NCBI GenBank assembly: GCA_001600355.1
Contig: BCJU01000001.1
Coordinates: forward strand, 6,014,013 to 6,078,012
Direction of reading: 5' to 3'
DNA from: Meira nashicola
Taxonomy: Eukaryota; Basidiomycota; Exobasidiomycetes; Exobasidiales; Brachybasidiaceae
Length of the DNA stretch: 64,000 nt
Under the pieces are notes generated by a model. The model was not told where the DNA came from, searched no databases, and worked only from the letters and a program-made list of their open reading frames with translations. Below, piece by piece: positions 1-64,000 of this stretch. Made by a program: the position numbers and the translations under genes. The number at the start of each line of letters is the position of its first letter. Within the stretch, counting starts at the first letter, position 1.

Positions 1-1158
1 AAGAGCTTTCATTGCATCTGCACCACATCGAACGCCTGAATCAAAGATGATATAAGGTCTCCTTCTTTGCTTGGAAGCACGATCTTCGTCACCTTCTCGT
101 CCTACTCCATACACTAATCCAAGATCTGTAGGTTGAGATGCCTTGTTACGATCTGTAATAATTCCAGGAGTGAGATACAAAGGCAAACCACGAATATAAC
201 GTCCGATTGCAGATAAACAATGTAGACTACTGATTGCGCCATCAACTTGTCTACCACCATGATTGCTAACCCAAATTCCATCTGCTCCAGCTTCTACAGC
301 ACGATTTGCGTCTAATAAAGATTGAATTCCTTTCAAGATTATTGGACCATCACCCCAAAATTTACGTAAAATTGATAATTCTGACCATTTACGTGAAATT
401 CCAGGATTAACAAGATTTACAGCTTGAACGCAAGCTCCGAATAAATCTTCTTTTGTTGCTTCTTTTCCACGTGGATCTTTACCTTCACAATATTGTTCGA
501 TAAAGTAAGGATCTGAAAGCATATTTGCCACACCTTTTCCTGATAAAAATGGATTGAAACCATCATTTAGATCTCTTGGTCTCCATCCTAATGCAAATGT
601 ATCCAGTGTGACAACCAAAGCTTTAAAGCCAGCTTTCTTTGCTCGACTTATCAATGATTCTGTCAACTTTTCATCAGACGGCCAATACAATTGATACCAG
701 CCATGATTCTCTTCTTTATCCAAATCAGCTGCTGAAGCTACATCTTCGATTGAAGTAGAAGCAGCTGTAGAATGTGTATATGGTATACCTAAAGCAACAC
801 CGGCTTGAGCCGTTGCTTTGTCTGCATCTTCATGATAAAGTTCTTGAACGCCAATCGGACTAATAATAAAAGGTGTTTGAAATGTTGTACCAAACAATTC
901 TGTTTTCATATTTGCATCTGCAATATCTGTATCTGCTAACATTCTTGGAACGATTTGCCATTTATCAAAAGCATTCAAATTATTTTTATACGTCTTTTCT
1001 GTACTTGCACTTCCATCTGCATAATTAAATCCTTCTTTGGAAATTCGTTTTTGTGCTTCTAATCGTAATTCGGTGTGTTTCGTAGTTTGAGGTTTATTAC
1101 CGGTTTGATATGCTTCCAAATAAATTTGGCGCATATATTGAACTTTTGGGCCTTCCAT
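1..1158 (-). CDS. FMN-dependent 2-hydroxyacid oxidase, lactate 2-monooxygenase-like (partial)
   Basis: Reading the minus strand gives 386 uninterrupted codons running off the left edge, so the C-terminus is missing. The flavin-barrel signature SNHGGRQVDGA is visible, with the catalytic His near residue 300 and the Arg three residues later, as is a KG motif (ILKGI) before it. The stretch LDTFALGWRPRDL resembles lactate 2-monooxygenases more than cytochrome b2. There is no cytochrome b5 domain and no clear mitochondrial presequence. The family oxidises L-lactate or related 2-hydroxy acids using FMN; the exact substrate is not visible. The start is taken at the ATG ending at 1158. An in-frame ATG at 1242, preceded by a stop, would add 28 residues including Gln and His runs. 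It is divergent from the next gene. Confidence 0.85.
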   Translation of the reverse strand, partial: MEGPKVQYMRQIYLEAYQTGNKPQTTKHTELRLEAQKRISKEGFNYADGSASTEKTYKNNLNAFDKWQIVPRMLADTDIADANMKTELFGTTFQTPFIISPIGVQELYHEDADKATAQAGVALGIPYTHSTAASTSIEDVASAADLDKEENHGWYQLYWPSDEKLTESLISRAKKAGFKALVVTLDTFALGWRPRDLNDGFNPFLSGKGVANMLSDPYFIEQYCEGKDPRGKEATKEDLFGACVQAVNLVNPGISRKWSELSILRKFWGDGPIILKGIQSLLDANRAVEAGADGIWVSNHGGRQVDGAISSLHCLSAIGRYIRGLPLYLTPGIITDRNKASQPTDLGLVYGVGREGDEDRASKQRRRPYIIFDSGVRCGADAMKAL

Positions 1159-1955
1159 AGTGTTTAGAGGTATCACCAATAAGAAATGATGATGATGTTG
1201 TTGTTGTTGCGAACAATCCAATTTGATCAAACGTATACCCATCAATTCCAATCAATGCACAGTAAGCACATACTTCCCCACAGGATCCGGCTCGGTCATT
1301 AAAATTGAACTATTAGACCCGGGCTTGCTTAGTCAAAACTGCTCAAAAAAAGTTGTCTTTCCAAATCGGCCGAGATACAAATGTTAGAACGCGTGTTTGA
1401 GTTTTGACGCGCGCGTTTTGATTTAAAAAGATGCACACACTGGCTTTAAAGGTAAGACGCGAATTTACAGTTTGCCGCGCAGCACGCGCCCGCGTCTTAG
1501 AACAACAGAAGAGGAAAAATTAATTTACACAGTGTAACACACACAGACAGTACAAGTTCTTCTGTGGTTGGAAATGCCATCATTTGAGAGACAGGGAGCA
1601 TATAGCCAAATGCAAAGCAATCAAGGTTAAAAGGGAATTCGCATTTGAGAGACAAGAAAAGGAGAGACAAAGTGCCAATCTTAAACGCGCAAAGCTCGTC
1701 AGTATTTGAATAAAGCTACATCATTTTGTCTGACAATTCTACTTACCTCAAATCACGATCTGTCACTTGGGATGAAAGATGGAAAAGTCCGATTCGTGAA
1801 GTAAATCATTCATTCGTACAAGAGAGCTAACCCGAATTGAAAAGCAAAAGTCTTTTTTCGCAACATTTCAAGCACTGTTAATTTTGATCCAACTCGCATT
1901 ATTGAAATTTCAAACGAGCAAAAAAGCAAGACCTCAAGCAACATTTTTTTTCAGC
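1159..1955. other. Divergent intergenic region
   Basis: Roughly 800 bases separate the oxidase from the APSES gene. The region has GC-rich patches (ACGCGT at 1389 and GACGCGCGCG near 1407), then AT-rich DNA. The bases just before the APSES ATG form a T-run followed by CAGC, which looks like a 3' splice site. A 5' UTR intron is therefore possible, but no coding exon was found. Confidence 0.5.
1389..1394. promoter_or_regulatory. MluI cell-cycle box-like site (ACGCGT)
   Basis: ACGCGT is the yeast MCB core bound by MBF (Mbp1/Swi6). It lies about 560 bases upstream of a gene for an APSES-ankyrin protein of that same family. A six-base site may occur by chance, so function is inference. Confidence 0.3.
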
Positions 1956-4709
1956 ATGACCGACATCCAGTCAGCTTCGGCTGGTGTTGCTTTGACAGCT
2001 CCAACGGGCGATACGACCAGATCTTCATTCACTGATATCGCTACTGAAGCCACTCAGGACGATTTGAGAACGGCTGATACAACCTTGGCAGACGATTCAC
2101 AAATGGAAACAGGAGACTCTCTTGCCGAAGGTGCATCTGGCGGCGCAGCCAAAAATATCTATTTGGCAACATACTCTTCCGTTGCAGTTTTTGAATTGAT
2201 GGTTCGTGGAATCGCATGTATGCGTAGAAGAACAGATGGATATATCAATGCAACACAAATTTTAAAGATTGCAGGAATCGATAAGGCAAAACGTACAAAG
2301 ATTCTAGAAAAGGAAATTTTGACAGGTGAACATGAAAAAGTACAAGGTGGATATGGTAAATACCAAGGAACCTGGATCCCTCTAAAACGTGCTCAAGAAT
2401 TATCTGCCACATATCTCGTCGCCCATCTACTTCAGCCTCTCCTTGAATTCGACCCCTCCAAAGCGGGAAGCGTTCCTGTTGCAGGAAAGCGTAAACGTCC
2501 AAATCCAAACGCACCAGCTGCAAGCGCCTTCCATCGTCAATCATCAGGTGCACCACCGCCAAAGGGTAGTGGAGCCAAAGCATCGCCTGTCCCTGTGTCA
2601 GCACCGGCACCTTCCGCTACAATCGATCCCTCAGCTCCCGGTCCAAGTCTACAGCCTAGATTTATCTCTTTACGGCCACCACCCGGCGTGTCTCCTTCTG
2701 ACTCCTTGAATGGATTGCTGGACTCTAGTTCCTTAGTCTTCCCTCGTGGAACCACTGCCGAACAAAAGGAGACATTGAGCAAGTATTCATCTTATGGCTA
2801 TACACCTCAAGGTATTCCACTGCCGAACGGAAAGAATGCACAAGCTGAAGAAGCTGGCTCTAAAGCAAAAAGAGGTGCTGACTCTGCTTTTGGTGATGAA
2901 GATAAAAATGGTGACGTGAAAAGGCAGCGTGCCAATGGAGCAGCAGATGAGAGTATGGCGGATTCATCTTTTATCATGGGACCATCACCAGTTAAAGATC
3001 TGAATGCTTTGGGAAGAATCACGTCTCCAACCTCTGCATTACGTGGAGCAAGGGCGCCTACAAGACTTCATAGAGTTGCTTTAGGCCCACCTGATGCATT
3101 CAGACAACTTCAATTGGACGGAACTCGATTCGCTGATCGTCCTCAAATCATACAAGAAGGTGATGAAATAGGAAGACGAATGCGATCCAAACTCTTGCAA
3201 TTATTTGTTGATGATCGCCTATCGCAGGCCGATGCAGAAGATCAATCAGAACAAGTGACTGTACATGATGAGAGAAAGTTGGACGAATTATTAAATGAGC
3301 TACGAGTAGCTGCGCAATTTGTCGATGAAGGGCGAACAGACGATACAGGTAGCATTCCACAAACAAATGGCCATGCTTTAGATGCCAGTACACCTCCTCC
3401 ATGTGTGGATTTGGTGATCGATGAGCATGGACATTCTGCTTTGCACTGGTCAGCTGCTTTGGCGAAAATCAATTATGTTCGTTTCTTGTGCGCTCGTGCC
3501 CCTTCATCGGGAGGTGCGAATACCCATTCAGGCAATCATGCAGGTGAAACTCCACTTCATAGGACAGTCCTTGTGTCCAATGCATATGAATCAAGTTCTT
3601 TCCCAGCATTGCTTCATCTCTTATCGCCAAGTTTACATACAAGAGATTATCGTAAACGGACAGTCCTGCATCATATTGCTTTAATCTCATCAGTCAAAGG
3701 TCGAGCAACGTCAGCACGATACTATTTAGCATGCTTATTAGAGTACATTGCCAAATATCAAGGTGGACGATATGCAGCATTAATCGATGCACAAGACGAT
3801 GAAGGAGAAACTGCGTTGAGTATCGTTGCCCGAATCGGAAATGTAAGCATGATTAAGATGCTTTTGGATGTAGGTGCAAGAAAGGATATCGCTAATGAGC
3901 TTGGACTGAAAGCATCTGACTGGGGCATTGATGCTGTGGATAACGTTGAAAATGTTGAAGCAGGTGCCTTTGGCGATGGTTCAGCAGATTCCACAAAGGA
4001 CAAACCAACAGAAGCGGTAACTGCACTGACTCGACCTCCTCGTGCACCGGTCCAAAAGAGCAAAGATGTTTTGGAACAAATGACGACATTATTGCAAGAT
4101 TTAGCAGACGTTTTCCAAAAAGAGCTTACTGATAAAGGAGAAGCACTTTCCGTTGCTCAAGCTCATCTACAAAGCGCTACAAGAGAATTAGCTTTACGTA
4201 GAAGACGAATTGCAGAGAGTCAATCTCACGTTGCTGAACGAGATGAAGCGCGAATGAGAAGAAGGAATATTGCCAAAGTGATTCGAGAACAATTGTTGAT
4301 GTTAGGCGAAAGTGCAACATCTACACTAGAAAGTATTGATGAAGAAGGAATGATTGCTGATTTTGTGGCTACACATGGTCAAGATATCATGGAACTTGAT
4401 GAAGAAGAAGATGCGCCGTTCAAAGATGGAGAGAAAGATGACGAGCTAGTGCGATGGAGGTGGTTAGAAGGTTGGTACAATGAAATCTTACTTTCCTTAG
4501 AGTCGAAAATTGAAGCTTTGGAAGTCAGTGGTGCGGAAAATATGAGTCAATGTAGAAAAGTTGTAGCAATGTGCTGTGGCGTTCAAGAGGAAAAATTAGA
4601 AGGAATTTTGGACGATTTAATGGTTGCCACCGAATCGATCGGCACAGAAGGTGTTGATCTTCAACGATTGGCTGGATTTTTGTCAAAAGTGAAAGAGACA
4701 AGATCATAA
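1956..4709 (+). CDS. MBP1: APSES-ankyrin transcription factor, MBP1/SWI4 type
   Basis: This is a 917-residue protein. An APSES/KilA-N DNA-binding domain lies at about residues 67-165 (GIACMRRRTDGYINATQILK, then a wing with GGYGKYQGTW). A Pro/Ser/Ala-rich linker with basic KRKRP follows. Ankyrin repeats lie at about 490-650 (HSALHWSAALAKINYVRFL, ETALSIVARIGN). A predicted coiled-coil C-terminal region contains RRRR-type basic runs. In yeasts these proteins are the DNA-binding subunits of MBF/SBF, which drive G1/S transcription with a Swi6-like partner. The start is the first ATG in frame. The open frame extends 24 codons upstream but without an ATG, and the bases before the ATG resemble a splice acceptor. 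No intron is needed inside the coding region. MBP1 and SWI4 orthology cannot be separated by eye. Confidence 0.92.
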   Translation: MTDIQSASAGVALTAPTGDTTRSSFTDIATEATQDDLRTADTTLADDSQMETGDSLAEGASGGAAKNIYLATYSSVAVFELMVRGIACMRRRTDGYINATQILKIAGIDKAKRTKILEKEILTGEHEKVQGGYGKYQGTWIPLKRAQELSATYLVAHLLQPLLEFDPSKAGSVPVAGKRKRPNPNAPAASAFHRQSSGAPPPKGSGAKASPVPVSAPAPSATIDPSAPGPSLQPRFISLRPPPGVSPSDSLNGLLDSSSLVFPRGTTAEQKETLSKYSSYGYTPQGIPLPNGKNAQAEEAGSKAKRGADSAFGDEDKNGDVKRQRANGAADESMADSSFIMGPSPVKDLNALGRITSPTSALRGARAPTRLHRVALGPPDAFRQLQLDGTRFADRPQIIQEGDEIGRRMRSKLLQLFVDDRLSQADAEDQSEQVTVHDERKLDELLNELRVAAQFVDEGRTDDTGSIPQTNGHALDASTPPPCVDLVIDEHGHSALHWSAALAKINYVRFLCARAPSSGGANTHSGNHAGETPLHRTVLVSNAYESSSFPALLHLLSPSLHTRDYRKRTVLHHIALISSVKGRATSARYYLACLLEYIAKYQGGRYAALIDAQDDEGETALSIVARIGNVSMIKMLLDVGARKDIANELGLKASDWGIDAVDNVENVEAGAFGDGSADSTKDKPTEAVTALTRPPRAPVQKSKDVLEQMTTLLQDLADVFQKELTDKGEALSVAQAHLQSATRELALRRRRIAESQSHVAERDEARMRRRNIAKVIREQLLMLGESATSTLESIDEEGMIADFVATHGQDIMELDEEEDAPFKDGEKDDELVRWRWLEGWYNEILLSLESKIEALEVSGAENMSQCRKVVAMCCGVQEEKLEGILDDLMVATESIGTEGVDLQRLAGFLSKVKETRS

Positions 4710-4815
4710 ATTTGTCTAAATCCTTTCATCTTTTTCTTTCTCTCTCGTTTGTTGAGGTTTTTGATGTAGTGTTACAATGTATTCTGTTTATTAATTTTAT
4801 TTGCTTAGTATACAA

Positions 4816-5700
4816 TTATGTTGAGTGTGTATGAGATGTCCCCGTGATAATGTCTGTTGCTTCTTTCTTCAAACGCTCTTCCTGCTTCTTTCTGCTCCAT
4901 TCGTGTGCTAATTGCAGCCTTCTTTTCCGCTTGGTCTCGGCATCTTCTTCCGCGATAGGTGTATGTTCTTTGATCTTGCTTGTAGGATTGTTCGCTTGTT
5001 TTTCTGAATTAATTTCGTCCTCTTCTTCGCTGCTTTCATATGCTACAAGGTTGTTCAAAGGACTGTTCGTGTCCGCATTGGCAGCTTCCAATGTCAAAAC
5101 TTTACCTTCTTTCAAAGCTTGCCATGTTCGTAATAGTCTACTTGGTGGTTGAAAAGCATCATCTGCTGTTCTTTTCAAAAATGCAAACCTTGCATCATTA
5201 CCATGATTGGCAAATATTCTTGCTTCCAATATAGATCGATTTGCTGCTCCTTGTAATGCTTCTGCAGTCTTTTGCATGAGGTTGAATTGTTCTGATGTTA
5301 TGGCACTCTCCTTTGACTCTGTGTGCTTTTGTTCACTTCTCTTTTCATCTTCCTTGTCATTTTCTTGTTCTTCTTGCTGCTGCTGCGATTGTAAGGCTTC
5401 CATTCGTGATATACGCAATTGCTCGAGATATTCTTGATGCTTTGCAAAACGTGCTCTTTGCTCTTCATCAACAGCTTTATCATCCGATTCATTTTTGACT
5501 GGGTGACTCCTCAAATGAAATACATCCTCTTCTTCACTCTCAAAGTGAGAATTGTTCCTGGGTCGTTTTACATTTTCATTCTGCACACGAAGTGCATTTC
5601 GATCACCGTATGGATCTATTTCCTCGTCAGAAGATCCATCAAAATCACCTTTCCCGCCCTTTACTTTTCTCTTTCTCACACGTACAGCCTCATCAATCAT
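4816..5700 (-). CDS. SURP-like, probable nuclear RNA-processing protein
   Basis: A 294-residue, strongly charged protein. A central stretch (ANRSILEARIFANHGNDA, then RFAFLK) at about residues 153-175 resembles SURP/SWAP-type modules found in splicing-associated proteins. The flanks are acidic and Ser/Glu-rich (SSDEEIDPYGD near the N-terminus, YESSEEEDE later). Both ends carry basic clusters: RKRKVKGGKG near the start and a KRKRRLQLAHEWSRKKQEER segment near the end. Gln and Glu runs suggest a coiled coil at 105-125. There is no signal peptide and no membrane segment. The gene converges on the APSES gene with a gap of about 100 bases. The domain call is by eye; a role in splicing is inference. 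Confidence 0.6.
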   Translation of the reverse strand: MIDEAVRVRKRKVKGGKGDFDGSSDEEIDPYGDRNALRVQNENVKRPRNNSHFESEEEDVFHLRSHPVKNESDDKAVDEEQRARFAKHQEYLEQLRISRMEALQSQQQQEEQENDKEDEKRSEQKHTESKESAITSEQFNLMQKTAEALQGAANRSILEARIFANHGNDARFAFLKRTADDAFQPPSRLLRTWQALKEGKVLTLEAANADTNSPLNNLVAYESSEEEDEINSEKQANNPTSKIKEHTPIAEEDAETKRKRRLQLAHEWSRKKQEERLKKEATDIITGTSHTHST

Positions 5701-6036
5701 TAAGAAAGCATCCTATCCATATATGCTAGATGATGGCATCTTTCAAACTTCATTCCCACAAAAGAAAAGTATGGTGGAGTTCTCTCCACGTGAACATGGG
5801 TAATCAGAAAAGTAGTCTACGCGCCTAAAGATCTTTAACTTTTTTCTAGGGAGATTTTTGCAGTTCCGGTTTTAGTGAATTTTTAATTTTGGCTTTTACA
5901 CACATAGTCAATATACACAAGCACTCAAGCAGTGTACCGAACATGCAAGAAGAAATTGTTTGATGCATGTATGCTAACTTGACTTTACACATTCTTCTTC
6001 ACCCATCATCATCAGCTGCATAACAATAGTGCAGAG
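5701..6036. other. Divergent promoter region between the SURP-like gene and PUS1
   Basis: About 335 bases separate two divergently read genes. The region contains a CACGTG E-box near 5789 (TCCACGTGAA) and AT-rich DNA. No other feature was seen. Confidence 0.35.
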
Positions 6037-7749
6037 ATGACTGCAGAACCAGAGAATAAGGTGGAAGTTAGTACAACTCCTGCTACAGATCTAAAAAGAA
6101 GTGCTGAGCAAGATGTTTCTAAACAGGAAGAGAGCGTTGCTCAAGCACAAGACAACGAACATGACTCTAAAAGGGTAAAGATGGACGATGATGCAAAGAA
6201 GAATGACGGAAATGCTCAAAAGCACGGCGGAGGCGGTCGTCGTCATCGTGATGGACGCGGAAACGTTCCACACTACAGAGCCAGAAATGGTCCAAATGGA
6301 AGCAAAGGTGGCGAAAAACAAACAGCAGAAGGAGAAGATGGCGATGAAGGTGATGATGGACCACGATTGCCCAAAAAGAAATGTGCAATCGCATTTGGAT
6401 ACTGCGGTATTGGCTATTCAGGCTTGCAAATCAATCATGGCGTCAAGACAATCGAAGGAGATATTTTTGAAGCATTTTGCAAGCTTGGTGCAGTCAGTAA
6501 GGAAAATGCAATCAACCCAAACAAAGTTGGTTTGCAACGTGCCGCCCGTACAGATAGAGGAGTACATGCTGCTGGAAATTTGTTGACAATGAAGTTGATC
6601 CTCGAACCTCCAGGAATAGGTCCAGGTGAGCTTGTCAAGAGTATGAATAATATCTTGCCCGAATTCATTCGCATTTGGGGCTTCACTCGAGTTCAGAATA
6701 GCTTCAATGCACGTACGAGTTGTGATAGCCGTCAATACGAATACCTACTGCCCACATACGTTTTCCTGCCGCCAAAGCCAAGATCACATATGTACACTAC
6801 CCTACAGCAATGGGCTGAGAAGAGCGAAGGGGAAGAAACAGATGCTAATGATGACGACGAAGAATACAAGCCAACAATTAACTATTTGCTAAATCACCCT
6901 TTTTGGAAAAAGCAAGGTAGCGACAAAGATTTCAAATCTGATACAGCTGCCAAGAAGCAATGGCGCATTTCGACTAAACAATTAGACAGAGTTCGCGAAA
7001 TTTTTTCGAAATACGAAGGATCGCACAATTTCCACAATTTCACAGTCGGAAAACCATTCAGAGATCGTAGCGCACATCGCCACATGATCAAATTGACTAT
7101 TTCTGATCCAAAAATTATAAATGAAACTGAATGGGTCTCTATCAAATTCCATGGACAATCATTTATGTTACATCAAATTCGTAAAATGATCGGGTTATTG
7201 GTTCTTGTGGGAAGGACAACAGCACCTGCTTCATTGGTTCCTGAAACTTTTGGACCTGCACGTATTCACGTTCCTAAAGCACCTGGACTTGGATTGCTAT
7301 TGGAAGAGCCAAACTTTGGAGGATACAATCGTAGATTGGACGAGACGATGAAAAGACAAAACGAAGATGCGATCAGCGGAAATAATGGAGAAGGTGGAGT
7401 ACGTAAAGAATCTGTCATCTTTTCTGCACGATATGGCGATCAAATGGAACAATTCAAACAGAAATGGATCTATGATCGAATTCATCAAGAAGAAGAAGAA
7501 AAACACGAATATGTTAAATTCTTGCAATACCTCGATGTCTTATCGGGAACTGATTTCGAATACTTGAATCCAAAGGGTGTTATCCCACAAAGCGCGATTC
7601 TTAAAGTCGGAGAACAACAACGCGAAAAACCTTCTACGGAGAGTAAGGAGAAGCAAAATGGCGAGGCAAATGATGATGGTGAAGGATACAAAAGTGACGA
7701 TGACGATGATGAAGCTCTCCAAGGCAATCAAGCTGAAATGGAGGGTTAA
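6037..7749 (+). CDS. PUS1: tRNA pseudouridine synthase PUS1 (TruA family)
   Basis: A 570-residue protein with the TruA/Pus1 fold. The core starts at KKKCAIAFGYCGIGYSGLQ (about residue 112), and the catalytic motif AARTDRGVHA places the nucleophilic Asp at residue 173. Downstream conserved segments include SFNARTSCDSRQYEYLLPTY and HGQSFMLHQIRKMIGLL. Pus1 isomerises several uridines in tRNA and U2 snRNA in the nucleus and mitochondria of yeast. An acidic and Gly/His/Arg-rich N-terminal 110 residues and an acidic C-terminal tail flank the core, with an acidic insert (ETDANDDDEEY) typical of eukaryotic members. It is a single exon. It converges with the G-alpha gene, with about 115 bases between stops. 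Confidence 0.95.
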   Translation: MTAEPENKVEVSTTPATDLKRSAEQDVSKQEESVAQAQDNEHDSKRVKMDDDAKKNDGNAQKHGGGGRRHRDGRGNVPHYRARNGPNGSKGGEKQTAEGEDGDEGDDGPRLPKKKCAIAFGYCGIGYSGLQINHGVKTIEGDIFEAFCKLGAVSKENAINPNKVGLQRAARTDRGVHAAGNLLTMKLILEPPGIGPGELVKSMNNILPEFIRIWGFTRVQNSFNARTSCDSRQYEYLLPTYVFLPPKPRSHMYTTLQQWAEKSEGEETDANDDDEEYKPTINYLLNHPFWKKQGSDKDFKSDTAAKKQWRISTKQLDRVREIFSKYEGSHNFHNFTVGKPFRDRSAHRHMIKLTISDPKIINETEWVSIKFHGQSFMLHQIRKMIGLLVLVGRTTAPASLVPETFGPARIHVPKAPGLGLLLEEPNFGGYNRRLDETMKRQNEDAISGNNGEGGVRKESVIFSARYGDQMEQFKQKWIYDRIHQEEEEKHEYVKFLQYLDVLSGTDFEYLNPKGVIPQSAILKVGEQQREKPSTESKEKQNGEANDDGEGYKSDDDDDEALQGNQAEMEG

Positions 7750-7865
7750 ATTACGTGAATTTCTTACAGCTATAAAACATCTTCTTGCTTTGCACAACCA
7801 TGTATGTATAATAAAATGTTCACTTTCAACTACATATACCTGAGTGACAAGTGTGGGAGCAGAAA

Positions 7866-9908
7866 TTAAGTCAATGCAGAATCCCGTAAATGCTGGCGTA
7901 ATATGATATCCTGACATGAATGAAGGATCGATCGTATTTCCGTTGTACTGGTTGCTGTCGTTCGATGAACGTATAAGCTACGGGAAGGTGCTCTTCCCTC
8001 TTGGTCACGAGCTACGAGCAAAAACAATGATCGGAAATATCTCCAAACATCTTCAAATTCATTTGGACCTTTATACCGCTTGAAATGGTCTCTTACGCGA
8101 ATGCCTTTCGAAATTTTGTTTTCAAGTACGTCCATCTTGTTCAAGAATAAAATCAAAGATACTTTCAGCAAAAGTGGACTGCTGACAATCTGCTTCCAAA
8201 TTTCCAAACTGTCAAGGACTTTATTTGTATTAACATCTTCGGTCAACACTTCATCGAATGCTGAGATTGGTGCCAAAAATATGATTGCAGTGGCATTATA
8301 AAAGAATTGTGCCCAAACATTCCTCTGTGATTGACTTCCACCGACATCAACGATTCGGTAAGACATATGACGGTTAACATAAAAACGTTCTTCAAACACA
8401 CCCACCGTACGAACACGAGCCCGTAAGATATCATCATCAGTAGGTTTGAAATGGGGTGAAGCGAATCGTTCGATATTGCTGAGAAAGTATGCCGTCGAAT
8501 CGTTGGAAAAATCTTTCACCAAATCGCCCTTACTACATTTTTTCCAAAGATCTCGAATATCATTCTTTGCTGCATCCAATAAACAGTACATTTTTTTGCG
8601 CATCGGTTGAATTGGTTCATCTTTGAGATCGCTATGGTAATTTGTATCTGTGCTTGCATTTGATAATGATCTGCTAGCCGCTCTTCGGACAAATCGACTG
8701 GAAAGGCTCTTACGTGCGGATGACTCACTCAACCTTGGCATTATTTCATCTTCTTCCTGATTGTAATCCGATAACAATTTATCTTGCCAATTTGCCTTGA
8801 GAACCAAAGGAGATAATTTTGTAGATAACGTGAGGCTTTCATGAGAAAAGCTGGACGAGCGACGAACTTCTTGAGGTGGTCTTCGCTGCTGAATTACAGT
8901 TTCATCCAACGTTCCAAGCTTTCCGCGTAGTTCGGCTTCCATTGACAAAAGCGGTGCAAAGCGCAATTTTAGCAAGAGCATTTTGGAATTGTGTGAATGA
9001 TTCTTTTTTGCTTCTTCAAAGGTTTGGAGTGATGGTGACGTAGCTCGACTTGGACTTAAGCTTGAGAGAACCGGAGATGATATACTATGCATACTATCCA
9101 TTCTCTTCACGGAGTTTCTTTCATTTTGTATCGTTTGTACTTCCATTAAGCGTTTTACAGCTAGTACGACATTAAGGTAAATCACATCTGTCCATGCACA
9201 ACGAAGTCTTTCTTGTCTTTCGGGCGCATACATCATGCGCATTTGTTTCATAATTGTAGTTTTTCCCGCTTCCGCTTGTCCAAGTAAGAGAATAGTCTTT
9301 TCTGCTGTTCGATTATCTTTTGTCCGATTTGCCTCTTCTCGAATATGCTTATCGATTTCATCACTTCTCTTTTTTGCCGCAATCTCATATCGTATGCGTT
9401 CTTGTTTTTCTTCTTCAGTTTCATCTTGGGGAGGTTTTAAAACAATGCTTAGCGGATCTTCCATAGCTTCCGTTCCCATTCCTCTCAAATTATCCTTGCT
9501 TCTCCTTCCACTCCGTAAAGTCAAACTTCTCACTCTACCCGTTACGCCAGTTGCACCAAATGCATTTCGAGCTTTTCGATTTTGCACGGCATTTGAAAGC
9601 ATCTTTTTCTGAAAATCCAAAAAAGAACAACGTTCTTTGGTAGGCGAAGAGCGAGATAAGGAAAAGGATCGTGATTGGTTCAATTGAGCAGAATTTTGGT
9701 TCGAAAGAACGAGTAGAGGTGCTTCGAAGCAGGTTGAATGGCGATCTGTAGCTGTTGAAGTGGTGCCCACGGAAAATTCGGTGGTCGTTTGAGACGTTTG
9801 TTGGATGTTCAACAAAGAACGCCTTTTATATTTTGATCTTTCACTCATCTGTCTTCCAATATTCATAGTTTGCGCTTGGAGCGGCAAGATTTCCATTTGG
9901 CACGACAT
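7866..9908 (-). CDS. Divergent heterotrimeric G-protein alpha subunit with large insertion
   Basis: A 680-residue protein, about twice the usual G-alpha length. The P-loop GQAEAGKTT is at 210-218. A Ser-rich insertion of about 180 residues sits in the helical domain (about 260-440). Switch I (LRARVRT, 495-501) keeps the catalytic Arg and the Mg-binding Thr. Switch II reads DVGGSQSQRNVW (521-532), so the usual catalytic Gln after DVGG is Ser525. NKMD at 590-593 is the guanine-specificity motif, and TTAT at 650-653 replaces the usual TCAT. The 200-residue N-terminal extension lacks an MG myristoylation start; no C-terminal Cys of the Gi type is seen. It probably acts at the inner plasma membrane in receptor or nutrient signalling, but GTPase chemistry may be altered. 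The N-terminus is uncertain because a small upstream exon can splice in frame (see next entry). Confidence 0.88.
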   Translation of the reverse strand: MSCQMEILPLQAQTMNIGRQMSERSKYKRRSLLNIQQTSQTTTEFSVGTTSTATDRHSTCFEAPLLVLSNQNSAQLNQSRSFSLSRSSPTKERCSFLDFQKKMLSNAVQNRKARNAFGATGVTGRVRSLTLRSGRRSKDNLRGMGTEAMEDPLSIVLKPPQDETEEEKQERIRYEIAAKKRSDEIDKHIREEANRTKDNRTAEKTILLLGQAEAGKTTIMKQMRMMYAPERQERLRCAWTDVIYLNVVLAVKRLMEVQTIQNERNSVKRMDSMHSISSPVLSSLSPSRATSPSLQTFEEAKKNHSHNSKMLLLKLRFAPLLSMEAELRGKLGTLDETVIQQRRPPQEVRRSSSFSHESLTLSTKLSPLVLKANWQDKLLSDYNQEEDEIMPRLSESSARKSLSSRFVRRAASRSLSNASTDTNYHSDLKDEPIQPMRKKMYCLLDAAKNDIRDLWKKCSKGDLVKDFSNDSTAYFLSNIERFASPHFKPTDDDILRARVRTVGVFEERFYVNRHMSYRIVDVGGSQSQRNVWAQFFYNATAIIFLAPISAFDEVLTEDVNTNKVLDSLEIWKQIVSSPLLLKVSLILFLNKMDVLENKISKGIRVRDHFKRYKGPNEFEDVWRYFRSLFLLVARDQEGRAPSRSLYVHRTTATSTTEIRSILHSCQDIILRQHLRDSALT

Positions 9909-9920
9909 GTCAACGATGAT

Positions 9921-10241
9921 TTATGTATAAAGAGTTGTTCCAATCAGTGAAATGAAGCAATCTAATGGGTTTGAAGCAAATTTATGCACATCAGTAAGAA
10001 TGAAATGCTTTGCATGAACGAAGCAATACTTACTCGTGAGTGAATCCGCATGTAACAAACCTTGTGTTAATCGAATTCGCTCGTTTAGAAGAGGTTGGTA
10101 TAGAGGGCAAAGAGTTTTCCATCCTTGATCGGAAGGAGAGAGCCCTTTTATAGCAACAACTTTTTTCCCCTTCATCTTGACTGCATAATTGCGCAAAGCG
10201 CCGGACGAACGAAGTGACGTATCACGCCTGATTTGCAGCAT
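9921..10241 (-). CDS. Small spliced ORF just upstream of G-alpha, or its 5' exon
   Basis: An ATG at 10241 opens a Lys/Arg-rich frame (MLQIRRDTSLRSSGALRNYA) that meets a good donor, GTAAGT, at 10033. A good acceptor (CCATTAG, ending at 9962) after a CTGAT branch-like site gives a 72-base intron. The resulting 82-residue protein ends at 9921, only about 10 bases before the G-alpha ATG. Alternatively the same donor joined to a weaker AAG acceptor near 9876 would read in frame into G-alpha and replace its first residues. I recognise no domain. The Arg/Ser-rich, acid-poor N-terminus could be a mitochondrial presequence. The intron is well supported by its signals; which gene it belongs to is not. 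Confidence 0.35.
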   Translation of the reverse strand: MLQIRRDTSLRSSGALRNYAVKMKGKKVVAIKGLSPSDQGWKTLCPLYQPLLNERIRLTQGLLHADSLTSKYCFVHAKHFILTDVHKFASNPLDCFISLIGTTLYT

Positions 10242-10359
10242 TTCTGTTGTATCGACACAACTCAGCCCGGCTTAATTGGGGGGAGTAATGTGTGGAAATT
10301 AAGCTTTATCTTTTCTCACATTTCTCCTTTTTGGATGAAAATGTCGAGTCCTTCGCTTC

Positions 10360-10781
10360 ATGAAGAGGTAAATTAAACTTTTTCATGTGAACCCGGCTCA
10401 AGAAGCGCCGCTTTAATGTACATTTTTTAAAACAAAATTGCACAGGACTAGGCACTTGAAGGGCGTCAAAGATATTGCAGGCTATTCGGCTGATTCTGAT
10501 TTAGAATGGGGAGCGGATAGTCGGAGAGGTAATTTCATTTCGTCAACGTGTAATGAAAGGATAATGAATTGTGCAAGTAAGCAATGATTATCTTTTTGGG
10601 TTGGATGTGTGGAAGTCTAATTTTATTAAATTAACCTTTATGTGATCATTTTCGGGGCCTATTTCGGTTCCATGCTTTTCCTGCATGTCATTCATCAATA
10701 CATTCCTTTTGATTTACACGAGGTCATGGGCAAAGGAGGGCTTTTATTAGCACTGCTTTTTGCTTCAACATGGATACTGTA
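10360..10781 (+). CDS. Putative small two-helix membrane protein, frame broken
   Basis: Hand-built model. Exon 1 is 10360-10367 (ATGAAGAG, donor GTAAAT), exon 2 is 10446-10528, and exon 3 starts at 10578 after a 49-base intron. All phases agree and give a soluble N-terminus containing DIAGYSADSDLEWGADSRR. The third exon then reads NDYLFGLDVWKSNFIKLTFM and stops at TGA 10643. The overlapping frame from 10642 continues the same hydrophobic character (VIIFGAYFGSMLFLHV, then GGLLLALLFASTWIL) to a stop at 10779-10781. This looks like one gene of about 105 codons with a one-base frame change, either a sequence error, decay or frameshifting. It fills the slot between divergent and convergent neighbours. 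No family recognised. Confidence 0.35.
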
Positions 10782-10957
10782 AGGATAAATCGGCGCCGTT
10801 TTGGTCTATTTTTTTTCAAGAATTTCGGATCCGAATAACGAAAAGTCTAACTTTAAGGCAATTGGCTGAATGGTGATGTATTGGCGATTTTGTTGATCGA
10901 AAGACGATCATGAATGTTGGTACAAATTACAAGAATGATTGATTAAAAAACCTTCCT

Positions 10958-11347
10958 TTAAATGCCCACACCTGGAGCAGGAACGGTCGTACCACGTTGT
11001 TCGGCAACACGCTTGACATATGATCCGCTGCAATGAAAAAATGAGATAGGGTGGAACGGATTAGCAGTTGAACCTTGATTAGCCTCCTTTTTATTTATTC
11101 ATACTCACCTGACCACATTAAAAGCTTCAAAATACCGTTCAAGACATTGACCCAAGCATTTTTCTTCTTTACCTGATAATGAAGTTGAAGGAGAAGTAAC
11201 GCATTTTGCATAACATTTTTCCGTAGCTTTTGTAATCAATTGTTGTGCATTTGCCATTGCAATCTCTGATGTGATTTGTTGTTTGAGAGCTTCTTTGCGC
11301 TCTTGTGGTGAGCCACTCTTTAAGTTTGAAAATGATGAAAGATCCAT
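10958..11347 (-). CDS. TIM13: Mitochondrial intermembrane-space chaperone TIM13
   Basis: Two exons: 11109-11347 and 10958-11027, with an intron from GTGAGT to TTGCAG. They join in frame to give 102 residues, the usual length for this family. The small-Tim twin CX3C motifs are CYAKC and CLGQC, spaced by a short loop, with MANAQQLITKATEKC before the first motif as in Tim13. Exon 2 supplies the tail SGSYVKRVAEQRG and so on. Tim8-Tim13 hexamers escort hydrophobic inner-membrane precursors across the intermembrane space; import depends on Mia40 oxidation of the four cysteines. The open frame alone would stop just inside the intron, so the splice matters. Confidence 0.92.
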
Positions 11348-11707
11348 TTTTGATGATGTTGTGTGTATATGTGTGGTGATTGGTGATCAGAAGAAACGTC
11401 TTCGTCCCCCGAATGCAAGTCAAAATTCTTTTTTTTCGTACTATTCTGCTTATGTCAGCCTCCATTCCTTTGCGTTCGCGCCGGCGCTTTGATTGATGAA
11501 AGTGGGGGAATTGCTTGGCTTACCACTCTACTGCGCGATCGGGCGGCGCGTTTATTTAGCTAAGACTCATACACGCGGCCAAGGGAATCTAACAAGCTAA
11601 ATATGTGTCAGCTATTGCGGAAAGAAGAAGTGTTGTATTTTTAGAGTATATGCTCATCAACCTTAAATCTACCAAGACGGTACAGATTGTCTTTTGCTTT
11701 ACAGATA
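11348..11707. other. Divergent promoter between TIM13 and the CCR4-like nuclease
   Basis: About 360 bases including a GC-rich patch (GCGATCGGGCGGCGCG, near 11535). A pyrimidine-rich tract ending TTTACAG lies just before the nuclease ATG, which may be a 5' UTR splice acceptor. Nothing else seen. Confidence 0.3.
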
Positions 11708-13402
11708 ATGTCGGCTCAGGCTGAACAAGGACCATCTGAATCAAGCAATGGTAATTCTCAAAAGAAACAGCCGACACGCAAAGGAAATCGACCTTCTGAA
11801 GCAGAAATAGAAGCAAAACGAAAAGAAAGAGCCGAGAAGAAAGAACGTGAAGCGAAAGAAAAAGAAAGACAAGCAAAGTTAGGAATTAGTGGAATAGGAA
11901 AAGATGGAAAGATTCCTTTTGCTGTAAGAGAATGGTCAAAAATGAAAGATATATCACAAGAAAGGATACAAGGAAGACAAAGAGTAAGAATTTTGAGTTG
12001 GAATATTTTAGCACAAGGTTTAGTTAGAAGGAAGTTGTTTCCTAATAGTGATTGTTTGAAATGGAAAGATCGTCAGTCAGGCTTGACATCTGAAATGATT
12101 TCTCATAATTGGGATCTAGGCGCATTTCAAGAAGTGGATCGGATAGACGTACATGGTCCAAATCTACAACAAAGTGGACGTAATTACGTTTACGCAAAAG
12201 GATACAATGATAAACAGCATGGCTTAATGATTGCATGGAGAACAAAAGAGCAAAATATAGAGTCAGATTCTGCCATCTTTCAACAAGAACCCGTTGCCAG
12301 CAAAGTAATCTTTTTCGATCGGGAAAGTGTAGATACAGATTCAGATACTCAAAAAGACGGAAAGAGGCTTGCATTGAGCAGGGTGACAAGGAACATTGCA
12401 CTCTTTGTCGCTTTGAGATTCAAAGATCAATCTAGAAAAGGACCAAAAGGAATAATTATTTCCACCGCCCACTTGTTCTGGCATCCGATGCATGCTTATG
12501 AACGTGTACGTCAGATGGGCATAATGAAACGACGTTTGATTAGTTGGCGTAAAGAGCATGGAGAGGAATGGTCAGATTGGCCTTTATTCTTGTCTGGTGA
12601 TTTTAACGATCAACCACATTCGGCAACATATAGATTAGTGACCGGAAAGCCCATCACGCAACATTGTTTGGATGAAGTGTTAAAAAGTACAGTTGTACAT
12701 CAAAGTGTCGATGAATTAAAGGAAAAGGTAGAAAGCGATGATCTTGCTAAAGTGAACGGTCAGGAGATTATTGCGAATGGCAATGCAGCACAACAAGATG
12801 CTTCAGGACCAGGAAATGAAGAAGAGGAAGATGAAGAGGAGGAGGACCCGAATGAAGAAGAAGAAGGTGAAGATGATCAAATACTAAAAAATTGCAGAAT
12901 AGCAAAGTGTGAAGATGCTCTATTAACAATCGAGGAATTTGTACAGTTACACGATCTGTCTCAACCTCCACCAAAATCAGAGCCACCAAGTGTGGACGGT
13001 AATAAAGACAAATCTACTGATTGGATTGACCATGTTATCAAGCTTGGCTTACAATCTGCATATGGAGATCATTTTAATAATTTAGAAGTGGATCAAAAAG
13101 GGAATTACTTTTCCTCTCCGGAACGATTTAGGGAACGACATGATGATATTGATTGGACACCTAATACGCCTAATCCACATCTAGAATTAAAATCATTTGA
13201 GCCAATGTATACGCTCTATTCGCCTTTATTTTCACTAACGTTAGATTATATATTTTTATATCCCGATCAAGATACGCAAAATTCACCAATCATTACTGGA
13301 TTATTACCTACCCATAAAACTGAAATCCTTCGACCTGGTCTACCACGTAAATATGCATGTGCTTCGGATCATATACCTATTGGAGCGGAAATGATGATTT
13401 AA
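11708..13402 (+). CDS. CCR4/Ngl-type endonuclease-exonuclease-phosphatase family RNA exonuclease
   Basis: A 564-residue protein with EEP-fold motifs in order: RVRILSWNILAQGLVRR near residue 90, AFQEVDR with the metal-binding Glu near 142, LSGDFNDQP in the middle, and CASDHIPIGAEM at the C-terminus with the Asp-His pair. It lacks the leucine-rich repeats of Ccr4 itself. It therefore fits the Ngl1/Ngl2/Angel branch, in which yeast Ngl2 trims the 3' end of 5.8S rRNA. The N-terminus is a Lys/Glu-rich predicted coil. An acidic low-complexity insert (EEEEDEEEEDPNEEEEGED) interrupts the catalytic domain near residue 375. The start is the first ATG in the open frame; the frame extends seven non-ATG codons upstream. 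Sub-branch assignment is inference. Confidence 0.85.
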   Translation: MSAQAEQGPSESSNGNSQKKQPTRKGNRPSEAEIEAKRKERAEKKEREAKEKERQAKLGISGIGKDGKIPFAVREWSKMKDISQERIQGRQRVRILSWNILAQGLVRRKLFPNSDCLKWKDRQSGLTSEMISHNWDLGAFQEVDRIDVHGPNLQQSGRNYVYAKGYNDKQHGLMIAWRTKEQNIESDSAIFQQEPVASKVIFFDRESVDTDSDTQKDGKRLALSRVTRNIALFVALRFKDQSRKGPKGIIISTAHLFWHPMHAYERVRQMGIMKRRLISWRKEHGEEWSDWPLFLSGDFNDQPHSATYRLVTGKPITQHCLDEVLKSTVVHQSVDELKEKVESDDLAKVNGQEIIANGNAAQQDASGPGNEEEEDEEEEDPNEEEEGEDDQILKNCRIAKCEDALLTIEEFVQLHDLSQPPPKSEPPSVDGNKDKSTDWIDHVIKLGLQSAYGDHFNNLEVDQKGNYFSSPERFRERHDDIDWTPNTPNPHLELKSFEPMYTLYSPLFSLTLDYIFLYPDQDTQNSPIITGLLPTHKTEILRPGLPRKYACASDHIPIGAEMMI

Positions 13403-13804
13403 TGATATAGATTGTATTCATATACACTACACACATAGACTAGAATGCATATAAAATATAATGCAAAGACGTTGGCGTTTTGACGCTAACATAAGGAAAT
13501 TGGCGTAATCTCAATTCCGCCCGCCGGCGGCACACTTTTTTAGGCATCGCGCGACTGAATTTAGCAATGTTTATGGCGTTATACGGCGCCCTCAATCGGT
13601 CTAAGGGTTTGTACCAATGATGAATCGTCATGTATGTAGATGAGAATGAAATTTCATATAAGTAGACGATGTTAAAATTTGATTTGTCCGTTAGACAACC
13701 ATCACTCGTAACTGTATTATTTTATTTCTTTTTCAAAATTCGCTTTGAGCTGGTCTCATTGTTTTATAACATTTTACATTCTTTTATCACAAAAACAAAT
13801 AAAA
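13403..13804. other. Promoter region of secreted protein gene
   Basis: About 400 bases, with a GC-rich patch near 13520 (CCCGCCGGCGGCAC) followed by AT-rich DNA up to the start codon. No gene seen. Confidence 0.3.
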
Positions 13805-14572
13805 ATGCGTTTCAACGTTCAAACCTCCGTGCTGGTCATCGGAGTGGCAGCAAGTTGTATTTTATCAGCACCCGTTCCAGATGATAGCAATCAATCTTTA
13901 TCAAGCACAACAACGACGACTTCTGTTCCACCTACAAATACACCAAATTCATTTTCAAATAGCAATAATATTATTGGTCCGGTGAATAATAATCAAAACA
14001 GTAATAAAAATAATAATCAAAATAATAATTATGGAAATGGAGATTTGATTACAATTCCAGTTGAAATTGATAGAACAATGTTACAAGCATTAATGTCAGG
14101 TGGAAGTGCAAATAATAATATTCAAAAGAATGTCGTTAGTACTTCTAATCAATTACCTCCAAATGCAATTCCATTCAATCAATTCGTTCAAGCTAATGGA
14201 GGAAATATTCCACCACCAAATGCAAATAACGTTCATGTAATTCAAGCAGGTTCTTTACCACCATCTCCTAAACAAGCATTAGTTAATACGGGTAACAATG
14301 TAGATAATCCTTCACCGACACCTGCTTCTAGTTCAACAAGTAGTACTTCTACATCCACAATTGCAACTAGTACTCCACCACCACCACCACCTTCTGATGA
14401 TTCTGATAGTGGTTCTGGGGACGAAAAGCCTCAAAAACGACAAGAATTGCAAAACAGAAATTCATTGCATGATCATAATACTGATGTCAATGATCCATGG
14501 TTTGGTGATGCTTGTGCTAAAAGGGATGGATGTACCGGAATTCCACAGCCAGGAGGAGGATTTGTTTATTAA
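13805..14572 (+). CDS. Secreted Asn/Ser/Thr-rich protein with Kex2-type sites
   Basis: A 255-residue protein. The N-terminus MRFNVQTSVLVIGVAASC continues to an Ala-Pro cleavage region and is a classical signal peptide. The body is low complexity: runs of Asn, Ser/Thr and a PPPPPP stretch. Two dibasic Lys-Arg sites follow: one after KPQ (QKRQEL) and one in DACAKRDGC. The second site sits between the only two cysteines of the C-terminal part. The last segment after Lys-Arg is short, Gly/Pro-rich and ends in FVY. Kexin in the Golgi would be expected to cut at such sites. There is no GPI signal. No family recognised; an effector-like or wall-associated secreted protein is possible. The frame extends 20 codons upstream without an ATG. 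It faces the next secreted-protein gene tail to tail. Confidence 0.75.
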   Translation: MRFNVQTSVLVIGVAASCILSAPVPDDSNQSLSSTTTTTSVPPTNTPNSFSNSNNIIGPVNNNQNSNKNNNQNNNYGNGDLITIPVEIDRTMLQALMSGGSANNNIQKNVVSTSNQLPPNAIPFNQFVQANGGNIPPPNANNVHVIQAGSLPPSPKQALVNTGNNVDNPSPTPASSSTSSTSTSTIATSTPPPPPPSDDSDSGSGDEKPQKRQELQNRNSLHDHNTDVNDPWFGDACAKRDGCTGIPQPGGGFVY

Positions 14573-14693
14573 AAAGAAAAGCGCTTTATTTCGCTTCTAA
14601 AGATGAACAAACTCAATGTAGCATGTTGCCTTTTCATAATTAATCTCATTTTATTACACATTTCATACATACATACATACACACATGATTATT

Positions 14694-16634
14694 TTACCAA
14701 TCTTCACGTTCATAAAGAGTTTCAAAACCTTCTAATTCACGACGAGAAAGTTTATTTGACATCCATTGCCAAACTGAACGTTCTTGTGGAGCTTGTTGAT
14801 TTGCTTCTTGACTTGCTCTTTTAACTGAACGTTTTGCTGTTGTTGATCTACGTTGTTTTTTCTTAATTGCTTCATTACAATCACTACTGATTAGAGGTGG
14901 TTGATCACCTTGTTCGGTTGCAGTTGCTGCTTTTGTAGAAGAAGATGCTACAGCTGTACTTGTTGGACTTGCACTTACTGCACGATTTCCACCTACATTT
15001 GAAACTGCAGTAAACATTGATTCAGGTACCATGATTGTCATTGGCATCCATCCATCTTCATCATCATCAGGTGAAACTGATCTTTGTGGTGGTGGAAGTG
15101 CGGTCGTAGTTGCACTTTGACTAACACTTGAAGTAGCGGAAGGAATCAAGTTATTTGCTGAAACTGAAGAAGATGAAGATGAACTACTTGCAGTTTGTGT
15201 TGGTGCAGCTACATTGGATGTTGGTGAAGTGATTGCTGCAGTACTTTGTCCCATATCTGTTGCACCTAATGTGAATGTTGTCGAACTACTTGTCACGGCT
15301 GCATTTTGAGCTGCAGATGCTGTTGAACTTGAAGGTGCAACGGAAGAAGAGGAAGAACTTGAATCAGCAGCTCCCACGGTTGGGAAAGCTTCAGAAGCAC
15401 TCGTACTTGCACTTGCACTGGCACTACTTGTTGGATCAGCAGCTGCCACATTTGATGACAAAGAAGAGCTTACAGATGCACTTTCAGTAGCAGCAGCGGA
15501 AGGAGATGAACTTGCAGCTGCACTTGTACTTTGAGCGACATTAACATTTGCACTTGTAGTTGTAGCATCTGGTGCAGAAGCAGAAGAACTACTTGAAACA
15601 ACATCAGCTGCAGGAGTTGAACTAGCTGAAGCTTGACTAGCAGCAGCAGGAGTACTTGTTGGTGAAACACTTGCTTGTGCAGCATCAGTTGTAGCTGCAG
15701 CACTTGTAGATGCGGCACTATCAGTTGCTGCTACTGAATTTTGAGCAGGTGAAACGGTAGCAGCCGTATTTGTTGGAGCAGCAGTGTCGGAAGCAGCAGT
15801 GTTTGTAGCGGCAGCAGTGTTGGTAGCTGCAGTGTTGGTAGCAGCTGGATCAGCAGCAGTATTTGTAGCGGCAGCAGTATTTGTTGCAGCTGGATCAGAA
15901 GCAGTATTTGTTGCGGCAGCAGTATTGGTAGCAGCTGGATCAGCAGCAGTATTGGAGGCAGCGGTATTGGTGGCAGCTGGATCAGAAGCGGTGTTTGTTG
16001 CGGCAGCAGTATTTGTTGCAGCTGCAGAATCAGTAGCTGCAGCAGTATTAGTTGCAGCAGTACCTGTTGCAGCGCCTGTTGCTGGAGCGGACGATTGTGC
16101 ATCAGCTTGTACTGGCTCTTGACGACGGCGGAAAGAAGGAACAGTTTCAGAACCTGTTGCTGAATCAGCATATTGTTGAATTTGTTGAGCGGCAGGATTG
16201 ACTTGTTCATTTGTAGTTGCAGCAGTTGCAGCAGAAGGATCGAATTCTGCAATTTGTTCTGCAACACCTTCTGCTTGAGCCCATTGTTGACCTAAACCTT
16301 GATCTGTACTCGAATCGGAAGCAGTTGCAGTAGCATTTGCAGTTGCACTTGTTGTTGGAATTGGAGAAGCATTTAATTGTTGAACAACGGCAGAAGGTGT
16401 AGCAGAAGTTGAAGAAGCACTCAAAGTACTTTGTTCAGCTGCAACGGCAGAAGAATACCAACTTTGATCACCTGAAGGAACTCCTGCATTGTATGCTGCC
16501 ATTGCATCTTGTAATCCTGCAGGGGCAGCATGAACGCTTTGTGTTGCTGAAGAAGCCAAAAGAACGGCAACAACTACTGCCGAACTTAAACTTGCAAAAG
16601 ATTTCTTGGAACGTAAAGTAGAACGAGCAACCAT
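14694..16634 (-). CDS. Large secreted Ala/Ser/Thr-rich repeat protein
   Basis: A 646-residue protein. Basic N-terminal residues are followed by a hydrophobic core (SLSSAVVVAVLLASSA) and AHA/AP-type cleavage, a signal peptide. Most of the body is Ala, Ser and Thr. Residues about 190-295 are degenerate repeats of AATNTA with DP and SD spacers. Such regions are usually heavily O-mannosylated wall or extracellular stalks. A dibasic-type site FRRRQEP precedes the repeats at about residue 170. The C-terminus differs: it is basic, with QRRSTTAKRSVKRAS, then SVWQWMSNKLSRRELEG, and ends in REDW. No GPI attachment signal is visible, so it should be soluble or non-covalently attached. Sequence-based function not recognised. 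Confidence 0.75.
   Translation of the reverse strand: MVARSTLRSKKSFASLSSAVVVAVLLASSATQSVHAAPAGLQDAMAAYNAGVPSGDQSWYSSAVAAEQSTLSASSTSATPSAVVQQLNASPIPTTSATANATATASDSSTDQGLGQQWAQAEGVAEQIAEFDPSAATAATTNEQVNPAAQQIQQYADSATGSETVPSFRRRQEPVQADAQSSAPATGAATGTAATNTAAATDSAAATNTAAATNTASDPAATNTAASNTAADPAATNTAAATNTASDPAATNTAAATNTAADPAATNTAATNTAAATNTAASDTAAPTNTAATVSPAQNSVAATDSAASTSAAATTDAAQASVSPTSTPAAASQASASSTPAADVVSSSSSASAPDATTTSANVNVAQSTSAAASSSPSAAATESASVSSSLSSNVAAADPTSSASASASTSASEAFPTVGAADSSSSSSSVAPSSSTASAAQNAAVTSSSTTFTLGATDMGQSTAAITSPTSNVAAPTQTASSSSSSSSVSANNLIPSATSSVSQSATTTALPPPQRSVSPDDDEDGWMPMTIMVPESMFTAVSNVGGNRAVSASPTSTAVASSSTKAATATEQGDQPPLISSDCNEAIKKKQRRSTTAKRSVKRASQEANQQAPQERSVWQWMSNKLSRRELEGFETLYEREDW
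15750..16065 (-). repeat. Coding minisatellite in the secreted Ala/Thr-rich protein
   Basis: On the plus strand the region repeats units such as GTATTTGTTGCGGCAGCAGT and GCAGCTGGATCAG in varying order. It encodes AATNTA-type blocks with DP or SD spacers. Units keep frame. Such arrays change length by recombination or slippage, so copy number may vary among strains. Confidence 0.7.
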
Positions 16635-17400
16635 GTTGATGATGATGATGAGGATTTGTTCTTGAGATTAAAAGAGAACGTTAAAAAAAAAGAAAGTTAT
16701 AAATAAAAAAGAATAATTCAATATCGATGCGTAAAGTTTTTCAATTGAAACAAGCTACCAGAGCTTTGTTCGTGCAATGATTGACGTATTATAAAACGCA
16801 AAGAGCGATTTTGAATTTAAAAAATGAAGAAGAAAAGCCGAAACGAATAAAAATGGTCACCAATCTAGGTGAAGAAGAAGAAACAAGAAAGATGGTAAAT
16901 GTAGTTGCCCTTTTATAACATCTTTAAACCCATACGGCAACTTCTCACGGAGAGATTCTACCTCCATTTCACCTTGCATGCATAAAATTCAGGCACAATA
17001 AAAAATCGAGAACAGAGTTGTCTTCTACAATAAATCCACTTGAATTCAACTTCCATAAAGAATCATACTTTTCCTATGCCGAAGTGAAGCCTTGATCCAG
17101 ACTCAGCAATTATAATTCACCTTTATAAAATTACCAAATCTGGAAATTATTCAATGCTTTGTTTGCCATATTGCCGAATGAATGCATGTGTTCCACAACG
17201 GTGTTCCGATGAAGTTATACTGTCCTACTTCGCTGGTCATCCTTACAACTCTTTTTCTCCCGATTGATAGTAGAAGTTGTAAACAATTTCCATCATTTTA
17301 CCATCAATCATATGCAGATGAATTAACACAACGGATAGGTTGATGAAGAAAGGAACAAAAAAGTAACACGAGCATGCAGAACAGCACAACACAATTTGTA

Positions 17401-17458
17401 CCAACGCGTCTGCCCAGCGCCAGCCCTGCGCACGCATGCATTCATTCGCACGCGTTGG
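17401..17458. promoter_or_regulatory. Inverted repeat carrying two ACGCGT boxes
   Basis: CCAACGCGT at 17401-17409 is matched by its exact reverse complement ACGCGTTGG at 17450-17458, with GC-rich DNA between. ACGCGT is the MBF (MCB) core. The paired, oppositely oriented sites in a long surface-gene promoter suggest cell-cycle control, which is inference. Confidence 0.4.
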
Positions 17459-18032
17459 AACGAACACCAACAACTTTATTCAAATCATGCATAGCACAGC
17501 CTGGAGAGTACACAAACAATTCATTCATTCATTCATTGTTTCCGGCAAAGAGAAAAGATGATAGTTTAACGAAAAGAAAAGGATACCTTGCCGAATACGC
17601 CGTCGCCGTCTTGGCCATCAATAATCTCAACATAATTCCAAGAATCTCGGCTGTCCTTAAAAGGATATTCTTCTTCTTCTTTTTCGTACGTATTAAGTTC
17701 GGTTCTTTCGTGCCTGGAAATGTCAGAAATTGTGTCATAGAAAGGCATGAACGATCCGAATAATGTGATACTTGTCAAATCTTGGCAAGTCTAGATCGAT
17801 TTTAGAATCTTTATGTCATCACCATCACTCAAAGTCACGTGTAGGTTTGTTCTTATTCATTCTACAATTTGAGTCAGCCACGGCATTAAGGAGGCTGTAA
17901 CGACATCCATGAGGGCGGCATCCATGGACCGGCGCGTAGACAATGTACCTCTGGTATTCCGCTGTTTATGAGCGTGTATGCAAACGTGACAGTAGAAAAA
18001 AACACTGAAGTTACGCCAAATCTAAACCGCAG

Positions 18033-18069
18033 GGGAAGCACATATCTTCACTTTCAGTAAGTGCTTCCC
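18033..18069. repeat. Hairpin-forming inverted repeat
   Basis: GGGAAGCAC (18033-18041) and GTGCTTCCC (18061-18069) are perfect complements around a 19-base loop. The site lies alone in the gene-free region; role unknown. Confidence 0.4.
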
Positions 18070-18891
18070 GCCAATCCGAGAAAAAAGAGTGCATTTAACC
18101 CCTGTTACAAAATATACTTTTAAACCGCACAAACCTTAGGAAGCGCTATTCCGACGTTTTTGGCTGATTTGTATGTATGTAATTATTGACTGTGTTTTTG
18201 GCAAGCTAGCCCGCTGCATGAGCTAATGCGAAAACATGCACAAATTGAACTTATATTCAGTTATCTAGGGCACAAGATCAGCAAATATATCTATACTTCC
18301 AATTTCTTTTCAATACAAAACTTTTTAAACCATAGATTATCAATATGCTAGTGTATCCTGTCAGCTTTGCATGATCTGTACTTCTGCTTAGGGCTATTCT
18401 CCAGATTTTTATACTTTAAAAGTGCATATTGCATATGGAATCTTGCCTGAACTTGATTATTATTTTGAAATACAAATAAAGAAAAAATGCGGCTTTTGTA
18501 TTGAAGGGATCACCAATGTGTATGCACATATGGACCCATTCGTTCAAATGTATGCATCAACGCAGGCACATCTTAGTCCATGCTGCAATGACTGTTCCTG
18601 CCCCCTTCTCAAAACATATGATTTTCTCTCTCATTACATATGTATGCTTCTATGGAAACCCCCTTTCGCCGATTGCCAAGACTATGTGTACATAAGTACC
18701 CTATCAAAAGCCATTTGATTGTTTGTGATTGAATGTTGCTCTTTACCTTCTTGCGTCAACATCATTTCCTATTCAACAATATAAGAGAAGATCAACTTTC
18801 ATTCTTCTCACGGGCTAAGTTAGCATTCCGATATACGGCATATATCCCGTAAAGGGAAAAAGTATTTCATTACTATCTCGTTAAAAAAACC

Positions 18892-20928
18892 ATGAGCGGT
18901 GGCCAACAACAAAGATATCAAATGGTTCCTGGAGCGGAAATAGGCAGTCAAAGGGGAGGTATCCCTGCTCATCAACGTGTTACTTCTCCTTTGTCATCAA
19001 ATAGTCATAGTCATAGTGGCGAATCAGTTCGTAATCGTGGTCAACATTCTACTGATGACGTCGGTCAAGATTTAGGACCTTATTCACACATTCGTAAAGG
19101 TAGCGCAAAAGGAATGAGTAACTTTACACATCAATATCGTTCTGCTCCTCCAAATGCAGCTCCCGTTGCTGTAGCTGCTGCAACTGCAAACGGATACGGT
19201 CAACGTGGCTATAACGGTAACAGTGGACCTCCAAGTATGCGTACAGGTTATGTACCAGGATCACAGTTAACAAGTACAGATGCATCTATATCCGATCGAA
19301 GTGGTTCAACGCAATTCAACAGTAATGGAAGTCAATCTGATAGAAAGATGTTATTCGATTCAGCGCCAGCAGTTAGTTATTTGGCTAACAAAGATGACCC
19401 TGAACCGGATGATTATTTACACAATTCTGACGGACGAAAGCGTGATACATCTTTCATTTGTTGTTCAACCCGTGGTATTTTGAACGTTTTGGTTTTGTTA
19501 ATTCTTGTTTTGGGTTTGCTCACTTTGTTTGCCGGATATCCAATCATTTCGCACTTTACTGGTAGAAAAGAATCAAACCTTGGAGCATACAATCTGGGAG
19601 GTACAAACGGAACTGGACAAGTGCCAATCGTCGTTTCACAAATTCATCTCAAAGATCAAGATACTCCACAAAGTGCACAAACATGGACAAGCCCTGTAAC
19701 GAATAACAAATACCATCTCGTCTTCTCTGACGAATTCAACACTCCAGGACGTACTTTCTGGCCTAACGATGATCCATTTTGGGAAGCTGTTGATATTTGG
19801 TATGGTGCAACGGGAGATTATGAATGGTATACACCTGAACAAGTTAATACAACAAATGGACATTTACAAATCACTTTAACCGATGAACCGATGCATAACT
19901 TAAATTTCCGCTCGGGAATGTTACAATCTTGGAATAAATTTTGTTTCCAAGGTGGTTATATCGAATTCTCCGCAATCCTTCCCGGAAGTCAAACTCAAGT
20001 AGGTTGGTGGCCTGGTCTTTGGTTGATGGGTAATCTTGCTAGACCGGGTTATTTAGGTACAACAGATGGAATGTGGCCTTACTCTTATAATAGTTGTGAT
20101 TCAGGTATTTTGGCCAATCAAACTTCAACAGGCAGCAAAGGCTACAATGACGTTTCTACATATACAAAGAACAACAAAGTCGGTTTGAATTGGTTAAATG
20201 GTCAACGTACACCTGCATGTACATGTTCAGGATATGATCATCCAGGACCGAACAATAATGTGGGTAGAAGTGCACCCGAATTGGATATTTTAGAAGCTCA
20301 AATTAAACAACAATCTCAAGGTGAAGCTTCTCAATCCCTTCAAGTTGCACCATTTGATCTGGCATATGATTGGGATGACAGTCAAAGTACAATTTACAAT
20401 AGCGGTCAAACCACATTCAATACATACAAAGGTGGTGTATACCAAGAAGCAGGTTCTGCTTTATCTGATATTCCTGCAAAAGCCTACACTTTATCCGGTA
20501 ATACGTTTACAACATTTGGTGTTGATTATACTCCCGATTGGGATGGTAACGGAAAAGGAACGGTCACATGGTACATTGATGGAAAGGCAACATGGACTGT
20601 CACTGGTGCCGCTTTCCCAGCACGTCCCGATATCGATATCAGTCAACGTTTAATCCCAGTCGAACCAATGACAATCATTATGAATTTAGGTATCTCACGT
20701 GGTTTCCAATCCGATTTAGACTTTACTTCCCTCACATATCCTGCTACAATGAAGATCGATTACGTTCGTGTATATCAACCAAATTCATACTCTAAAGATT
20801 TGGTCTCTTGCGATCCACCAGATCATCCAACCAGCAAATATATTCAAGACAATATGGAAGTCTACTTGAACCCAAATCATACCACATGGCCCAAAACAGT
20901 TCCAAAGAATAAGCTAACGGGATGCTAG
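18892..20928 (+). CDS. KRE6: Beta-1,6-glucan synthesis protein KRE6/SKN1 (GH16-like)
   Basis: A 678-residue type II membrane protein. The N-terminal cytosolic region (about 190 residues) is Ser/Gln/Gly-rich. One transmembrane helix lies at about 196-220 (GILNVLVLLILVLGLLTLFA). A lumenal GH16-like domain begins near YHLVFSDEFNTPGRTFWPND. The GH16 acid motif is ELDILE at 463-468, and GWWPGLWLMGNLARPGY is a KRE6/SKN1 hallmark. Kre6-type proteins act in the ER/Golgi or at the plasma membrane and are needed for beta-1,6-glucan in the wall; whether they are hydrolases or transglycosylases is unsettled. Single exon, normal length. Start at the ATG after a poly-A run. Confidence 0.95.
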   Translation: MSGGQQQRYQMVPGAEIGSQRGGIPAHQRVTSPLSSNSHSHSGESVRNRGQHSTDDVGQDLGPYSHIRKGSAKGMSNFTHQYRSAPPNAAPVAVAAATANGYGQRGYNGNSGPPSMRTGYVPGSQLTSTDASISDRSGSTQFNSNGSQSDRKMLFDSAPAVSYLANKDDPEPDDYLHNSDGRKRDTSFICCSTRGILNVLVLLILVLGLLTLFAGYPIISHFTGRKESNLGAYNLGGTNGTGQVPIVVSQIHLKDQDTPQSAQTWTSPVTNNKYHLVFSDEFNTPGRTFWPNDDPFWEAVDIWYGATGDYEWYTPEQVNTTNGHLQITLTDEPMHNLNFRSGMLQSWNKFCFQGGYIEFSAILPGSQTQVGWWPGLWLMGNLARPGYLGTTDGMWPYSYNSCDSGILANQTSTGSKGYNDVSTYTKNNKVGLNWLNGQRTPACTCSGYDHPGPNNNVGRSAPELDILEAQIKQQSQGEASQSLQVAPFDLAYDWDDSQSTIYNSGQTTFNTYKGGVYQEAGSALSDIPAKAYTLSGNTFTTFGVDYTPDWDGNGKGTVTWYIDGKATWTVTGAAFPARPDIDISQRLIPVEPMTIIMNLGISRGFQSDLDFTSLTYPATMKIDYVRVYQPNSYSKDLVSCDPPDHPTSKYIQDNMEVYLNPNHTTWPKTVPKNKLTGC

Positions 20929-21263
20929 CCATTTTTCACTTTCTATCAATTTATCTGTACTTATATCTGTAAAAGTAGAGTAACTTCCCTTTTTGTTGCT
21001 CACCTCTTGCTTTCCCTTTCGCTTCGAATTCTCTTCTTTTTTTCCCGGGACACCTGCTTGATATCGATGGACTATCCTATATACATGCTCTTTTTCGCTT
21101 TCGACCCTCTTCTACATGTATCACAGCACCTTTTCTTTCTTCTGCTTACACGAGGATCGTACATAAATGGATTATCTTGATCTCGAAAAATGTCTACAAA
21201 TCGTTGTGAATCGGAGTGATATACAATGGTATGAGATTGAAGCATATTTTTTTGGAAGAAGAT
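20929..21263. other. Convergent 3' region of KRE6 and LEU2
   Basis: Pyrimidine-rich, T/C-biased DNA on the plus strand after the KRE6 stop. Nothing gene-like seen; presumably 3' UTRs of both genes. Confidence 0.35.
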
Positions 21264-22406
21264 TTAGAGAAGAGTTTCAAGAACGGCCAAGATCTTAGAA
21301 GCAACTTCATTCGTAGAAGCTTCACCACCCAAATCTTTTGTACGAATACCCAAACCTCCCATTTCTTGAGTATCCAACACTTTGCGAACTGCATCTTCGA
21401 TCGCTTGAGCTTCACGATGTAAGCCCAAAGACCAACGCAATAATAAAGCAGCTGACAAGATTGTTCCGATTGGGTTTGCAATTCCTTGTCCGGCAATATC
21501 AGGAGCAGAACCGTGGATGGGTTCGTACAAACCGATACATTTCGATTTTCCATCCGGCAAGCCAGCCAAAGAAGCAGAAGGCAATAAACCCAATGAACCA
21601 GGAATAACGGAAGATTCATCTGACAAGATATCACCAAACATGTTTTCTGTCAAAACAACACCGTTCAATTTACGTGGGTTGGAAACCATGACCATTGCGG
21701 CCGAATCAACCAACATATGGTCAACTTCAATGCCATCCTTCTTGAATTCTTTTTCGACTGTTTCCGTTACCACACGGCGCCAAAGACGACTGGTTGCCAA
21801 AACGTTTGCTTTGTCGATCGAGTGCAACTTCTTTGGTGGATCGCTTTGCAAAGCCAAATAAGCTGCCAAACGAGTGATACGTTCGACATCTGATTTGTTG
21901 TATACCATCGTATCAAAAGCCTCTCCAGCACTGTTGGGTGTGTCCAAATCAGCTTCTTGACGTTTTCCATAGTACAAGCCTTTAACTAATTCACGAACGA
22001 CAATAATATCAGTTCCAGTTGCAATTTCGGCTTTGAGAGGAGAATGAGCGACCAAAGATTGAGAAGGGAACAAAGCAGGTCGAACGTTTGCATACAAGTC
22101 AAAGTGAACACGTAAGTCCAATAAACCTTGTTCGGGACGAATTTTTGCAACTCCCCATTTTGGTCCACCAACGGCACCCAAAAGCATTGCATCTGCTTCT
22201 TCACATGCTTTCAGAGTTTGTTCAGGTAATGGCTTGCCATGAACGTCAATTGCAGCTCCTCCGAATAATTCTGGTTGTAATTTAAGCTCAAAATCTTTTG
22301 ATTTTTGAGAGATTAATAACAACACACGTACAGCTTCATTTGTAATTTCTGGTCCGATGCCATCACCGGCCAAGACGACAATTTTGTATTCTTTCTTGCC
22401 AACCAT
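21264..22406 (-). CDS. LEU2: 3-isopropylmalate dehydrogenase (leucine biosynthesis)
   Basis: A 380-residue single-exon enzyme of normal length. The N-terminus [18 protein letters not shown] is the family signature, [11 protein letters not shown] follows, and later come [12 protein letters not shown] and the conserved [20 protein letters not shown] and [19 protein letters not shown] segments. It oxidatively decarboxylates 3-isopropylmalate to 2-ketoisocaproate with NAD, the third step of leucine synthesis, in the cytosol of fungi. The start is the ATG at 22406; the frame extends upstream for 19 codons without an ATG. The highly conserved active-site Arg, Lys and Asp positions appear intact by eye. 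Confidence 0.96.
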
Positions 22407-23208
22407 TTTGTGTTTAAGAGGGAATGATGTATAGTTGGTGGAAGTGAGAGGAAAAACGGACAAGACTTTATAAACACTTTTGTGTGCTTAAACCTTTCTT
22501 CATTTCTTCTCGTTGAAATGAGCTAGTACGGGCCGAAGCGGTTCTGACTCGCGTTGAGCGTAAAATGCACGGTCTGGTTGAATCCGTTTTTTTTCGGCGC
22601 TTTTAGTGAACGACGCAGCCAGTACACGGAATATCAAAGAAGCCTGCATTGACGTACTCTGTTCTTGACCTCACGGGCTCCTTCATCCATTTCCTTTAAT
22701 TTCGAGTAAGAGCGTCTCTATCGATTCCTTACACTGTGGTGCCGTCGTTTTCAATATTCTTTAACATTCCGAACTGAGTTTCCCATTCATCTCCAAAGAA
22801 CAATGTTATTCATAATACATCACTGGATTTGTTTCATAACGAAGTGGCATTCTCGGCTCCTACCTTTCAAGGCGTTCAGCACAGCCGCCTGCTTCTTTAT
22901 TCATTGACATATTGCAAGACAGAAAAGGCTTGAAAGTCAGCTAATGCGTTCACTGCGTTGCGCAGTGCACCTAGCGATTCGAGCATTTTAAGGTGTAATC
23001 CAAGCGCAGTGCTGCGCTTGCACACAGACGGAAACCCAATCCCTTGGCGCAGCTTGTCAATTTTCAGCCTAGGTAGTCTAGGTGATGCATGTGTTGAATT
23101 TTAGGAAAGGGAATATTTGAGTTTGCATACACTGCAGTTGGCAAACGCTCCACCCCCTTTTTTCATTTTTTAACTCCATCAATACAGTATTTTCTATCTT
23201 TCGCAAAG
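22407..23208. other. Divergent promoter region of LEU2 and the J-protein gene
   Basis: About 800 bases with no gene. Two strong hairpins with a shared GCGCAGTG core are listed separately. Confidence 0.4.
22951..23020. repeat. Pair of short perfect hairpins sharing a GCGCAGTG core
   Basis: The first stem is CACTGCG (22951-22957) with CGCAGTG (22961-22967) around TTG. The second stem is CAAGCGCAG (23001-23009) with CTGCGCTTG (23012-23020) around TG. Both can form in DNA or RNA, and both contain GCGCAGTG. They sit about 200 bases upstream of the J-protein start. Confidence 0.5.
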
Positions 23209-24708
23209 ATGGCAGACTCTACACAAAAAGTGGACGGTGCTCCTTCTGCTGAGGGACCTCGTAATATTTCAAGAGATGGTGACAAAGTTGCCGATATGGA
23301 ATATTATGATCTCCTTGGCGTTTCAGCTAATTCAACTGATTTAGATCTGAAAAAAGCATATCGTAAAGCTGCAATCAAAAATCATCCAGACAAAGGTGGA
23401 GATGAAGAAAAATTCAAAATGATCGGTGAAGCATATCGTGTTTTAAGCGATAATCATTTACGTGCTGATTATGATAAACATGGAAAGAAGAAGCCAACAG
23501 ATGAAGTTGGCTTGAAAGAAGCAACAGAAATGTTTGGAAACTTATTCGGAGGTGAAAGATTTATTGATCTGATTGGTGAAATTTCTCTCTTACGCGATTT
23601 CGGAAAAGCATCAGAGATCATGATGACGGAAGAAGAACGGGAAGAGATTGAAAAGAATATGCGGGAAGAACAAAGGAAAAATAATCCTGAAGCTGCAGCT
23701 CAACAAGCAACAGTTTCAGCCGGCGAACCTACAACTACATCTACAACATCAGCAAGCGGTACACCTGCTGGTGGCGAGACTGGAAAAGCAGGTGCAACTG
23801 TTGGAACAGATGCAGCAACAGCTACTGGAACAAATGCAACACCCGCAGCCGATTCCTCCGAAGAAGCAGCTTTGGCTGCCGGCAAGAAACCTGGCAAGCC
23901 AAAACTCACTCCTGAACAACGACAAAAACTTGAAGCTCTTGAAAAAGAAAAGCGTGAAGCAGAAGAAAAACGAATCATTGACCTCACACAAAAGCTCAAA
24001 GATCGTATCAGACCATTTGTTGAAGCACGCAATCCAGGTGATAAGGATGACAGTGAAACGCAAATTTGGGGTAAAAAGATGCGTGATGAGGCTGAAGATT
24101 TGAAATTGGAATCTTTTGGAATTGAACTTTTACATACGATCGGAAACATTTATTTGACTAAATCTACAACTTGGGTCAAATCGCAAAGACAGAATTTCTT
24201 AGGCGTACCTGGATTCTTTAGCCGATTAAAAGAAAAAGGAAGTATGGTAAAAGAGACATGGGGTTTGATGGGTAGCGCAATGAGCGTTTTGGTCAGTATG
24301 GAAGATATTGCCAGACGACAAGAGAAAGGAGATGTTGATGAAGAAGAAATGCGTAAATTGGAACAAGATATGAGCAGTAAGATGCTCCTTGCAACATGGA
24401 GAGGTGCACGTTCAGAGGTCAATGGTGTTTTGAGAAAAGTGTGCGATAATGTCTTGCACGAAAAAGGAATCGATAATAAGACTTTGCTCTATCGTGCTCG
24501 TGCCCTTGCTTTCCTCGGCGCAATCTACAAGAGTGTTCAACCTGAAGAAGGAGATGAAGAAAGAAGAGAATTGGAAAGATTGGTAGCCGAAGCAGCAGGG
24601 AAGAACAAGAAGAAGAAGGAAAAGAGAAGTAGATTAGGCACTCCCGCAGCCACAGCTTCTCCCGCTGAGACTGGTACACCTGCACCCGAAAGCGCAGCCA
24701 AAGCATAA
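23209..24708 (+). CDS. J-domain co-chaperone with DnaJ-X domain (CAJ1/DJP1 type)
   Basis: A 499-residue protein. The J domain lies at about residues 29-95 ([20 protein letters not shown]) with the Hsp70-activating HPD at 59-61 and [20 protein letters not shown] after it. A DnaJ-X type domain follows: [20 protein letters not shown], then an Ala/Thr-rich linker and the C-terminal part with [20 protein letters not shown]. The C-terminus is basic ([11 protein letters not shown]) then Ala/Pro/Thr-rich. There is no zinc-finger or Gly/Phe region, so it is a class C J-protein. Yeast relatives act in the cytosol and in peroxisomal import (Djp1). Precise orthology not resolved. Confidence 0.92.
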
Positions 24709-24880
24709 TTTCATTCGTTGAACCAATAACATACCCAGCAACAATTTCATCGATCCAGATTATTTACGTTGTACCTTTTCTTATATCTCTCCTCATTTTT
24801 CAGGACTGAATTAACAACGCATTCCATAGATTACATTGATGAATAATTTACAGTGTGAAAGATTACGTCCCTTGATTCAC

Positions 24881-27211
24881 CTAAATGGTGACCTTTGTCC
24901 CACCGCATATTGCGCATCGAGTACATGCTTCCAAGGCCGATTTTTGCAAATCACTTGTCGCATCTTCAACCAAAATAGATTGGTGACAGCAAACAATACA
25001 TGCTGAAGCACGTATGTTGCAAAGAATACCAAATGTAGTTGAACACCTATTCCATTTATGACCATCTCTGCAATTTGCTTCGAAAGGAGAAAAGATGCCC
25101 ACAAGAACTGGGGTATCGCAAATCGGACAACGTTCTCCTACATCAATTCCCGTTGCAGGATTTGCTCCAATCTTGACTGTCCATTCATGTATCAATTTTG
25201 CACCAATATTCATTCCTCTCAGATCAGCCAAAAGGGATTCGATCGTTCCTAAATCCTCATCCAATCTGTTTGCAAGACAAAATGCAATAGCAGCAATACG
25301 CATACAATGCATTTCAGAAAAATCATCGAAATTCTTTCCACTGGCTTCTTTCAATAGGTCAAGAATGTACTTCATATGATTTTGTAATATGTCGAATGCC
25401 AAGCGAGGTTTCAATTGCTCAATATCCTTGCATACATCTGCAAGCATGCCACTTTCCAATCCTTTACCCTTGAAACTCTTCAACCAATAGCTTAATTGGA
25501 GTGCACTCGCGAGTCGCAGATGCCCATCTTCTTTGCAATTTTCAACTACGAGAGCACAATGTCTGAATATCGGAGCTGTATCAATTGCTCTTTCTAAGTG
25601 CAATGAAAGGGATCGTTTCAACTTCGACCTTCTTGCTATGTTTTGTATTGGTATTCCGTTAATATCATGGTCTTCTAAATGAACGAATTCATACATGATC
25701 GCTTTAGCTTTGGTCAGAAGTCCGTTTTGATTTGAGCCTGCAAAATGAGCTTGCGTTAAAGCTACTTCCAAGGTGGAAGTTGGATGTTGAATAAATGACC
25801 ACGGACTGACATCATTATTGTCCAAATTCAGGAAAGCCACTCCACAGTCATCAGATTTGAACGCATACATTCCTCTTTTCTTCTCCATATCCCGCTGAAG
25901 TTCTTGCACTTCTGTGTTTGGTGCTTCTATCTCGCCGGCAGGTAGAACAGCCTGTCTAATTTGCGGAAATCTTTCTTTGTATCGATATATTGTGCCATCT
26001 TTCAAAGTGATCGTCATTTTGTGATCAGTGCCTTGATCAAGTTGTAAGCTTATTACCGGCTTCAAATTTGCAATTTTTTCTCCTTTACTATCAAGAGTAG
26101 CGATAATTAATCTTGCATACGTTGGTATGTCTTGTGCTTCCTCAACTTGGTGAAAATTTACTTCAAACAATTGCCCTGCCGTACAAAGGTACAAGCACAA
26201 GTCACGCTTAGACCATTGAGCATGATAGACGTATGTATTAGCAAATATAGTCGAATACGATCCTTCTTCCTTCTCATTTGCCCATAGCTGGCTTTCAAGC
26301 TGACAGATCTCCGCATTAAAACGCAATATTTGAAGCCCTTCGGGACCAACGACAGCGATCATTTGACGGAGTTCCTCCCCTTCAGATTGAAGTGATGCAG
26401 GATAGATTGAATTTATGAGGTACGTCTCCTTCAAATTGTATCCTTCGGGAACGCCATCATATACCATAATGATTGACAATGGAACTTTTCCATAATGATC
26501 TAAATGAATTTGCCAAACGATTGCCCTATTCTCATCTTGACATGTTGCCATCAGATGGACACTTTGTTCGTTTATACTGTCAGGGCTAGGATCAAGGAAG
26601 GTGAATGCGCTGACCGAAATATCCAAACCATCTCCAATTGCGCATCTAGGATCGGACAAACATGTTAGGCATTGCCAAGGCCCGATAAATTGATTATCTG
26701 GAGCGTACCAAAGATGCAGATCCCTTCGTGTTGTCAACGTTGCAAAGAATGGACTTGCATTGGGACCGATTTCCAAAGGGGCCCACTGTGCATGCATGAA
26801 ACGTTTTTCGTACGTTGTCAGATCTATCTTTCTATCTTTGCCTACCCTTCCATTGATACCGACAGTCGGAACGTCTCCGATGAAGATTGATGAATGAAAT
26901 GTTTCTGTATGTTTTCCTGCATCTCTATGATGAAGAAAATGATCATCGCTTTCCAAAAAAGGAGCAATTCCTCCATGTCGTATATTTACGATATCCACTG
27001 CCTCATCACATCGAATTAAAACTGCACCAGAAGGAGAAATGTCGATATTGTTTGGTTTAGAAGGACAGGATGATAAATCTGTTGTTCCGAGCCTCCAAGG
27101 TAAAAATTCATGTAAATCTTCTTCATCGCTCATCCAATTGTCACTTTGCGAATCTTGCTCCCTTTCACTGGCTATCGTGGGCACACCAGAGGTACCATTG
27201 GCGCTGAACAT
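24881..27211 (-). CDS. RNA polymerase III factor TFIIIC subunit with C-terminal zinc finger
   Basis: A 776-residue protein. The C-terminal 90 residues carry a dense Cys/His array: CPICDTPVLVGIF, then CRDGHKWNRCSTTFGILC, CIVCC and CTRCAICGG. This matches the putative zinc-finger domain of TFIIIC 90-kDa subunits (human GTF3C4, fission yeast Sfc9). The N-terminal half begins LPWRLGTTDLSSCPSKPNNI, then DISPSGAVLIRCDEAVDIVN, and looks like the beta-propeller TFIIIC-delta region. TFIIIC binds A and B boxes of tRNA genes and recruits TFIIIB. The start is the ATG at 27211; four codons upstream in frame lack an ATG. Assignment rests on the zinc-finger pattern and propeller-like N-terminus. Confidence 0.85.
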   Translation of the reverse strand: MFSANGTSGVPTIASEREQDSQSDNWMSDEEDLHEFLPWRLGTTDLSSCPSKPNNIDISPSGAVLIRCDEAVDIVNIRHGGIAPFLESDDHFLHHRDAGKHTETFHSSIFIGDVPTVGINGRVGKDRKIDLTTYEKRFMHAQWAPLEIGPNASPFFATLTTRRDLHLWYAPDNQFIGPWQCLTCLSDPRCAIGDGLDISVSAFTFLDPSPDSINEQSVHLMATCQDENRAIVWQIHLDHYGKVPLSIIMVYDGVPEGYNLKETYLINSIYPASLQSEGEELRQMIAVVGPEGLQILRFNAEICQLESQLWANEKEEGSYSTIFANTYVYHAQWSKRDLCLYLCTAGQLFEVNFHQVEEAQDIPTYARLIIATLDSKGEKIANLKPVISLQLDQGTDHKMTITLKDGTIYRYKERFPQIRQAVLPAGEIEAPNTEVQELQRDMEKKRGMYAFKSDDCGVAFLNLDNNDVSPWSFIQHPTSTLEVALTQAHFAGSNQNGLLTKAKAIMYEFVHLEDHDINGIPIQNIARRSKLKRSLSLHLERAIDTAPIFRHCALVVENCKEDGHLRLASALQLSYWLKSFKGKGLESGMLADVCKDIEQLKPRLAFDILQNHMKYILDLLKEASGKNFDDFSEMHCMRIAAIAFCLANRLDEDLGTIESLLADLRGMNIGAKLIHEWTVKIGANPATGIDVGERCPICDTPVLVGIFSPFEANCRDGHKWNRCSTTFGILCNIRASACIVCCHQSILVEDATSDLQKSALEACTRCAICGGTKVTI

Positions 27212-27704
27212 AATTTCGTTCACACCAAAAGCATGATTGGGATAATGATGGATGGATGTAGACTAATTGGAAGATTAACACATTTAAGTTTAGCGTGTTT
27301 GATTCGACAACCTTTTCCCCGCGTTGGACGTGCAACATGCATATATGCCAATTCACCTTTCCTAGTCCTCTAAATCACTCTAGTTCGCATATCATCGTCT
27401 AAACAACTGAATTACAAAAGTATAACTGACGTGAAGATGTCTTTTGGCCAAATTGTTGGTATTATAATATCACCAAATTACCTCACATGCAAAGGTATGT
27501 GCTAAAGAAAACGCAAAAAGAGACAAAGAGAGGACAATCGAATGAGAGTGTTTTGAGTGTATGATAAAGAGGAGAGAGAATTAAATGGAAAGAGTATAAA
27601 GAGAATGAAAATTAATAATGCCAAGTAGAGATACGAAATGAAAAAAATGTTCAGCATAGCAAATGCATGAATAGCAAGTAAAGAAGAAGCCCAATCGATA
27701 CCGC
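27212..27704. other. Spacer between the TFIIIC gene and the lipase 3' end
   Basis: About 490 bases, AT-rich, presumably the TFIIIC promoter plus the lipase 3' UTR. No gene seen. Confidence 0.35.
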
Positions 27705-29339
27705 TTAGCGACGCTCAGCCATTTCAGGCGAACGTTCTTCTTCCGAGATGGAGCTTTCGATGGTATCCTTGATACCCGTATAAACAACTCTGTGAGCGTC
27801 TATTCCCATAATGAAGTCCAAATGTTCATATCCTTCCAATTCGACAGCATGGACAATGTCAATGTTCTTTTCGTTTCTCTCCATACGTTGTGCCAATGGT
27901 TTACCCAAGACCAACATATCCAAATTTCCGTAGTAAATCGAATGACGAGGGAAAGTGCGTGGGAACCATGGTTCTTGAACACGAGGGTCGAAGATGCATC
28001 CACGATGAGAGAAACCACTCATGTAATAGTAAAGCAATTCGGAAGAAGTTGGAACGGGTAATGTACGGAAAATCTTTGGCTTTTGACGCATGACCCAATT
28101 GTGGTCGTGGAAGCCGAACAAGTACGAGAAGATAACGTAACCAAGATGTCCGAAGATGTAAGCAGGTAGATATTGTTGGAATAGACCGATAGCAGGAATG
28201 AATTCTTTGACACCAAAGATCGTTGACCACCATTTACGCGAACGGAATTGACGTAATAAACTGAAGGGGAATTTACGCAAAACGGGACCGGAGTAGACAG
28301 CAGGACCAATAGCCGTGAAAGAAGAAATCTTTCTGCCAAGTTCAGGGCAAATACCAGGCGATAGAGCGATGTACATCGATCCACTTCCTTGTGAATGTCC
28401 AACGAATGCCACACGTGGACGTCCGGTTGCACCTGTGATGAATTCGATAACATCACGCAAATCGAATGCCAATTCTTTGAGACCGAATGCCCAGAATCTG
28501 GGATCGTTACGGGTATATTCAGTGTGTCCGGCACCAAAGTTAGCACGAATGTTAGTCACCCAAACATCATAACCTTGATCGACGAGCCAGAATGCCATAC
28601 TTCTTTCTTCGCAAACGAAAAAGTGGGAGGAATTACACAAGATACCGTGTTGCAAGACGACAGGATAACCGGTTGCAGTTCCACGACGAGGATCAGAGAC
28701 ACGGTGAGCCTTCAAGATCCAACCTCCTTCTGTGATGATTTCATGCTCATCACAACGGTATCCCCAGTAATTTGCGTAGTATTGTGGCTTTCCACTGAAA
28801 CGTTCACCAGTCATTCTACGTTCGTATTCACGGTCACCACGAGCGCGTGGAGGAGCTTTCTTTAGTGGGTTCAAGTAAGCTGCAAATGCTGCAACAAGAA
28901 CGACACCCAAACCAGCAAGAGTTAAGAAGAAAGAAGCGGATTGACGGATGAACAATCTTATTTTGTTGAAAAAGTTCATTTCACCGTAATTTTGTACAAC
29001 ATGGTCAAAGAACACCATTTCAAGCGGAGGTTCATCTTCATAATCTCCAAAGGTTGGATCGAAGAATTCTTGTCCCCCTTCTGGTGTACGTGCTGTATCA
29101 CCTGTAGTATGGATATGTTCAACGTTGAAGTGGTGACCACGACCTGTAGTGGGGTCTTGTTGCCTGGATTGCCCATGTTCTTCGGATGAATATGCATTGC
29201 CTGCTTGAACGTCAGAAGTGACATCTTGTTCGTGACTACGTTGTCCTTGTTGATCGTTGAATGGATCTTGATGGTTTTCCTCTTCTGGACTATCGCGCTG
29301 ACCGCGCATACGGCGACTATAATCGATAAAGGCAGACAT
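27705..29339 (-). CDS. Steryl-ester hydrolase / acid-lipase family, membrane-anchored (YEH/TGL1-like)
   Basis: A 544-residue protein. The N-terminal 110 residues are polar and disordered. One membrane segment lies near residues 135-155 (FFLTLAGLGVVLVAAFAAYL), followed by an alpha/beta-hydrolase domain. The lid and oxyanion region starts at ADLIT-equivalent sequence DEHEIITEGGWILKAHRV, then VVLQHGILCNSSHFF. The nucleophile elbow is GHSQGSG with Ser316, and the likely acid and base are in NLDMLVLGKPLAQ and EGYEHLDFIMG. The fold and HGxxxxS oxyanion motif match lysosomal acid lipases and yeast Tgl1/Yeh1/Yeh2, which release sterols from steryl esters on lipid droplets or at the membrane. A paralogue lies at 52563-54356. 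Confidence 0.9.
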   Translation of the reverse strand: MSAFIDYSRRMRGQRDSPEEENHQDPFNDQQGQRSHEQDVTSDVQAGNAYSSEEHGQSRQQDPTTGRGHHFNVEHIHTTGDTARTPEGGQEFFDPTFGDYEDEPPLEMVFFDHVVQNYGEMNFFNKIRLFIRQSASFFLTLAGLGVVLVAAFAAYLNPLKKAPPRARGDREYERRMTGERFSGKPQYYANYWGYRCDEHEIITEGGWILKAHRVSDPRRGTATGYPVVLQHGILCNSSHFFVCEERSMAFWLVDQGYDVWVTNIRANFGAGHTEYTRNDPRFWAFGLKELAFDLRDVIEFITGATGRPRVAFVGHSQGSGSMYIALSPGICPELGRKISSFTAIGPAVYSGPVLRKFPFSLLRQFRSRKWWSTIFGVKEFIPAIGLFQQYLPAYIFGHLGYVIFSYLFGFHDHNWVMRQKPKIFRTLPVPTSSELLYYYMSGFSHRGCIFDPRVQEPWFPRTFPRHSIYYGNLDMLVLGKPLAQRMERNEKNIDIVHAVELEGYEHLDFIMGIDAHRVVYTGIKDTIESSISEEERSPEMAERR

Positions 29340-30794
29340 GGTTATTTATCAAGATGGTGATCGGGATAGAGATTGAGAGAATGTCGAATAGTAAAGTCGG
29401 ATTGGATTAGTAATTGCGATTCCAGGTCAAATCAATCTGCCCAGCTTTGAATCGGCTCAAGGGGGAGGCGGACTGTAGTGCTAGGTCGAGTCGGATGCCA
29501 GTCTTTCTGGTCGAGAAGACTGTTGCACCTACTAGGGATGTCGAAGGCGGATACAGGTGACAAAGAGGATGGAGATGAGAAGAAAGATGAGAATGAAAAT
29601 CAATCTCAACAATCCCATCGATGATCCTGCCGCGCGCATAGAGGAAGAGGAGGGTGAATGACCGCTGCCGCTTTTCATGCTTGAGGGTCTCTTCGCTAAT
29701 GAATTTCGCGGGGATGGCGCAGAACGAGTGTGGATAGTATTTTTACCCGCTTTAACGCATACAAATAAAAAGTTGGAACCTGCAAAAAAAAATAATTAAA
29801 AAGTGGTGTCAGATGTGCTGAATTGCACTTAAGCACACACACTCACAAAAAAATCCGCATAAAGCACTTTCCGTCTACCGCTAGCGCTTGATTGCACAGT
29901 ATACTGACGTGATGCCATGTCACACAATACAAACAAATGGACAGAAGAATCCAAAATGGACGCAAACAGACCTGAGATTAAAAAAAGATGTGTGCGGGTA
30001 CATACTCTGCGTGTAAAAAAGAAATGCGTGCGTATCGTGTGGGGCTATAAAGTGGCAGAGACAACATTCATTCATACTTAGAACACTAGACTATGCCTGC
30101 CAAGAGACACTCCTTTAGCAACATGAACTCGGTTTTTGTTCCTTGTTAAAGTCTCCGAACTGATCTTTTGGCATGAGCTGCGTCTTGCATTTTTTCGATC
30201 CAGTCTTTTCGCATACTGATGAGGAAGTCTTGCCTTGAGAGAGTGTTACGGTTTCTAAGCATCTAACGTCATATGTGTGTACCACCAAAAGTAGCGATTG
30301 GGAAGTTCTGAGAGTATCACCTTTAAAGATTTGCACGTGCTATGTCACGTCAAATCGATGCATGTATGGTTACTCTTCTGGAATACATCTGAAGTTCATG
30401 ACATAAAAAACTTATCTTCGGGAGATGGAATTCCTGACAAAGCATCATAGATACAAGTCTCAAAGATCTGATGATTCAATGGAATTGAATACTCACCCTT
30501 AGCTCTGTTCTTCACCATTTGCTGTTCTAGCAGTTTCTTCATTTATTTGCAAATTATATACGTACATCATCCTCTATGGAAATCATATCAAGATCGTTGA
30601 GAGTACTTATCAATCTTGATTCCATCAAGTGAGAACGAATGTATGCATGAGATGTTATATGTGTAGGTTTATAGTATGACAACGGATAAAAGGTTGAACG
30701 GTTGATATTGGCACGAATGCTATGAGATGCAGTCAAAACGATTCATGCTATCACTGTAGCTCACTAAAGACATGCTTCATAGTCTATTTCCACC
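29340..30794. other. Gene-free region upstream of the lipase
   Basis: About 1.45 kb. It includes Ala/Gly-poor short open frames only (30115-30336 and 30554-30736 on the minus strand), without splice support or recognisable domains. Likely lipase promoter plus the 3' UTR of the cytochrome oxidase gene. Confidence 0.4.
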
Positions 30795-31655
30795 TTAAGT
30801 GTACGATTTTTGTTCGTATCCTTTTCCTTTGTATCCTTCTGAAGAGATACCAGAGATAGGGTTCAAGTTGGCTTCTCTTGCCTTTTCGGTCATTGCGTCT
30901 TGGTATTCCTTGGTCATTGTCTTTGGTGGTGGAGAGGCGAAGTGTCTGATTCCGAAAAAGAGTGCAACAGTAGTACCGACAATAGCGGTGACACCAACTA
31001 ATGTACGCATTGCTTGTCCGGGTTGAGTGATTGCTTTACGGGGACCATGAGGGCCGAAAGAGATAAAGTATGCTGTAAAAGAAGAAAATCATAAACGTGT
31101 TAGCTTTCAGTTGCACGTATACTTGTTCATTATTACAGAGGACGCAGAGATCAGAAATGACCGCTTCTGCGAATGCATTTATTCGGATGACGTGGATGCC
31201 GCTACAATGCTCCCATTACATTCAACCAATACTACCATTCCCTCCAATCCCACCAGAGCAAGATGTACCATCACCATCTCTGCTTCTCCTCGATATAGTA
31301 GCCCAATCATCTACGTGTACGTACCTGCTTTCTTTTGGTCTACCGATAGTTCCTTCCAATCTTTACGTTGCAATTCTTCCAAATGACGGAAGATTCCGTA
31401 TTGTTCCTCTTTTGATAATTGTGCCCATCTTGCTTCCAAGTTGGGAACGGAAGCTGTTAAATCTGCATTTGCTTTTCCACTTTGATCAGGGATCAAATTT
31501 TGTTCGTTTGCCTGTTTGATTGTGTTTAAATCCCAACGTTCTTCTTTGGTTACCAAAGTACGACGAGCACCGATTCCAGCTGATAAACGACCAACGGAAG
31601 ACGAAGAAGATCGAGCAACAGTGCGGCTCACACTGGAACGAATTGGTGCCAACAT
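30795..31655 (-). CDS. COX5: Cytochrome c oxidase subunit IV (fungal Cox5)
   Basis: Two exons, 31325-31655 and 30795-31072, joined across an intron with donor GTACGT and acceptor TTTTACAG. They give 202 residues. The N-terminus MLAPIRSSVSRTVARSSSSS is a mitochondrial presequence. The matrix domain has VPNLEARWAQLSKEEQYGIF and HLEELQRKDWKELSVDQKK. Exon 2 supplies AYFISFGPHGPRKAITQPGQ and one membrane helix (VGVTAIVGTTVALFFGIRHF). This order matches subunit IV, the nuclear-encoded subunit of complex IV that contacts Cox1 in the inner membrane. The first open frame is open further upstream (to 31799) but the presequence-like ATG at 31655 fits best. Confidence 0.94.
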
Positions 31656-33427
31656 GATAGAAAAGCTTTGACGGGAAAAGTGATCGATGATGAATAGAAG
31701 GAAAGGAAGAAACAGTAAAACAAAAACGAAGATTAGCATACACACGCACACCAAACCTTCCGTCTCGTATCCAACCAGAATCCAATCAAACGAAAGCAAA
31801 GCCTTTTTACAGCTAGAGCGCGCCGGGCGCGCGTAAGAGGACGAGAAGTTTAGCCAGAAAAGAAAAAAAAATTAGGCCCTGGGCGTGAATTAATAACTCA
31901 ACAACGCATCAGACAGTTGAGCGAATTTTGCTCGGATTTGGCCCTGAATGCTGCTAATATGAGAATCAAGCTAGCCTCACTGTGTAGATACAATGGAGCT
32001 ATTTTTTTCATAGTCTACACGCGTGGATGAAAGGCTGGCAGAACATCTTAACGCCCACCGGGGCCTTCTTGCCTTCTTCCGAATTTGCCCTTTTGGCCTT
32101 GGGCGTGCGTGCGTATTAATGCATTGTCTGTTATAGGCCCTGCGTGGCTGGCTCAACTTCCCGTCCGAGCAATGGGAGAGTCTAGCACGTGCCTGCGAGC
32201 TCCACCCTGAAATCATCTTGTTCGGTCTGTGCGTCTGTTCTCTTCTTCACTTCTTAGGATTGTACATATCAGATGCATGATCTTGGATCGACCGAGTCGA
32301 ATGAGATCGTGGAGATAGAGCGCGAGAGTTACCGATCTGTGCGAAAGTGTTGACTTCGGAAAGTGATATATATATAGGGTGAAAGAAGGTCTGCCCCGGT
32401 ATAAGTGAGCCATTTTATTCCAATAAGCAGGTTTCAAAATGGAGTAGAACATAAATGTAAATATTGTTTCGCTGATCTTATGAAAAAGTCACCGTGATTA
32501 TGTATTTTCTTTTTACCATTACTGTCAAAGAAGTTCGGCAACTAAACCCAACGCAAGCTGTCGTAGTAATTCCATATACGCGATCTAAGGAAGGCATCGG
32601 ATAGAAAGAGCAAGACTGGTATCGCGCCTAAATCCAAATGGAGCTACGAAAAGGAGAATTAAGTTAAGTTGCGTGTGTTCGTGCATTCGTGTTCTAACGC
32701 ATTATATGACTCTGTGCCTGACGTATGTAAGTTGCAGCATTTATTTAGTGTTGCTGGAAAGGTGCGCTTGGCAATAAGGTGCAGTGCTGTGTACGCATTC
32801 GCTCTACTCGATACTCGGACGTAAGGAAAAGCAAGTAGGTGACAGCAACAATAAACGAATTTCAGTAGTCACCACCATCATTGTGCTAAGGGCATCATAG
32901 AGTTCAGTCAGACTTACCTCTGAAACTCTTTTGACGATTTTCTGATTCGATCCAAGAACATCATACAAACTGATTCACTTCTTCGAGTAACTTGCCACAA
33001 GGATCGAAGTGACAGCGGACTTCCATACCCCGCGATCAGAATAGACCATTACGCCTTTACAGAAAAGGTACCGCCTAGCCTCTAACATTCATCAGTACAT
33101 TGCGCCTCATCCTTCAGCAATCAACAACGTTGTGCTAAACTCGCTTTGGTACATGATCCTCCGCTAATAGGTGCCTTTTTGATCATAAATAATAGCATAT
33201 AGTCGGGCAATTTGACCGATTTGGAGATTTTACATTGTATCAAATTTCATTCGCGCGCTTTCTATCTTCTTCAAAGACGAATCGCGACTTTCCTTCCATC
33301 AGGGGTACCACGCGGTTCCGTAGAGGTACAGGAAATCAAGACGGAGTTTGTAGCGTTACAATACGTAACTTATGAACGCCCATCCGTTATAAGTTGACTC
33401 CTCATTTACAAGCACATACTCGCAAAG
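31656..33427. other. Gene-free region between COX5 and YPK1
   Basis: About 1.77 kb. It holds a GC palindrome (GCGCGCCGGGCGCGC at 31818-31832), a short TA run near 32365, and open frames of at most about 80 codons with no support. Probably two divergent promoters with a long YPK1 5' leader. Confidence 0.4.
31818..31832. repeat. GC-rich palindrome upstream of COX5
   Basis: GCGCGCC and GGCGCGC flank one base. It is 160 bases upstream of the COX5 ATG, in otherwise AT-rich DNA. A binding site is possible; not demonstrable here. Confidence 0.35.
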
Positions 33428-35566
33428 ATGTCAAACGTTCTTAAAGGATTTTGGCCTCAAGGTCCATCCGATCAAGAAACTCCAAGGGCCAGCTCGCGCA
33501 ATGATGATCAAAATCCATTTGATTCTCTTGCACCTTCTGTGCCCCGTATGAGTGCGAACGGAGGAGGAGAAGACAGCAATAGCTCAACCTCATCGCACAG
33601 TAAAGGTCAACTTACCACTTCATTCAGTACCGATCAATCTGGATTACGGACTCCAGGAGCGGTCCACAGTCATGCCAGTGTACCTACAACCAGCATCTCA
33701 ACAACGGCACCAGACTTTTCCATGACTCTGCCGCCCTCGAAAGGAAAACAGAGCGCAAATGCAGACTCCTCTTCATCGACACCGGCTTCTACATCAACAG
33801 GCCAAGGTAGTGGAGCAACAAGGAATACGTCTGCACCAAGAGGTAGATTGGTGGTAAAATTGATCGAAGGACGCAATTTGCACAAGAGTGTTGCATTGCC
33901 GTATGCTGTGATCTCCTTTGAGCAGAATGAATTCATTGCACGGAATCCAATCGCAGAAAAGTCAAACGGACCGCATAATCCAGTTTGGGAACATGAAGCA
34001 TTCTTTGACGTAGTTCAAGCAGACAAAGCACTACACATCAGTGTGTATGATCGGGATGCAGAAGAAGAAGGATTTTTGGGAATGCGGCAAATACGTCCAC
34101 GCTTGATCCATGGAGCATCATCTGATCAATGGTACCCACTCTTGGCACGGGAAGACGCAGAAGCAGATACACCCCAAGTCAGAGGTGAGATTCGTGTCAA
34201 GGTAAGCTACGAGAGGACGTTGAGCAAGAAACATCTAAATCCTTCCGATTTCGACTTCTTGAAATTGATCGGTAGAGGAACGTTTGGAAGAGTGTTTCAG
34301 GTGCGGAAGAAGGATACAAAGCGTATCTATGCGATGAAGGTATTGTCAAAGCGGGAAATCGCAATCAAAAAAGAGGTTTCACATACAATGGGAGAACGAA
34401 AGATTTTGGAAAAGTCGCTTGATTGTCCTTTCTTGGTTGGATTGAAGTTTTCCTTCCAGAGTGCTCATGAGTTGTACTTTGTTACAGATTACAAATCTGG
34501 AGGAGAATTATTCTGGCATTTGCAACGGGAGGGAAGATTTACGGAAGAGCGTGCACGATTCTACATAGCAGAGTTGGTGCTTGCACTTGAACATTTACAC
34601 AAGTATGACATCGTCTATCGAGACTTGAAACCAGAAAACATTCTGCTTGATGCTACCGGACATGTGGCCCTTTGCGATTTTGGATTGAGCAAACCGGATT
34701 TAGGTGCAGGCCAGCTTACAACAACATTCTGTGGAACGACGGAATACTTGGCACCTGAAGTATTACTGGACGAATCTGGTTATTCCAAATTAGTGGATTT
34801 CTGGTCATTAGGAGTGTTGTTATTCGAGATGTGCTGTGGTTGGAGCCCTTTCTATGCAGAGGATACGCAACAAATGTATAGAAATATTTGTTTCGGAAAG
34901 ATTAAATTCCCACGCGGAGCAATCGGAGACGATGGTAAACAATTTGTCAAAGGTTTGCTCAACCGTAATCCGAAACACAGATTGGGTGCTGCAAATGACG
35001 CACAAGATCTTAAAGATCATGCATTCTTCAAAGATATTGATTTCGATGCATTATCGCAGAAGCAGCTTACGCCTCCGTTCAAACCATCGGTCGAATCGGA
35101 TGAATCAGTTGCCAATTTCGATCCTGAGTTCACAGAAACGGATTTGAAACAAATGACCTTCATTCCAGGCTTCGATGGAGATGTAAACGGAGCAGGAGAA
35201 AAGGCAGCTGGTGGCATTCTAAGCGGAGAGAATGGAACCGGAGGAGGAAATGGAGCAGTGGATATTCAAGGAAGAGCAGGTGAAGCAGAAGAAGAGGAAG
35301 ATGAACTCACACGATCGATTCAAGATAAATTTAGAGGTTTCAGTTACAGCGGAACATATGACGGAAGTGTTGCAGGTAGCTTTGGCGGAAGAAGAGGAAG
35401 TGGAGGATTTGGCGGACTGGCAGGAGCAAGTTTAGGGATGAGCAGAATGAATGTTGATGATGATGATCAACAAGATCAATTCCCTCATCATTCTTCAAAT
35501 AGTCGAACTGCCTCTTCTAATGCTGCACAACCTCGTGATCCTTATGATGTAGAAATGGATGCCTGA
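33428..35566 (+). CDS. YPK1: AGC protein kinase with N-terminal C2 domain, YPK1/Gad8 type
   Basis: A 712-residue protein. The N-terminal 135 residues are Ser/Thr-rich and disordered. A C2 domain lies at about 138-260 (GRLVVKLIEGRNLHKSVALP and DKALHISVYDRDAEEEGFLG). The kinase domain begins at FDFLKLIGRGTFGRVFQVRK (glycine loop near 281) with AMKVLSKRE, the catalytic loop YRDLKPENILLD, DFGLSKP, and activation loop TTTFCGTTEYLAPE carrying the PDK1-type Thr. A C-terminal hydrophobic motif FRGFSY near 635 and a turn-motif region (MTFIPGFDG) are present. In fungi Ypk1/Gad8 is activated by Pkh/PDK1 and TORC2 and controls sphingolipid synthesis and wall integrity. The tail beyond the hydrophobic motif is Gly-rich and acidic. 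Single exon. Confidence 0.95.
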   Translation: MSNVLKGFWPQGPSDQETPRASSRNDDQNPFDSLAPSVPRMSANGGGEDSNSSTSSHSKGQLTTSFSTDQSGLRTPGAVHSHASVPTTSISTTAPDFSMTLPPSKGKQSANADSSSSTPASTSTGQGSGATRNTSAPRGRLVVKLIEGRNLHKSVALPYAVISFEQNEFIARNPIAEKSNGPHNPVWEHEAFFDVVQADKALHISVYDRDAEEEGFLGMRQIRPRLIHGASSDQWYPLLAREDAEADTPQVRGEIRVKVSYERTLSKKHLNPSDFDFLKLIGRGTFGRVFQVRKKDTKRIYAMKVLSKREIAIKKEVSHTMGERKILEKSLDCPFLVGLKFSFQSAHELYFVTDYKSGGELFWHLQREGRFTEERARFYIAELVLALEHLHKYDIVYRDLKPENILLDATGHVALCDFGLSKPDLGAGQLTTTFCGTTEYLAPEVLLDESGYSKLVDFWSLGVLLFEMCCGWSPFYAEDTQQMYRNICFGKIKFPRGAIGDDGKQFVKGLLNRNPKHRLGAANDAQDLKDHAFFKDIDFDALSQKQLTPPFKPSVESDESVANFDPEFTETDLKQMTFIPGFDGDVNGAGEKAAGGILSGENGTGGGNGAVDIQGRAGEAEEEEDELTRSIQDKFRGFSYSGTYDGSVAGSFGGRRGSGGFGGLAGASLGMSRMNVDDDDQQDQFPHHSSNSRTASSNAAQPRDPYDVEMDA

Positions 35567-36266
35567 TCTTCTTTCATACCGTCAGATGTACTATCACTCT
35601 TTTTCGCTCATACTATTCTTTCCTCCTTTTCTTTTGTGTGTCAATATTTTTCCCTTGATTGCTGGCTTTATCTACCATATTAACGTACACCTATAATAAT
35701 ACACCAACATCACTACGTTTAATAATGAATAGGTCCGGTAAATGAAATTGATAAATTTGATTTTTGTTGAGAAGAAGCTATATTTGGAATGCGGAGAAAT
35801 ACGCTATACTTCTGCTTTGGTAAGCACTACATCATTGGAAGTGAGCCAGGCATATTCGCAGTGTTTTTTAGATCAGGCCATCGCTACTGCAACCTGCACG
35901 TACATTTTTAAGCTCGTACATAGGCCTGTCAGTGGCGGAAAAGCTTTGAAAACGCGGTGCAAAACAGAAAGGCATACAAAACAGGCGTAGATTGACCGGT
36001 AGGAAGCCTAGGCGGGCGAAAGGCCGACCGTTTTTGTACCCGAATGGAAATCTAAGCGGAACTTTGGAAAGCTCTGCTCTAAAAGACAAAAAAACACTGG
36101 AAAATCGCCGTGAATTTTTTAAAGTTCTTTAGGAAAGATTTGGGATTCGTTCCTATGCATATGGTGTGTTTTGAAGTTATCTTGTCTTCCCGTAACATCA
36201 TCATTATCATCTTCGTGGACGACAAACAAATCAGTAATCGTAATCGTTCACAAACAATTCGACATT
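35567..36266. other. Spacer between YPK1 and ERG1
   Basis: About 700 bases: YPK1 3' region and ERG1 promoter. No sterol-response element was picked out by eye, and no gene was seen. Confidence 0.35.
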
Positions 36267-38015
36267 ATGGCGGCTACCGCATCGGCAAGCAAACAACGTG
36301 ATTTCGATGTAGCTATCGTAGGAGCAGGAATTGTTGGATCAGCTTTGGCATATGGGTTAGGACGATCAGGCAGAAAGGTTGCTTTATTCGAACGTGATAT
36401 GACAGAACCAGATCGAATTGTTGGAGAGCTATTACAACCCGGAGGTGTACGTGCTTTACATAAACTTGATCTGATTGATTGTTTATACGATATTGATGCC
36501 GTACCTGTAGAAGGCTATCACGTCTTCTATGGACCAAAAAGCGTTCCTATTCCTTACCCTCAAGAAGAATCAGACGGAAGATGGGGAAAAGGTATCGAAG
36601 GAAAAAGCGGAAAAGTCGAAGGTAGAAGTTTTCACCATGGAAGATTCGTAAATAAATTGCGTAATGCAGCCATTGCACAACCAAATGTCACCATTCTCGA
36701 ATCAACGGTACGTGAATTGATCGAGGACAATCAAGGAAACAACGTTGGTGTTGTAGCAACTGCAAAAGACACGAATGAAGAGTTAAATATTCGTGCTCCG
36801 CTGACAATCGTGGCAGATGGATGTTTTTCCAAATTTAGACGGACGCATGGATCAACGATCGCTCCCACCGTGCGATCCAACTTTGTCGCACTCGAGCTAG
36901 AGCATGCACCTCTACCTTCACCACATCATGGACATGTTGTATTGGGACCATCAGGACCTACCCTTCTCTATCAAATTTCAACAAAACATACGCGAATCCT
37001 TATGGATATTTCCGGTGAGAAGCTTCCGTCTGCAGGAAAAGGAGATCTCCAACGTCATATTCAAAATCGCGTTATTCCCTATTTACCGGAAGCTTTACAA
37101 CCTTGTGTATTGAAAGAACTCAACAAAGGACAAAGGTTGCGAAGTATGCCAAATTCCTTTTTGCCTCCAAGCATGCAAGGACAAAACAAGCATAGACGTG
37201 GTATCGTATTGGTGGGAGATGCGATGAATATGAGACATCCACTGACAGGAGGCGGTATGACAGTTGGTCTTTGGGATGCCGTACATTTGACCAACGAATT
37301 TGGAGGAGCAGCATGGAGACCTGAAGATGAATACGCTGGCAAACCAGTCAAAGATTTACATGATTGGGATTCCCTCAAACCTTCATTGCGCGAATGGCAT
37401 TGGAGAAGGAAAGGATTAGCAAGTGTGATCAACATCTTGGCCCAAGCTTTGTACAGTCTTTTTGGTGCCGATGATGAGAACTTGGAAGTGCTACGAGAAG
37501 GATGCTTTAAATACTTTGAACTTGGAGGAGAATGTGTTGGTGGACCAGTCAGTCTGTTGTCAGGTTTAGCACCACAACCATTCTTGCTCTTTTATCACTT
37601 TTTCTCGGTGGCTCTTTACAGTATCTACGCACTATTCATGCACCCACGCAAAGATCCACAAAGCGGCAAGATGCACACTCCAGGCTTCATGGAGTACCCC
37701 GGCTTGGTAATGAGGTCAATTGCAGTCTTTTACACAGCTTGCGTTGTCCTACTACCGGTCGTGTTTACAGAAATGAGAAGTAACGTTCCCACTTTTGCTG
37801 GGCGTGCTAAGGAAATGCCTGCCGCTATGGCTGGAAAAGATGGCAAGAATAACTCAAGTTCTTGGTTGAATTCGATACCGATCATTGGACCGCATATCAA
37901 TTCAACTTATATCGTTGTCGTTTTGGCAGCCATTATGGCATATATCTACAGTGGACAAGCTGGAAGACCCGGTTCTGGGATACGGGAGATTGTGTTCCCA
38001 GGTAGATTTACGTAA
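36267..38015 (+). CDS. ERG1: Squalene monooxygenase (squalene epoxidase)
   Basis: A 582-residue FAD monooxygenase. The N-terminal Rossmann motif is DVAIVGAGIVGSALAYGLGR near residue 14. The substrate/FAD segments are LLQPGGVRALHKLDL, IVADGCFSKFRR, and the second FAD motif GIVLVGDAMNMRHPLTGGGM. C-terminal hydrophobic segments (FLLFYHFFSVALYSIYALF and STYIVVVLAAIMAYIYSG) are membrane helices that anchor it to the ER or lipid droplets. It converts squalene to 2,3-oxidosqualene, the allylamine (terbinafine) target step in ergosterol synthesis. The start is the first ATG of the open frame, and the gene is intronless. Confidence 0.96.
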   Translation: MAATASASKQRDFDVAIVGAGIVGSALAYGLGRSGRKVALFERDMTEPDRIVGELLQPGGVRALHKLDLIDCLYDIDAVPVEGYHVFYGPKSVPIPYPQEESDGRWGKGIEGKSGKVEGRSFHHGRFVNKLRNAAIAQPNVTILESTVRELIEDNQGNNVGVVATAKDTNEELNIRAPLTIVADGCFSKFRRTHGSTIAPTVRSNFVALELEHAPLPSPHHGHVVLGPSGPTLLYQISTKHTRILMDISGEKLPSAGKGDLQRHIQNRVIPYLPEALQPCVLKELNKGQRLRSMPNSFLPPSMQGQNKHRRGIVLVGDAMNMRHPLTGGGMTVGLWDAVHLTNEFGGAAWRPEDEYAGKPVKDLHDWDSLKPSLREWHWRRKGLASVINILAQALYSLFGADDENLEVLREGCFKYFELGGECVGGPVSLLSGLAPQPFLLFYHFFSVALYSIYALFMHPRKDPQSGKMHTPGFMEYPGLVMRSIAVFYTACVVLLPVVFTEMRSNVPTFAGRAKEMPAAMAGKDGKNNSSSWLNSIPIIGPHINSTYIVVVLAAIMAYIYSGQAGRPGSGIREIVFPGRFT

Positions 38016-38151
38016 CTTTTCTATCGCAATTGCATATTTAGATATCTCTCTATCATCATACTATTTCAGTAATGGACATTATATTTGTACTCAATATTTA
38101 AAATACAGTCGTTAATCATCTTCATATATAGGTAGCCTATATGTGCTTCGC

Positions 38152-40164
38152 TTAAATAAGGCGGTGGGGATGCCAGAAACCTTCAAAATCTTCTTCGTTC
38201 AATTCTTGCTGTTTGGAATAGTTTGGGTATTCATTGGGTGCCGAATGCTCTGTAGAATAAATCGTATCTGCATATTCATGTTCATAAGAATCACCGTATG
38301 TGTAGACATCATTGGTGCGCAGCATTTCATACAGCGTACGATCATTTGTATTACGGTGAAATGCCTCGTCTTTATCTTGCACAAAATTATCTGAAGTGTT
38401 CACATCCTGTCTCAACGGTTCTTCTTGATATTCAGCCTTGGGCAAAGCTTGATCATAATTCAGCTCATCTTGATGGCTTTGTGGGTTGAGTCTTTCGGTG
38501 TAGTCGTTGTACATTCTTTCCTGTTGGAATTCCGCACCCGGATTGGATTGGGGCCGGTCGACTGATTCATCTCGTTTCAAATGCTTTTCATAATCATAAG
38601 TGGGCACACGCCGAAACCCATTCATGTATTGCACCTTCTCGGTTGTGGTGTCAGGCAAAGAAGTTGCTTCGTGTCTAAAAGCCTGACGAGGACGCAGACG
38701 CACAAAACGTTCCAACTCATATTCATTGACTGGAACTTCATAATTGAAGAGATCAAATTGATCTCTGAAGTGGAATTTGTGAAAATATGTATCGTAGTAA
38801 TCTTCTTCATCATCTTCTGCTCCATGGGACTCATAAGTGGCTCGAGGTAACTTATACGTAGTCAATTTATCAATGCGACATGGTTCTTCTGCATACAACT
38901 CTTGTTCATCTTGATACTCTTGCTTGACCTCTCCACTCTTACACTGTGGCTCGTTGGCTTTACTCCTTTCCGTACCATACTGTGGTGCAGATGTTGGTTC
39001 TCCAGGAATGAAATTAGCTCCGCCTGCATCAACAAATTGTTTTTGAATTGCACTCAAGCCAGGATCATGTAGTCTATGTTGAGCTCTCCATCCATTGGGA
39101 TGCATATCAGGCTTATCACCATTGAAAGCCAATACTGGTGGATCGTCTTGAATGACTGATTCAGCTGGTTCATTTTGAGCTGGCTTATGGGACCAAGGCA
39201 TGTGCTCAACATCAACAAAAGTATGATTGGTTTGTGTTTGAACAGATTGACCGGGAACTCTTGCCATTTTTTGATGTGGTTTTGGAGAAGTGTCTGCAGG
39301 ATGTTGCTTTTCCATATCGAGCTCGTCCATTTGCATCTTGTGTTGAAGTGGCGAATGGATTAGTTTGATACTTTTTTGAAGCTCTTTGATCTGCTTCTCT
39401 AAAGCTCGAATGCGAGTTTGGTTGCCTTTATCACTTTCAAATGATGCGGACCTAGCCATTGAAGCTGCCATAGAAGATTCGTAGTCTTCATCTTCTGTTG
39501 ATATAGAAGGGCTTCTCTTTCTTTTCTTGTTTCTTACTTTAGGATTGTTGACAGTATACGGTGATGCTGTACCTCGACTGAATATACCTTGCTTGGGCTG
39601 TGGTATGGTTATTCTTTCCCTTTTCAAAGGAGGGGCACCGTTGAATTGAAAGAGATCTAGGTATTTGTTCCTAATCGACTTCTCTTTTTCCTTTGATCTT
39701 GACTCTTTGCGAATTCTTTCAGCTTTGGGGATGCTACGATCTTGTATATGAGAAGTTCTGATCTTTTTTGCTCCTTTTCTCGCTTTCTTTTCTGCAATTT
39801 TTCGATCAAAATGTCTTCGACGAGAAGAAGATGGTGAAGATCTATGATGCAATTGTGGTGATCTTCGCATTTCAGATAAATATTTTCTTCGTTTTTTGCG
39901 ATCTTCCAAACGCTTCTTTACAGCTCGTTCTCCGTCCAAAATATCTGTGGACGCAGGTTCAGAAAGATGTGATGCCAAAGAGTTTGCGTCACTTATCGTG
40001 TTTGAACCACATTCATTCTCATTCACCTTTCTGTAGAGCTTCTTCGATTTGTATGGCTCGTATAACATCAAAGCAGATTGCTTGATGTATTCCCTCACTT
40101 TTTCGCGTTTGTCTTGGTGAGGAATTTGTGTAAGCGCATGACGATGGAGTAGATTTCTACTCAT
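38152..40164 (-). CDS. Unrecognised basic, disordered protein, probably nuclear
   Basis: A 670-residue single-exon protein. The N-terminal 240 residues are strongly Arg/Lys-rich, with KKRLEDRKKRRKY, SRRRHFDRKIAEKKARK and KVRNKKRKRSPS, all able to act as nuclear localisation signals. A predicted coiled coil lies near 250-270 (RIRALEKQIKELQKSIKLI). The C-terminal half is Glu/Gln/Asn/Asp-rich with no clear fold, and ends FEGFWHPHRLI. No cysteine clusters, membrane segments or known motif. The gene converges on ERG1 with a gap of about 135 bases. I do not assign a function. Confidence 0.6.
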   Translation of the reverse strand: MSRNLLHRHALTQIPHQDKREKVREYIKQSALMLYEPYKSKKLYRKVNENECGSNTISDANSLASHLSEPASTDILDGERAVKKRLEDRKKRRKYLSEMRRSPQLHHRSSPSSSRRRHFDRKIAEKKARKGAKKIRTSHIQDRSIPKAERIRKESRSKEKEKSIRNKYLDLFQFNGAPPLKRERITIPQPKQGIFSRGTASPYTVNNPKVRNKKRKRSPSISTEDEDYESSMAASMARSASFESDKGNQTRIRALEKQIKELQKSIKLIHSPLQHKMQMDELDMEKQHPADTSPKPHQKMARVPGQSVQTQTNHTFVDVEHMPWSHKPAQNEPAESVIQDDPPVLAFNGDKPDMHPNGWRAQHRLHDPGLSAIQKQFVDAGGANFIPGEPTSAPQYGTERSKANEPQCKSGEVKQEYQDEQELYAEEPCRIDKLTTYKLPRATYESHGAEDDEEDYYDTYFHKFHFRDQFDLFNYEVPVNEYELERFVRLRPRQAFRHEATSLPDTTTEKVQYMNGFRRVPTYDYEKHLKRDESVDRPQSNPGAEFQQERMYNDYTERLNPQSHQDELNYDQALPKAEYQEEPLRQDVNTSDNFVQDKDEAFHRNTNDRTLYEMLRTNDVYTYGDSYEHEYADTIYSTEHSAPNEYPNYSKQQELNEEDFEGFWHPHRLI

Positions 40165-40415
40165 GATAAATATTGACTCATAGAAAAGAGGAAAGGTGGT
40201 GGTGATAAAGTAGGATGTTTCAGACTTTCACAACTCAGCATAAAGGATGACGGATTTGTTAAAAAGAGTGCCCTCTCCACTCAACCGGTCAAATACGCAC
40301 CGATTGCAAGTGGTCTGATTCATGCAATCCGGAAACACTCGCGCAGTGCCTAAAATGAATTATATACATTTATGATTGCATTTGTAGATAGAGCACGGTA
40401 TATTGGTCATGTCTT

Positions 40416-41549
40416 TCAGTTCAAATCAAGTCCGAATCCATCTTCCTCCTCTTCAACCGGCTGTGGTTTTCTGGGTTGTGGTTTTGATGCAGAAGTAGAA
40501 GTACGAGTGTATTCTGCCAATTGAACGTCTGTTTCAGGATTACCATCCACCTCTTCTTGATCCATTTGAAGGATACCTTTTTGAAACATATCCCATGTTG
40601 GAGGTCGAATGACACTCGCACCTCTTCGGATTGCATCAATAGAAGGAAATGGTAACTTGTCCTGCAAATGAGAAGGAATTTGTCCATTCTTTCCTGCTTC
40701 TGCTTCATCATCATCATCATCGGCTAATTGGAATAATTTTCTCTTCTTGACCGGCTGATCACCAGATTGTGCATCTACGGGATCTACATCATGTGATCGT
40801 TCACCTTCTTCATCAAATTGCAATTTAAAGCCAGGAGGTGCAGTTGTGGTTTGTGATAATGTTCTAGCATAATGAAGGATATCATCGTATGCTAATGGTT
40901 TACTTTCAGCTCGTTTGATTGATTCTTCTTCTTCTTTACCAAGTTTAACAAGCCTATGACAGCTCTCACGTAGACTTGCCAGTTTTCGAATAGACTTTAC
41001 CATTGTCGTATTTCTTTGCTCGATATCGGCCACCAATTCTCGAATACGAGCTTGATTGGCTGCATGCACATTCGCTCTTTCCATTAATTCGTTCAATATC
41101 TCATTGATCACTTCGATGGCTTGAATGGCTTGCTTTAGAGATGGCAAAAATGCATTTTGGGTAGAATTCGACGAGATAGATCCCTTTGTACCCACATTGG
41201 GACGCAACAAAACCTCAAAAAGATGAATATCCTTTATCCGTTTACTATGCTCCGGTCGTAAGTCTGACAATCCACCAGTACTTGGTTTAGGTTGCAATCC
41301 TGAAGGTGTTTGAGACCTTGATGTAGATGCTTGTTCGAGTATTTCACCTCTGATTTGAGCTTTCAAGCTAGTCATTTGTATCGTTAATGCATTCTTTGTC
41401 GACGCTATCGAGGTGGAGGCACCTTGTTCGATCAAAAGGAAATATACATTTGTTAAAGTTTGATAGATCGTTTTGATAAACTTGAGCTGTTGTCTCAGAC
41501 TTGGAGGGTTTGATTTACCATTTTTCAATGTTGTAGCTGCCATCGCCAT
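40416..41549 (-). CDS. MED4: Mediator complex subunit 4
   Basis: A 377-residue protein. The Med4 signature LAYDDILHYARTLSQTTTAP plus PGFK is near residue 222. It follows a predicted helical segment (QARIRELVADIEQRNTTMVK, SIRKLASLRESCHRLVKLGK), as in the Med4 heterodimer with Med9. The C-terminus is acidic and ends EEEEDGFGLDLN. Med4 is part of the Mediator middle module bridging activators and RNA polymerase II in the nucleus. The start is the second-possible ATG pair MAMAATT; the shorter start would remove two residues. Intronless. Confidence 0.85.
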   Translation of the reverse strand: MAMAATTLKNGKSNPPSLRQQLKFIKTIYQTLTNVYFLLIEQGASTSIASTKNALTIQMTSLKAQIRGEILEQASTSRSQTPSGLQPKPSTGGLSDLRPEHSKRIKDIHLFEVLLRPNVGTKGSISSNSTQNAFLPSLKQAIQAIEVINEILNELMERANVHAANQARIRELVADIEQRNTTMVKSIRKLASLRESCHRLVKLGKEEEESIKRAESKPLAYDDILHYARTLSQTTTAPPGFKLQFDEEGERSHDVDPVDAQSGDQPVKKRKLFQLADDDDDEAEAGKNGQIPSHLQDKLPFPSIDAIRRGASVIRPPTWDMFQKGILQMDQEEVDGNPETDVQLAEYTRTSTSASKPQPRKPQPVEEEEDGFGLDLN

Positions 41550-41800
41550 TTCCTCCTCTCCCTTTCTGTTCTTTTGAGTTGGATGTTATTCGCATCGATT
41601 TAACTTCTTCTTAACTTAACCTTAAAACGCGTTGCACACGCTAGGCAGACGATGTCTAACTTTAGGCACATGCACACATATAACGTGAAGCTCTCTAGTA
41701 TATGAAATTATGAGTATAATAATAGTACACTGATGTTGATTATAGGTAGGATACGAAAAAGAGAGAGGAAAAGAAGAAGTAAAGTGAATCACATATTAAG

Positions 41801-44800
41801 CTAAGTGACGCCATTTTGCTTGGATGGAGTATCAAATCTTTCCATTCGAATAGCATCAGATCCTCCAACACGTAAACGAATGCTGGAAGGAATACGTTGA
41901 TCTCCACGAAAAAAGTGTTTAACCGTTCCCTTATTACCTGAAACTTGATTGAAATTTCGTTTTTTATATAATTGCATTGCTGCTTGATTACTTGGATGCA
42001 TTTCTAATACAGTACGCATTGGTGCATCTTGATGTGCTCTTGGAGGTGCGCTCGTAATAGCTTCTTCGGAAAATGTGTTTGATCCTGTTGCTAAATGAAT
42101 TCTTGGTCCTGCTGTTCTACGTTTGCATTCTTCCAACAAAAGATCTAAAAGTCTTGCTCCTAAACCTTGACCACGTTCACCCGGTAAAACGCTCAATGTC
42201 ATTATATGAGCTTCACGTGTGATAATAGAACGTTCTCCTTTAGGGTCTAAACCTGGCCAAGAAGCATCCTTGTCACCTGACCAACCATTTCCGCTTCCAA
42301 AGTCATCAGCCGCACGTTGAATCACTTTAATACGAGCAGAAACAACACCTAATATTGTCTCTGATTCCAATGGCATTCCTCCCAAAGGTGGTGCACCCAT
42401 TACACGAATCGCACGAGGAGGGGCAACATCAAACGTTGGACCAGCTAAAACGCTCGCTTTAATGGTTGATGAAGATGATTTTCGACGTGATCCAGTAGCC
42501 GCTGCAGCAATTTCTGTTCGAGGAGAAGATAAACCATGTGATCCTGGTATCCTCTTACCTTGATCTTCTGTTTCTGTGATTGCGAAATCTTCCTCCATTC
42601 GATGATCACCGTCATCCTCTTCTTGAACAGCTTCCATTCTACCACTTGCACTATCATCAAAAGGAGGAGATGTTTTACCGGTAGTGTAAGTACTTGCAAC
42701 GTTTGCTTGCTGCTCAAATAAGCCATCTTGTTGCATTCTATCTTCGTCTCCTTCCGAAGATGGAGGATTAGTTTCACTGTCAGGACCTATTCCGAAGCTT
42801 CTTGGTGCAGGTGTTCCATCATTCATACTGCCATGATGTGCATTTGTGACTAATCTTTGACCCGGCACGATTGGTAATCGATTCTGTCGAGTATTTGTAG
42901 CACTTCGTCCTGCCAATAATACTGGTGCTCGTGTTGCTGGCATATCTAACGATGGTGGAGGAGGTCTAGGAGACATTGTCGTTGGCAGAGCTGGTGGTTC
43001 AGGCAATGGTTTGGCCACTGCAACCAGGCACACATAATGCTCATCAACAAGCAACCTAAGCAAGAAAGCGGCACTTGTCGTATATGTGTCTGTATCAACC
43101 TATTGAAGAAAAAAGAATAGAGGTAGAAATGATGATGGGAATGTAAGAGAGTGGTCGGAAAAGGATTACCAGACGAATAACAAGGGTAATAAAAGCAGTC
43201 GAAAAAAGTTATTCAGAAACAAAAATGCTTCACCTCCTTCTTCACATATTGAACAGGCGATTTCTCATCAAAGTAAAGTTATAATTGTGCTCCAATGCTT
43301 CTTGAGTCTCTTCTTGACCCTCTACCACTTCTTCTGCAGTAGTGCTTGTCCTTCTTGATGGCTCTTTTGATCGACCAACTGCTGGTGTATTTGTAGGCGT
43401 TGTAAAGATTGCAGCCAGTGGCACATGATGTGTTTGTAAATCGACAAAAATGTCCTACCAAGGGTATTGAAAAACAATTGAAATCTCGTAAGGAAACCAA
43501 CGCCCACTAATCTTGATGATGTGAAGAAAGAAAGAAGAAAAAAAAAAGAAGGAAAAGGGGACACACGAAAACTTTACTCACCTTATCTCCATCGCCATGG
43601 TAACAATGCAATTCACGCACTTGTTCCAGATCCGGTCTCCTCAGAGTGCGAATCTCAACTCGTGCATCAAGAGCGGCTTCCTTTGCTGCTCTGTCTACGT
43701 CGCCTGCTGCAGTACTATGAGATGGTCCAGCTTGTGCAACTTCTTGACCATATTGAACAGAAGATGTTGATAGTGGATTGACGGGTATTTCTTGAACTGG
43801 ACTGAGAATCGTTGAACTGAGAAGTGCAGATCGTGCAGGAGATGCATGATAAGATGCTTGTGTGGAAGAATGTCGCAGAGCACTGACCGAAGCAGATTTG
43901 ACTTCTTGCGATAATCTCTTTGCCGCTTTTGCAATGACTGCATCTGTTCCTTCCATTTCGTGATCTCCATCTACATCCCCCTGCGAATCAACCTGATCAA
44001 AATCTTCCCATGCCCAACGTCTAAATCGATCTCCTCCAGCTTCCAAATTTCTGCGTAATCCTTCCAATCTGCTGGCGAGGTATACTGCATCCGGTGCATA
44101 ACTCATCACAGTCCTATCCCCTAATGCTTCCATCTCTTGTTCGATTGCATTTGCCGTCTTCCCTCTCCACTTTCTACCTGCATATTCCACTCTTTCACCA
44201 TCAGAGTCATCATCGTGATCTTCTATAATCACATCAGCCTTATTCTTGGCTACCATGCCCGTCCGTTGTCCTTGATGTAAACGATTTCCTGATTTGCCCT
44301 CAGCTTCTGTCTGTGAAGTTCTTCTCGAAGAAGATGGAACGGTAGAATTGGTGGCTTTATTCCATTGCATAGGAGCAAAGCTATCCCGAACGTCGAAAGC
44401 AGGAGGCGAATCATCTCCATCTCCTGAACCTGGAGAGAGCGGTGGACTTGATGGAGCAGGAGAAGCAGGCGTTGCAGGCTGAGAAGTAGAATCTCCAACA
44501 CTGAACCTAGCATTTGTCCGAGGAATTAACCTACGTGGAAGTGCGGATGGTCCTACTGATTTCGATTGTGGTGTTGAATGATCTTGTTTCAATTGTTGCA
44601 CATTCTCTACTTTCACAGCATGAGACGAAGAGGATGAAGATGGCTGTGGCTGTAATCCTCCATGTTTAGAACGATGAGGTGGAATGACGGGAGAATTTTG
44701 ATCAGATGATGGTTCAGATAGAGGTGGTGGAGTGATAGATTCCTTTTGTTCGTCCACAATGGCAACAGGCTGAGGCTTGTAAGGTGTATTATCAGTTTGA

Positions 44801-44871
44801 GGTGCCATCGAAAGCCAACCGCCTCCTAATCCGATCCCTCTTGATGGTTTCATTGTTGCTGCTTTCGACAT
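41801..44871 (-). CDS. GNAT acetyltransferase (NAA50/NAA60-like) with large disordered inserts, 3 exons
   Basis: Exons 43582-44871, 43246-43454 and 41801-43097 join in frame (phases 0 and 2, introns with GTGAGT...GTAG and GTGAAG...ATAG) to give 930 residues. A Ser/Pro-rich N-terminus of about 400 residues precedes a GNAT fold: VEIRTLRRPDLEQVRELHCY (beta1-alpha1), then FLLRLLVDEHYVCLVAVAK, then GVVSARIKVIQRA and the acetyl-CoA motif GERGQGLGARLLDLLLEE (R/QxxGxG). A C-terminal FNQVSGNKGTVKHFFRGD end fits. A 60-residue low-complexity stretch encoded in exon 2 and a 190-residue linker interrupt the fold. Family members acetylate N-termini; the substrate is not readable. Single-frame models would cut the enzyme in two, so the splices matter. 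Confidence 0.75.
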
Positions 44872-45868
44872 GTTCCAATCCGCCAAAATGCGATTTTCAC
44901 GTTTGTATCACCTCTGGATGAAAGACCTTAGAAAGCCAAAGTTAGGCTAATAGATTATTAACCTGAGAAATAATGGACATGTTTATAATCCAATGCTTTT
45001 GCTCCACAAATTAAGTTTTCTTGAGAGAAACTTGAGCGAAAGGTATTTTTTTCTCCAATAAGGGTAACAATGAGCTGCAAAACAAGCTCGCCAACGATTA
45101 TGTGCTTTCTCGAAATACACTGTGCGGCGTAAAGTATAAGAATTCAAAAGCCGGAAGACAAAGAAGCGAAAAGCGAAAAATGTCCGTGCAGATTGTGAAA
45201 TAGAATTTGTAGTCTTTGCAAAAAGATGACAACGACGATTTTGGGCTGAGGATGAAGGGAAAAAATTAAATCGGAGATTATTCTTGTCGTTATTATCTCT
45301 TTTCTCCGCAATTTGTGTTGATCGTAATGCAAAGGAGACAGACAATTGTGCGTCTTTGAATTGGTTGACACCATTCATTCGTCCGTCAACTCGCACTTCA
45401 TGCATTCATTCCAGATTCATTTTCCCAATTTTTACCTATGAAATTGCTCTGGCTTTGTGCACGGATACAATTCGTGCACTTTTTTACCGCATCCAGAAGT
45501 GCACCAACACACTTCCCTTCGGGGTCCTAAATCTTAAAGCGCGACTTTTTCGCAAATCTAGCTTACCGGAAAATGCACTGCGCGCTGCATTGAACGAGAT
45601 AACCGGATACAGGCCCGCTTTGTATGTTTTGTAAGTACGCGTGGACGAACGTGTGCTTGGGGCTGTCCGTGAAAGCAGTCAAAGATAGGATAAGCCCGGC
45701 CAATTATTAAGCCTGTATTTTTCATCTCCTTTTAAGAATTTTTAGTAAAAAAATAAAAGTAAAAAACCCGCCGAAGCGAAAAAAGGAAAAACACTCGATT
45801 AACACATGCACACTAATAACCACTTCTTCTCATATCTGCTTTTTGTTTAGCAGAACATTAGCATTCAC
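44872..45868. other. Divergent region between the GNAT gene and PUS7
   Basis: About 1 kb. Two mutually overlapping open frames (44983-45405 minus and 45284-45634 plus) have no domain or splice support and are more likely chance. No gene reported. Confidence 0.4.
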
Positions 45869-48226
45869 ATGACAGACGATATTCAACCCAGAGTGGAGGA
45901 TATCAACCTTAGCAAAAAGCACACAATCCAACATACCAATGATAATGATGAGCAACATCGAGCAAAGAGGGTAAATGTTTCTAATCCTACAACCGAGCAA
46001 GATGAACAGATAGACATAGTATCGGAAAAAGATGTTGGTATAATCGCTTATGTTAATCCTGATCTAGTACCGATTGAAGGAGGAATTATCAAACAGAGAT
46101 ATTCGGATTTTCATGTTCGAGAAGTAGCAAGAGGTGGTCAAGTATGTAGAATCACTTCTTTACAGCCACCAAAGGAAGAAGAAGGTGGAGGTACACTATA
46201 TGCACTTTATAAGGAACAAGAAGCTGAAAAGAATGACAAAAGTGGACAATTGAAAAGGTCAAGATTGGCAAAAGAAGATGAAGAAAAAAGGGCGAGACAA
46301 TCACAATATCAGCAAGAAAAGCAGCAAACATCTGAGCAAACATCTGTATGGAACGTAAATGAAGAGCAAAATGCCAAATTATTGACGTTACTCGGCACTG
46401 ATGGTTTGGAAACGTTGAAATCACTCTGGTCTCAAGGTGCAAAGCCGAAACAAGAAGGAAGAGATGACAGATTTGTTAACACGCTACCATTGTCAGACAA
46501 ACAGCAAAGAACAGAAGCCCATCAGCTTGTACGAGAAGCTTTCAATAGCCTTCTTTTGACGGAACATACTGAAGTGAAAGCCGAAGATGGCTCAAGTCAA
46601 AGTGCTATTCGGATACGATGGGGCACAGGCAGACCTGAACAGCGAAGAGCACCAAAGCAAGATAAACGTGAAAGTACAAATGATGATAGAGCTCCGCCTT
46701 ACATTCACTTTCTCATGCAAAAGACAAACAGAGATAGTCAAGATGCTCTTAATATTTTGGCACGCTCATTAGGTCTCTTGTATGGTGGTGGAGGGGGTGG
46801 TAAGGCGGTAAAAGATATTAGTGTTGCTGGTACAAAGGATAAGCGTGGGATTACGGTACAGCAAGTTGCATTACGCAGAGGACGTAGGACGTTGGATGAT
46901 CTTTGGAGGATGGCTAATGGATTACACAGAAACGTAGGAAAACCAGATTTTCGAGGTAAGGGACAAGAATTGATCAATGCGGTATCGCGCAGAGGAGATC
47001 GTGGAATTCGTATTGGTCATTTACGCTATGCAGATGATCACTTACATCTTGGACAATTGGAAGGTAATGAATTCGAAATTGTATTGCGAAATGTCAAAGT
47101 GAGCGATCGATCAATCGTTGACGCTGCTATGGATGTTCTGAAGACGAGAGGATTCATTAATTATTATGGAATGCAACGATTTGGAACATCTACTATCTCA
47201 ACACATAAAATTGGTATCGCTTTATTGAAAGGAGATTATAAAGGCGCTGTTGAATTGATCATGTGTTCAAGACAAGGTGATCCAGAGAATGTTCAGCAAG
47301 CACGAGAAGCTTATCAACAAGGAAGGTTTGATGATTTTCTCTCGCTTATTCCTAATTTTTATGTCGGAGAACGTAGTATCGTATCACGTATGAAAGCTGA
47401 TCGACATGCTTTCCCAAAAGGACAAAATCCTTCTTCGTTGAACAATATCGATTGGAAAAAGTACTTTAGCGCTTTACCGCGCTCTCTTCGAGTGATGTAT
47501 GTTCATGCTTTTCAATCGTATATCTGGAATAGCATTGCAACAAGAAGAGCGCAAGATTTTGGTCTCCAAGCACCCATTATAGGAGATTATGTCTGGTTGA
47601 AAGGAGAAGAGAATTATGTAGAAGTGGGCGTAGGGGATGAAGAGGAAGATGAAGATGCACGATTGAACGCTGTCGTGAATGGAACAGCAACGAGTAATGG
47701 CTTCGGAAGAAAGCAAGTTAAGATATTAGAAAATGAAGCCGAATTGAGCAAATATACGATTCATGATGTCATGATTCCATCGCCAGGTAGTCAAGTACAA
47801 ATCCCAGAAACAAGTTGGATGTTTGAACCTTATCAAAAGATTTTGCAAGAAGAAGGCTTACGAGTTGAAGACCTTGAAAATGCTGGAAAACAATCAGCTG
47901 AACTTGCTTTGACGGGAGATTATAGAGCTTTGTTACATTTGCCAAAAAATGTTTCGTATGAGCTAGTTCGTTACACAGATCCAAATGTGAACTTAGTTCA
48001 ATCAGATGAAGATAAAATTTTGGGATTGGAAACACCACCAAGACCGGTAGGATTTGATGAACCAGTCGATCCTACCACGCCTTCTTTTGTTGCCCTCATC
48101 TTGCGTTTTACCTTGGGTGTTTCTGCATATGCCACAATGGCTATTCGTGAAATTCTCAAACAAGAAACCAGCTCAAATCATCAACGTGAATTAACGATGC
48201 GTGGGGAAGATCAAGTAAGGAAATAA
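45869..48226 (+). CDS. PUS7: Multisubstrate pseudouridine synthase PUS7 (TruD family)
   Basis: A 785-residue protein. The TruD catalytic loop VAGTKDKRGITVQQVALRR places the catalytic Asp in TKDK near residue 322. It is preceded by PYIHFLMQKTNRDSQDALNI and followed by IRIGHLRYADDHLHLGQLEG and NEFEIVLRNVK. The conserved segment GFINYYGMQRFGTS and LRFTLGVSAYATMAIREI lie later. Pus7 modifies position 35 in some tRNAs, position 13 in others, U2 snRNA and mRNAs. A Lys/Glu/Gln-rich insert lies in the N-terminal third and an acidic insert (DEEEDEDARL) in the insertion domain. Intronless. It converges with FMT1 with a gap of about 50 bases. Confidence 0.95.
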   Translation: MTDDIQPRVEDINLSKKHTIQHTNDNDEQHRAKRVNVSNPTTEQDEQIDIVSEKDVGIIAYVNPDLVPIEGGIIKQRYSDFHVREVARGGQVCRITSLQPPKEEEGGGTLYALYKEQEAEKNDKSGQLKRSRLAKEDEEKRARQSQYQQEKQQTSEQTSVWNVNEEQNAKLLTLLGTDGLETLKSLWSQGAKPKQEGRDDRFVNTLPLSDKQQRTEAHQLVREAFNSLLLTEHTEVKAEDGSSQSAIRIRWGTGRPEQRRAPKQDKRESTNDDRAPPYIHFLMQKTNRDSQDALNILARSLGLLYGGGGGGKAVKDISVAGTKDKRGITVQQVALRRGRRTLDDLWRMANGLHRNVGKPDFRGKGQELINAVSRRGDRGIRIGHLRYADDHLHLGQLEGNEFEIVLRNVKVSDRSIVDAAMDVLKTRGFINYYGMQRFGTSTISTHKIGIALLKGDYKGAVELIMCSRQGDPENVQQAREAYQQGRFDDFLSLIPNFYVGERSIVSRMKADRHAFPKGQNPSSLNNIDWKKYFSALPRSLRVMYVHAFQSYIWNSIATRRAQDFGLQAPIIGDYVWLKGEENYVEVGVGDEEEDEDARLNAVVNGTATSNGFGRKQVKILENEAELSKYTIHDVMIPSPGSQVQIPETSWMFEPYQKILQEEGLRVEDLENAGKQSAELALTGDYRALLHLPKNVSYELVRYTDPNVNLVQSDEDKILGLETPPRPVGFDEPVDPTTPSFVALILRFTLGVSAYATMAIREILKQETSSNHQRELTMRGEDQVRK

Positions 48227-48279
48227 TTGGAGCAATCATGTGCATTTATGTATTAGTAGTACAATGTATTATTTCATCA

Positions 48280-49587
48280 TCAATTTGCATCTAAAAATTT
48301 CGCTGTTCTAACAGATCCTTTCGCAGTTGTGTAGCCATTCACCCATTGATTTGCAATTACTTCCTTCTTGCCTGCCGTTTGTAACGTATTCAATTGTAAG
48401 AAGACATTATCGTTTCCATCTGATTCTGGAGCGCACCGGCAAACGACACGATTGCTCTCTTTGTCGTGTACAAGCTCACCAGGTTCAGCGTTTTTAAGAA
48501 TTCTGAATGCTTCTTCTGAAAGAGGTTTAGATAGCCTATCACGATCATGATGGTATAAGTCTACGTCTCGTAACAGAACCGTTGCACGTTCTCCTGTTTG
48601 TGTAACGATTTCGGTTTTTAATGAAAATAAGTATCCCATCGCTCTATGTCTTGCATCAATTTTAGTTGCACTCCATTCATTCCAACGTATTGAAGTCATT
48701 TGTGGTTTAATCACAGGCGCATGAGATTGTTGAATTTCGCTTTGTTTATCTTTATTCTTCCATGCTTCATTTGCATGTTCTTGTAGATTTGATAGAGTGA
48801 CTATTAGCTGTTCTGCTGCGATTGGTTTGATAATTTCTCGCAATGATTCATAGGTAGAATCTTTTGGTATGGCCTGAAGGTGAAGCAATAGATGTTAATT
48901 CCCTCATTAAGCTCGACGACACATATTTTGACAACTTACAAGTTCTTTCCGACTCAAAACCTCTCCTGAATCGAAAGATGTGCCCAATGTTTGAATGCTA
49001 ACGCCTGTCGATTGCAAGCCTCTTGCTATAGCCCATTGAATCGGAGCAGCCCCCTTCAATGCGGGAAGAAGACTTGGGTGAACATTCAATCTTCTAGACC
49101 ATAAAAAGTGATTCAACATCCTTGACGGAATAAGATGACCAAAAGAGACAGTCAAAAGAATACTACTCTCTGATTCTTCGACGAATTCTTTTGGAATCAT
49201 AAAATCATTTAAACCATTTTGAGGGATCGTATGTTGTACAATATCATTCTCAAGAGCGAATGATTTGACAGGTGGAACGGTAACTACCTTTTTAGATCGT
49301 TTCCATCGATTTGGTGCATCGGCTGGCGTTAAGACTTGAATGTGATCGCATATATTCGGATTTGCATGTAGCTTTTTCAAACATTCTAAAGCGAAATCAT
49401 CTGTACCACAAAATAACACCTTGAATGGTCTGCCATCAGCCAATTGTCTCACGTTATTTGCTCCTGTCGATAAGCATCGATACCTTAAAGATGATTTATT
49501 CAATTTGCATATTCTAGGACTTGCTTGTGACCAGAGAGCACAAATAGAATTGCCCGATCTACTGAATCTTATTGGTTCTATGTTCAT
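48280..49587 (-). CDS. FMT1: Mitochondrial methionyl-tRNA formyltransferase
   Basis: Two exons, 48940-49587 and 48280-48873, with GTAAGT donor and TTCAG acceptor; phases match and give 413 residues. The folate-enzyme signature is FGHLIPSRMLN followed by NVHPSLLPALKGAAPIQWAI, with the conserved Asn and His, and a later TLGTSFDSGEVL containing the catalytic Asp. FKVLFCGTDDFALECLK starts the Rossmann domain. About 55 residues precede it and are Arg/Ser-rich, a likely mitochondrial presequence. It formylates initiator Met-tRNA for mitochondrial translation, consistent with the uL1m and uL3m genes nearby. The C-terminal domain is in exon 2. Confidence 0.93.
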
Positions 49588-50034
49588 CGAAGTCTGTTTA
49601 TCGTCATATCAAGCTTATCTCTCGTATCTTGCTAGGATGATCACTGTTGCTTGTTCAGAAGAACAAGATGACCAGAATAACGCTAAATAATAATAAATTT
49701 GACTTTCTTTTTGTAGAAGTGGAGATTATCCAACAGGCACTTGGACAGTGTTGCGTATATTTATTCATACGCGTATTAAATACAGACGACTTACTAGCAT
49801 AGCATGTCACTTACGGGTGTTACTCTTCGCAGAGATAATTCTAGTGATAAATTTTTTACAAGGAAATGATGAATTGAAATAAAAGTTAAGATGATATTAT
49901 CTTCCGAACAAAAGGCTAAACTGCTCATTTCTCATCAGATTTGTGTGCGACAGTATTGAACAACCTTGTTGAAAGAAAAAGGAATTGTATTCTCAAAATT
50001 AATGATGAAGTGTTTTTGCTTTAGCAGAGCTTGG
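49588..50034. other. Spacer holding the downstream flank of tandem unit 1
   Basis: From about 49837 (AATTCTAGTGATAAA) the sequence is clearly similar to 50588 onward, including CCGAACAAAAGGCTAAA and CTCATCAGATTTGTGTG. It is the 3' flank of the first small-peptide gene and marks the edge of the duplication. It lacks a C-rich block seen in unit 2. Confidence 0.6.
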
Positions 50035-50336
50035 CTAACGTTTAACAAAATAATAGCAAGTACCATTTGTGCAAGCGCAATTAGTATCACTGCAATAACC
50101 GTTCGGGCAGCTAGATGAGCCGGAGCAAGTACGAGCACGCTTAACAAGACCGACTTGACGTAATTGTTGCTGTATAAATAGGAAAAAAAAGTTAGTATAA
50201 CTTATTAAGATTTTAATCGTAGACCAAAAATTCTTACCAAATTAATGCCAGCTGGAATAGCCTCGCAACAGAGGAAGAAAGTAAGAATTGCTAAAGTAGT
50301 AGCGAAGAATAAGTTGAAATTAAATTTAGCAACCAT
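50035..50336 (-). CDS. Small secreted cysteine-knot-like peptide precursor, copy 1
   Basis: Two exons (50238-50336 and 50035-50169) around a 68-base intron (GTAAGA...TATACAG) at phase 0 encode 77 residues. A signal peptide (FNFNLFFATTLAILTFF core) ends near AIPA. A pro-segment QQLRQVGLVKR ends in a Kex2 Lys-Arg site. The mature part of about 33 residues has six cysteines spaced C-x5-C-x4-C-x4-C-x1-C-x4-C, the spacing seen in inhibitor-cystine-knot mini-proteins. It ends in Lys-Arg, which Kex1-type carboxypeptidase could trim. Homology to known knottins is not claimed. An antimicrobial, effector or signalling role is possible; none is shown. A TAG ends it where copy 2 reads on. Confidence 0.8.
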
Positions 50337-50746
50337 CTTGAATATGAAGGTGTTCGTTTGATCTGAGTGACAGGATAATGGTGTCAATCACACTGGATGA
50401 GCACTGCTGCAGACAAGTGGATGATAAAGAATTGAATTAAGGATAGATATATAATATCAGTATACAAACGTGTCATAGGTTTAACGCCATACAGTGCCAA
50501 CGGAATACGGCAAGCAGTATACACATGCACGTGTAACGTGATCATAGTGTGAACTACCAGGATGTGCTATTCATAGATCACATTAAATTCTAGTGATAAT
50601 TTTATACGAGGAAATGAATTGAAATAAATCATTTTCCGAACAAAAGGCTAAATACTCCGCCCGCCCGCTTCCTTACACCCTAATGCTCATTGCTCATCAG
50701 ATTTGTGTGTTCCCTTGTTGAAAGAGAAAGAAATTAATTTCTCCAA
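50337..50746. other. Spacer between the tandem peptide genes
   Basis: About 410 bases: the promoter of copy 1 and the downstream flank of copy 2. From 50588 it matches the flank downstream of copy 1, offset about 751 bases, with an extra CTCCGCCCGCCCGCTTCC block. Confidence 0.6.
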
Positions 50747-51091
50747 TTAATGATGATGTATTTTTGCTTTAGCAGAGCTTGGCTTACGTTCAACATAAAA
50801 ATAGCAGTTACCATTTGAGCAAGAGCACTCAGAATCATCGCAACTACCGTCCGGGCAAGTAGATGAACCAGAGCAAACATGACCACGCTTAACAAGACCG
50901 ACTTGACGTAATTGTTGCTGTATTAAAAAAGAAAATAAAAATGTTAGTTTAGCTAAGTTTTAAAATTTCAATTGTATACTAAAGATTCTCACCAAATTAA
51001 GGCCAGCTGGAATAGCCCTACAACAGTGGAGGAAAGCAAGAATTGCTAAAGTAGTAGCGAAAAATAAGTTGAAATTAAATATAGTAACCAT
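50747..51091 (-). CDS. Small secreted cysteine-knot-like peptide precursor, copy 2
   Basis: Two exons (50993-51091 and 50747-50917) with a 75-base intron (GTGAGA...AATACAG) at the same codon and phase as copy 1. It encodes 89 residues (90 if the ATG at 51094 is used). The signal peptide is similar to copy 1, the pro-segment QQLRQVGLVKR is identical, and the Lys-Arg site is kept. The mature part has the same six-Cys spacing but differs at about 14 of 30 aligned positions and is more acidic (Asp/Glu where copy 1 has Asn, Ser or Tyr). It continues past the last cysteine with a basic tail, VERKPSSAKAKIHHH, absent from copy 1. Role unknown. Confidence 0.8.
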
Positions 51092-52562
51092 CATGAAAAG
51101 ATAATTGACTAGTAAGAATAAATTAGAAATGAAATGCTTGTTATGATTGAAAAAGGGGGGGGGAATACTGAAGTAATCAGGCTTTTTATATCTTTGTTTT
51201 TTAAAGGTGTACTTTGTTATAGTAAGAGCTATAATATGTTCTATGTGTACGCCAATGCAGTGTTGCCAACATAGCATTTATAGCCATGATGACCGAGTTA
51301 TAATACTTATTTCATAGCAAGGATCAGATAAAATCTTTGATTTGCGCATGCGCCAATAAAGTACAGCATTGATCAATATAATAAACTGAAAGTTTTAACA
51401 CACTATTACTCAACGTTGTAAACTCTATTGATTTTGCTGATACTACTATTGTTTCGGTGCAATCTGGTTCGGGTCGCCTATAAAAGCACTCAGCGGTGAC
51501 AATGCTGTATTGTGTAGAATATTCTATTTTATTGATTAAAGGATAAGCTGAGCAAAGAAAGGGAAAATATTTCAAGTATGGAAATATACTAGTACTTTCG
51601 GATATGATTGTTCATCTTCTTCCCATAATGTATTTTACTTCCTAACATCTTCAATTCCTTTGATAAGGAGATAAACCAAAGTAGTCAGGGGGACGAGAAA
51701 TGCTTGAATTATCGGAAAAATTTTAAGAAAGGAGTTCTCAGGAGTAGAGTACCAATGATACTTTTTAAACAAGTATGGAATCGGATCTAATCATTTTCAG
51801 GAGATTTTACTAGGAGATGTCACGGATCATTTTTACAGCATTTGGATAGCGAAATTATTTTTACGCAATCCACTGAAATGCAAACTGACAAGCTTGCTCG
51901 CTCATTCATTCGTGTGCGTATGTGCAAACAAGAATTTCTCTAAAAGGCAGACCACTCCGCCCTCCCGCTTCCCTGCACCCTTAATAGCTTCTCATCAAAT
52001 TGGTGCAATAAATTCCCACCTTTTTGCCCTTTTGTAAAAAAAAAATGTCAAAAAATAGCATCTTTTTGCTTCGCGCGCGGGTGCTGTGCTTTTCCGTCCA
52101 TTCTAGTCTATGTATTTTTCGCCTTTTCCGCCGACTATATAAGTACTAACGCTTGCTTGTGTGTGAAATGGTTACAGTGCATCTCTGCAACGGCGCAGCG
52201 CAATTAATCAGTCTGCATACATTCATAGTCTACATATTTTGATATGGCCCTCCGCATACATTCATCCTACCAGATTAACTGCACACACGCATTTATTGCC
52301 CTGAAAGGCATTAGCGTGCATTAGAATGACATCAGTTTGAAAAGGTGTTAGATCGGTTGGTTTGTTATTGTGTTTTGGACCTCGGCGTCTATCCAGGACA
52401 AAAGAATCAATCCCAAAGATCTTCCCTTCTTCGCCATCATATATCTTACCACCATCATTATCATTATCAAAGTTGAATTCAAGTCAAAATCAATGCTCCT
52501 TTAATTGGAAGAGTAAGACACAAAATACCCTCTAATCGCCACTAGTATAAAGAGTGGACAAG
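51092..52562. other. Gene-poor region with a decayed third copy of the unit flank
   Basis: About 1.47 kb. From 51941 to about 52005 (AAAAGGCAGACCACTCCGCC, then CTTCTCATCAAATTGGTG) it resembles the flank downstream of copy 2, after a shift of 1300 bases. No third coding copy survives; the next bases diverge after ATCTTTTTGCTT. The rest is the lipase promoter with an AT-rich and GC-island mix. The open frame at 51324-51575 (minus) has no signal peptide. Confidence 0.5.
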
Positions 52563-54356
52563 ATGTCTGTTCAACATCAATCTCATCTAACAGCAGGGAT
52601 AAGGCCGAGTGGAAAGTTAGTAGATGTGGATACAGCGGAAGCAAGTGCGTTGCCAGAAGGTTTTCCGAACGGAAAGCAAAGGTTGAGTACATCAAGTGAT
52701 GGAATAATAAGTAGACCAACTTCTGCACAAAGTATGCGTATTCGAATCGATAAACCAAGTTTAGATGCGATAAAGAGTAGAAATGTATATACAAAACCTA
52801 TCAATGCTTTTGATGAACCTTCGATTCCAACTTCACCAACAAGAGGACTTGCACCTATTTTCACAAGAAGGGATGGTGCTCCGCCATACAATCGACCAAC
52901 GATTATCTCTTGGGCTAGGCTACAGTGGTCACAGTTCTTAGCAAATGCTCTTTCATCTGCATTTCTGATCGGTGTTGTGATTTGGGCTCTTACTGTTCGT
53001 TTATTGGCAGCTATACCTAAAATGTTTGTACCAAAAGTTATCTCACAAAAAGATTGGGATGAACCAAAGAGATGGAGAAAGGAAGAATTACTCAAAGATG
53101 TTCGATATTATGCCGAATCATGCGGTTTCAAAATCATTAATGAAACAGCAGAAACACAAGATGGATATCTACTTCGTGTAAACAGAATTGTTGATCCTAC
53201 AAGAGAGCACGAAAAGCATAGCGATGGTAGAGGAGGATTCCCAGTCTTAATCTTACATGGCCTTTTTCAATCTTCAGGATCATTCGTTACCTCAGAAGAG
53301 AGAAGTTTAGCATTTTGGCTTGCAAGACAAGGAGGCTATCAAGTCTTTTTGGGTAACAATCGAGGTGTATTTGATATGGGTCATAAAACTTTAAGCAGGA
53401 GCGATCCAAGATTTTGGGATTACAATATTCGTGAGCTAGCAATTTATGATGTACCTGCCCTTGTTGACCATGTACGCAAACAGACAGGATATGACAAGAT
53501 TGCATTTATTGGACATTCTCAAGGAAATGGAACGATGTTCATCTCTTTATCACAAAGTATGGTTCCAGAGTTAGGTGCAAAGCTTTCTTATTTTGCAGCA
53601 TTAGCACCAGCAGTATTTGCAGGTCCATTAACAAGTTGTTTCCCCTTTACAGCATTGCGTACTATGCAATGGAAAACGTTCAAGAGATTCTTTGGCGTTT
53701 TAGACTTTATTCCATTGATGAAGATTGCATACGATTATACACCAGCTTATCCATTTGCTGCGCTAGGATATCAAATGTTCGCCTTCTTGTTCGCTTGGAC
53801 TGATGCAAATTGGCTTGGAAGAAGAAAAGCAAAGATGTTCCGATTCACTCCTCAACCTGTTTCTTCTGCTTCGATTTATTGGTGGGCAGGAGCAGGTGGA
53901 TTTTCAACGAGAGGATGTACATTAGATCAAACTGCTCCTAAATGGTGGGATGGTAAAACTTTCCCACCACTTTCAATCTTTAGCGGTGGAATGGATTTCT
54001 TGGTGTTAACAGAACCTTTATTGGACAGATTAGAGAATGAAGAGTCGGACGTTAGACTATTACGATACAAACGTCAAGAAGAAGCAGAACATTGCGATCA
54101 CTTTTGGGCATGCGATGCTGTGGAATGGTGTTTCTACGATATCCTGGAAGATATTGAAGCAACAAGAACGCCTTATCCAGAAGAAATCACATCCAAAGGA
54201 ACTGAATCTAGTACAGAAACAAATGATACCGAATCAACAAGAGTGAATAGTGACAGTCCAATTGTTGTTACTGCTCCTGATGCAATCGTCAAAAGTGCAA
54301 CAAAAGCAGAACAAACTGCAGCAAAAGAAGGTAAATTGATCGATGATTCAATATGA
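52563..54356 (+). CDS. Steryl-ester hydrolase / acid-lipase family, paralogue
   Basis: A 597-residue protein. The first in-frame ATG is 52563. A polar N-terminal 115 residues precede a membrane segment (SSAFLIGVVIWALTVRLLAA) and an alpha/beta-hydrolase domain. Motifs: VLILHGLFQSSGSFV (oxyanion), GHSQGNGTMF with Ser319, FSGGMDFLVLTEPLLD (acid) and EAEHCDHFWACDAV (His). NNRGVFDMGHKTLSRSDPRF matches the NxRG segment of acid lipases; in the first lipase it is NIRANFGAGHTEYTRNDPRF. The C-terminus is Thr/Ser/Glu-rich. Likely substrates are steryl esters, as in yeast Tgl1/Yeh1/Yeh2. It is a dispersed paralogue of the 27705-29339 gene, in opposite orientation. Confidence 0.9.
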   Translation: MSVQHQSHLTAGIRPSGKLVDVDTAEASALPEGFPNGKQRLSTSSDGIISRPTSAQSMRIRIDKPSLDAIKSRNVYTKPINAFDEPSIPTSPTRGLAPIFTRRDGAPPYNRPTIISWARLQWSQFLANALSSAFLIGVVIWALTVRLLAAIPKMFVPKVISQKDWDEPKRWRKEELLKDVRYYAESCGFKIINETAETQDGYLLRVNRIVDPTREHEKHSDGRGGFPVLILHGLFQSSGSFVTSEERSLAFWLARQGGYQVFLGNNRGVFDMGHKTLSRSDPRFWDYNIRELAIYDVPALVDHVRKQTGYDKIAFIGHSQGNGTMFISLSQSMVPELGAKLSYFAALAPAVFAGPLTSCFPFTALRTMQWKTFKRFFGVLDFIPLMKIAYDYTPAYPFAALGYQMFAFLFAWTDANWLGRRKAKMFRFTPQPVSSASIYWWAGAGGFSTRGCTLDQTAPKWWDGKTFPPLSIFSGGMDFLVLTEPLLDRLENEESDVRLLRYKRQEEAEHCDHFWACDAVEWCFYDILEDIEATRTPYPEEITSKGTESSTETNDTESTRVNSDSPIVVTAPDAIVKSATKAEQTAAKEGKLIDDSI

Positions 54357-54697
54357 TGATACCTTTTTTTCACTTTATACAAATATACACACATATCCTT
54401 TTCATATTTATATCACATCGTCTTATCTTGTTTCAAAATGCAAATGCATGCAGCATTGAGATACCGTGCAATTGGAAAGCTTCTCACGCAACTCAATATA
54501 ATTTCATACATGAATGCAAGTTTGATAGGAAATATTTGATGTTTTAGACATTTGACAGGTGCAGCATAAAGCAGAAGTTAGAGAATATGGCTCATCTTAC
54601 GTACGCATATTCGTTCATCAACAAAACAAAAGTACACCTCTTTGAAACATATGATACATTGAATAGTAAAATCCGGAAAAGAAAGTACACTGATGGA
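54357..54697. other. Convergent 3' region
   Basis: About 340 bases after the lipase stop, AT-rich. No gene seen. Confidence 0.3.
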
Positions 54698-55422
54698 TTA
54701 AGAAGCGATCTTGAGGCATTTGTCTGTCAGTAATGGAAAATGATAAAGTCAACAAGAGCTCATTCATATTCAACGTATCAGTACGAACTTACCTCCAGCT
54801 CGACATCTGTACAAGAATTGAACAACAATTTCCCCTTCCTTCGGTTGAGGTTGTGCAGCGAAATGTTTACTTGCAACTTGTGCTAAATATTCATCTGCTT
54901 CTTGTACATCAAAGAAATGACTTGGAGCAGGAATATCATCCGGTCTTTGTCCATTAATATCCAATCCATTTTCATCTAATCCAGCCGCACTTGCATTACG
55001 TTTTCCCAAACCTGAATTACCGGGAAAAAGATGTGCAACGGAAGAAGATGGTGATCTTGGACGAAGTCTTGATGATGTCGTTGCAAGGTTTGCATCTTCA
55101 ACATTACGTGCTGAAACTCTGCTACCTCTACGAGACGTTAGCGATCCATTCACTGCACTTTCGTTTTCATCTAAAACATCAGATTCTGCTAAAGGTGGAG
55201 AAGGTGAACGACGAGAAGGTGGTGGAGGATAACTCTTTGCCAAATCATAATGGGCTATATAACTGTCAAGTGCTGTTGCTGGTAAGCTGGCGAAATCTAG
55301 CAAACTTTCTCCTGTTGTGGATGGACCTGCGGCGATAAGAGAAAGACGAAGTTGATGTCAATTACCAATCGTTGCACCATTCGCCATCCTTAAATACTCA
55401 CCTGCTTTATCTTTGTCTGCCA
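54698..55422 (-). CDS. Small unrecognised three-exon protein with tiny terminal exons
   Basis: Exons 55401-55422 (22 bases), 54793-55326 and 54698-54723 (26 bases) fit GTGAGT...CGCAG and GTAAGT...GACAG introns. The phases give 193 residues. The N-terminus reads MADKDKAG, then LLDFASLPATALDSYIAHYD. The middle is Ser/Pro/Arg-rich and disordered. The C-terminal block runs EADEYLAQVASKHFAAQ, then EGEIVVQFLYRCRAGDKCLK. The ends look folded and conserved; the pattern of a short LxxYxxxYxL helix and a terminal strand recalls small chromatin-complex subunits, but I do not assign one. Divergent from frataxin across about 330 bases. Confidence 0.65.
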
Positions 55423-55751
55423 TTGTGATTGAATGGGTTATTAATGCTATATGTCCTGGTCATCCATCTGAGAGAAGAGAGTGGTTGAAGTGTGACATTC
55501 AAAATGTATGCAAACTCGCGTTCCAGACACACACACACCCTGCATCTAAGCAAATAAAAGTTCGCACAGACTTTCCGCGTGAGCCGGAGAGCCCTGAATA
55601 GAATCCAAAAAAAAATGCTCCGCTTAATACATAAACTTTCTTGGTGTATCGGGGCCTGTAAAGCACGCAATTCTATTTTCTTCTCATATAAGATCCCGAT
55701 TACTCTCCTCAATGTCTGACGATCAATAATACTTTCATCATATTCAAAGTC
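55423..55751. other. Shared divergent promoter with frataxin
   Basis: About 330 bases between two divergent starts. Nothing specific seen. Confidence 0.3.
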
Positions 55752-56478
55752 ATGTTGATCAGAAACGCCGCTCGGATACGGCTCAGAAGGGGAATTGTAA
55801 ATAGATCGATTCATACTACTGCATCAATTTCGACTTTTTCAAGGATACCTGCCGTTCTTTCGAAAAGACAATCGGAAGATACATCACATTCTTGCTCAAG
55901 GCTTACTCAATCCAACAGCTTCTTATCACAATATAGAAGTTATGCTACATCTACTCTAAAATTCAAGCAAGCCAGTATATCCGAAAGTGATTATCACGAA
56001 GTGGCAGATACATGCTTAGATTCCTTGACTGATTCATTGGAACAATTGGTGGAGGCATATGATGGACCAGATGCAGATGATTATGAAGCAGAATATTCAG
56101 TGAGTTGTTGAATGCTGCCTGTATTCTAGTTCCATAGTTACTTATTACCCTTATTTACCTCATATTCACAGTCCGGCGTGCTCACTCTGCGTCTTGGGTC
56201 ACATGGTACATATGTGATCAACAAACAACCTCCAAACAAACAGATATGGTTCTCCAGTCCGACTAGGTGAGTGTTACAAAGTGCACAAATAAGTGACATT
56301 CTCTGATCCTCTTTTTCACTTCTTCTCTAGCGGCCCCAAACGCTTCGACTACGACTCAACTCACAATGAATGGTTCATGCACAAAGATGGAGAAGAATGG
56401 AACTTCAGAAATATACTCAATAGAGAATTGAGCGAAATTTTTAACAAACCAATCACAGTTGACATGGGTGACTCATAA
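55752..56478 (+). CDS. YFH1: Frataxin, mitochondrial iron-sulfur assembly protein
   Basis: Three exons, 55752-56099, 56172-56266 and 56331-56478, with GTGAGT donors and CACAG/CTCTAG acceptors, give 196 residues. The presequence is Arg-rich ([19 protein letters not shown]). The frataxin fold follows: [20 protein letters not shown] with an acidic helix, [54 protein letters not shown] and the Trp-containing end [13 protein letters not shown]. Frataxin supports cysteine-desulfurase activity in the mitochondrial matrix and iron handling. No single open frame holds the whole gene. The C-terminus converges with uL1m. Confidence 0.94.
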
Positions 56479-56537
56479 AATGAAGAATGAAGTGGGTTTG
56501 TAATACATTGTACAGTTGAGCAAGAAAAGACTTTTAT

Positions 56538-57527
56538 CTACATAACTTCAGAATGAGGTAGTAAAACAGCAGGTCCTTGTGTGGATGAAAGGTGAATTTG
56601 TTTGATAATCGTCATTGCACGTTTCATGTCCTGTGAAGATAGGTTGCCAACTACACTACTTGGTGTTGCAACACCAGTTTGAGATTGACCGCTTGTGAGA
56701 CCGGCTTGGATCTTATCAACGATACCGTGCAAAAAGGCGGCAATATTAGATCTAAGTTCAGATTCAGTGAAATGAATACGTCCGACAGCTCCTCTGACAA
56801 CACCATTTCGATCTCCACGCCAATCTAGAGCACCTTGTGCTTCACGAATAGCGATTCGCATCTCATCTCCATTTGTAACAACAGTTCCTCTTTTCAAACT
56901 TGGCATCAAACCACGAGGACCTAAACTTCTTGCCATAGATCTGCTCAATTGAGGCAGCAAAGCTTGGGTACATAAAACTTTTGTGAATTGCAAACCACTT
57001 GCAGCACCCGTTCCAGCAGCCACGTCATTGATAAATTCTGCTCCTCCAACGGTAATGACATTTTTGAGACTTGGATCATTTTCGAGCATAGTTTGAACAA
57101 GATTTACTGAATCTGAACCATCTTCTGCAAAGATTAATAGCTTTTCTGCTTTTGTACGTGCTTCTTTTGGAAGTGCTAACCTACCACGTAAAGCGTTTGT
57201 TAAATGAGAATCAATATTTGTACAAATATGTAATTCGTATGCATTTGAAGGTCTTGCAACTTCTACTGATTGAAATAATTTGACTGCATCGCTCAAGTTC
57301 ATTATTTGACTATCTTTTTTGCTTGTATTCTTTTCTGTTGCTTGTTTTTCTCCCATTCGAGCTTCTCTTCGTGCTTTCAAGATCGCATTCTTTCCTTTAC
57401 CTGGAGGTGATTTTCCTAGTACAATAGGTGATGTGGATAGAAGTCTTCGAGATGTTGATGCGAAACAGCATTGTGTTCCATGTATTGTTGTCGAAAGGAC
57501 CGAGGATGAGGCTAAAGGCAATGTCAT
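56538..57527 (-). CDS. Mitochondrial ribosomal protein uL1m
   Basis: A 329-residue protein, intronless. The N-terminus TLPLASSSVLSTTIHGTQ with RRLLSTSPIV is a mitochondrial presequence. The L1 fold shows NLSDAVKLFQSVEV, IDSHLTNALRGRLALPKEAR (typical is LP.G.GK), VITVGGAEFINDVAAG, the hallmark MARSLGPRGLMPSLKRGTVV, and GRIHFTESELRSNIAAFLHG. The lysine-rich region between presequence and domain binds RNA. It helps release E-site tRNA in the large mitochondrial subunit. The first ATG in frame is at 57527. Divergent from COX11 across about 290 bases. Confidence 0.9.
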   Translation of the reverse strand: MTLPLASSSVLSTTIHGTQCCFASTSRRLLSTSPIVLGKSPPGKGKNAILKARREARMGEKQATEKNTSKKDSQIMNLSDAVKLFQSVEVARPSNAYELHICTNIDSHLTNALRGRLALPKEARTKAEKLLIFAEDGSDSVNLVQTMLENDPSLKNVITVGGAEFINDVAAGTGAASGLQFTKVLCTQALLPQLSRSMARSLGPRGLMPSLKRGTVVTNGDEMRIAIREAQGALDWRGDRNGVVRGAVGRIHFTESELRSNIAAFLHGIVDKIQAGLTSGQSQTGVATPSSVVGNLSSQDMKRAMTIIKQIHLSSTQGPAVLLPHSEVM

Positions 57528-57819
57528 GATTGCAAGTCGGGCAATGGTGATGACAGTAAGCTTCAGAAGAAAAGCATTTACAGATTGAGAAGATTGCAAG
57601 ACGCTAGACTTCCAATTTTTCTTCTCTTCTCTCTCTTTGTCACGCGGAAAATAAAGAGAATCAATTCTCGCCCGCTTAACCAGGCAAATCGGAAAGCTAG
57701 GGCTTGAGTACCGCGTACGTAAGCAGGTTAAATAATATTTTAAAGCTAAAATGTCCGAAGTACAATTCTTCTTTTATTACGTGCTTATTATCGTTAAATT
57801 CAAAGTCGAATTTGCTGAA

Positions 57820-58662
57820 ATGGTGGCAAGAATAGCGATATCGAGGATACCCATCGCGGGTCTCAGACTAGGTGAGCCTTGCTTGGCAAAGCCACAATAC
57901 TTCAGACTTGCACGATCACAGCAACATCGTTTCTCCACCTTACAACCACTTCGGAACACCACTCCATCAAAACCTTCTTCGAGCGGTAGAGATTCCCTTC
58001 AAGCTCAAATGGAAGCACAAAGAGCTGAAACATACAAGAAAAGGAATCAATCTTTACTAATGTATACGGCAGCAGCATTTATCGTTGGAATTGGAGTCAC
58101 ATATGCTGCCGTTCCACTTTATCGAGCTTTTTGTTCGGCAACTGGATTTAGTGGTACACCTATGGTAGGATTAGGAAGATTTAGTCCTGATAAATTATTC
58201 CCACAATATTTTGATCCAGCAACAAGAAGTGCTACAAAACGAATTAGAGTAACATTTAACGCCGATCATAGCGACGCATTACCTTGGACTTTCAAACCAA
58301 GTCAAGAAGAAATTTACGTTTTACCCGGAGAAACAGCTTTAGCATTTTATAAAGCAAAAAATAAAGGAGATAAAGATATTACTGGAATTGCAACTTATAA
58401 CGTAGCTCCAGATCGAATTGCTCCTTATTTCGCAAAGATTGAATGCTTTTGCTTCGAAGAACAAAGATTATTGGCAAACGAAGATGTAGATTTGCCGGTA
58501 TTCTTCTTTATCGATAAAGATGTCCTTGATGATCCAACTGTACGTGATGTCAAAGACGTCGTATTATCTTACAGCTTCTTTGGTGCAAGAAGGAACAATA
58601 TTACTGGACAATTAGAGCCGGATACGGATCTAGAAAAATACACTGTCGGAAAGGATCTTTAA
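57820..58662 (+). CDS. COX11: Cytochrome c oxidase assembly factor COX11
   Basis: A 280-residue protein from the ATG at 57820; an earlier in-frame ATG at 57751 would add 23 residues of odd hydrophobic sequence, so the later one is preferred. Presequence MVARIAISRIPIAGLRLG. One membrane helix (TAAAFIVGIGVTYAAVPLYR, about residue 60). The copper-binding domain has FNADHSDALPWTFKPSQEEI and the Cox11 signature KIECFCFEEQRL containing the CFC pair, then DLPVFFFIDKDV and SYSFFGARR. Cox11 in the inner membrane delivers copper to the CuB site of Cox1. Downstream it converges with RAD6. Confidence 0.94.
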   Translation: MVARIAISRIPIAGLRLGEPCLAKPQYFRLARSQQHRFSTLQPLRNTTPSKPSSSGRDSLQAQMEAQRAETYKKRNQSLLMYTAAAFIVGIGVTYAAVPLYRAFCSATGFSGTPMVGLGRFSPDKLFPQYFDPATRSATKRIRVTFNADHSDALPWTFKPSQEEIYVLPGETALAFYKAKNKGDKDITGIATYNVAPDRIAPYFAKIECFCFEEQRLLANEDVDLPVFFFIDKDVLDDPTVRDVKDVVLSYSFFGARRNNITGQLEPDTDLEKYTVGKDL

Positions 58663-58985
58663 TGTATGCATACATCCACGCATGTTTCACCCCCTCATCT
58701 GTACTATCTTTCTGCAACATTGTATACTAACACCTCTCGTAAGAGTATCATGATTGTATTGTGTAAGAGACAAAAAGAAAGAAGACAAAAGCTGAATAAG
58801 GTACATGATAGATACAAAGGCTAAAATTGAAGCGTACGAGGCAGACTTGAATTGTGTAATTGGAAACATGACAAACATTGCAGGGGAGTGTGGAGTTTTT
58901 TTGCTGAGTGGATGCGGTATGTCGAGAAGGGTATCGCTGCTGAAATGGCTCAGTGGAGCTGTGATGGCGGTCCTCATCATTTTCT
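58663..58985. other. Convergent spacer of COX11 and RAD6
   Basis: About 320 bases of 3' sequence. Both strands carry short open frames with no support. Confidence 0.3.
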
Positions 58986-59581
58986 TCATGCCGCACTATC
59001 TGTCGCCATCGCTGTATCTCCTTGATTTGCTCCTGATTCAGTAGATGGTTCTCCTTCTCCATCATCAAGCCAAGATTGTTCTACTGTAGCTTTGACCCTT
59101 CTTACGTATTCCTTCATATTTTCGCGATAAAGCGAAGCAGCTTCTGCATTAGCAGGACTGTTTGGATTTGGATCGTGTAATAAACTTTGAACGCTTGTCA
59201 AAATTGCTGCAACATCATAGGTAGGTGACCATCTGTTTTGTAAGATATCTAGACATAATTCTCCATTTGCATAAACGTTTGGATGAAACATTTTTGATAA
59301 AAATTTTACTGTTGGCGGTTTATTGGGATATGATTCATCAAAAGTGAGAACTAATTTAAACGTACCATCTTCGAATGGTGTATCTGCAGGTCCAAAGATT
59401 ACAGCATTCCAAATCATAAGATTATCAGCACATGGTGCACCGGAAATGCCACCGGGAGGATCGGTTGACAATCTTTTAAAGTCTCTAATCAGACGACGTT
59501 TAGATGGCGTGGACTGAAAGAGGAGGCAGCAGAAAATAAGTTAGATTCAATCAAAACATTGCTCATCAATCTACTTACCAT
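58986..59581 (-). CDS. RAD6: Ubiquitin-conjugating enzyme RAD6/UBC2
   Basis: Two exons. Exon 1 is only the start codon (59579-59581, donor GTAAGT) and exon 2 is 58986-59513 (acceptor TTTCAG), giving 176 residues. The N-terminus is [20 protein letters not shown], almost the yeast Rad6 sequence. The E2 core has [40 protein letters not shown], and the active-site segment [19 protein letters not shown] with its catalytic Cys. The tail is acidic ([14 protein letters not shown]), as in yeast. Rad6 ubiquitinates histone H2B and PCNA. Without the three-base exon the conserved first 14 residues would be lost. Confidence 0.95.
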
Positions 59582-60164
59582 TCTGTCTCGTTATTATGTG
59601 TATATGGTGGTAAAAATGAAAATAATTTGTTATTGTACCTGCAAACGCCAACTTCATCTGCAATAGGTAGACTAGCAGCAAAAATAAATGTAGTCTAGGC
59701 TGTTACAGTAGATGCATAAAAATAGGTTATGACTTGTATGGTCCTCTCTCCTCGCCCTAATTTGCGCGCCGCATACCGCTCTCATTCATAAATCTCCACA
59801 GTCGCGTGTGCCTGCTATGCGTACGTACGTAAATAAGTCTTCGGCATTAAGCGTCCATACAGCAAGACACAGCACCTCGCACGCGATCACATCAACAAAG
59901 GGACGTATGCATATGAAACTTTATGGAAACAACGACTGAAGAGGATTGTCAGTCACTATTATCAACGATGCTTTCCATAATAGGTGCATGAACAATAAGA
60001 ATCGAAGGTATACAATTTCATAAGTCTTCACGATAAAATTATGTATAAAGCTGAAATTTGCATCACAGCTAAACTTCCACAAGATTAAAATGATTGTTTT
60101 GACTTAAATGATGACATTTTGGTATATGTGAAGAAAAATACAAGAAGAACGAGTTGATAGTCAA
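59582..60164. other. Gene-free stretch between RAD6 and the sulfur transporter
   Basis: About 580 bases: RAD6 promoter and transporter 3' region. No gene seen. Confidence 0.35.
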
Positions 60165-61463
60165 TCAAACGAAGTTGCCAGCAATCAGACCACCTAATCC
60201 AACTGCACCAACGAATATACCTCGATTGGCTAAATGAACAAGAGCGTTTGAATCTTGTGGAGCAGGTAAAGTTGAAGCACCAAATCCAACAAGAGCAGGA
60301 CCAGGACATAATCCTGTAACACCCCATCCAATTCCAAATAAAATTGAACCAAAGATTAACTTTAAATCGATACTTTGTTTATTTGGCAATCTCCATTTTG
60401 GTGAACTACGCCAATATAAAGGTTTATCTTCTATTAAAGCGGAACCCTTTTTACTTCTTTCAACTCTTGGCTTCACATCTGTAAACCAGCCTATACTACT
60501 AGTAACAATACCACCCAAAGCAACGAAAGCCAAAGATGGATCCCAATGACCTGATTGAATACGGTCAGGTGAAAGGTTCAAGAATCCTAATACTTTTGAA
60601 GGTCTAAGCATACCAGTCATTGCCAATCCTAATGCAAAGTGTAATCCTATCAAAAAAGAGGATGCTTTACCCGCTTGTTCATGTATAATTTTGAGCTCGT
60701 CCTCTGTTACACCTTTCTTTTTCGCTTTACTCTTGACGAAAGATGGTATGACGAACAGATACATTACAGCCGGAATTTGCATTAATGCTATAGCCCATAA
60801 GCTGGGTAGCTCAGTCTGAGCAGCCAAGACAACCTTTCTTGTTATAGGCTTGACTGGATTGGTGAGTACATTTGTAAGGACTGCAATAGAAAAGAACGAA
60901 AAAGTAGCGGCAAAGGATCGCAAAGAGAATCGAGAAAGACCACATAAAAAGTGACCAGATGTACATCCACTCCCAATCTTTGTTCCTAATCCAACTAATA
61001 ACCCCCAAAGTGCAACGGGAACAAATCTTTGTACTGCTTGTTGACTAAGGATACCCGCCGAAAGTCCTTTACCAATTTGAAATTTAATATCAGGAGCATC
61101 AAAGATGGCTGTTCCCAATCCAATTTCTAATGGAGTTCTTGATGCTGCTAATAAAGCTCCACCTGCAATCAAGCCATGAATGAATAATCTTGACGTTGAA
61201 GCGTTTGCGTTATCTGATTGTTGAATTGCATCATCTTCAGGTGAAATGCTATGATGTATCCTTTGTGGATCTTGTTTAGTACTTGTTTGTTGATCTTTTG
61301 ATTCTGAATCAAAACACATATTTCTAACATTCGTATGAAAGAATCCACTTATTCCTAATACCATTCCTAATTCACGTAACATAGCATGAACACCACTTGC
61401 TAACATCAATCCACCAACGAAAGAGTGGAGGGGCGTAAAACCTGGCGCAACTTGCAATACCAT
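60165..61463 (-). CDS. YeeE/YedE-type (sulphur transport, DUF395) membrane protein
   Basis: A 432-residue integral membrane protein with two repeats of the sulphur-transport domain. The first contains LWGLLVGLGTKIGSGCTSGH then FLCGLSRFSLRSFAATFSFF; the second contains LIFGSILFGIGWGVTGLCPG then PALVGFGAST. The conserved cysteines in GSGCTSGH and GLCPGPAL match those of the bacterial YeeE thiosulfate transporters. A 70-residue polar loop and a central cytosolic linker (KSKAKKKGVTEDELK) are present. A role in thiosulfate or related sulfur import is inferred from the family. The ATG at 61463 is the first in frame. Such proteins are common in bacteria and patchy in fungi. Confidence 0.85.
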   Translation of the reverse strand: MVLQVAPGFTPLHSFVGGLMLASGVHAMLRELGMVLGISGFFHTNVRNMCFDSESKDQQTSTKQDPQRIHHSISPEDDAIQQSDNANASTSRLFIHGLIAGGALLAASRTPLEIGLGTAIFDAPDIKFQIGKGLSAGILSQQAVQRFVPVALWGLLVGLGTKIGSGCTSGHFLCGLSRFSLRSFAATFSFFSIAVLTNVLTNPVKPITRKVVLAAQTELPSLWAIALMQIPAVMYLFVIPSFVKSKAKKKGVTEDELKIIHEQAGKASSFLIGLHFALGLAMTGMLRPSKVLGFLNLSPDRIQSGHWDPSLAFVALGGIVTSSIGWFTDVKPRVERSKKGSALIEDKPLYWRSSPKWRLPNKQSIDLKLIFGSILFGIGWGVTGLCPGPALVGFGASTLPAPQDSNALVHLANRGIFVGAVGLGGLIAGNFV

Positions 61464-61990
61464 CTTGTCAATCAATAAAGATCCAGACCAAACGGATGGT
61501 GGGGTAAAAGAGAAAAGGGTGAGAGGTACTTGCTCAATTAAAAGTCATGTCCCAATATTTTTTGTACGAGGCTCGTGCACTTCACTTGTATGTCATAGTT
61601 TGTGACTATTTTGTATCAAACGTTTTCAATCACAAAAATAGAGCTCTAATTTTTATGAAGACCCGTGTCTGAAAAAAAAATAAACACGCCAAAAAATAAT
61701 TGCGTGTGAATGTGCGTGTATGCACTCAATTTGGATTACGCCTCTGGTGTGAAAAAAACATTGTGGCTGGTACGCTAAATGACGGAATTGAAGCAAACTT
61801 GGAGCGATTACCTAATCCACAAAGAACGGAATGTCTCTGGGTTAAAAATTGTCACGCGCAGCGCCCGCCTGATTAAGTACTTTGTGCTGCCGCTAAAATC
61901 AGTCCTTCCAGACTATTTTTTTTTAAGAGAGTTACGAAAATCTTCTAAATCACCATCATATTCAGATCGCGGCCACCCTCTCAAGGGAAG
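61464..61990. other. Divergent promoter of the sulfur transporter and uL3m
   Basis: About 530 bases, AT-rich, with a T-run just before uL3m (near 61918). An open frame 61779-61994 has no support. Confidence 0.35.
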
Positions 61991-63139
61991 ATGAGAAATA
62001 CGAACAAAGCGCTAATAGCGCAAGCACAAGCTTGTATGCCAGGTAGTAGTCGTAAGAGCATAAGGTTGCTAAGTGCACGTATGGCAAGTGCTTCTTTACT
62101 TCCTTCTACTTCGTTCGCAAAGTCAAACAACATTCAATTTATTCATACATCATCTTCAACCAATGCAACTCCTTCTACTTCTTCTGTCTCTACTGATTCA
62201 TCGCCTATAGTAGAATCACATACACCAGCACCGATTGCAAGATGGACACCCGCTTCAAGACGTGTTGGTTTGATTGCTAAAAAAGTTGGAATGACGACAT
62301 TTTTTGCACCTGATGGAAGAAGGTTATCGGCTACCGTTTTACAAATTTCTTCCAATCAAATCTCTGCACAAATCGGCTTCAGTGTGCCTGAAAGCACACC
62401 AAACGGTGAACCTATCAGTCCACGCAAAGTTGCCTCTCGAATGGCTTATACTGCCCTACAAGTTGCCGCAACAGATTCTTATAGCAACCGCGGAATCTCA
62501 AAAGCCGAGCGTGGTCATTTACAAAGAGCAGGTATTAAAACAGATAAAAAAATCTTGCACGAGTTCAAAGTGACAAAAGATGCTATTGTTCCTTTAGGCA
62601 CCAAGTTATCTGCTGCACACTTTGTACCCGGACAAACAGTTGATGCTCAATCCAAAACGAGAGGAAAAGGTTTCCAAGGTGTTATGAAACGTCATGGATT
62701 CCGCGGTTTACGTGCATCCCATGGTACCTCTTTGGCACACAGATCACATGGTTCAACCGGTCAAAATCAAGATCCTGGTCGTGTTTTTCCCGGTAAGAAG
62801 ATGGCAGGTAGAATGGGAGGAAGATTGAGTACAAAACAAAATTTGGAAGTATTGCGAATCGATACAGTGAATGATTTGGTGATCGTACAAGGTAATGTTC
62901 CTGGACCTGAAGGTGGACATGTATTTTTGAGTGATGCCAAGAAGGCTTTGGTCGCTCGTGCTTCTAATGCTTTCCGATCAGGAAAGTTGCCTGATCATAA
63001 AGGCATGGCCACTGGGAATGAGGGAGCAGATGCTTACCTTCCCGAAGGCGTTTCAGATTTGCCCTTCCCAGCAGGTACACACACTATGGCCAAAAGTCTT
63101 CCTCAAATTATCGAAGTAGGTCCCAAAGAAAGCTCTTGA
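61991..63139 (+). CDS. Mitochondrial ribosomal protein uL3m
   Basis: A 382-residue protein. The N-terminus carries a presequence-like run (MRNTNKALIAQAQACMPGSS, then RKSIRLLSARMASASL). The L3 fold is clear: RVGLIAKKVGMTTFFAPDGR, KTRGKGFQGVMKRHGFRG with the family signature, GTSLAHRSHGSTGQNQDPGR, VFPGKKMAGRMGGRLSTKQN and VNDLVIVQGNVPGPEGGHVF. It sits near the peptidyl-transferase centre of the large mitochondrial subunit. Intronless; start chosen as first ATG of the open frame. The C-terminus is longer than bacterial L3 and acidic. Confidence 0.93.
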   Translation: MRNTNKALIAQAQACMPGSSRKSIRLLSARMASASLLPSTSFAKSNNIQFIHTSSSTNATPSTSSVSTDSSPIVESHTPAPIARWTPASRRVGLIAKKVGMTTFFAPDGRRLSATVLQISSNQISAQIGFSVPESTPNGEPISPRKVASRMAYTALQVAATDSYSNRGISKAERGHLQRAGIKTDKKILHEFKVTKDAIVPLGTKLSAAHFVPGQTVDAQSKTRGKGFQGVMKRHGFRGLRASHGTSLAHRSHGSTGQNQDPGRVFPGKKMAGRMGGRLSTKQNLEVLRIDTVNDLVIVQGNVPGPEGGHVFLSDAKKALVARASNAFRSGKLPDHKGMATGNEGADAYLPEGVSDLPFPAGTHTMAKSLPQIIEVGPKESS

Positions 63140-63224
63140 TTATTCCCATAGAGATTCAATTCATCTGTAAAAGTAGTATACAATGTATGTCTTTTGTCTA
63201 TTATCTGTGTGTGATATTTAGTTC

Positions 63225-63980
63225 TCACTTTTTCTGTACTCGATAAAGATGCGTACCTTGTCTATTATATTGCTTGGTTCGCTCTGGATCGTCATCTTGA
63301 ATGTCAATAAAGGTGAAATGCTTTCGCAGCATTTTAAAGAATCTCTTGTCGGCTTTCCTGCGTTGTTGATAGCAGAACAATATTTCCGTTTCAGGTGTAC
63401 TCATGTCTACCATTGTGTCCACAAGAGTTTGAAAAGCAATTTCTAGATAAACGCAATCTGCCAAAAGTAGAACGTCGGGATGTTTGGGAATGTTTTGCGG
63501 AACAGGTTCTCCCCAATTGAGTTCCGCAACGATACAACGATCACGTAAAGATGGATTCAAGTCTAAATTTTGTGCCATCAATTTCATCATTGGAATTTGA
63601 TCTGTTATCCAAACTTTTTCTAAATCTCCTAATTGAGCTGCTAATAATCCTACTAGTCCTGTACCTGCTCCTAATTCAACAGCATTTTTACCTTTCCATT
63701 CTCCGTTCGTACGCTTTGATGCAATATATTGGCCCAACACTTCAGCTGCCGGCCAAATCTTTCCACCACAACCGGTTGTCACATCTAATGCCAAAGCTAC
63801 GTCAAAGTAGTCGTCTCCTATTCCATTTTGGGAATGTTGGGAGTCATCTTCTTTTACTGTACCTTGATGTCCACTCGAGATTATAATTGGAGTCTTGGAA
63901 GGATTTTTGTAATATCGTACGATGGCACGCTCATCAATTATACTTGGTAATTGTTGTGGTACTAATCCATCTTCTTTCAT
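63225..63980 (-). CDS. EFM6: METTL21-family lysine methyltransferase, EFM6-like (start near the right edge)
   Basis: At least 251 residues. SAM-binding motif I is NAVELGAGTGLVGLLAAQLG near residue 102. A Trp-containing segment before it, LDVTTGCGGKIWPAAEVLGQ, is typical of EFM6/METTL21. LLLADCVYLEIAFQTLVDTM is the post-motif II DxxY-like DCVY site. In yeast Efm6 methylates elongation factor 1A. The frame remains open upstream through EQDNVQ to the window edge, so the true N-terminus may be outside. The gene converges with uL3m. Family call is firm; EFM6 versus other METTL21 members is less so. Confidence 0.8.
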   Translation of the reverse strand: MKEDGLVPQQLPSIIDERAIVRYYKNPSKTPIIISSGHQGTVKEDDSQHSQNGIGDDYFDVALALDVTTGCGGKIWPAAEVLGQYIASKRTNGEWKGKNAVELGAGTGLVGLLAAQLGDLEKVWITDQIPMMKLMAQNLDLNPSLRDRCIVAELNWGEPVPQNIPKHPDVLLLADCVYLEIAFQTLVDTMVDMSTPETEILFCYQQRRKADKRFFKMLRKHFTFIDIQDDDPERTKQYNRQGTHLYRVQKK

Positions 63981-64000
63981 TTGTACATTATCTTGTTCAC

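Follow-up and report, generated by a model that had tools for sequence, protein, structure and literature searches.

Small secreted proteins folded as cystine knots are described from a number of different fungi. An expansion of knottins is reported in Histoplasma, in passages that also name Avr9 as a characterised knottin (PMC4503680), and the structure of MLP124266 of Melampsora larici-populina has the bridges 39-55, 44-58, and 50-64, in a paper whose relevant passages give the cystine-knot range as C-x2-7-C-x3-10-C-x0-7-C-x1-17-C-x4-19-C (PMC6889267). In Venturia inaequalis, the passages available present predicted knottin-like families, of which one family and a singleton are described as truly knotted, and three families as defensin-like (PMC9632046). 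Knottin families are also reported among 51 strains of skin fungi, in passages that do not name the species (PMC12204505).

As these passages present them, the fungal knottins (Avr9 of Cladosporium fulvum, the Fungi1 family of Histoplasma and its relatives, MLP124266, and those of Venturia) share with the gene pair examined here a small size, secretion (predicted for the pair), six cysteines, and a knot-compatible spacing, and they often belong to multi-copy families, as the two copies of the pair do. The loops of MLP124266, derived from its cysteine numbers, are 4-5-4-2-5 rather than the 5-4-4-1-4 found here and, unlike the pair, this protein has a flexible N-terminal half; the passages on it make no mention of a dibasic pro-segment. 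To our knowledge, none of Cladosporium fulvum, Histoplasma, Melampsora, or Venturia belongs to the Ustilaginomycotina; the skin fungi include Malassezia, which is a member of this group. No description of a knottin from the Ustilaginomycotina was found in the titles, abstract openings, and passages of the literature on the knottins or cystine knots of Ustilago or the basidiomycetes.

The pair lies in a stretch of 64,000 nucleotides (the window), and is interpreted here, with a confidence slightly above even, as tandem copies of a lineage-restricted gene, encoding secreted cystine-knot mini-proteins that are released by Kex2 and act outward. The gene structure and the divergence of the copies are read from the sequence; the processing, the knot, and the use are inferred.

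Gene structure and probable precursor processing

Two intact two-exon genes are arranged head to tail, both on the minus strand, at 50336-50035 (gene 1) and 51091-50747 (gene 2). The interval 50035-51091 is bounded exactly by the final base of the gene 1 stop codon on one side, and by the gene 2 ATG on the other. The features of the locus are:

50238-50336, minus strand: gene 1 exon 1, with the leader (about residues 1-26) and the start of the pro-segment
50170-50237, minus strand: gene 1 intron, 68 nt, phase 0, GTAAG...CTAAC...ACAG as read from the sequence
50035-50169, minus strand: gene 1 exon 2, with the pro-segment QQLRQVGLVKR, the mature part, and the stop
50038-50136, minus strand: predicted gene 1 mature peptide, 33 residues, C5-4-4-1-4, with Lys-Arg directly before the stop
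50993-51091, minus strand: gene 2 exon 1, with the leader and the start of the pro-segment
50918-50992, minus strand: gene 2 intron, 75 nt, phase 0, matching the gene 1 intron in its codon position
50747-50917, minus strand: gene 2 exon 2, with the pro-segment, the mature part, a 12-residue C-terminal extension that gene 1 does not have, and the stop
50750-50884, minus strand: predicted gene 2 mature peptide, 45 residues, with the cysteine core at 50786-50884
49839-50034, minus strand: gene 1 3' flank, with a second copy downstream of gene 2, at about 50587-50746
50343-50582, no strand assigned: dispersed repeat of approximately 240 bp, between the duplicated units, at the tandem-duplication junction

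The precursors have 77 (gene 1) and 89 (gene 2) amino acids; gene 2 does not have the stop of gene 1 and is 12 residues longer, and the matching stretch is non-coding after the gene 1 stop. In both genes, the intron follows Asn-Leu in phase 0 and has GT...ACAG ends, with the CTAAC starting 25 nt (gene 1) or 29 nt (gene 2) before the last intron base. If left unspliced, the two exons of gene 1 would fall in different frames, while those of gene 2 share one frame, with an intron stop codon between them. As a local control, a gene nearby on the minus strand, which we take to encode a methionyl-tRNA formyltransferase, has an intron of similar form (66 nt, with TTAAC). The GC content of the window is 41%. 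Among the best 120 of 7,999 scored matches to the LEU2 protein of the window, an ENA protein is 97% identical, and the best match with a species name, from Tilletiaria anomala, is 77% identical. T. anomala belongs to the Exobasidiomycetes, so the fungus is placed near this class.

Each precursor opens with a hydrophobic leader, which is followed by a pro-segment of 18 residues with Lys-Arg at its end, and then by a cysteine-rich mature part. On hydropathy alone, without the use of a dedicated signal-peptide predictor, the best 12-mers of the two leaders have means of 2.2 and 2.4. The pro-segment, IPAG(I/L)NLQQLRQVGLVKR, has a single change between the copies, and the DNA that encodes QQLRQVGLVKR is identical in both. 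The earlier note had described tandem genes at this interval, an intron that shares its codon and phase between the copies, an identical pro-peptide with a dibasic end, and a common spacing of six cysteines, and all these observations hold here, that of the pro-peptide even as DNA. Features not covered by that note are the uneven divergence of the copies, the dispersed element upstream of gene 1, and the differing C-terminus of gene 2.

The leader would carry the precursor into the secretory pathway, where a Kex2-type protease would cut after the Lys-Arg to release a peptide of about 33 residues from gene 1, and up to 45 from gene 2. A search of the genome recovered a single P-domain match, in a frame that matches Peptidase_S8 (E 1.4e-46) and P_proprotein (E 4.4e-25), both over the cut-off, together with Peptidase_S8_N, which is under the cut-off. 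Read by eye, this protein also shows a membrane stretch, as well as a tail that is acidic. An S8 and a P domain together with these two features are the typical make-up of Kex2, and given this Kex2-like protein, the genome probably includes the protease for the Lys-Arg site. The Kex2 processing proposed previously is thus borne out with regard to the site before the mature part and the gene of a Kex2-like protease, whereas the cleavage itself is what we infer.

A C-terminal Lys-Arg, such as that of gene 1, can be trimmed by a Kex1-type enzyme, and a carboxypeptidase of this type might remove the final two residues of gene 1; unlike gene 1, the product of gene 2 has no terminal Lys-Arg. The computed charges of the 33-residue cores are about +1.7 and -4.2, in comparison with -0.3 for gene 1 minus its final Lys-Arg, and -0.9 for gene 2 with its tail. 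With the cysteines reduced, the computed masses are 3236.5 and 3520.9 for the gene 1 peptide, and 4792.2 for that of gene 2 at its longest.

A number of other features of the window were also recorded. One is a secreted-looking, Asn-rich open reading frame at 13745-14572 on the plus strand, with a Lys-Arg before a short C-terminal segment containing two cysteines, which is possibly another dibasic-processed secreted protein. A second (14694-16634, minus strand) is a secreted-looking frame of 646 amino acids with Ser/Ala/Thr-rich repeats and, towards its end, several dibasic sites; it may be a wall protein. Two related-looking proteins of the lipase type, with the motif GHSQG, are encoded at 27705-29339 (minus strand) and 52554-54356 (plus strand), one of which adjoins the gene pair.

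Cysteine frame, predicted fold, and relatives

Both mature parts have the frame C-x5-C-x4-C-x4-C-x1-C-x4-C, which falls inside the cystine-knot range in the passages of PMC6889267. Over six reading frames, the window has two instances of the exact 5-4-4-1-4 frame, both belonging to the gene pair, and none of 60 first-order Markov sequences simulated at the length of the window contains it. For the broad knottin frame, there are seven instances in the window, in comparison with a mean of 1.4 and a maximum of seven in the simulated sequences. Because it is so cheap by chance, the broad frame proves little when taken alone, and the existence of the pair carries more weight.

The AlphaFold2 models have a pLDDT of 76.3 for the mature part of gene 1, and 59.8 for that of gene 2 modelled with its pro part. 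Both predict a hairpin across Cys IV-VI, and neither has a helix. Foldseek listed 18 and 20 PDB rows for the two models, all with E-values above 1; we read all of these rows (18/18 and 20/20) as knotted peptides, being cyclotides, conotoxins, or a spider ICK toxin, with cyclotides accounting for 16 of the 18 and 18 of the 20. The six cysteines would form three bridges, most likely I-IV, II-V, and III-VI, to give a linear, cyclotide-like cystine knot, on which the loops could vary freely. In a knottin, the third of these bridges passes through the ring.

One alternative, of low but appreciable probability, is that these are secreted six-cysteine peptides with a different disulfide pattern, rather than knottins, which would leave the export and the release by Kex2 unchanged. 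This reading draws on the breadth of the knot spacing ranges, and on the fact that no structural match is significant. It also draws on the sequence-profile search of the PDB, in which the best match is an LDL-receptor-related protein, with no knottins among the rows listed. This match has an E of 0.0087 with a two-row profile and 0.42 with one sequence, with best stretches of 19 and 24 residues. The type-A module of the LDL receptor has an acidic calcium cluster. The reading of every listed Foldseek PDB row for both models as a knot-type peptide argues against a different pattern, as does the agreement of loops 2-5 with the loop lengths of kalata B1. These lengths are consistent with the residue numbering in passages of PMC4256454, although the passages do not fix every position.

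Two further comparisons were made at the level of the fold. A CS-alpha-beta defensin was rejected, given that there is no C-x3-C in the mature part, and no helix in either model; defensins of this type have a C-x3-C paired with a C-x1-C, plus a helix. A viral fold library returned 15 rows, all with an E of 6.4 or more and forming no coherent family, which include six "transmembrane proteins" of giant viruses and one putative conotoxin of an iridescent virus.

On the spacing and the predicted models, a cystine knot is likely in both peptides. The knot that the earlier note had suggested gains from a spacing within the range and from the retrieval of knotted peptides, while all the matches have an E above 1 and the bridges are putative.

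Protein searches of the own genome (17.9 Mb in 20 contigs) with exon 2 and the leader, at E up to 10, returned matches at these two loci only. Among approximately 5.8 billion proteins, the gene 1 precursor and the exon-2 alignment recovered no candidate sharing three words; as this search depends on exact words, and gene calls that ignore introns would miss short two-exon genes, the result is weak evidence of the absence of homologues. No Pfam family was found for gene 1, and the two sub-cut-off matches of gene 2, to a proacrosin-binding protein (E 0.017) and a neuraminidase (E 0.012), were taken to be composition effects. No match was found in PHROGs, nor, at gathering scores, in Rfam over the window. 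The viral and prokaryote contigs yielded 72 and 59 pattern stretches, with none being confirmed, as expected for a fungal gene. No sequence relation to Avr9, Fungi1, MLP124266, or the Venturia knottins was found in the sequence searches described above.

The family was not recognised in the earlier note, and no known family was found here, although secreted fungal knottins are, as a kind, already published. On the sequence and the models, then, the pair appears to be an orphan, and likely knot-folded, addition to this published kind.

Divergence of the copies and the upstream repeat

The copies have diverged unevenly. The differences amount to 10/99 nt in exon 1, 0/33 in the pro part of exon 2, and 23/99 in the mature part, in comparison with 15/68 and two indels in the intron, and 18/168 aligned positions (stop codon included) and six indels in the 3' flank. 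This represents no indels in 231 aligned exon nt, versus eight in the 236 aligned positions of the intron and the 3' flank. None of the 18 nt of the mature cysteine codons has changed (hypergeometric P 0.005), and the leader and pro-segment have changed less than the mature part (10/132 versus 23/99; Fisher P 0.001). The non-cysteine positions of the mature part exceed the 3' flank (23/81 versus 18/168; P 0.0008), while the whole mature part shows no excess over the intron (23/99 versus 15/68; P 1.0). In the non-cysteine mature codons, dN is not significantly above dS (P 0.56), and positive selection is thus not claimed. Conotoxin genes are typically conserved in the leader and variable in the mature part, and the divergence observed here looks like this pattern. 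Gene conversion over the pro-segment would produce part of the same picture.

This distribution bears on the possibility, which we regard as quite unlikely, that the peptide acts within the biology of the fungus itself, as a cell-wall or self-signalling ligand. A fixed pro-segment and a regulated Kex2 release would suit a ligand, and no defence or toxin-immunity genes were noticed beside the pair, by eye, among the open reading frames of at least 250 amino acids. However, it would be unusual for the ligand of an own receptor to change more in the mature part than in the leader and pro-segment, and the non-cysteine changes are in excess of the 3' flank, albeit not of the intron. There are, in addition, only two copies, with no relatives found. 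Action on other organisms, be they competitors or a host, is the most likely use of the putative peptide, and each copy would be drifting, or being pushed, towards a target of its own.

Neutral evolution was simulated in 20,000 runs of 33 substitutions each, with substitutions only. The open frame was kept in 39% of the runs and all six cysteines in 10%, with both being kept in 4.5%. The 22 amino-acid changes observed coincide with the 21.9 (sd 2.3) expected under neutrality, so the case for constraint rests on the frame, the cysteines, and the pro-segment, rather than on a low dN/dS.

In the one genome searched, the repeat has six further copies of nearly full length, plus a fragment of 43 bp. 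On the gene 1 side, it reaches to about -7 relative to the ATG, so that gene 1 does not have the upstream DNA of gene 2, and its other end is approximately 5 bp from the duplicated 3' flank of gene 2. Gene 1 has a TATA-like site that falls inside the repeat, 117 nt ahead of its ATG, and gene 2 has one outside the repeat, 99 nt ahead of its own, with one further TATA-like site in each of the upstream stretches scanned. At 50453 (minus strand), the window copy reads TATATATC, while four of the six other copies have CCACATCC or CTACATCC at the matching site, and two have AT-rich variants. This TATATATC may be a promoter gained by the window copy. Most copies start with TG and end with CA, which would fit a solo LTR; inspection by eye gave no clear target duplication, and this identity is tentative. 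Stretches of 1.5-1.8 kb around the repeat are nearly identical (99.2% and 99.9%) between three small contigs (C19, C9, and C11), perhaps representing contig-end or subtelomeric duplications, or assembly redundancy.

The repeat and the neutral rate are also the basis for reading the pair as decaying duplicates of a relic family, in which gene 1 lost its promoter to the repeat, gene 2 lost its stop, and the frames were kept by luck. The divergence of the amino acids equals that of the simulation, the DNA upstream of gene 1 is repeat from about -7, the C-termini differ through the loss or gain of a stop, and no homologues were found in the exact-word searches or among the viral and prokaryote contigs. 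Luck of this kind is rare in the simulations, however, which kept both the frame and the cysteines in so few runs, and the lack of exon indels, against the eight outside, comes in addition to this. The splice signals are kept in both genes, and both have a TATA-like site upstream, and decay is considered to be improbable.

Comparison with cyclotides and conotoxins

The loops of kalata B1 are 3-4-4-1-4. Loops 2-5 (4-4-1-4) of this cyclotide are the same as those of the pair, whereas loop 1 has three residues, rather than five. The head-to-tail cyclisation of cyclotides requires an Asn or Asp at the C-terminal cut, but neither residue follows Cys VI in either copy, and the release would be at a dibasic site instead. 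The peptides are presumably linear, with no homology to cyclotides being found. The cyclotide framework invoked in the earlier note thus stands for loops 2-5, while loop 1 and the cyclising residue speak against membership.

Conotoxin precursors resemble the pair in that their leader and pro-segment are conserved, their release is dibasic, and their loops change fast around fixed cysteines. The O-superfamily frame has vicinal cysteines that are not found in the pair, which comprises only two genes and for which no homology to conotoxins was found. A fuller counterpart of the conotoxin genes is a tentative and rather unlikely reading, in which the pair would encode linear, cyclotide-like knottins found in a single Exobasidiomycetes-like lineage. 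The leader and pro-segment would be frozen, the mature loops would be under diversifying selection, and the two peptides would have different targets. In this case, gene 1 would be driven by the repeat, having gained its control of expression when the repeat replaced the promoter.

If the preferred interpretation of secreted, outward-acting knot peptides is real, the pair represents a small and well-defined system in which the origin and diversification of secreted disulfide scaffolds could be tested in fungi other than the rusts and ascomycetes, the groups from which such scaffolds are described. The uneven divergence of the copies makes the question of diversification testable, and a linear fungal peptide with loops like those of the cyclotides would suggest a convergent loop set.
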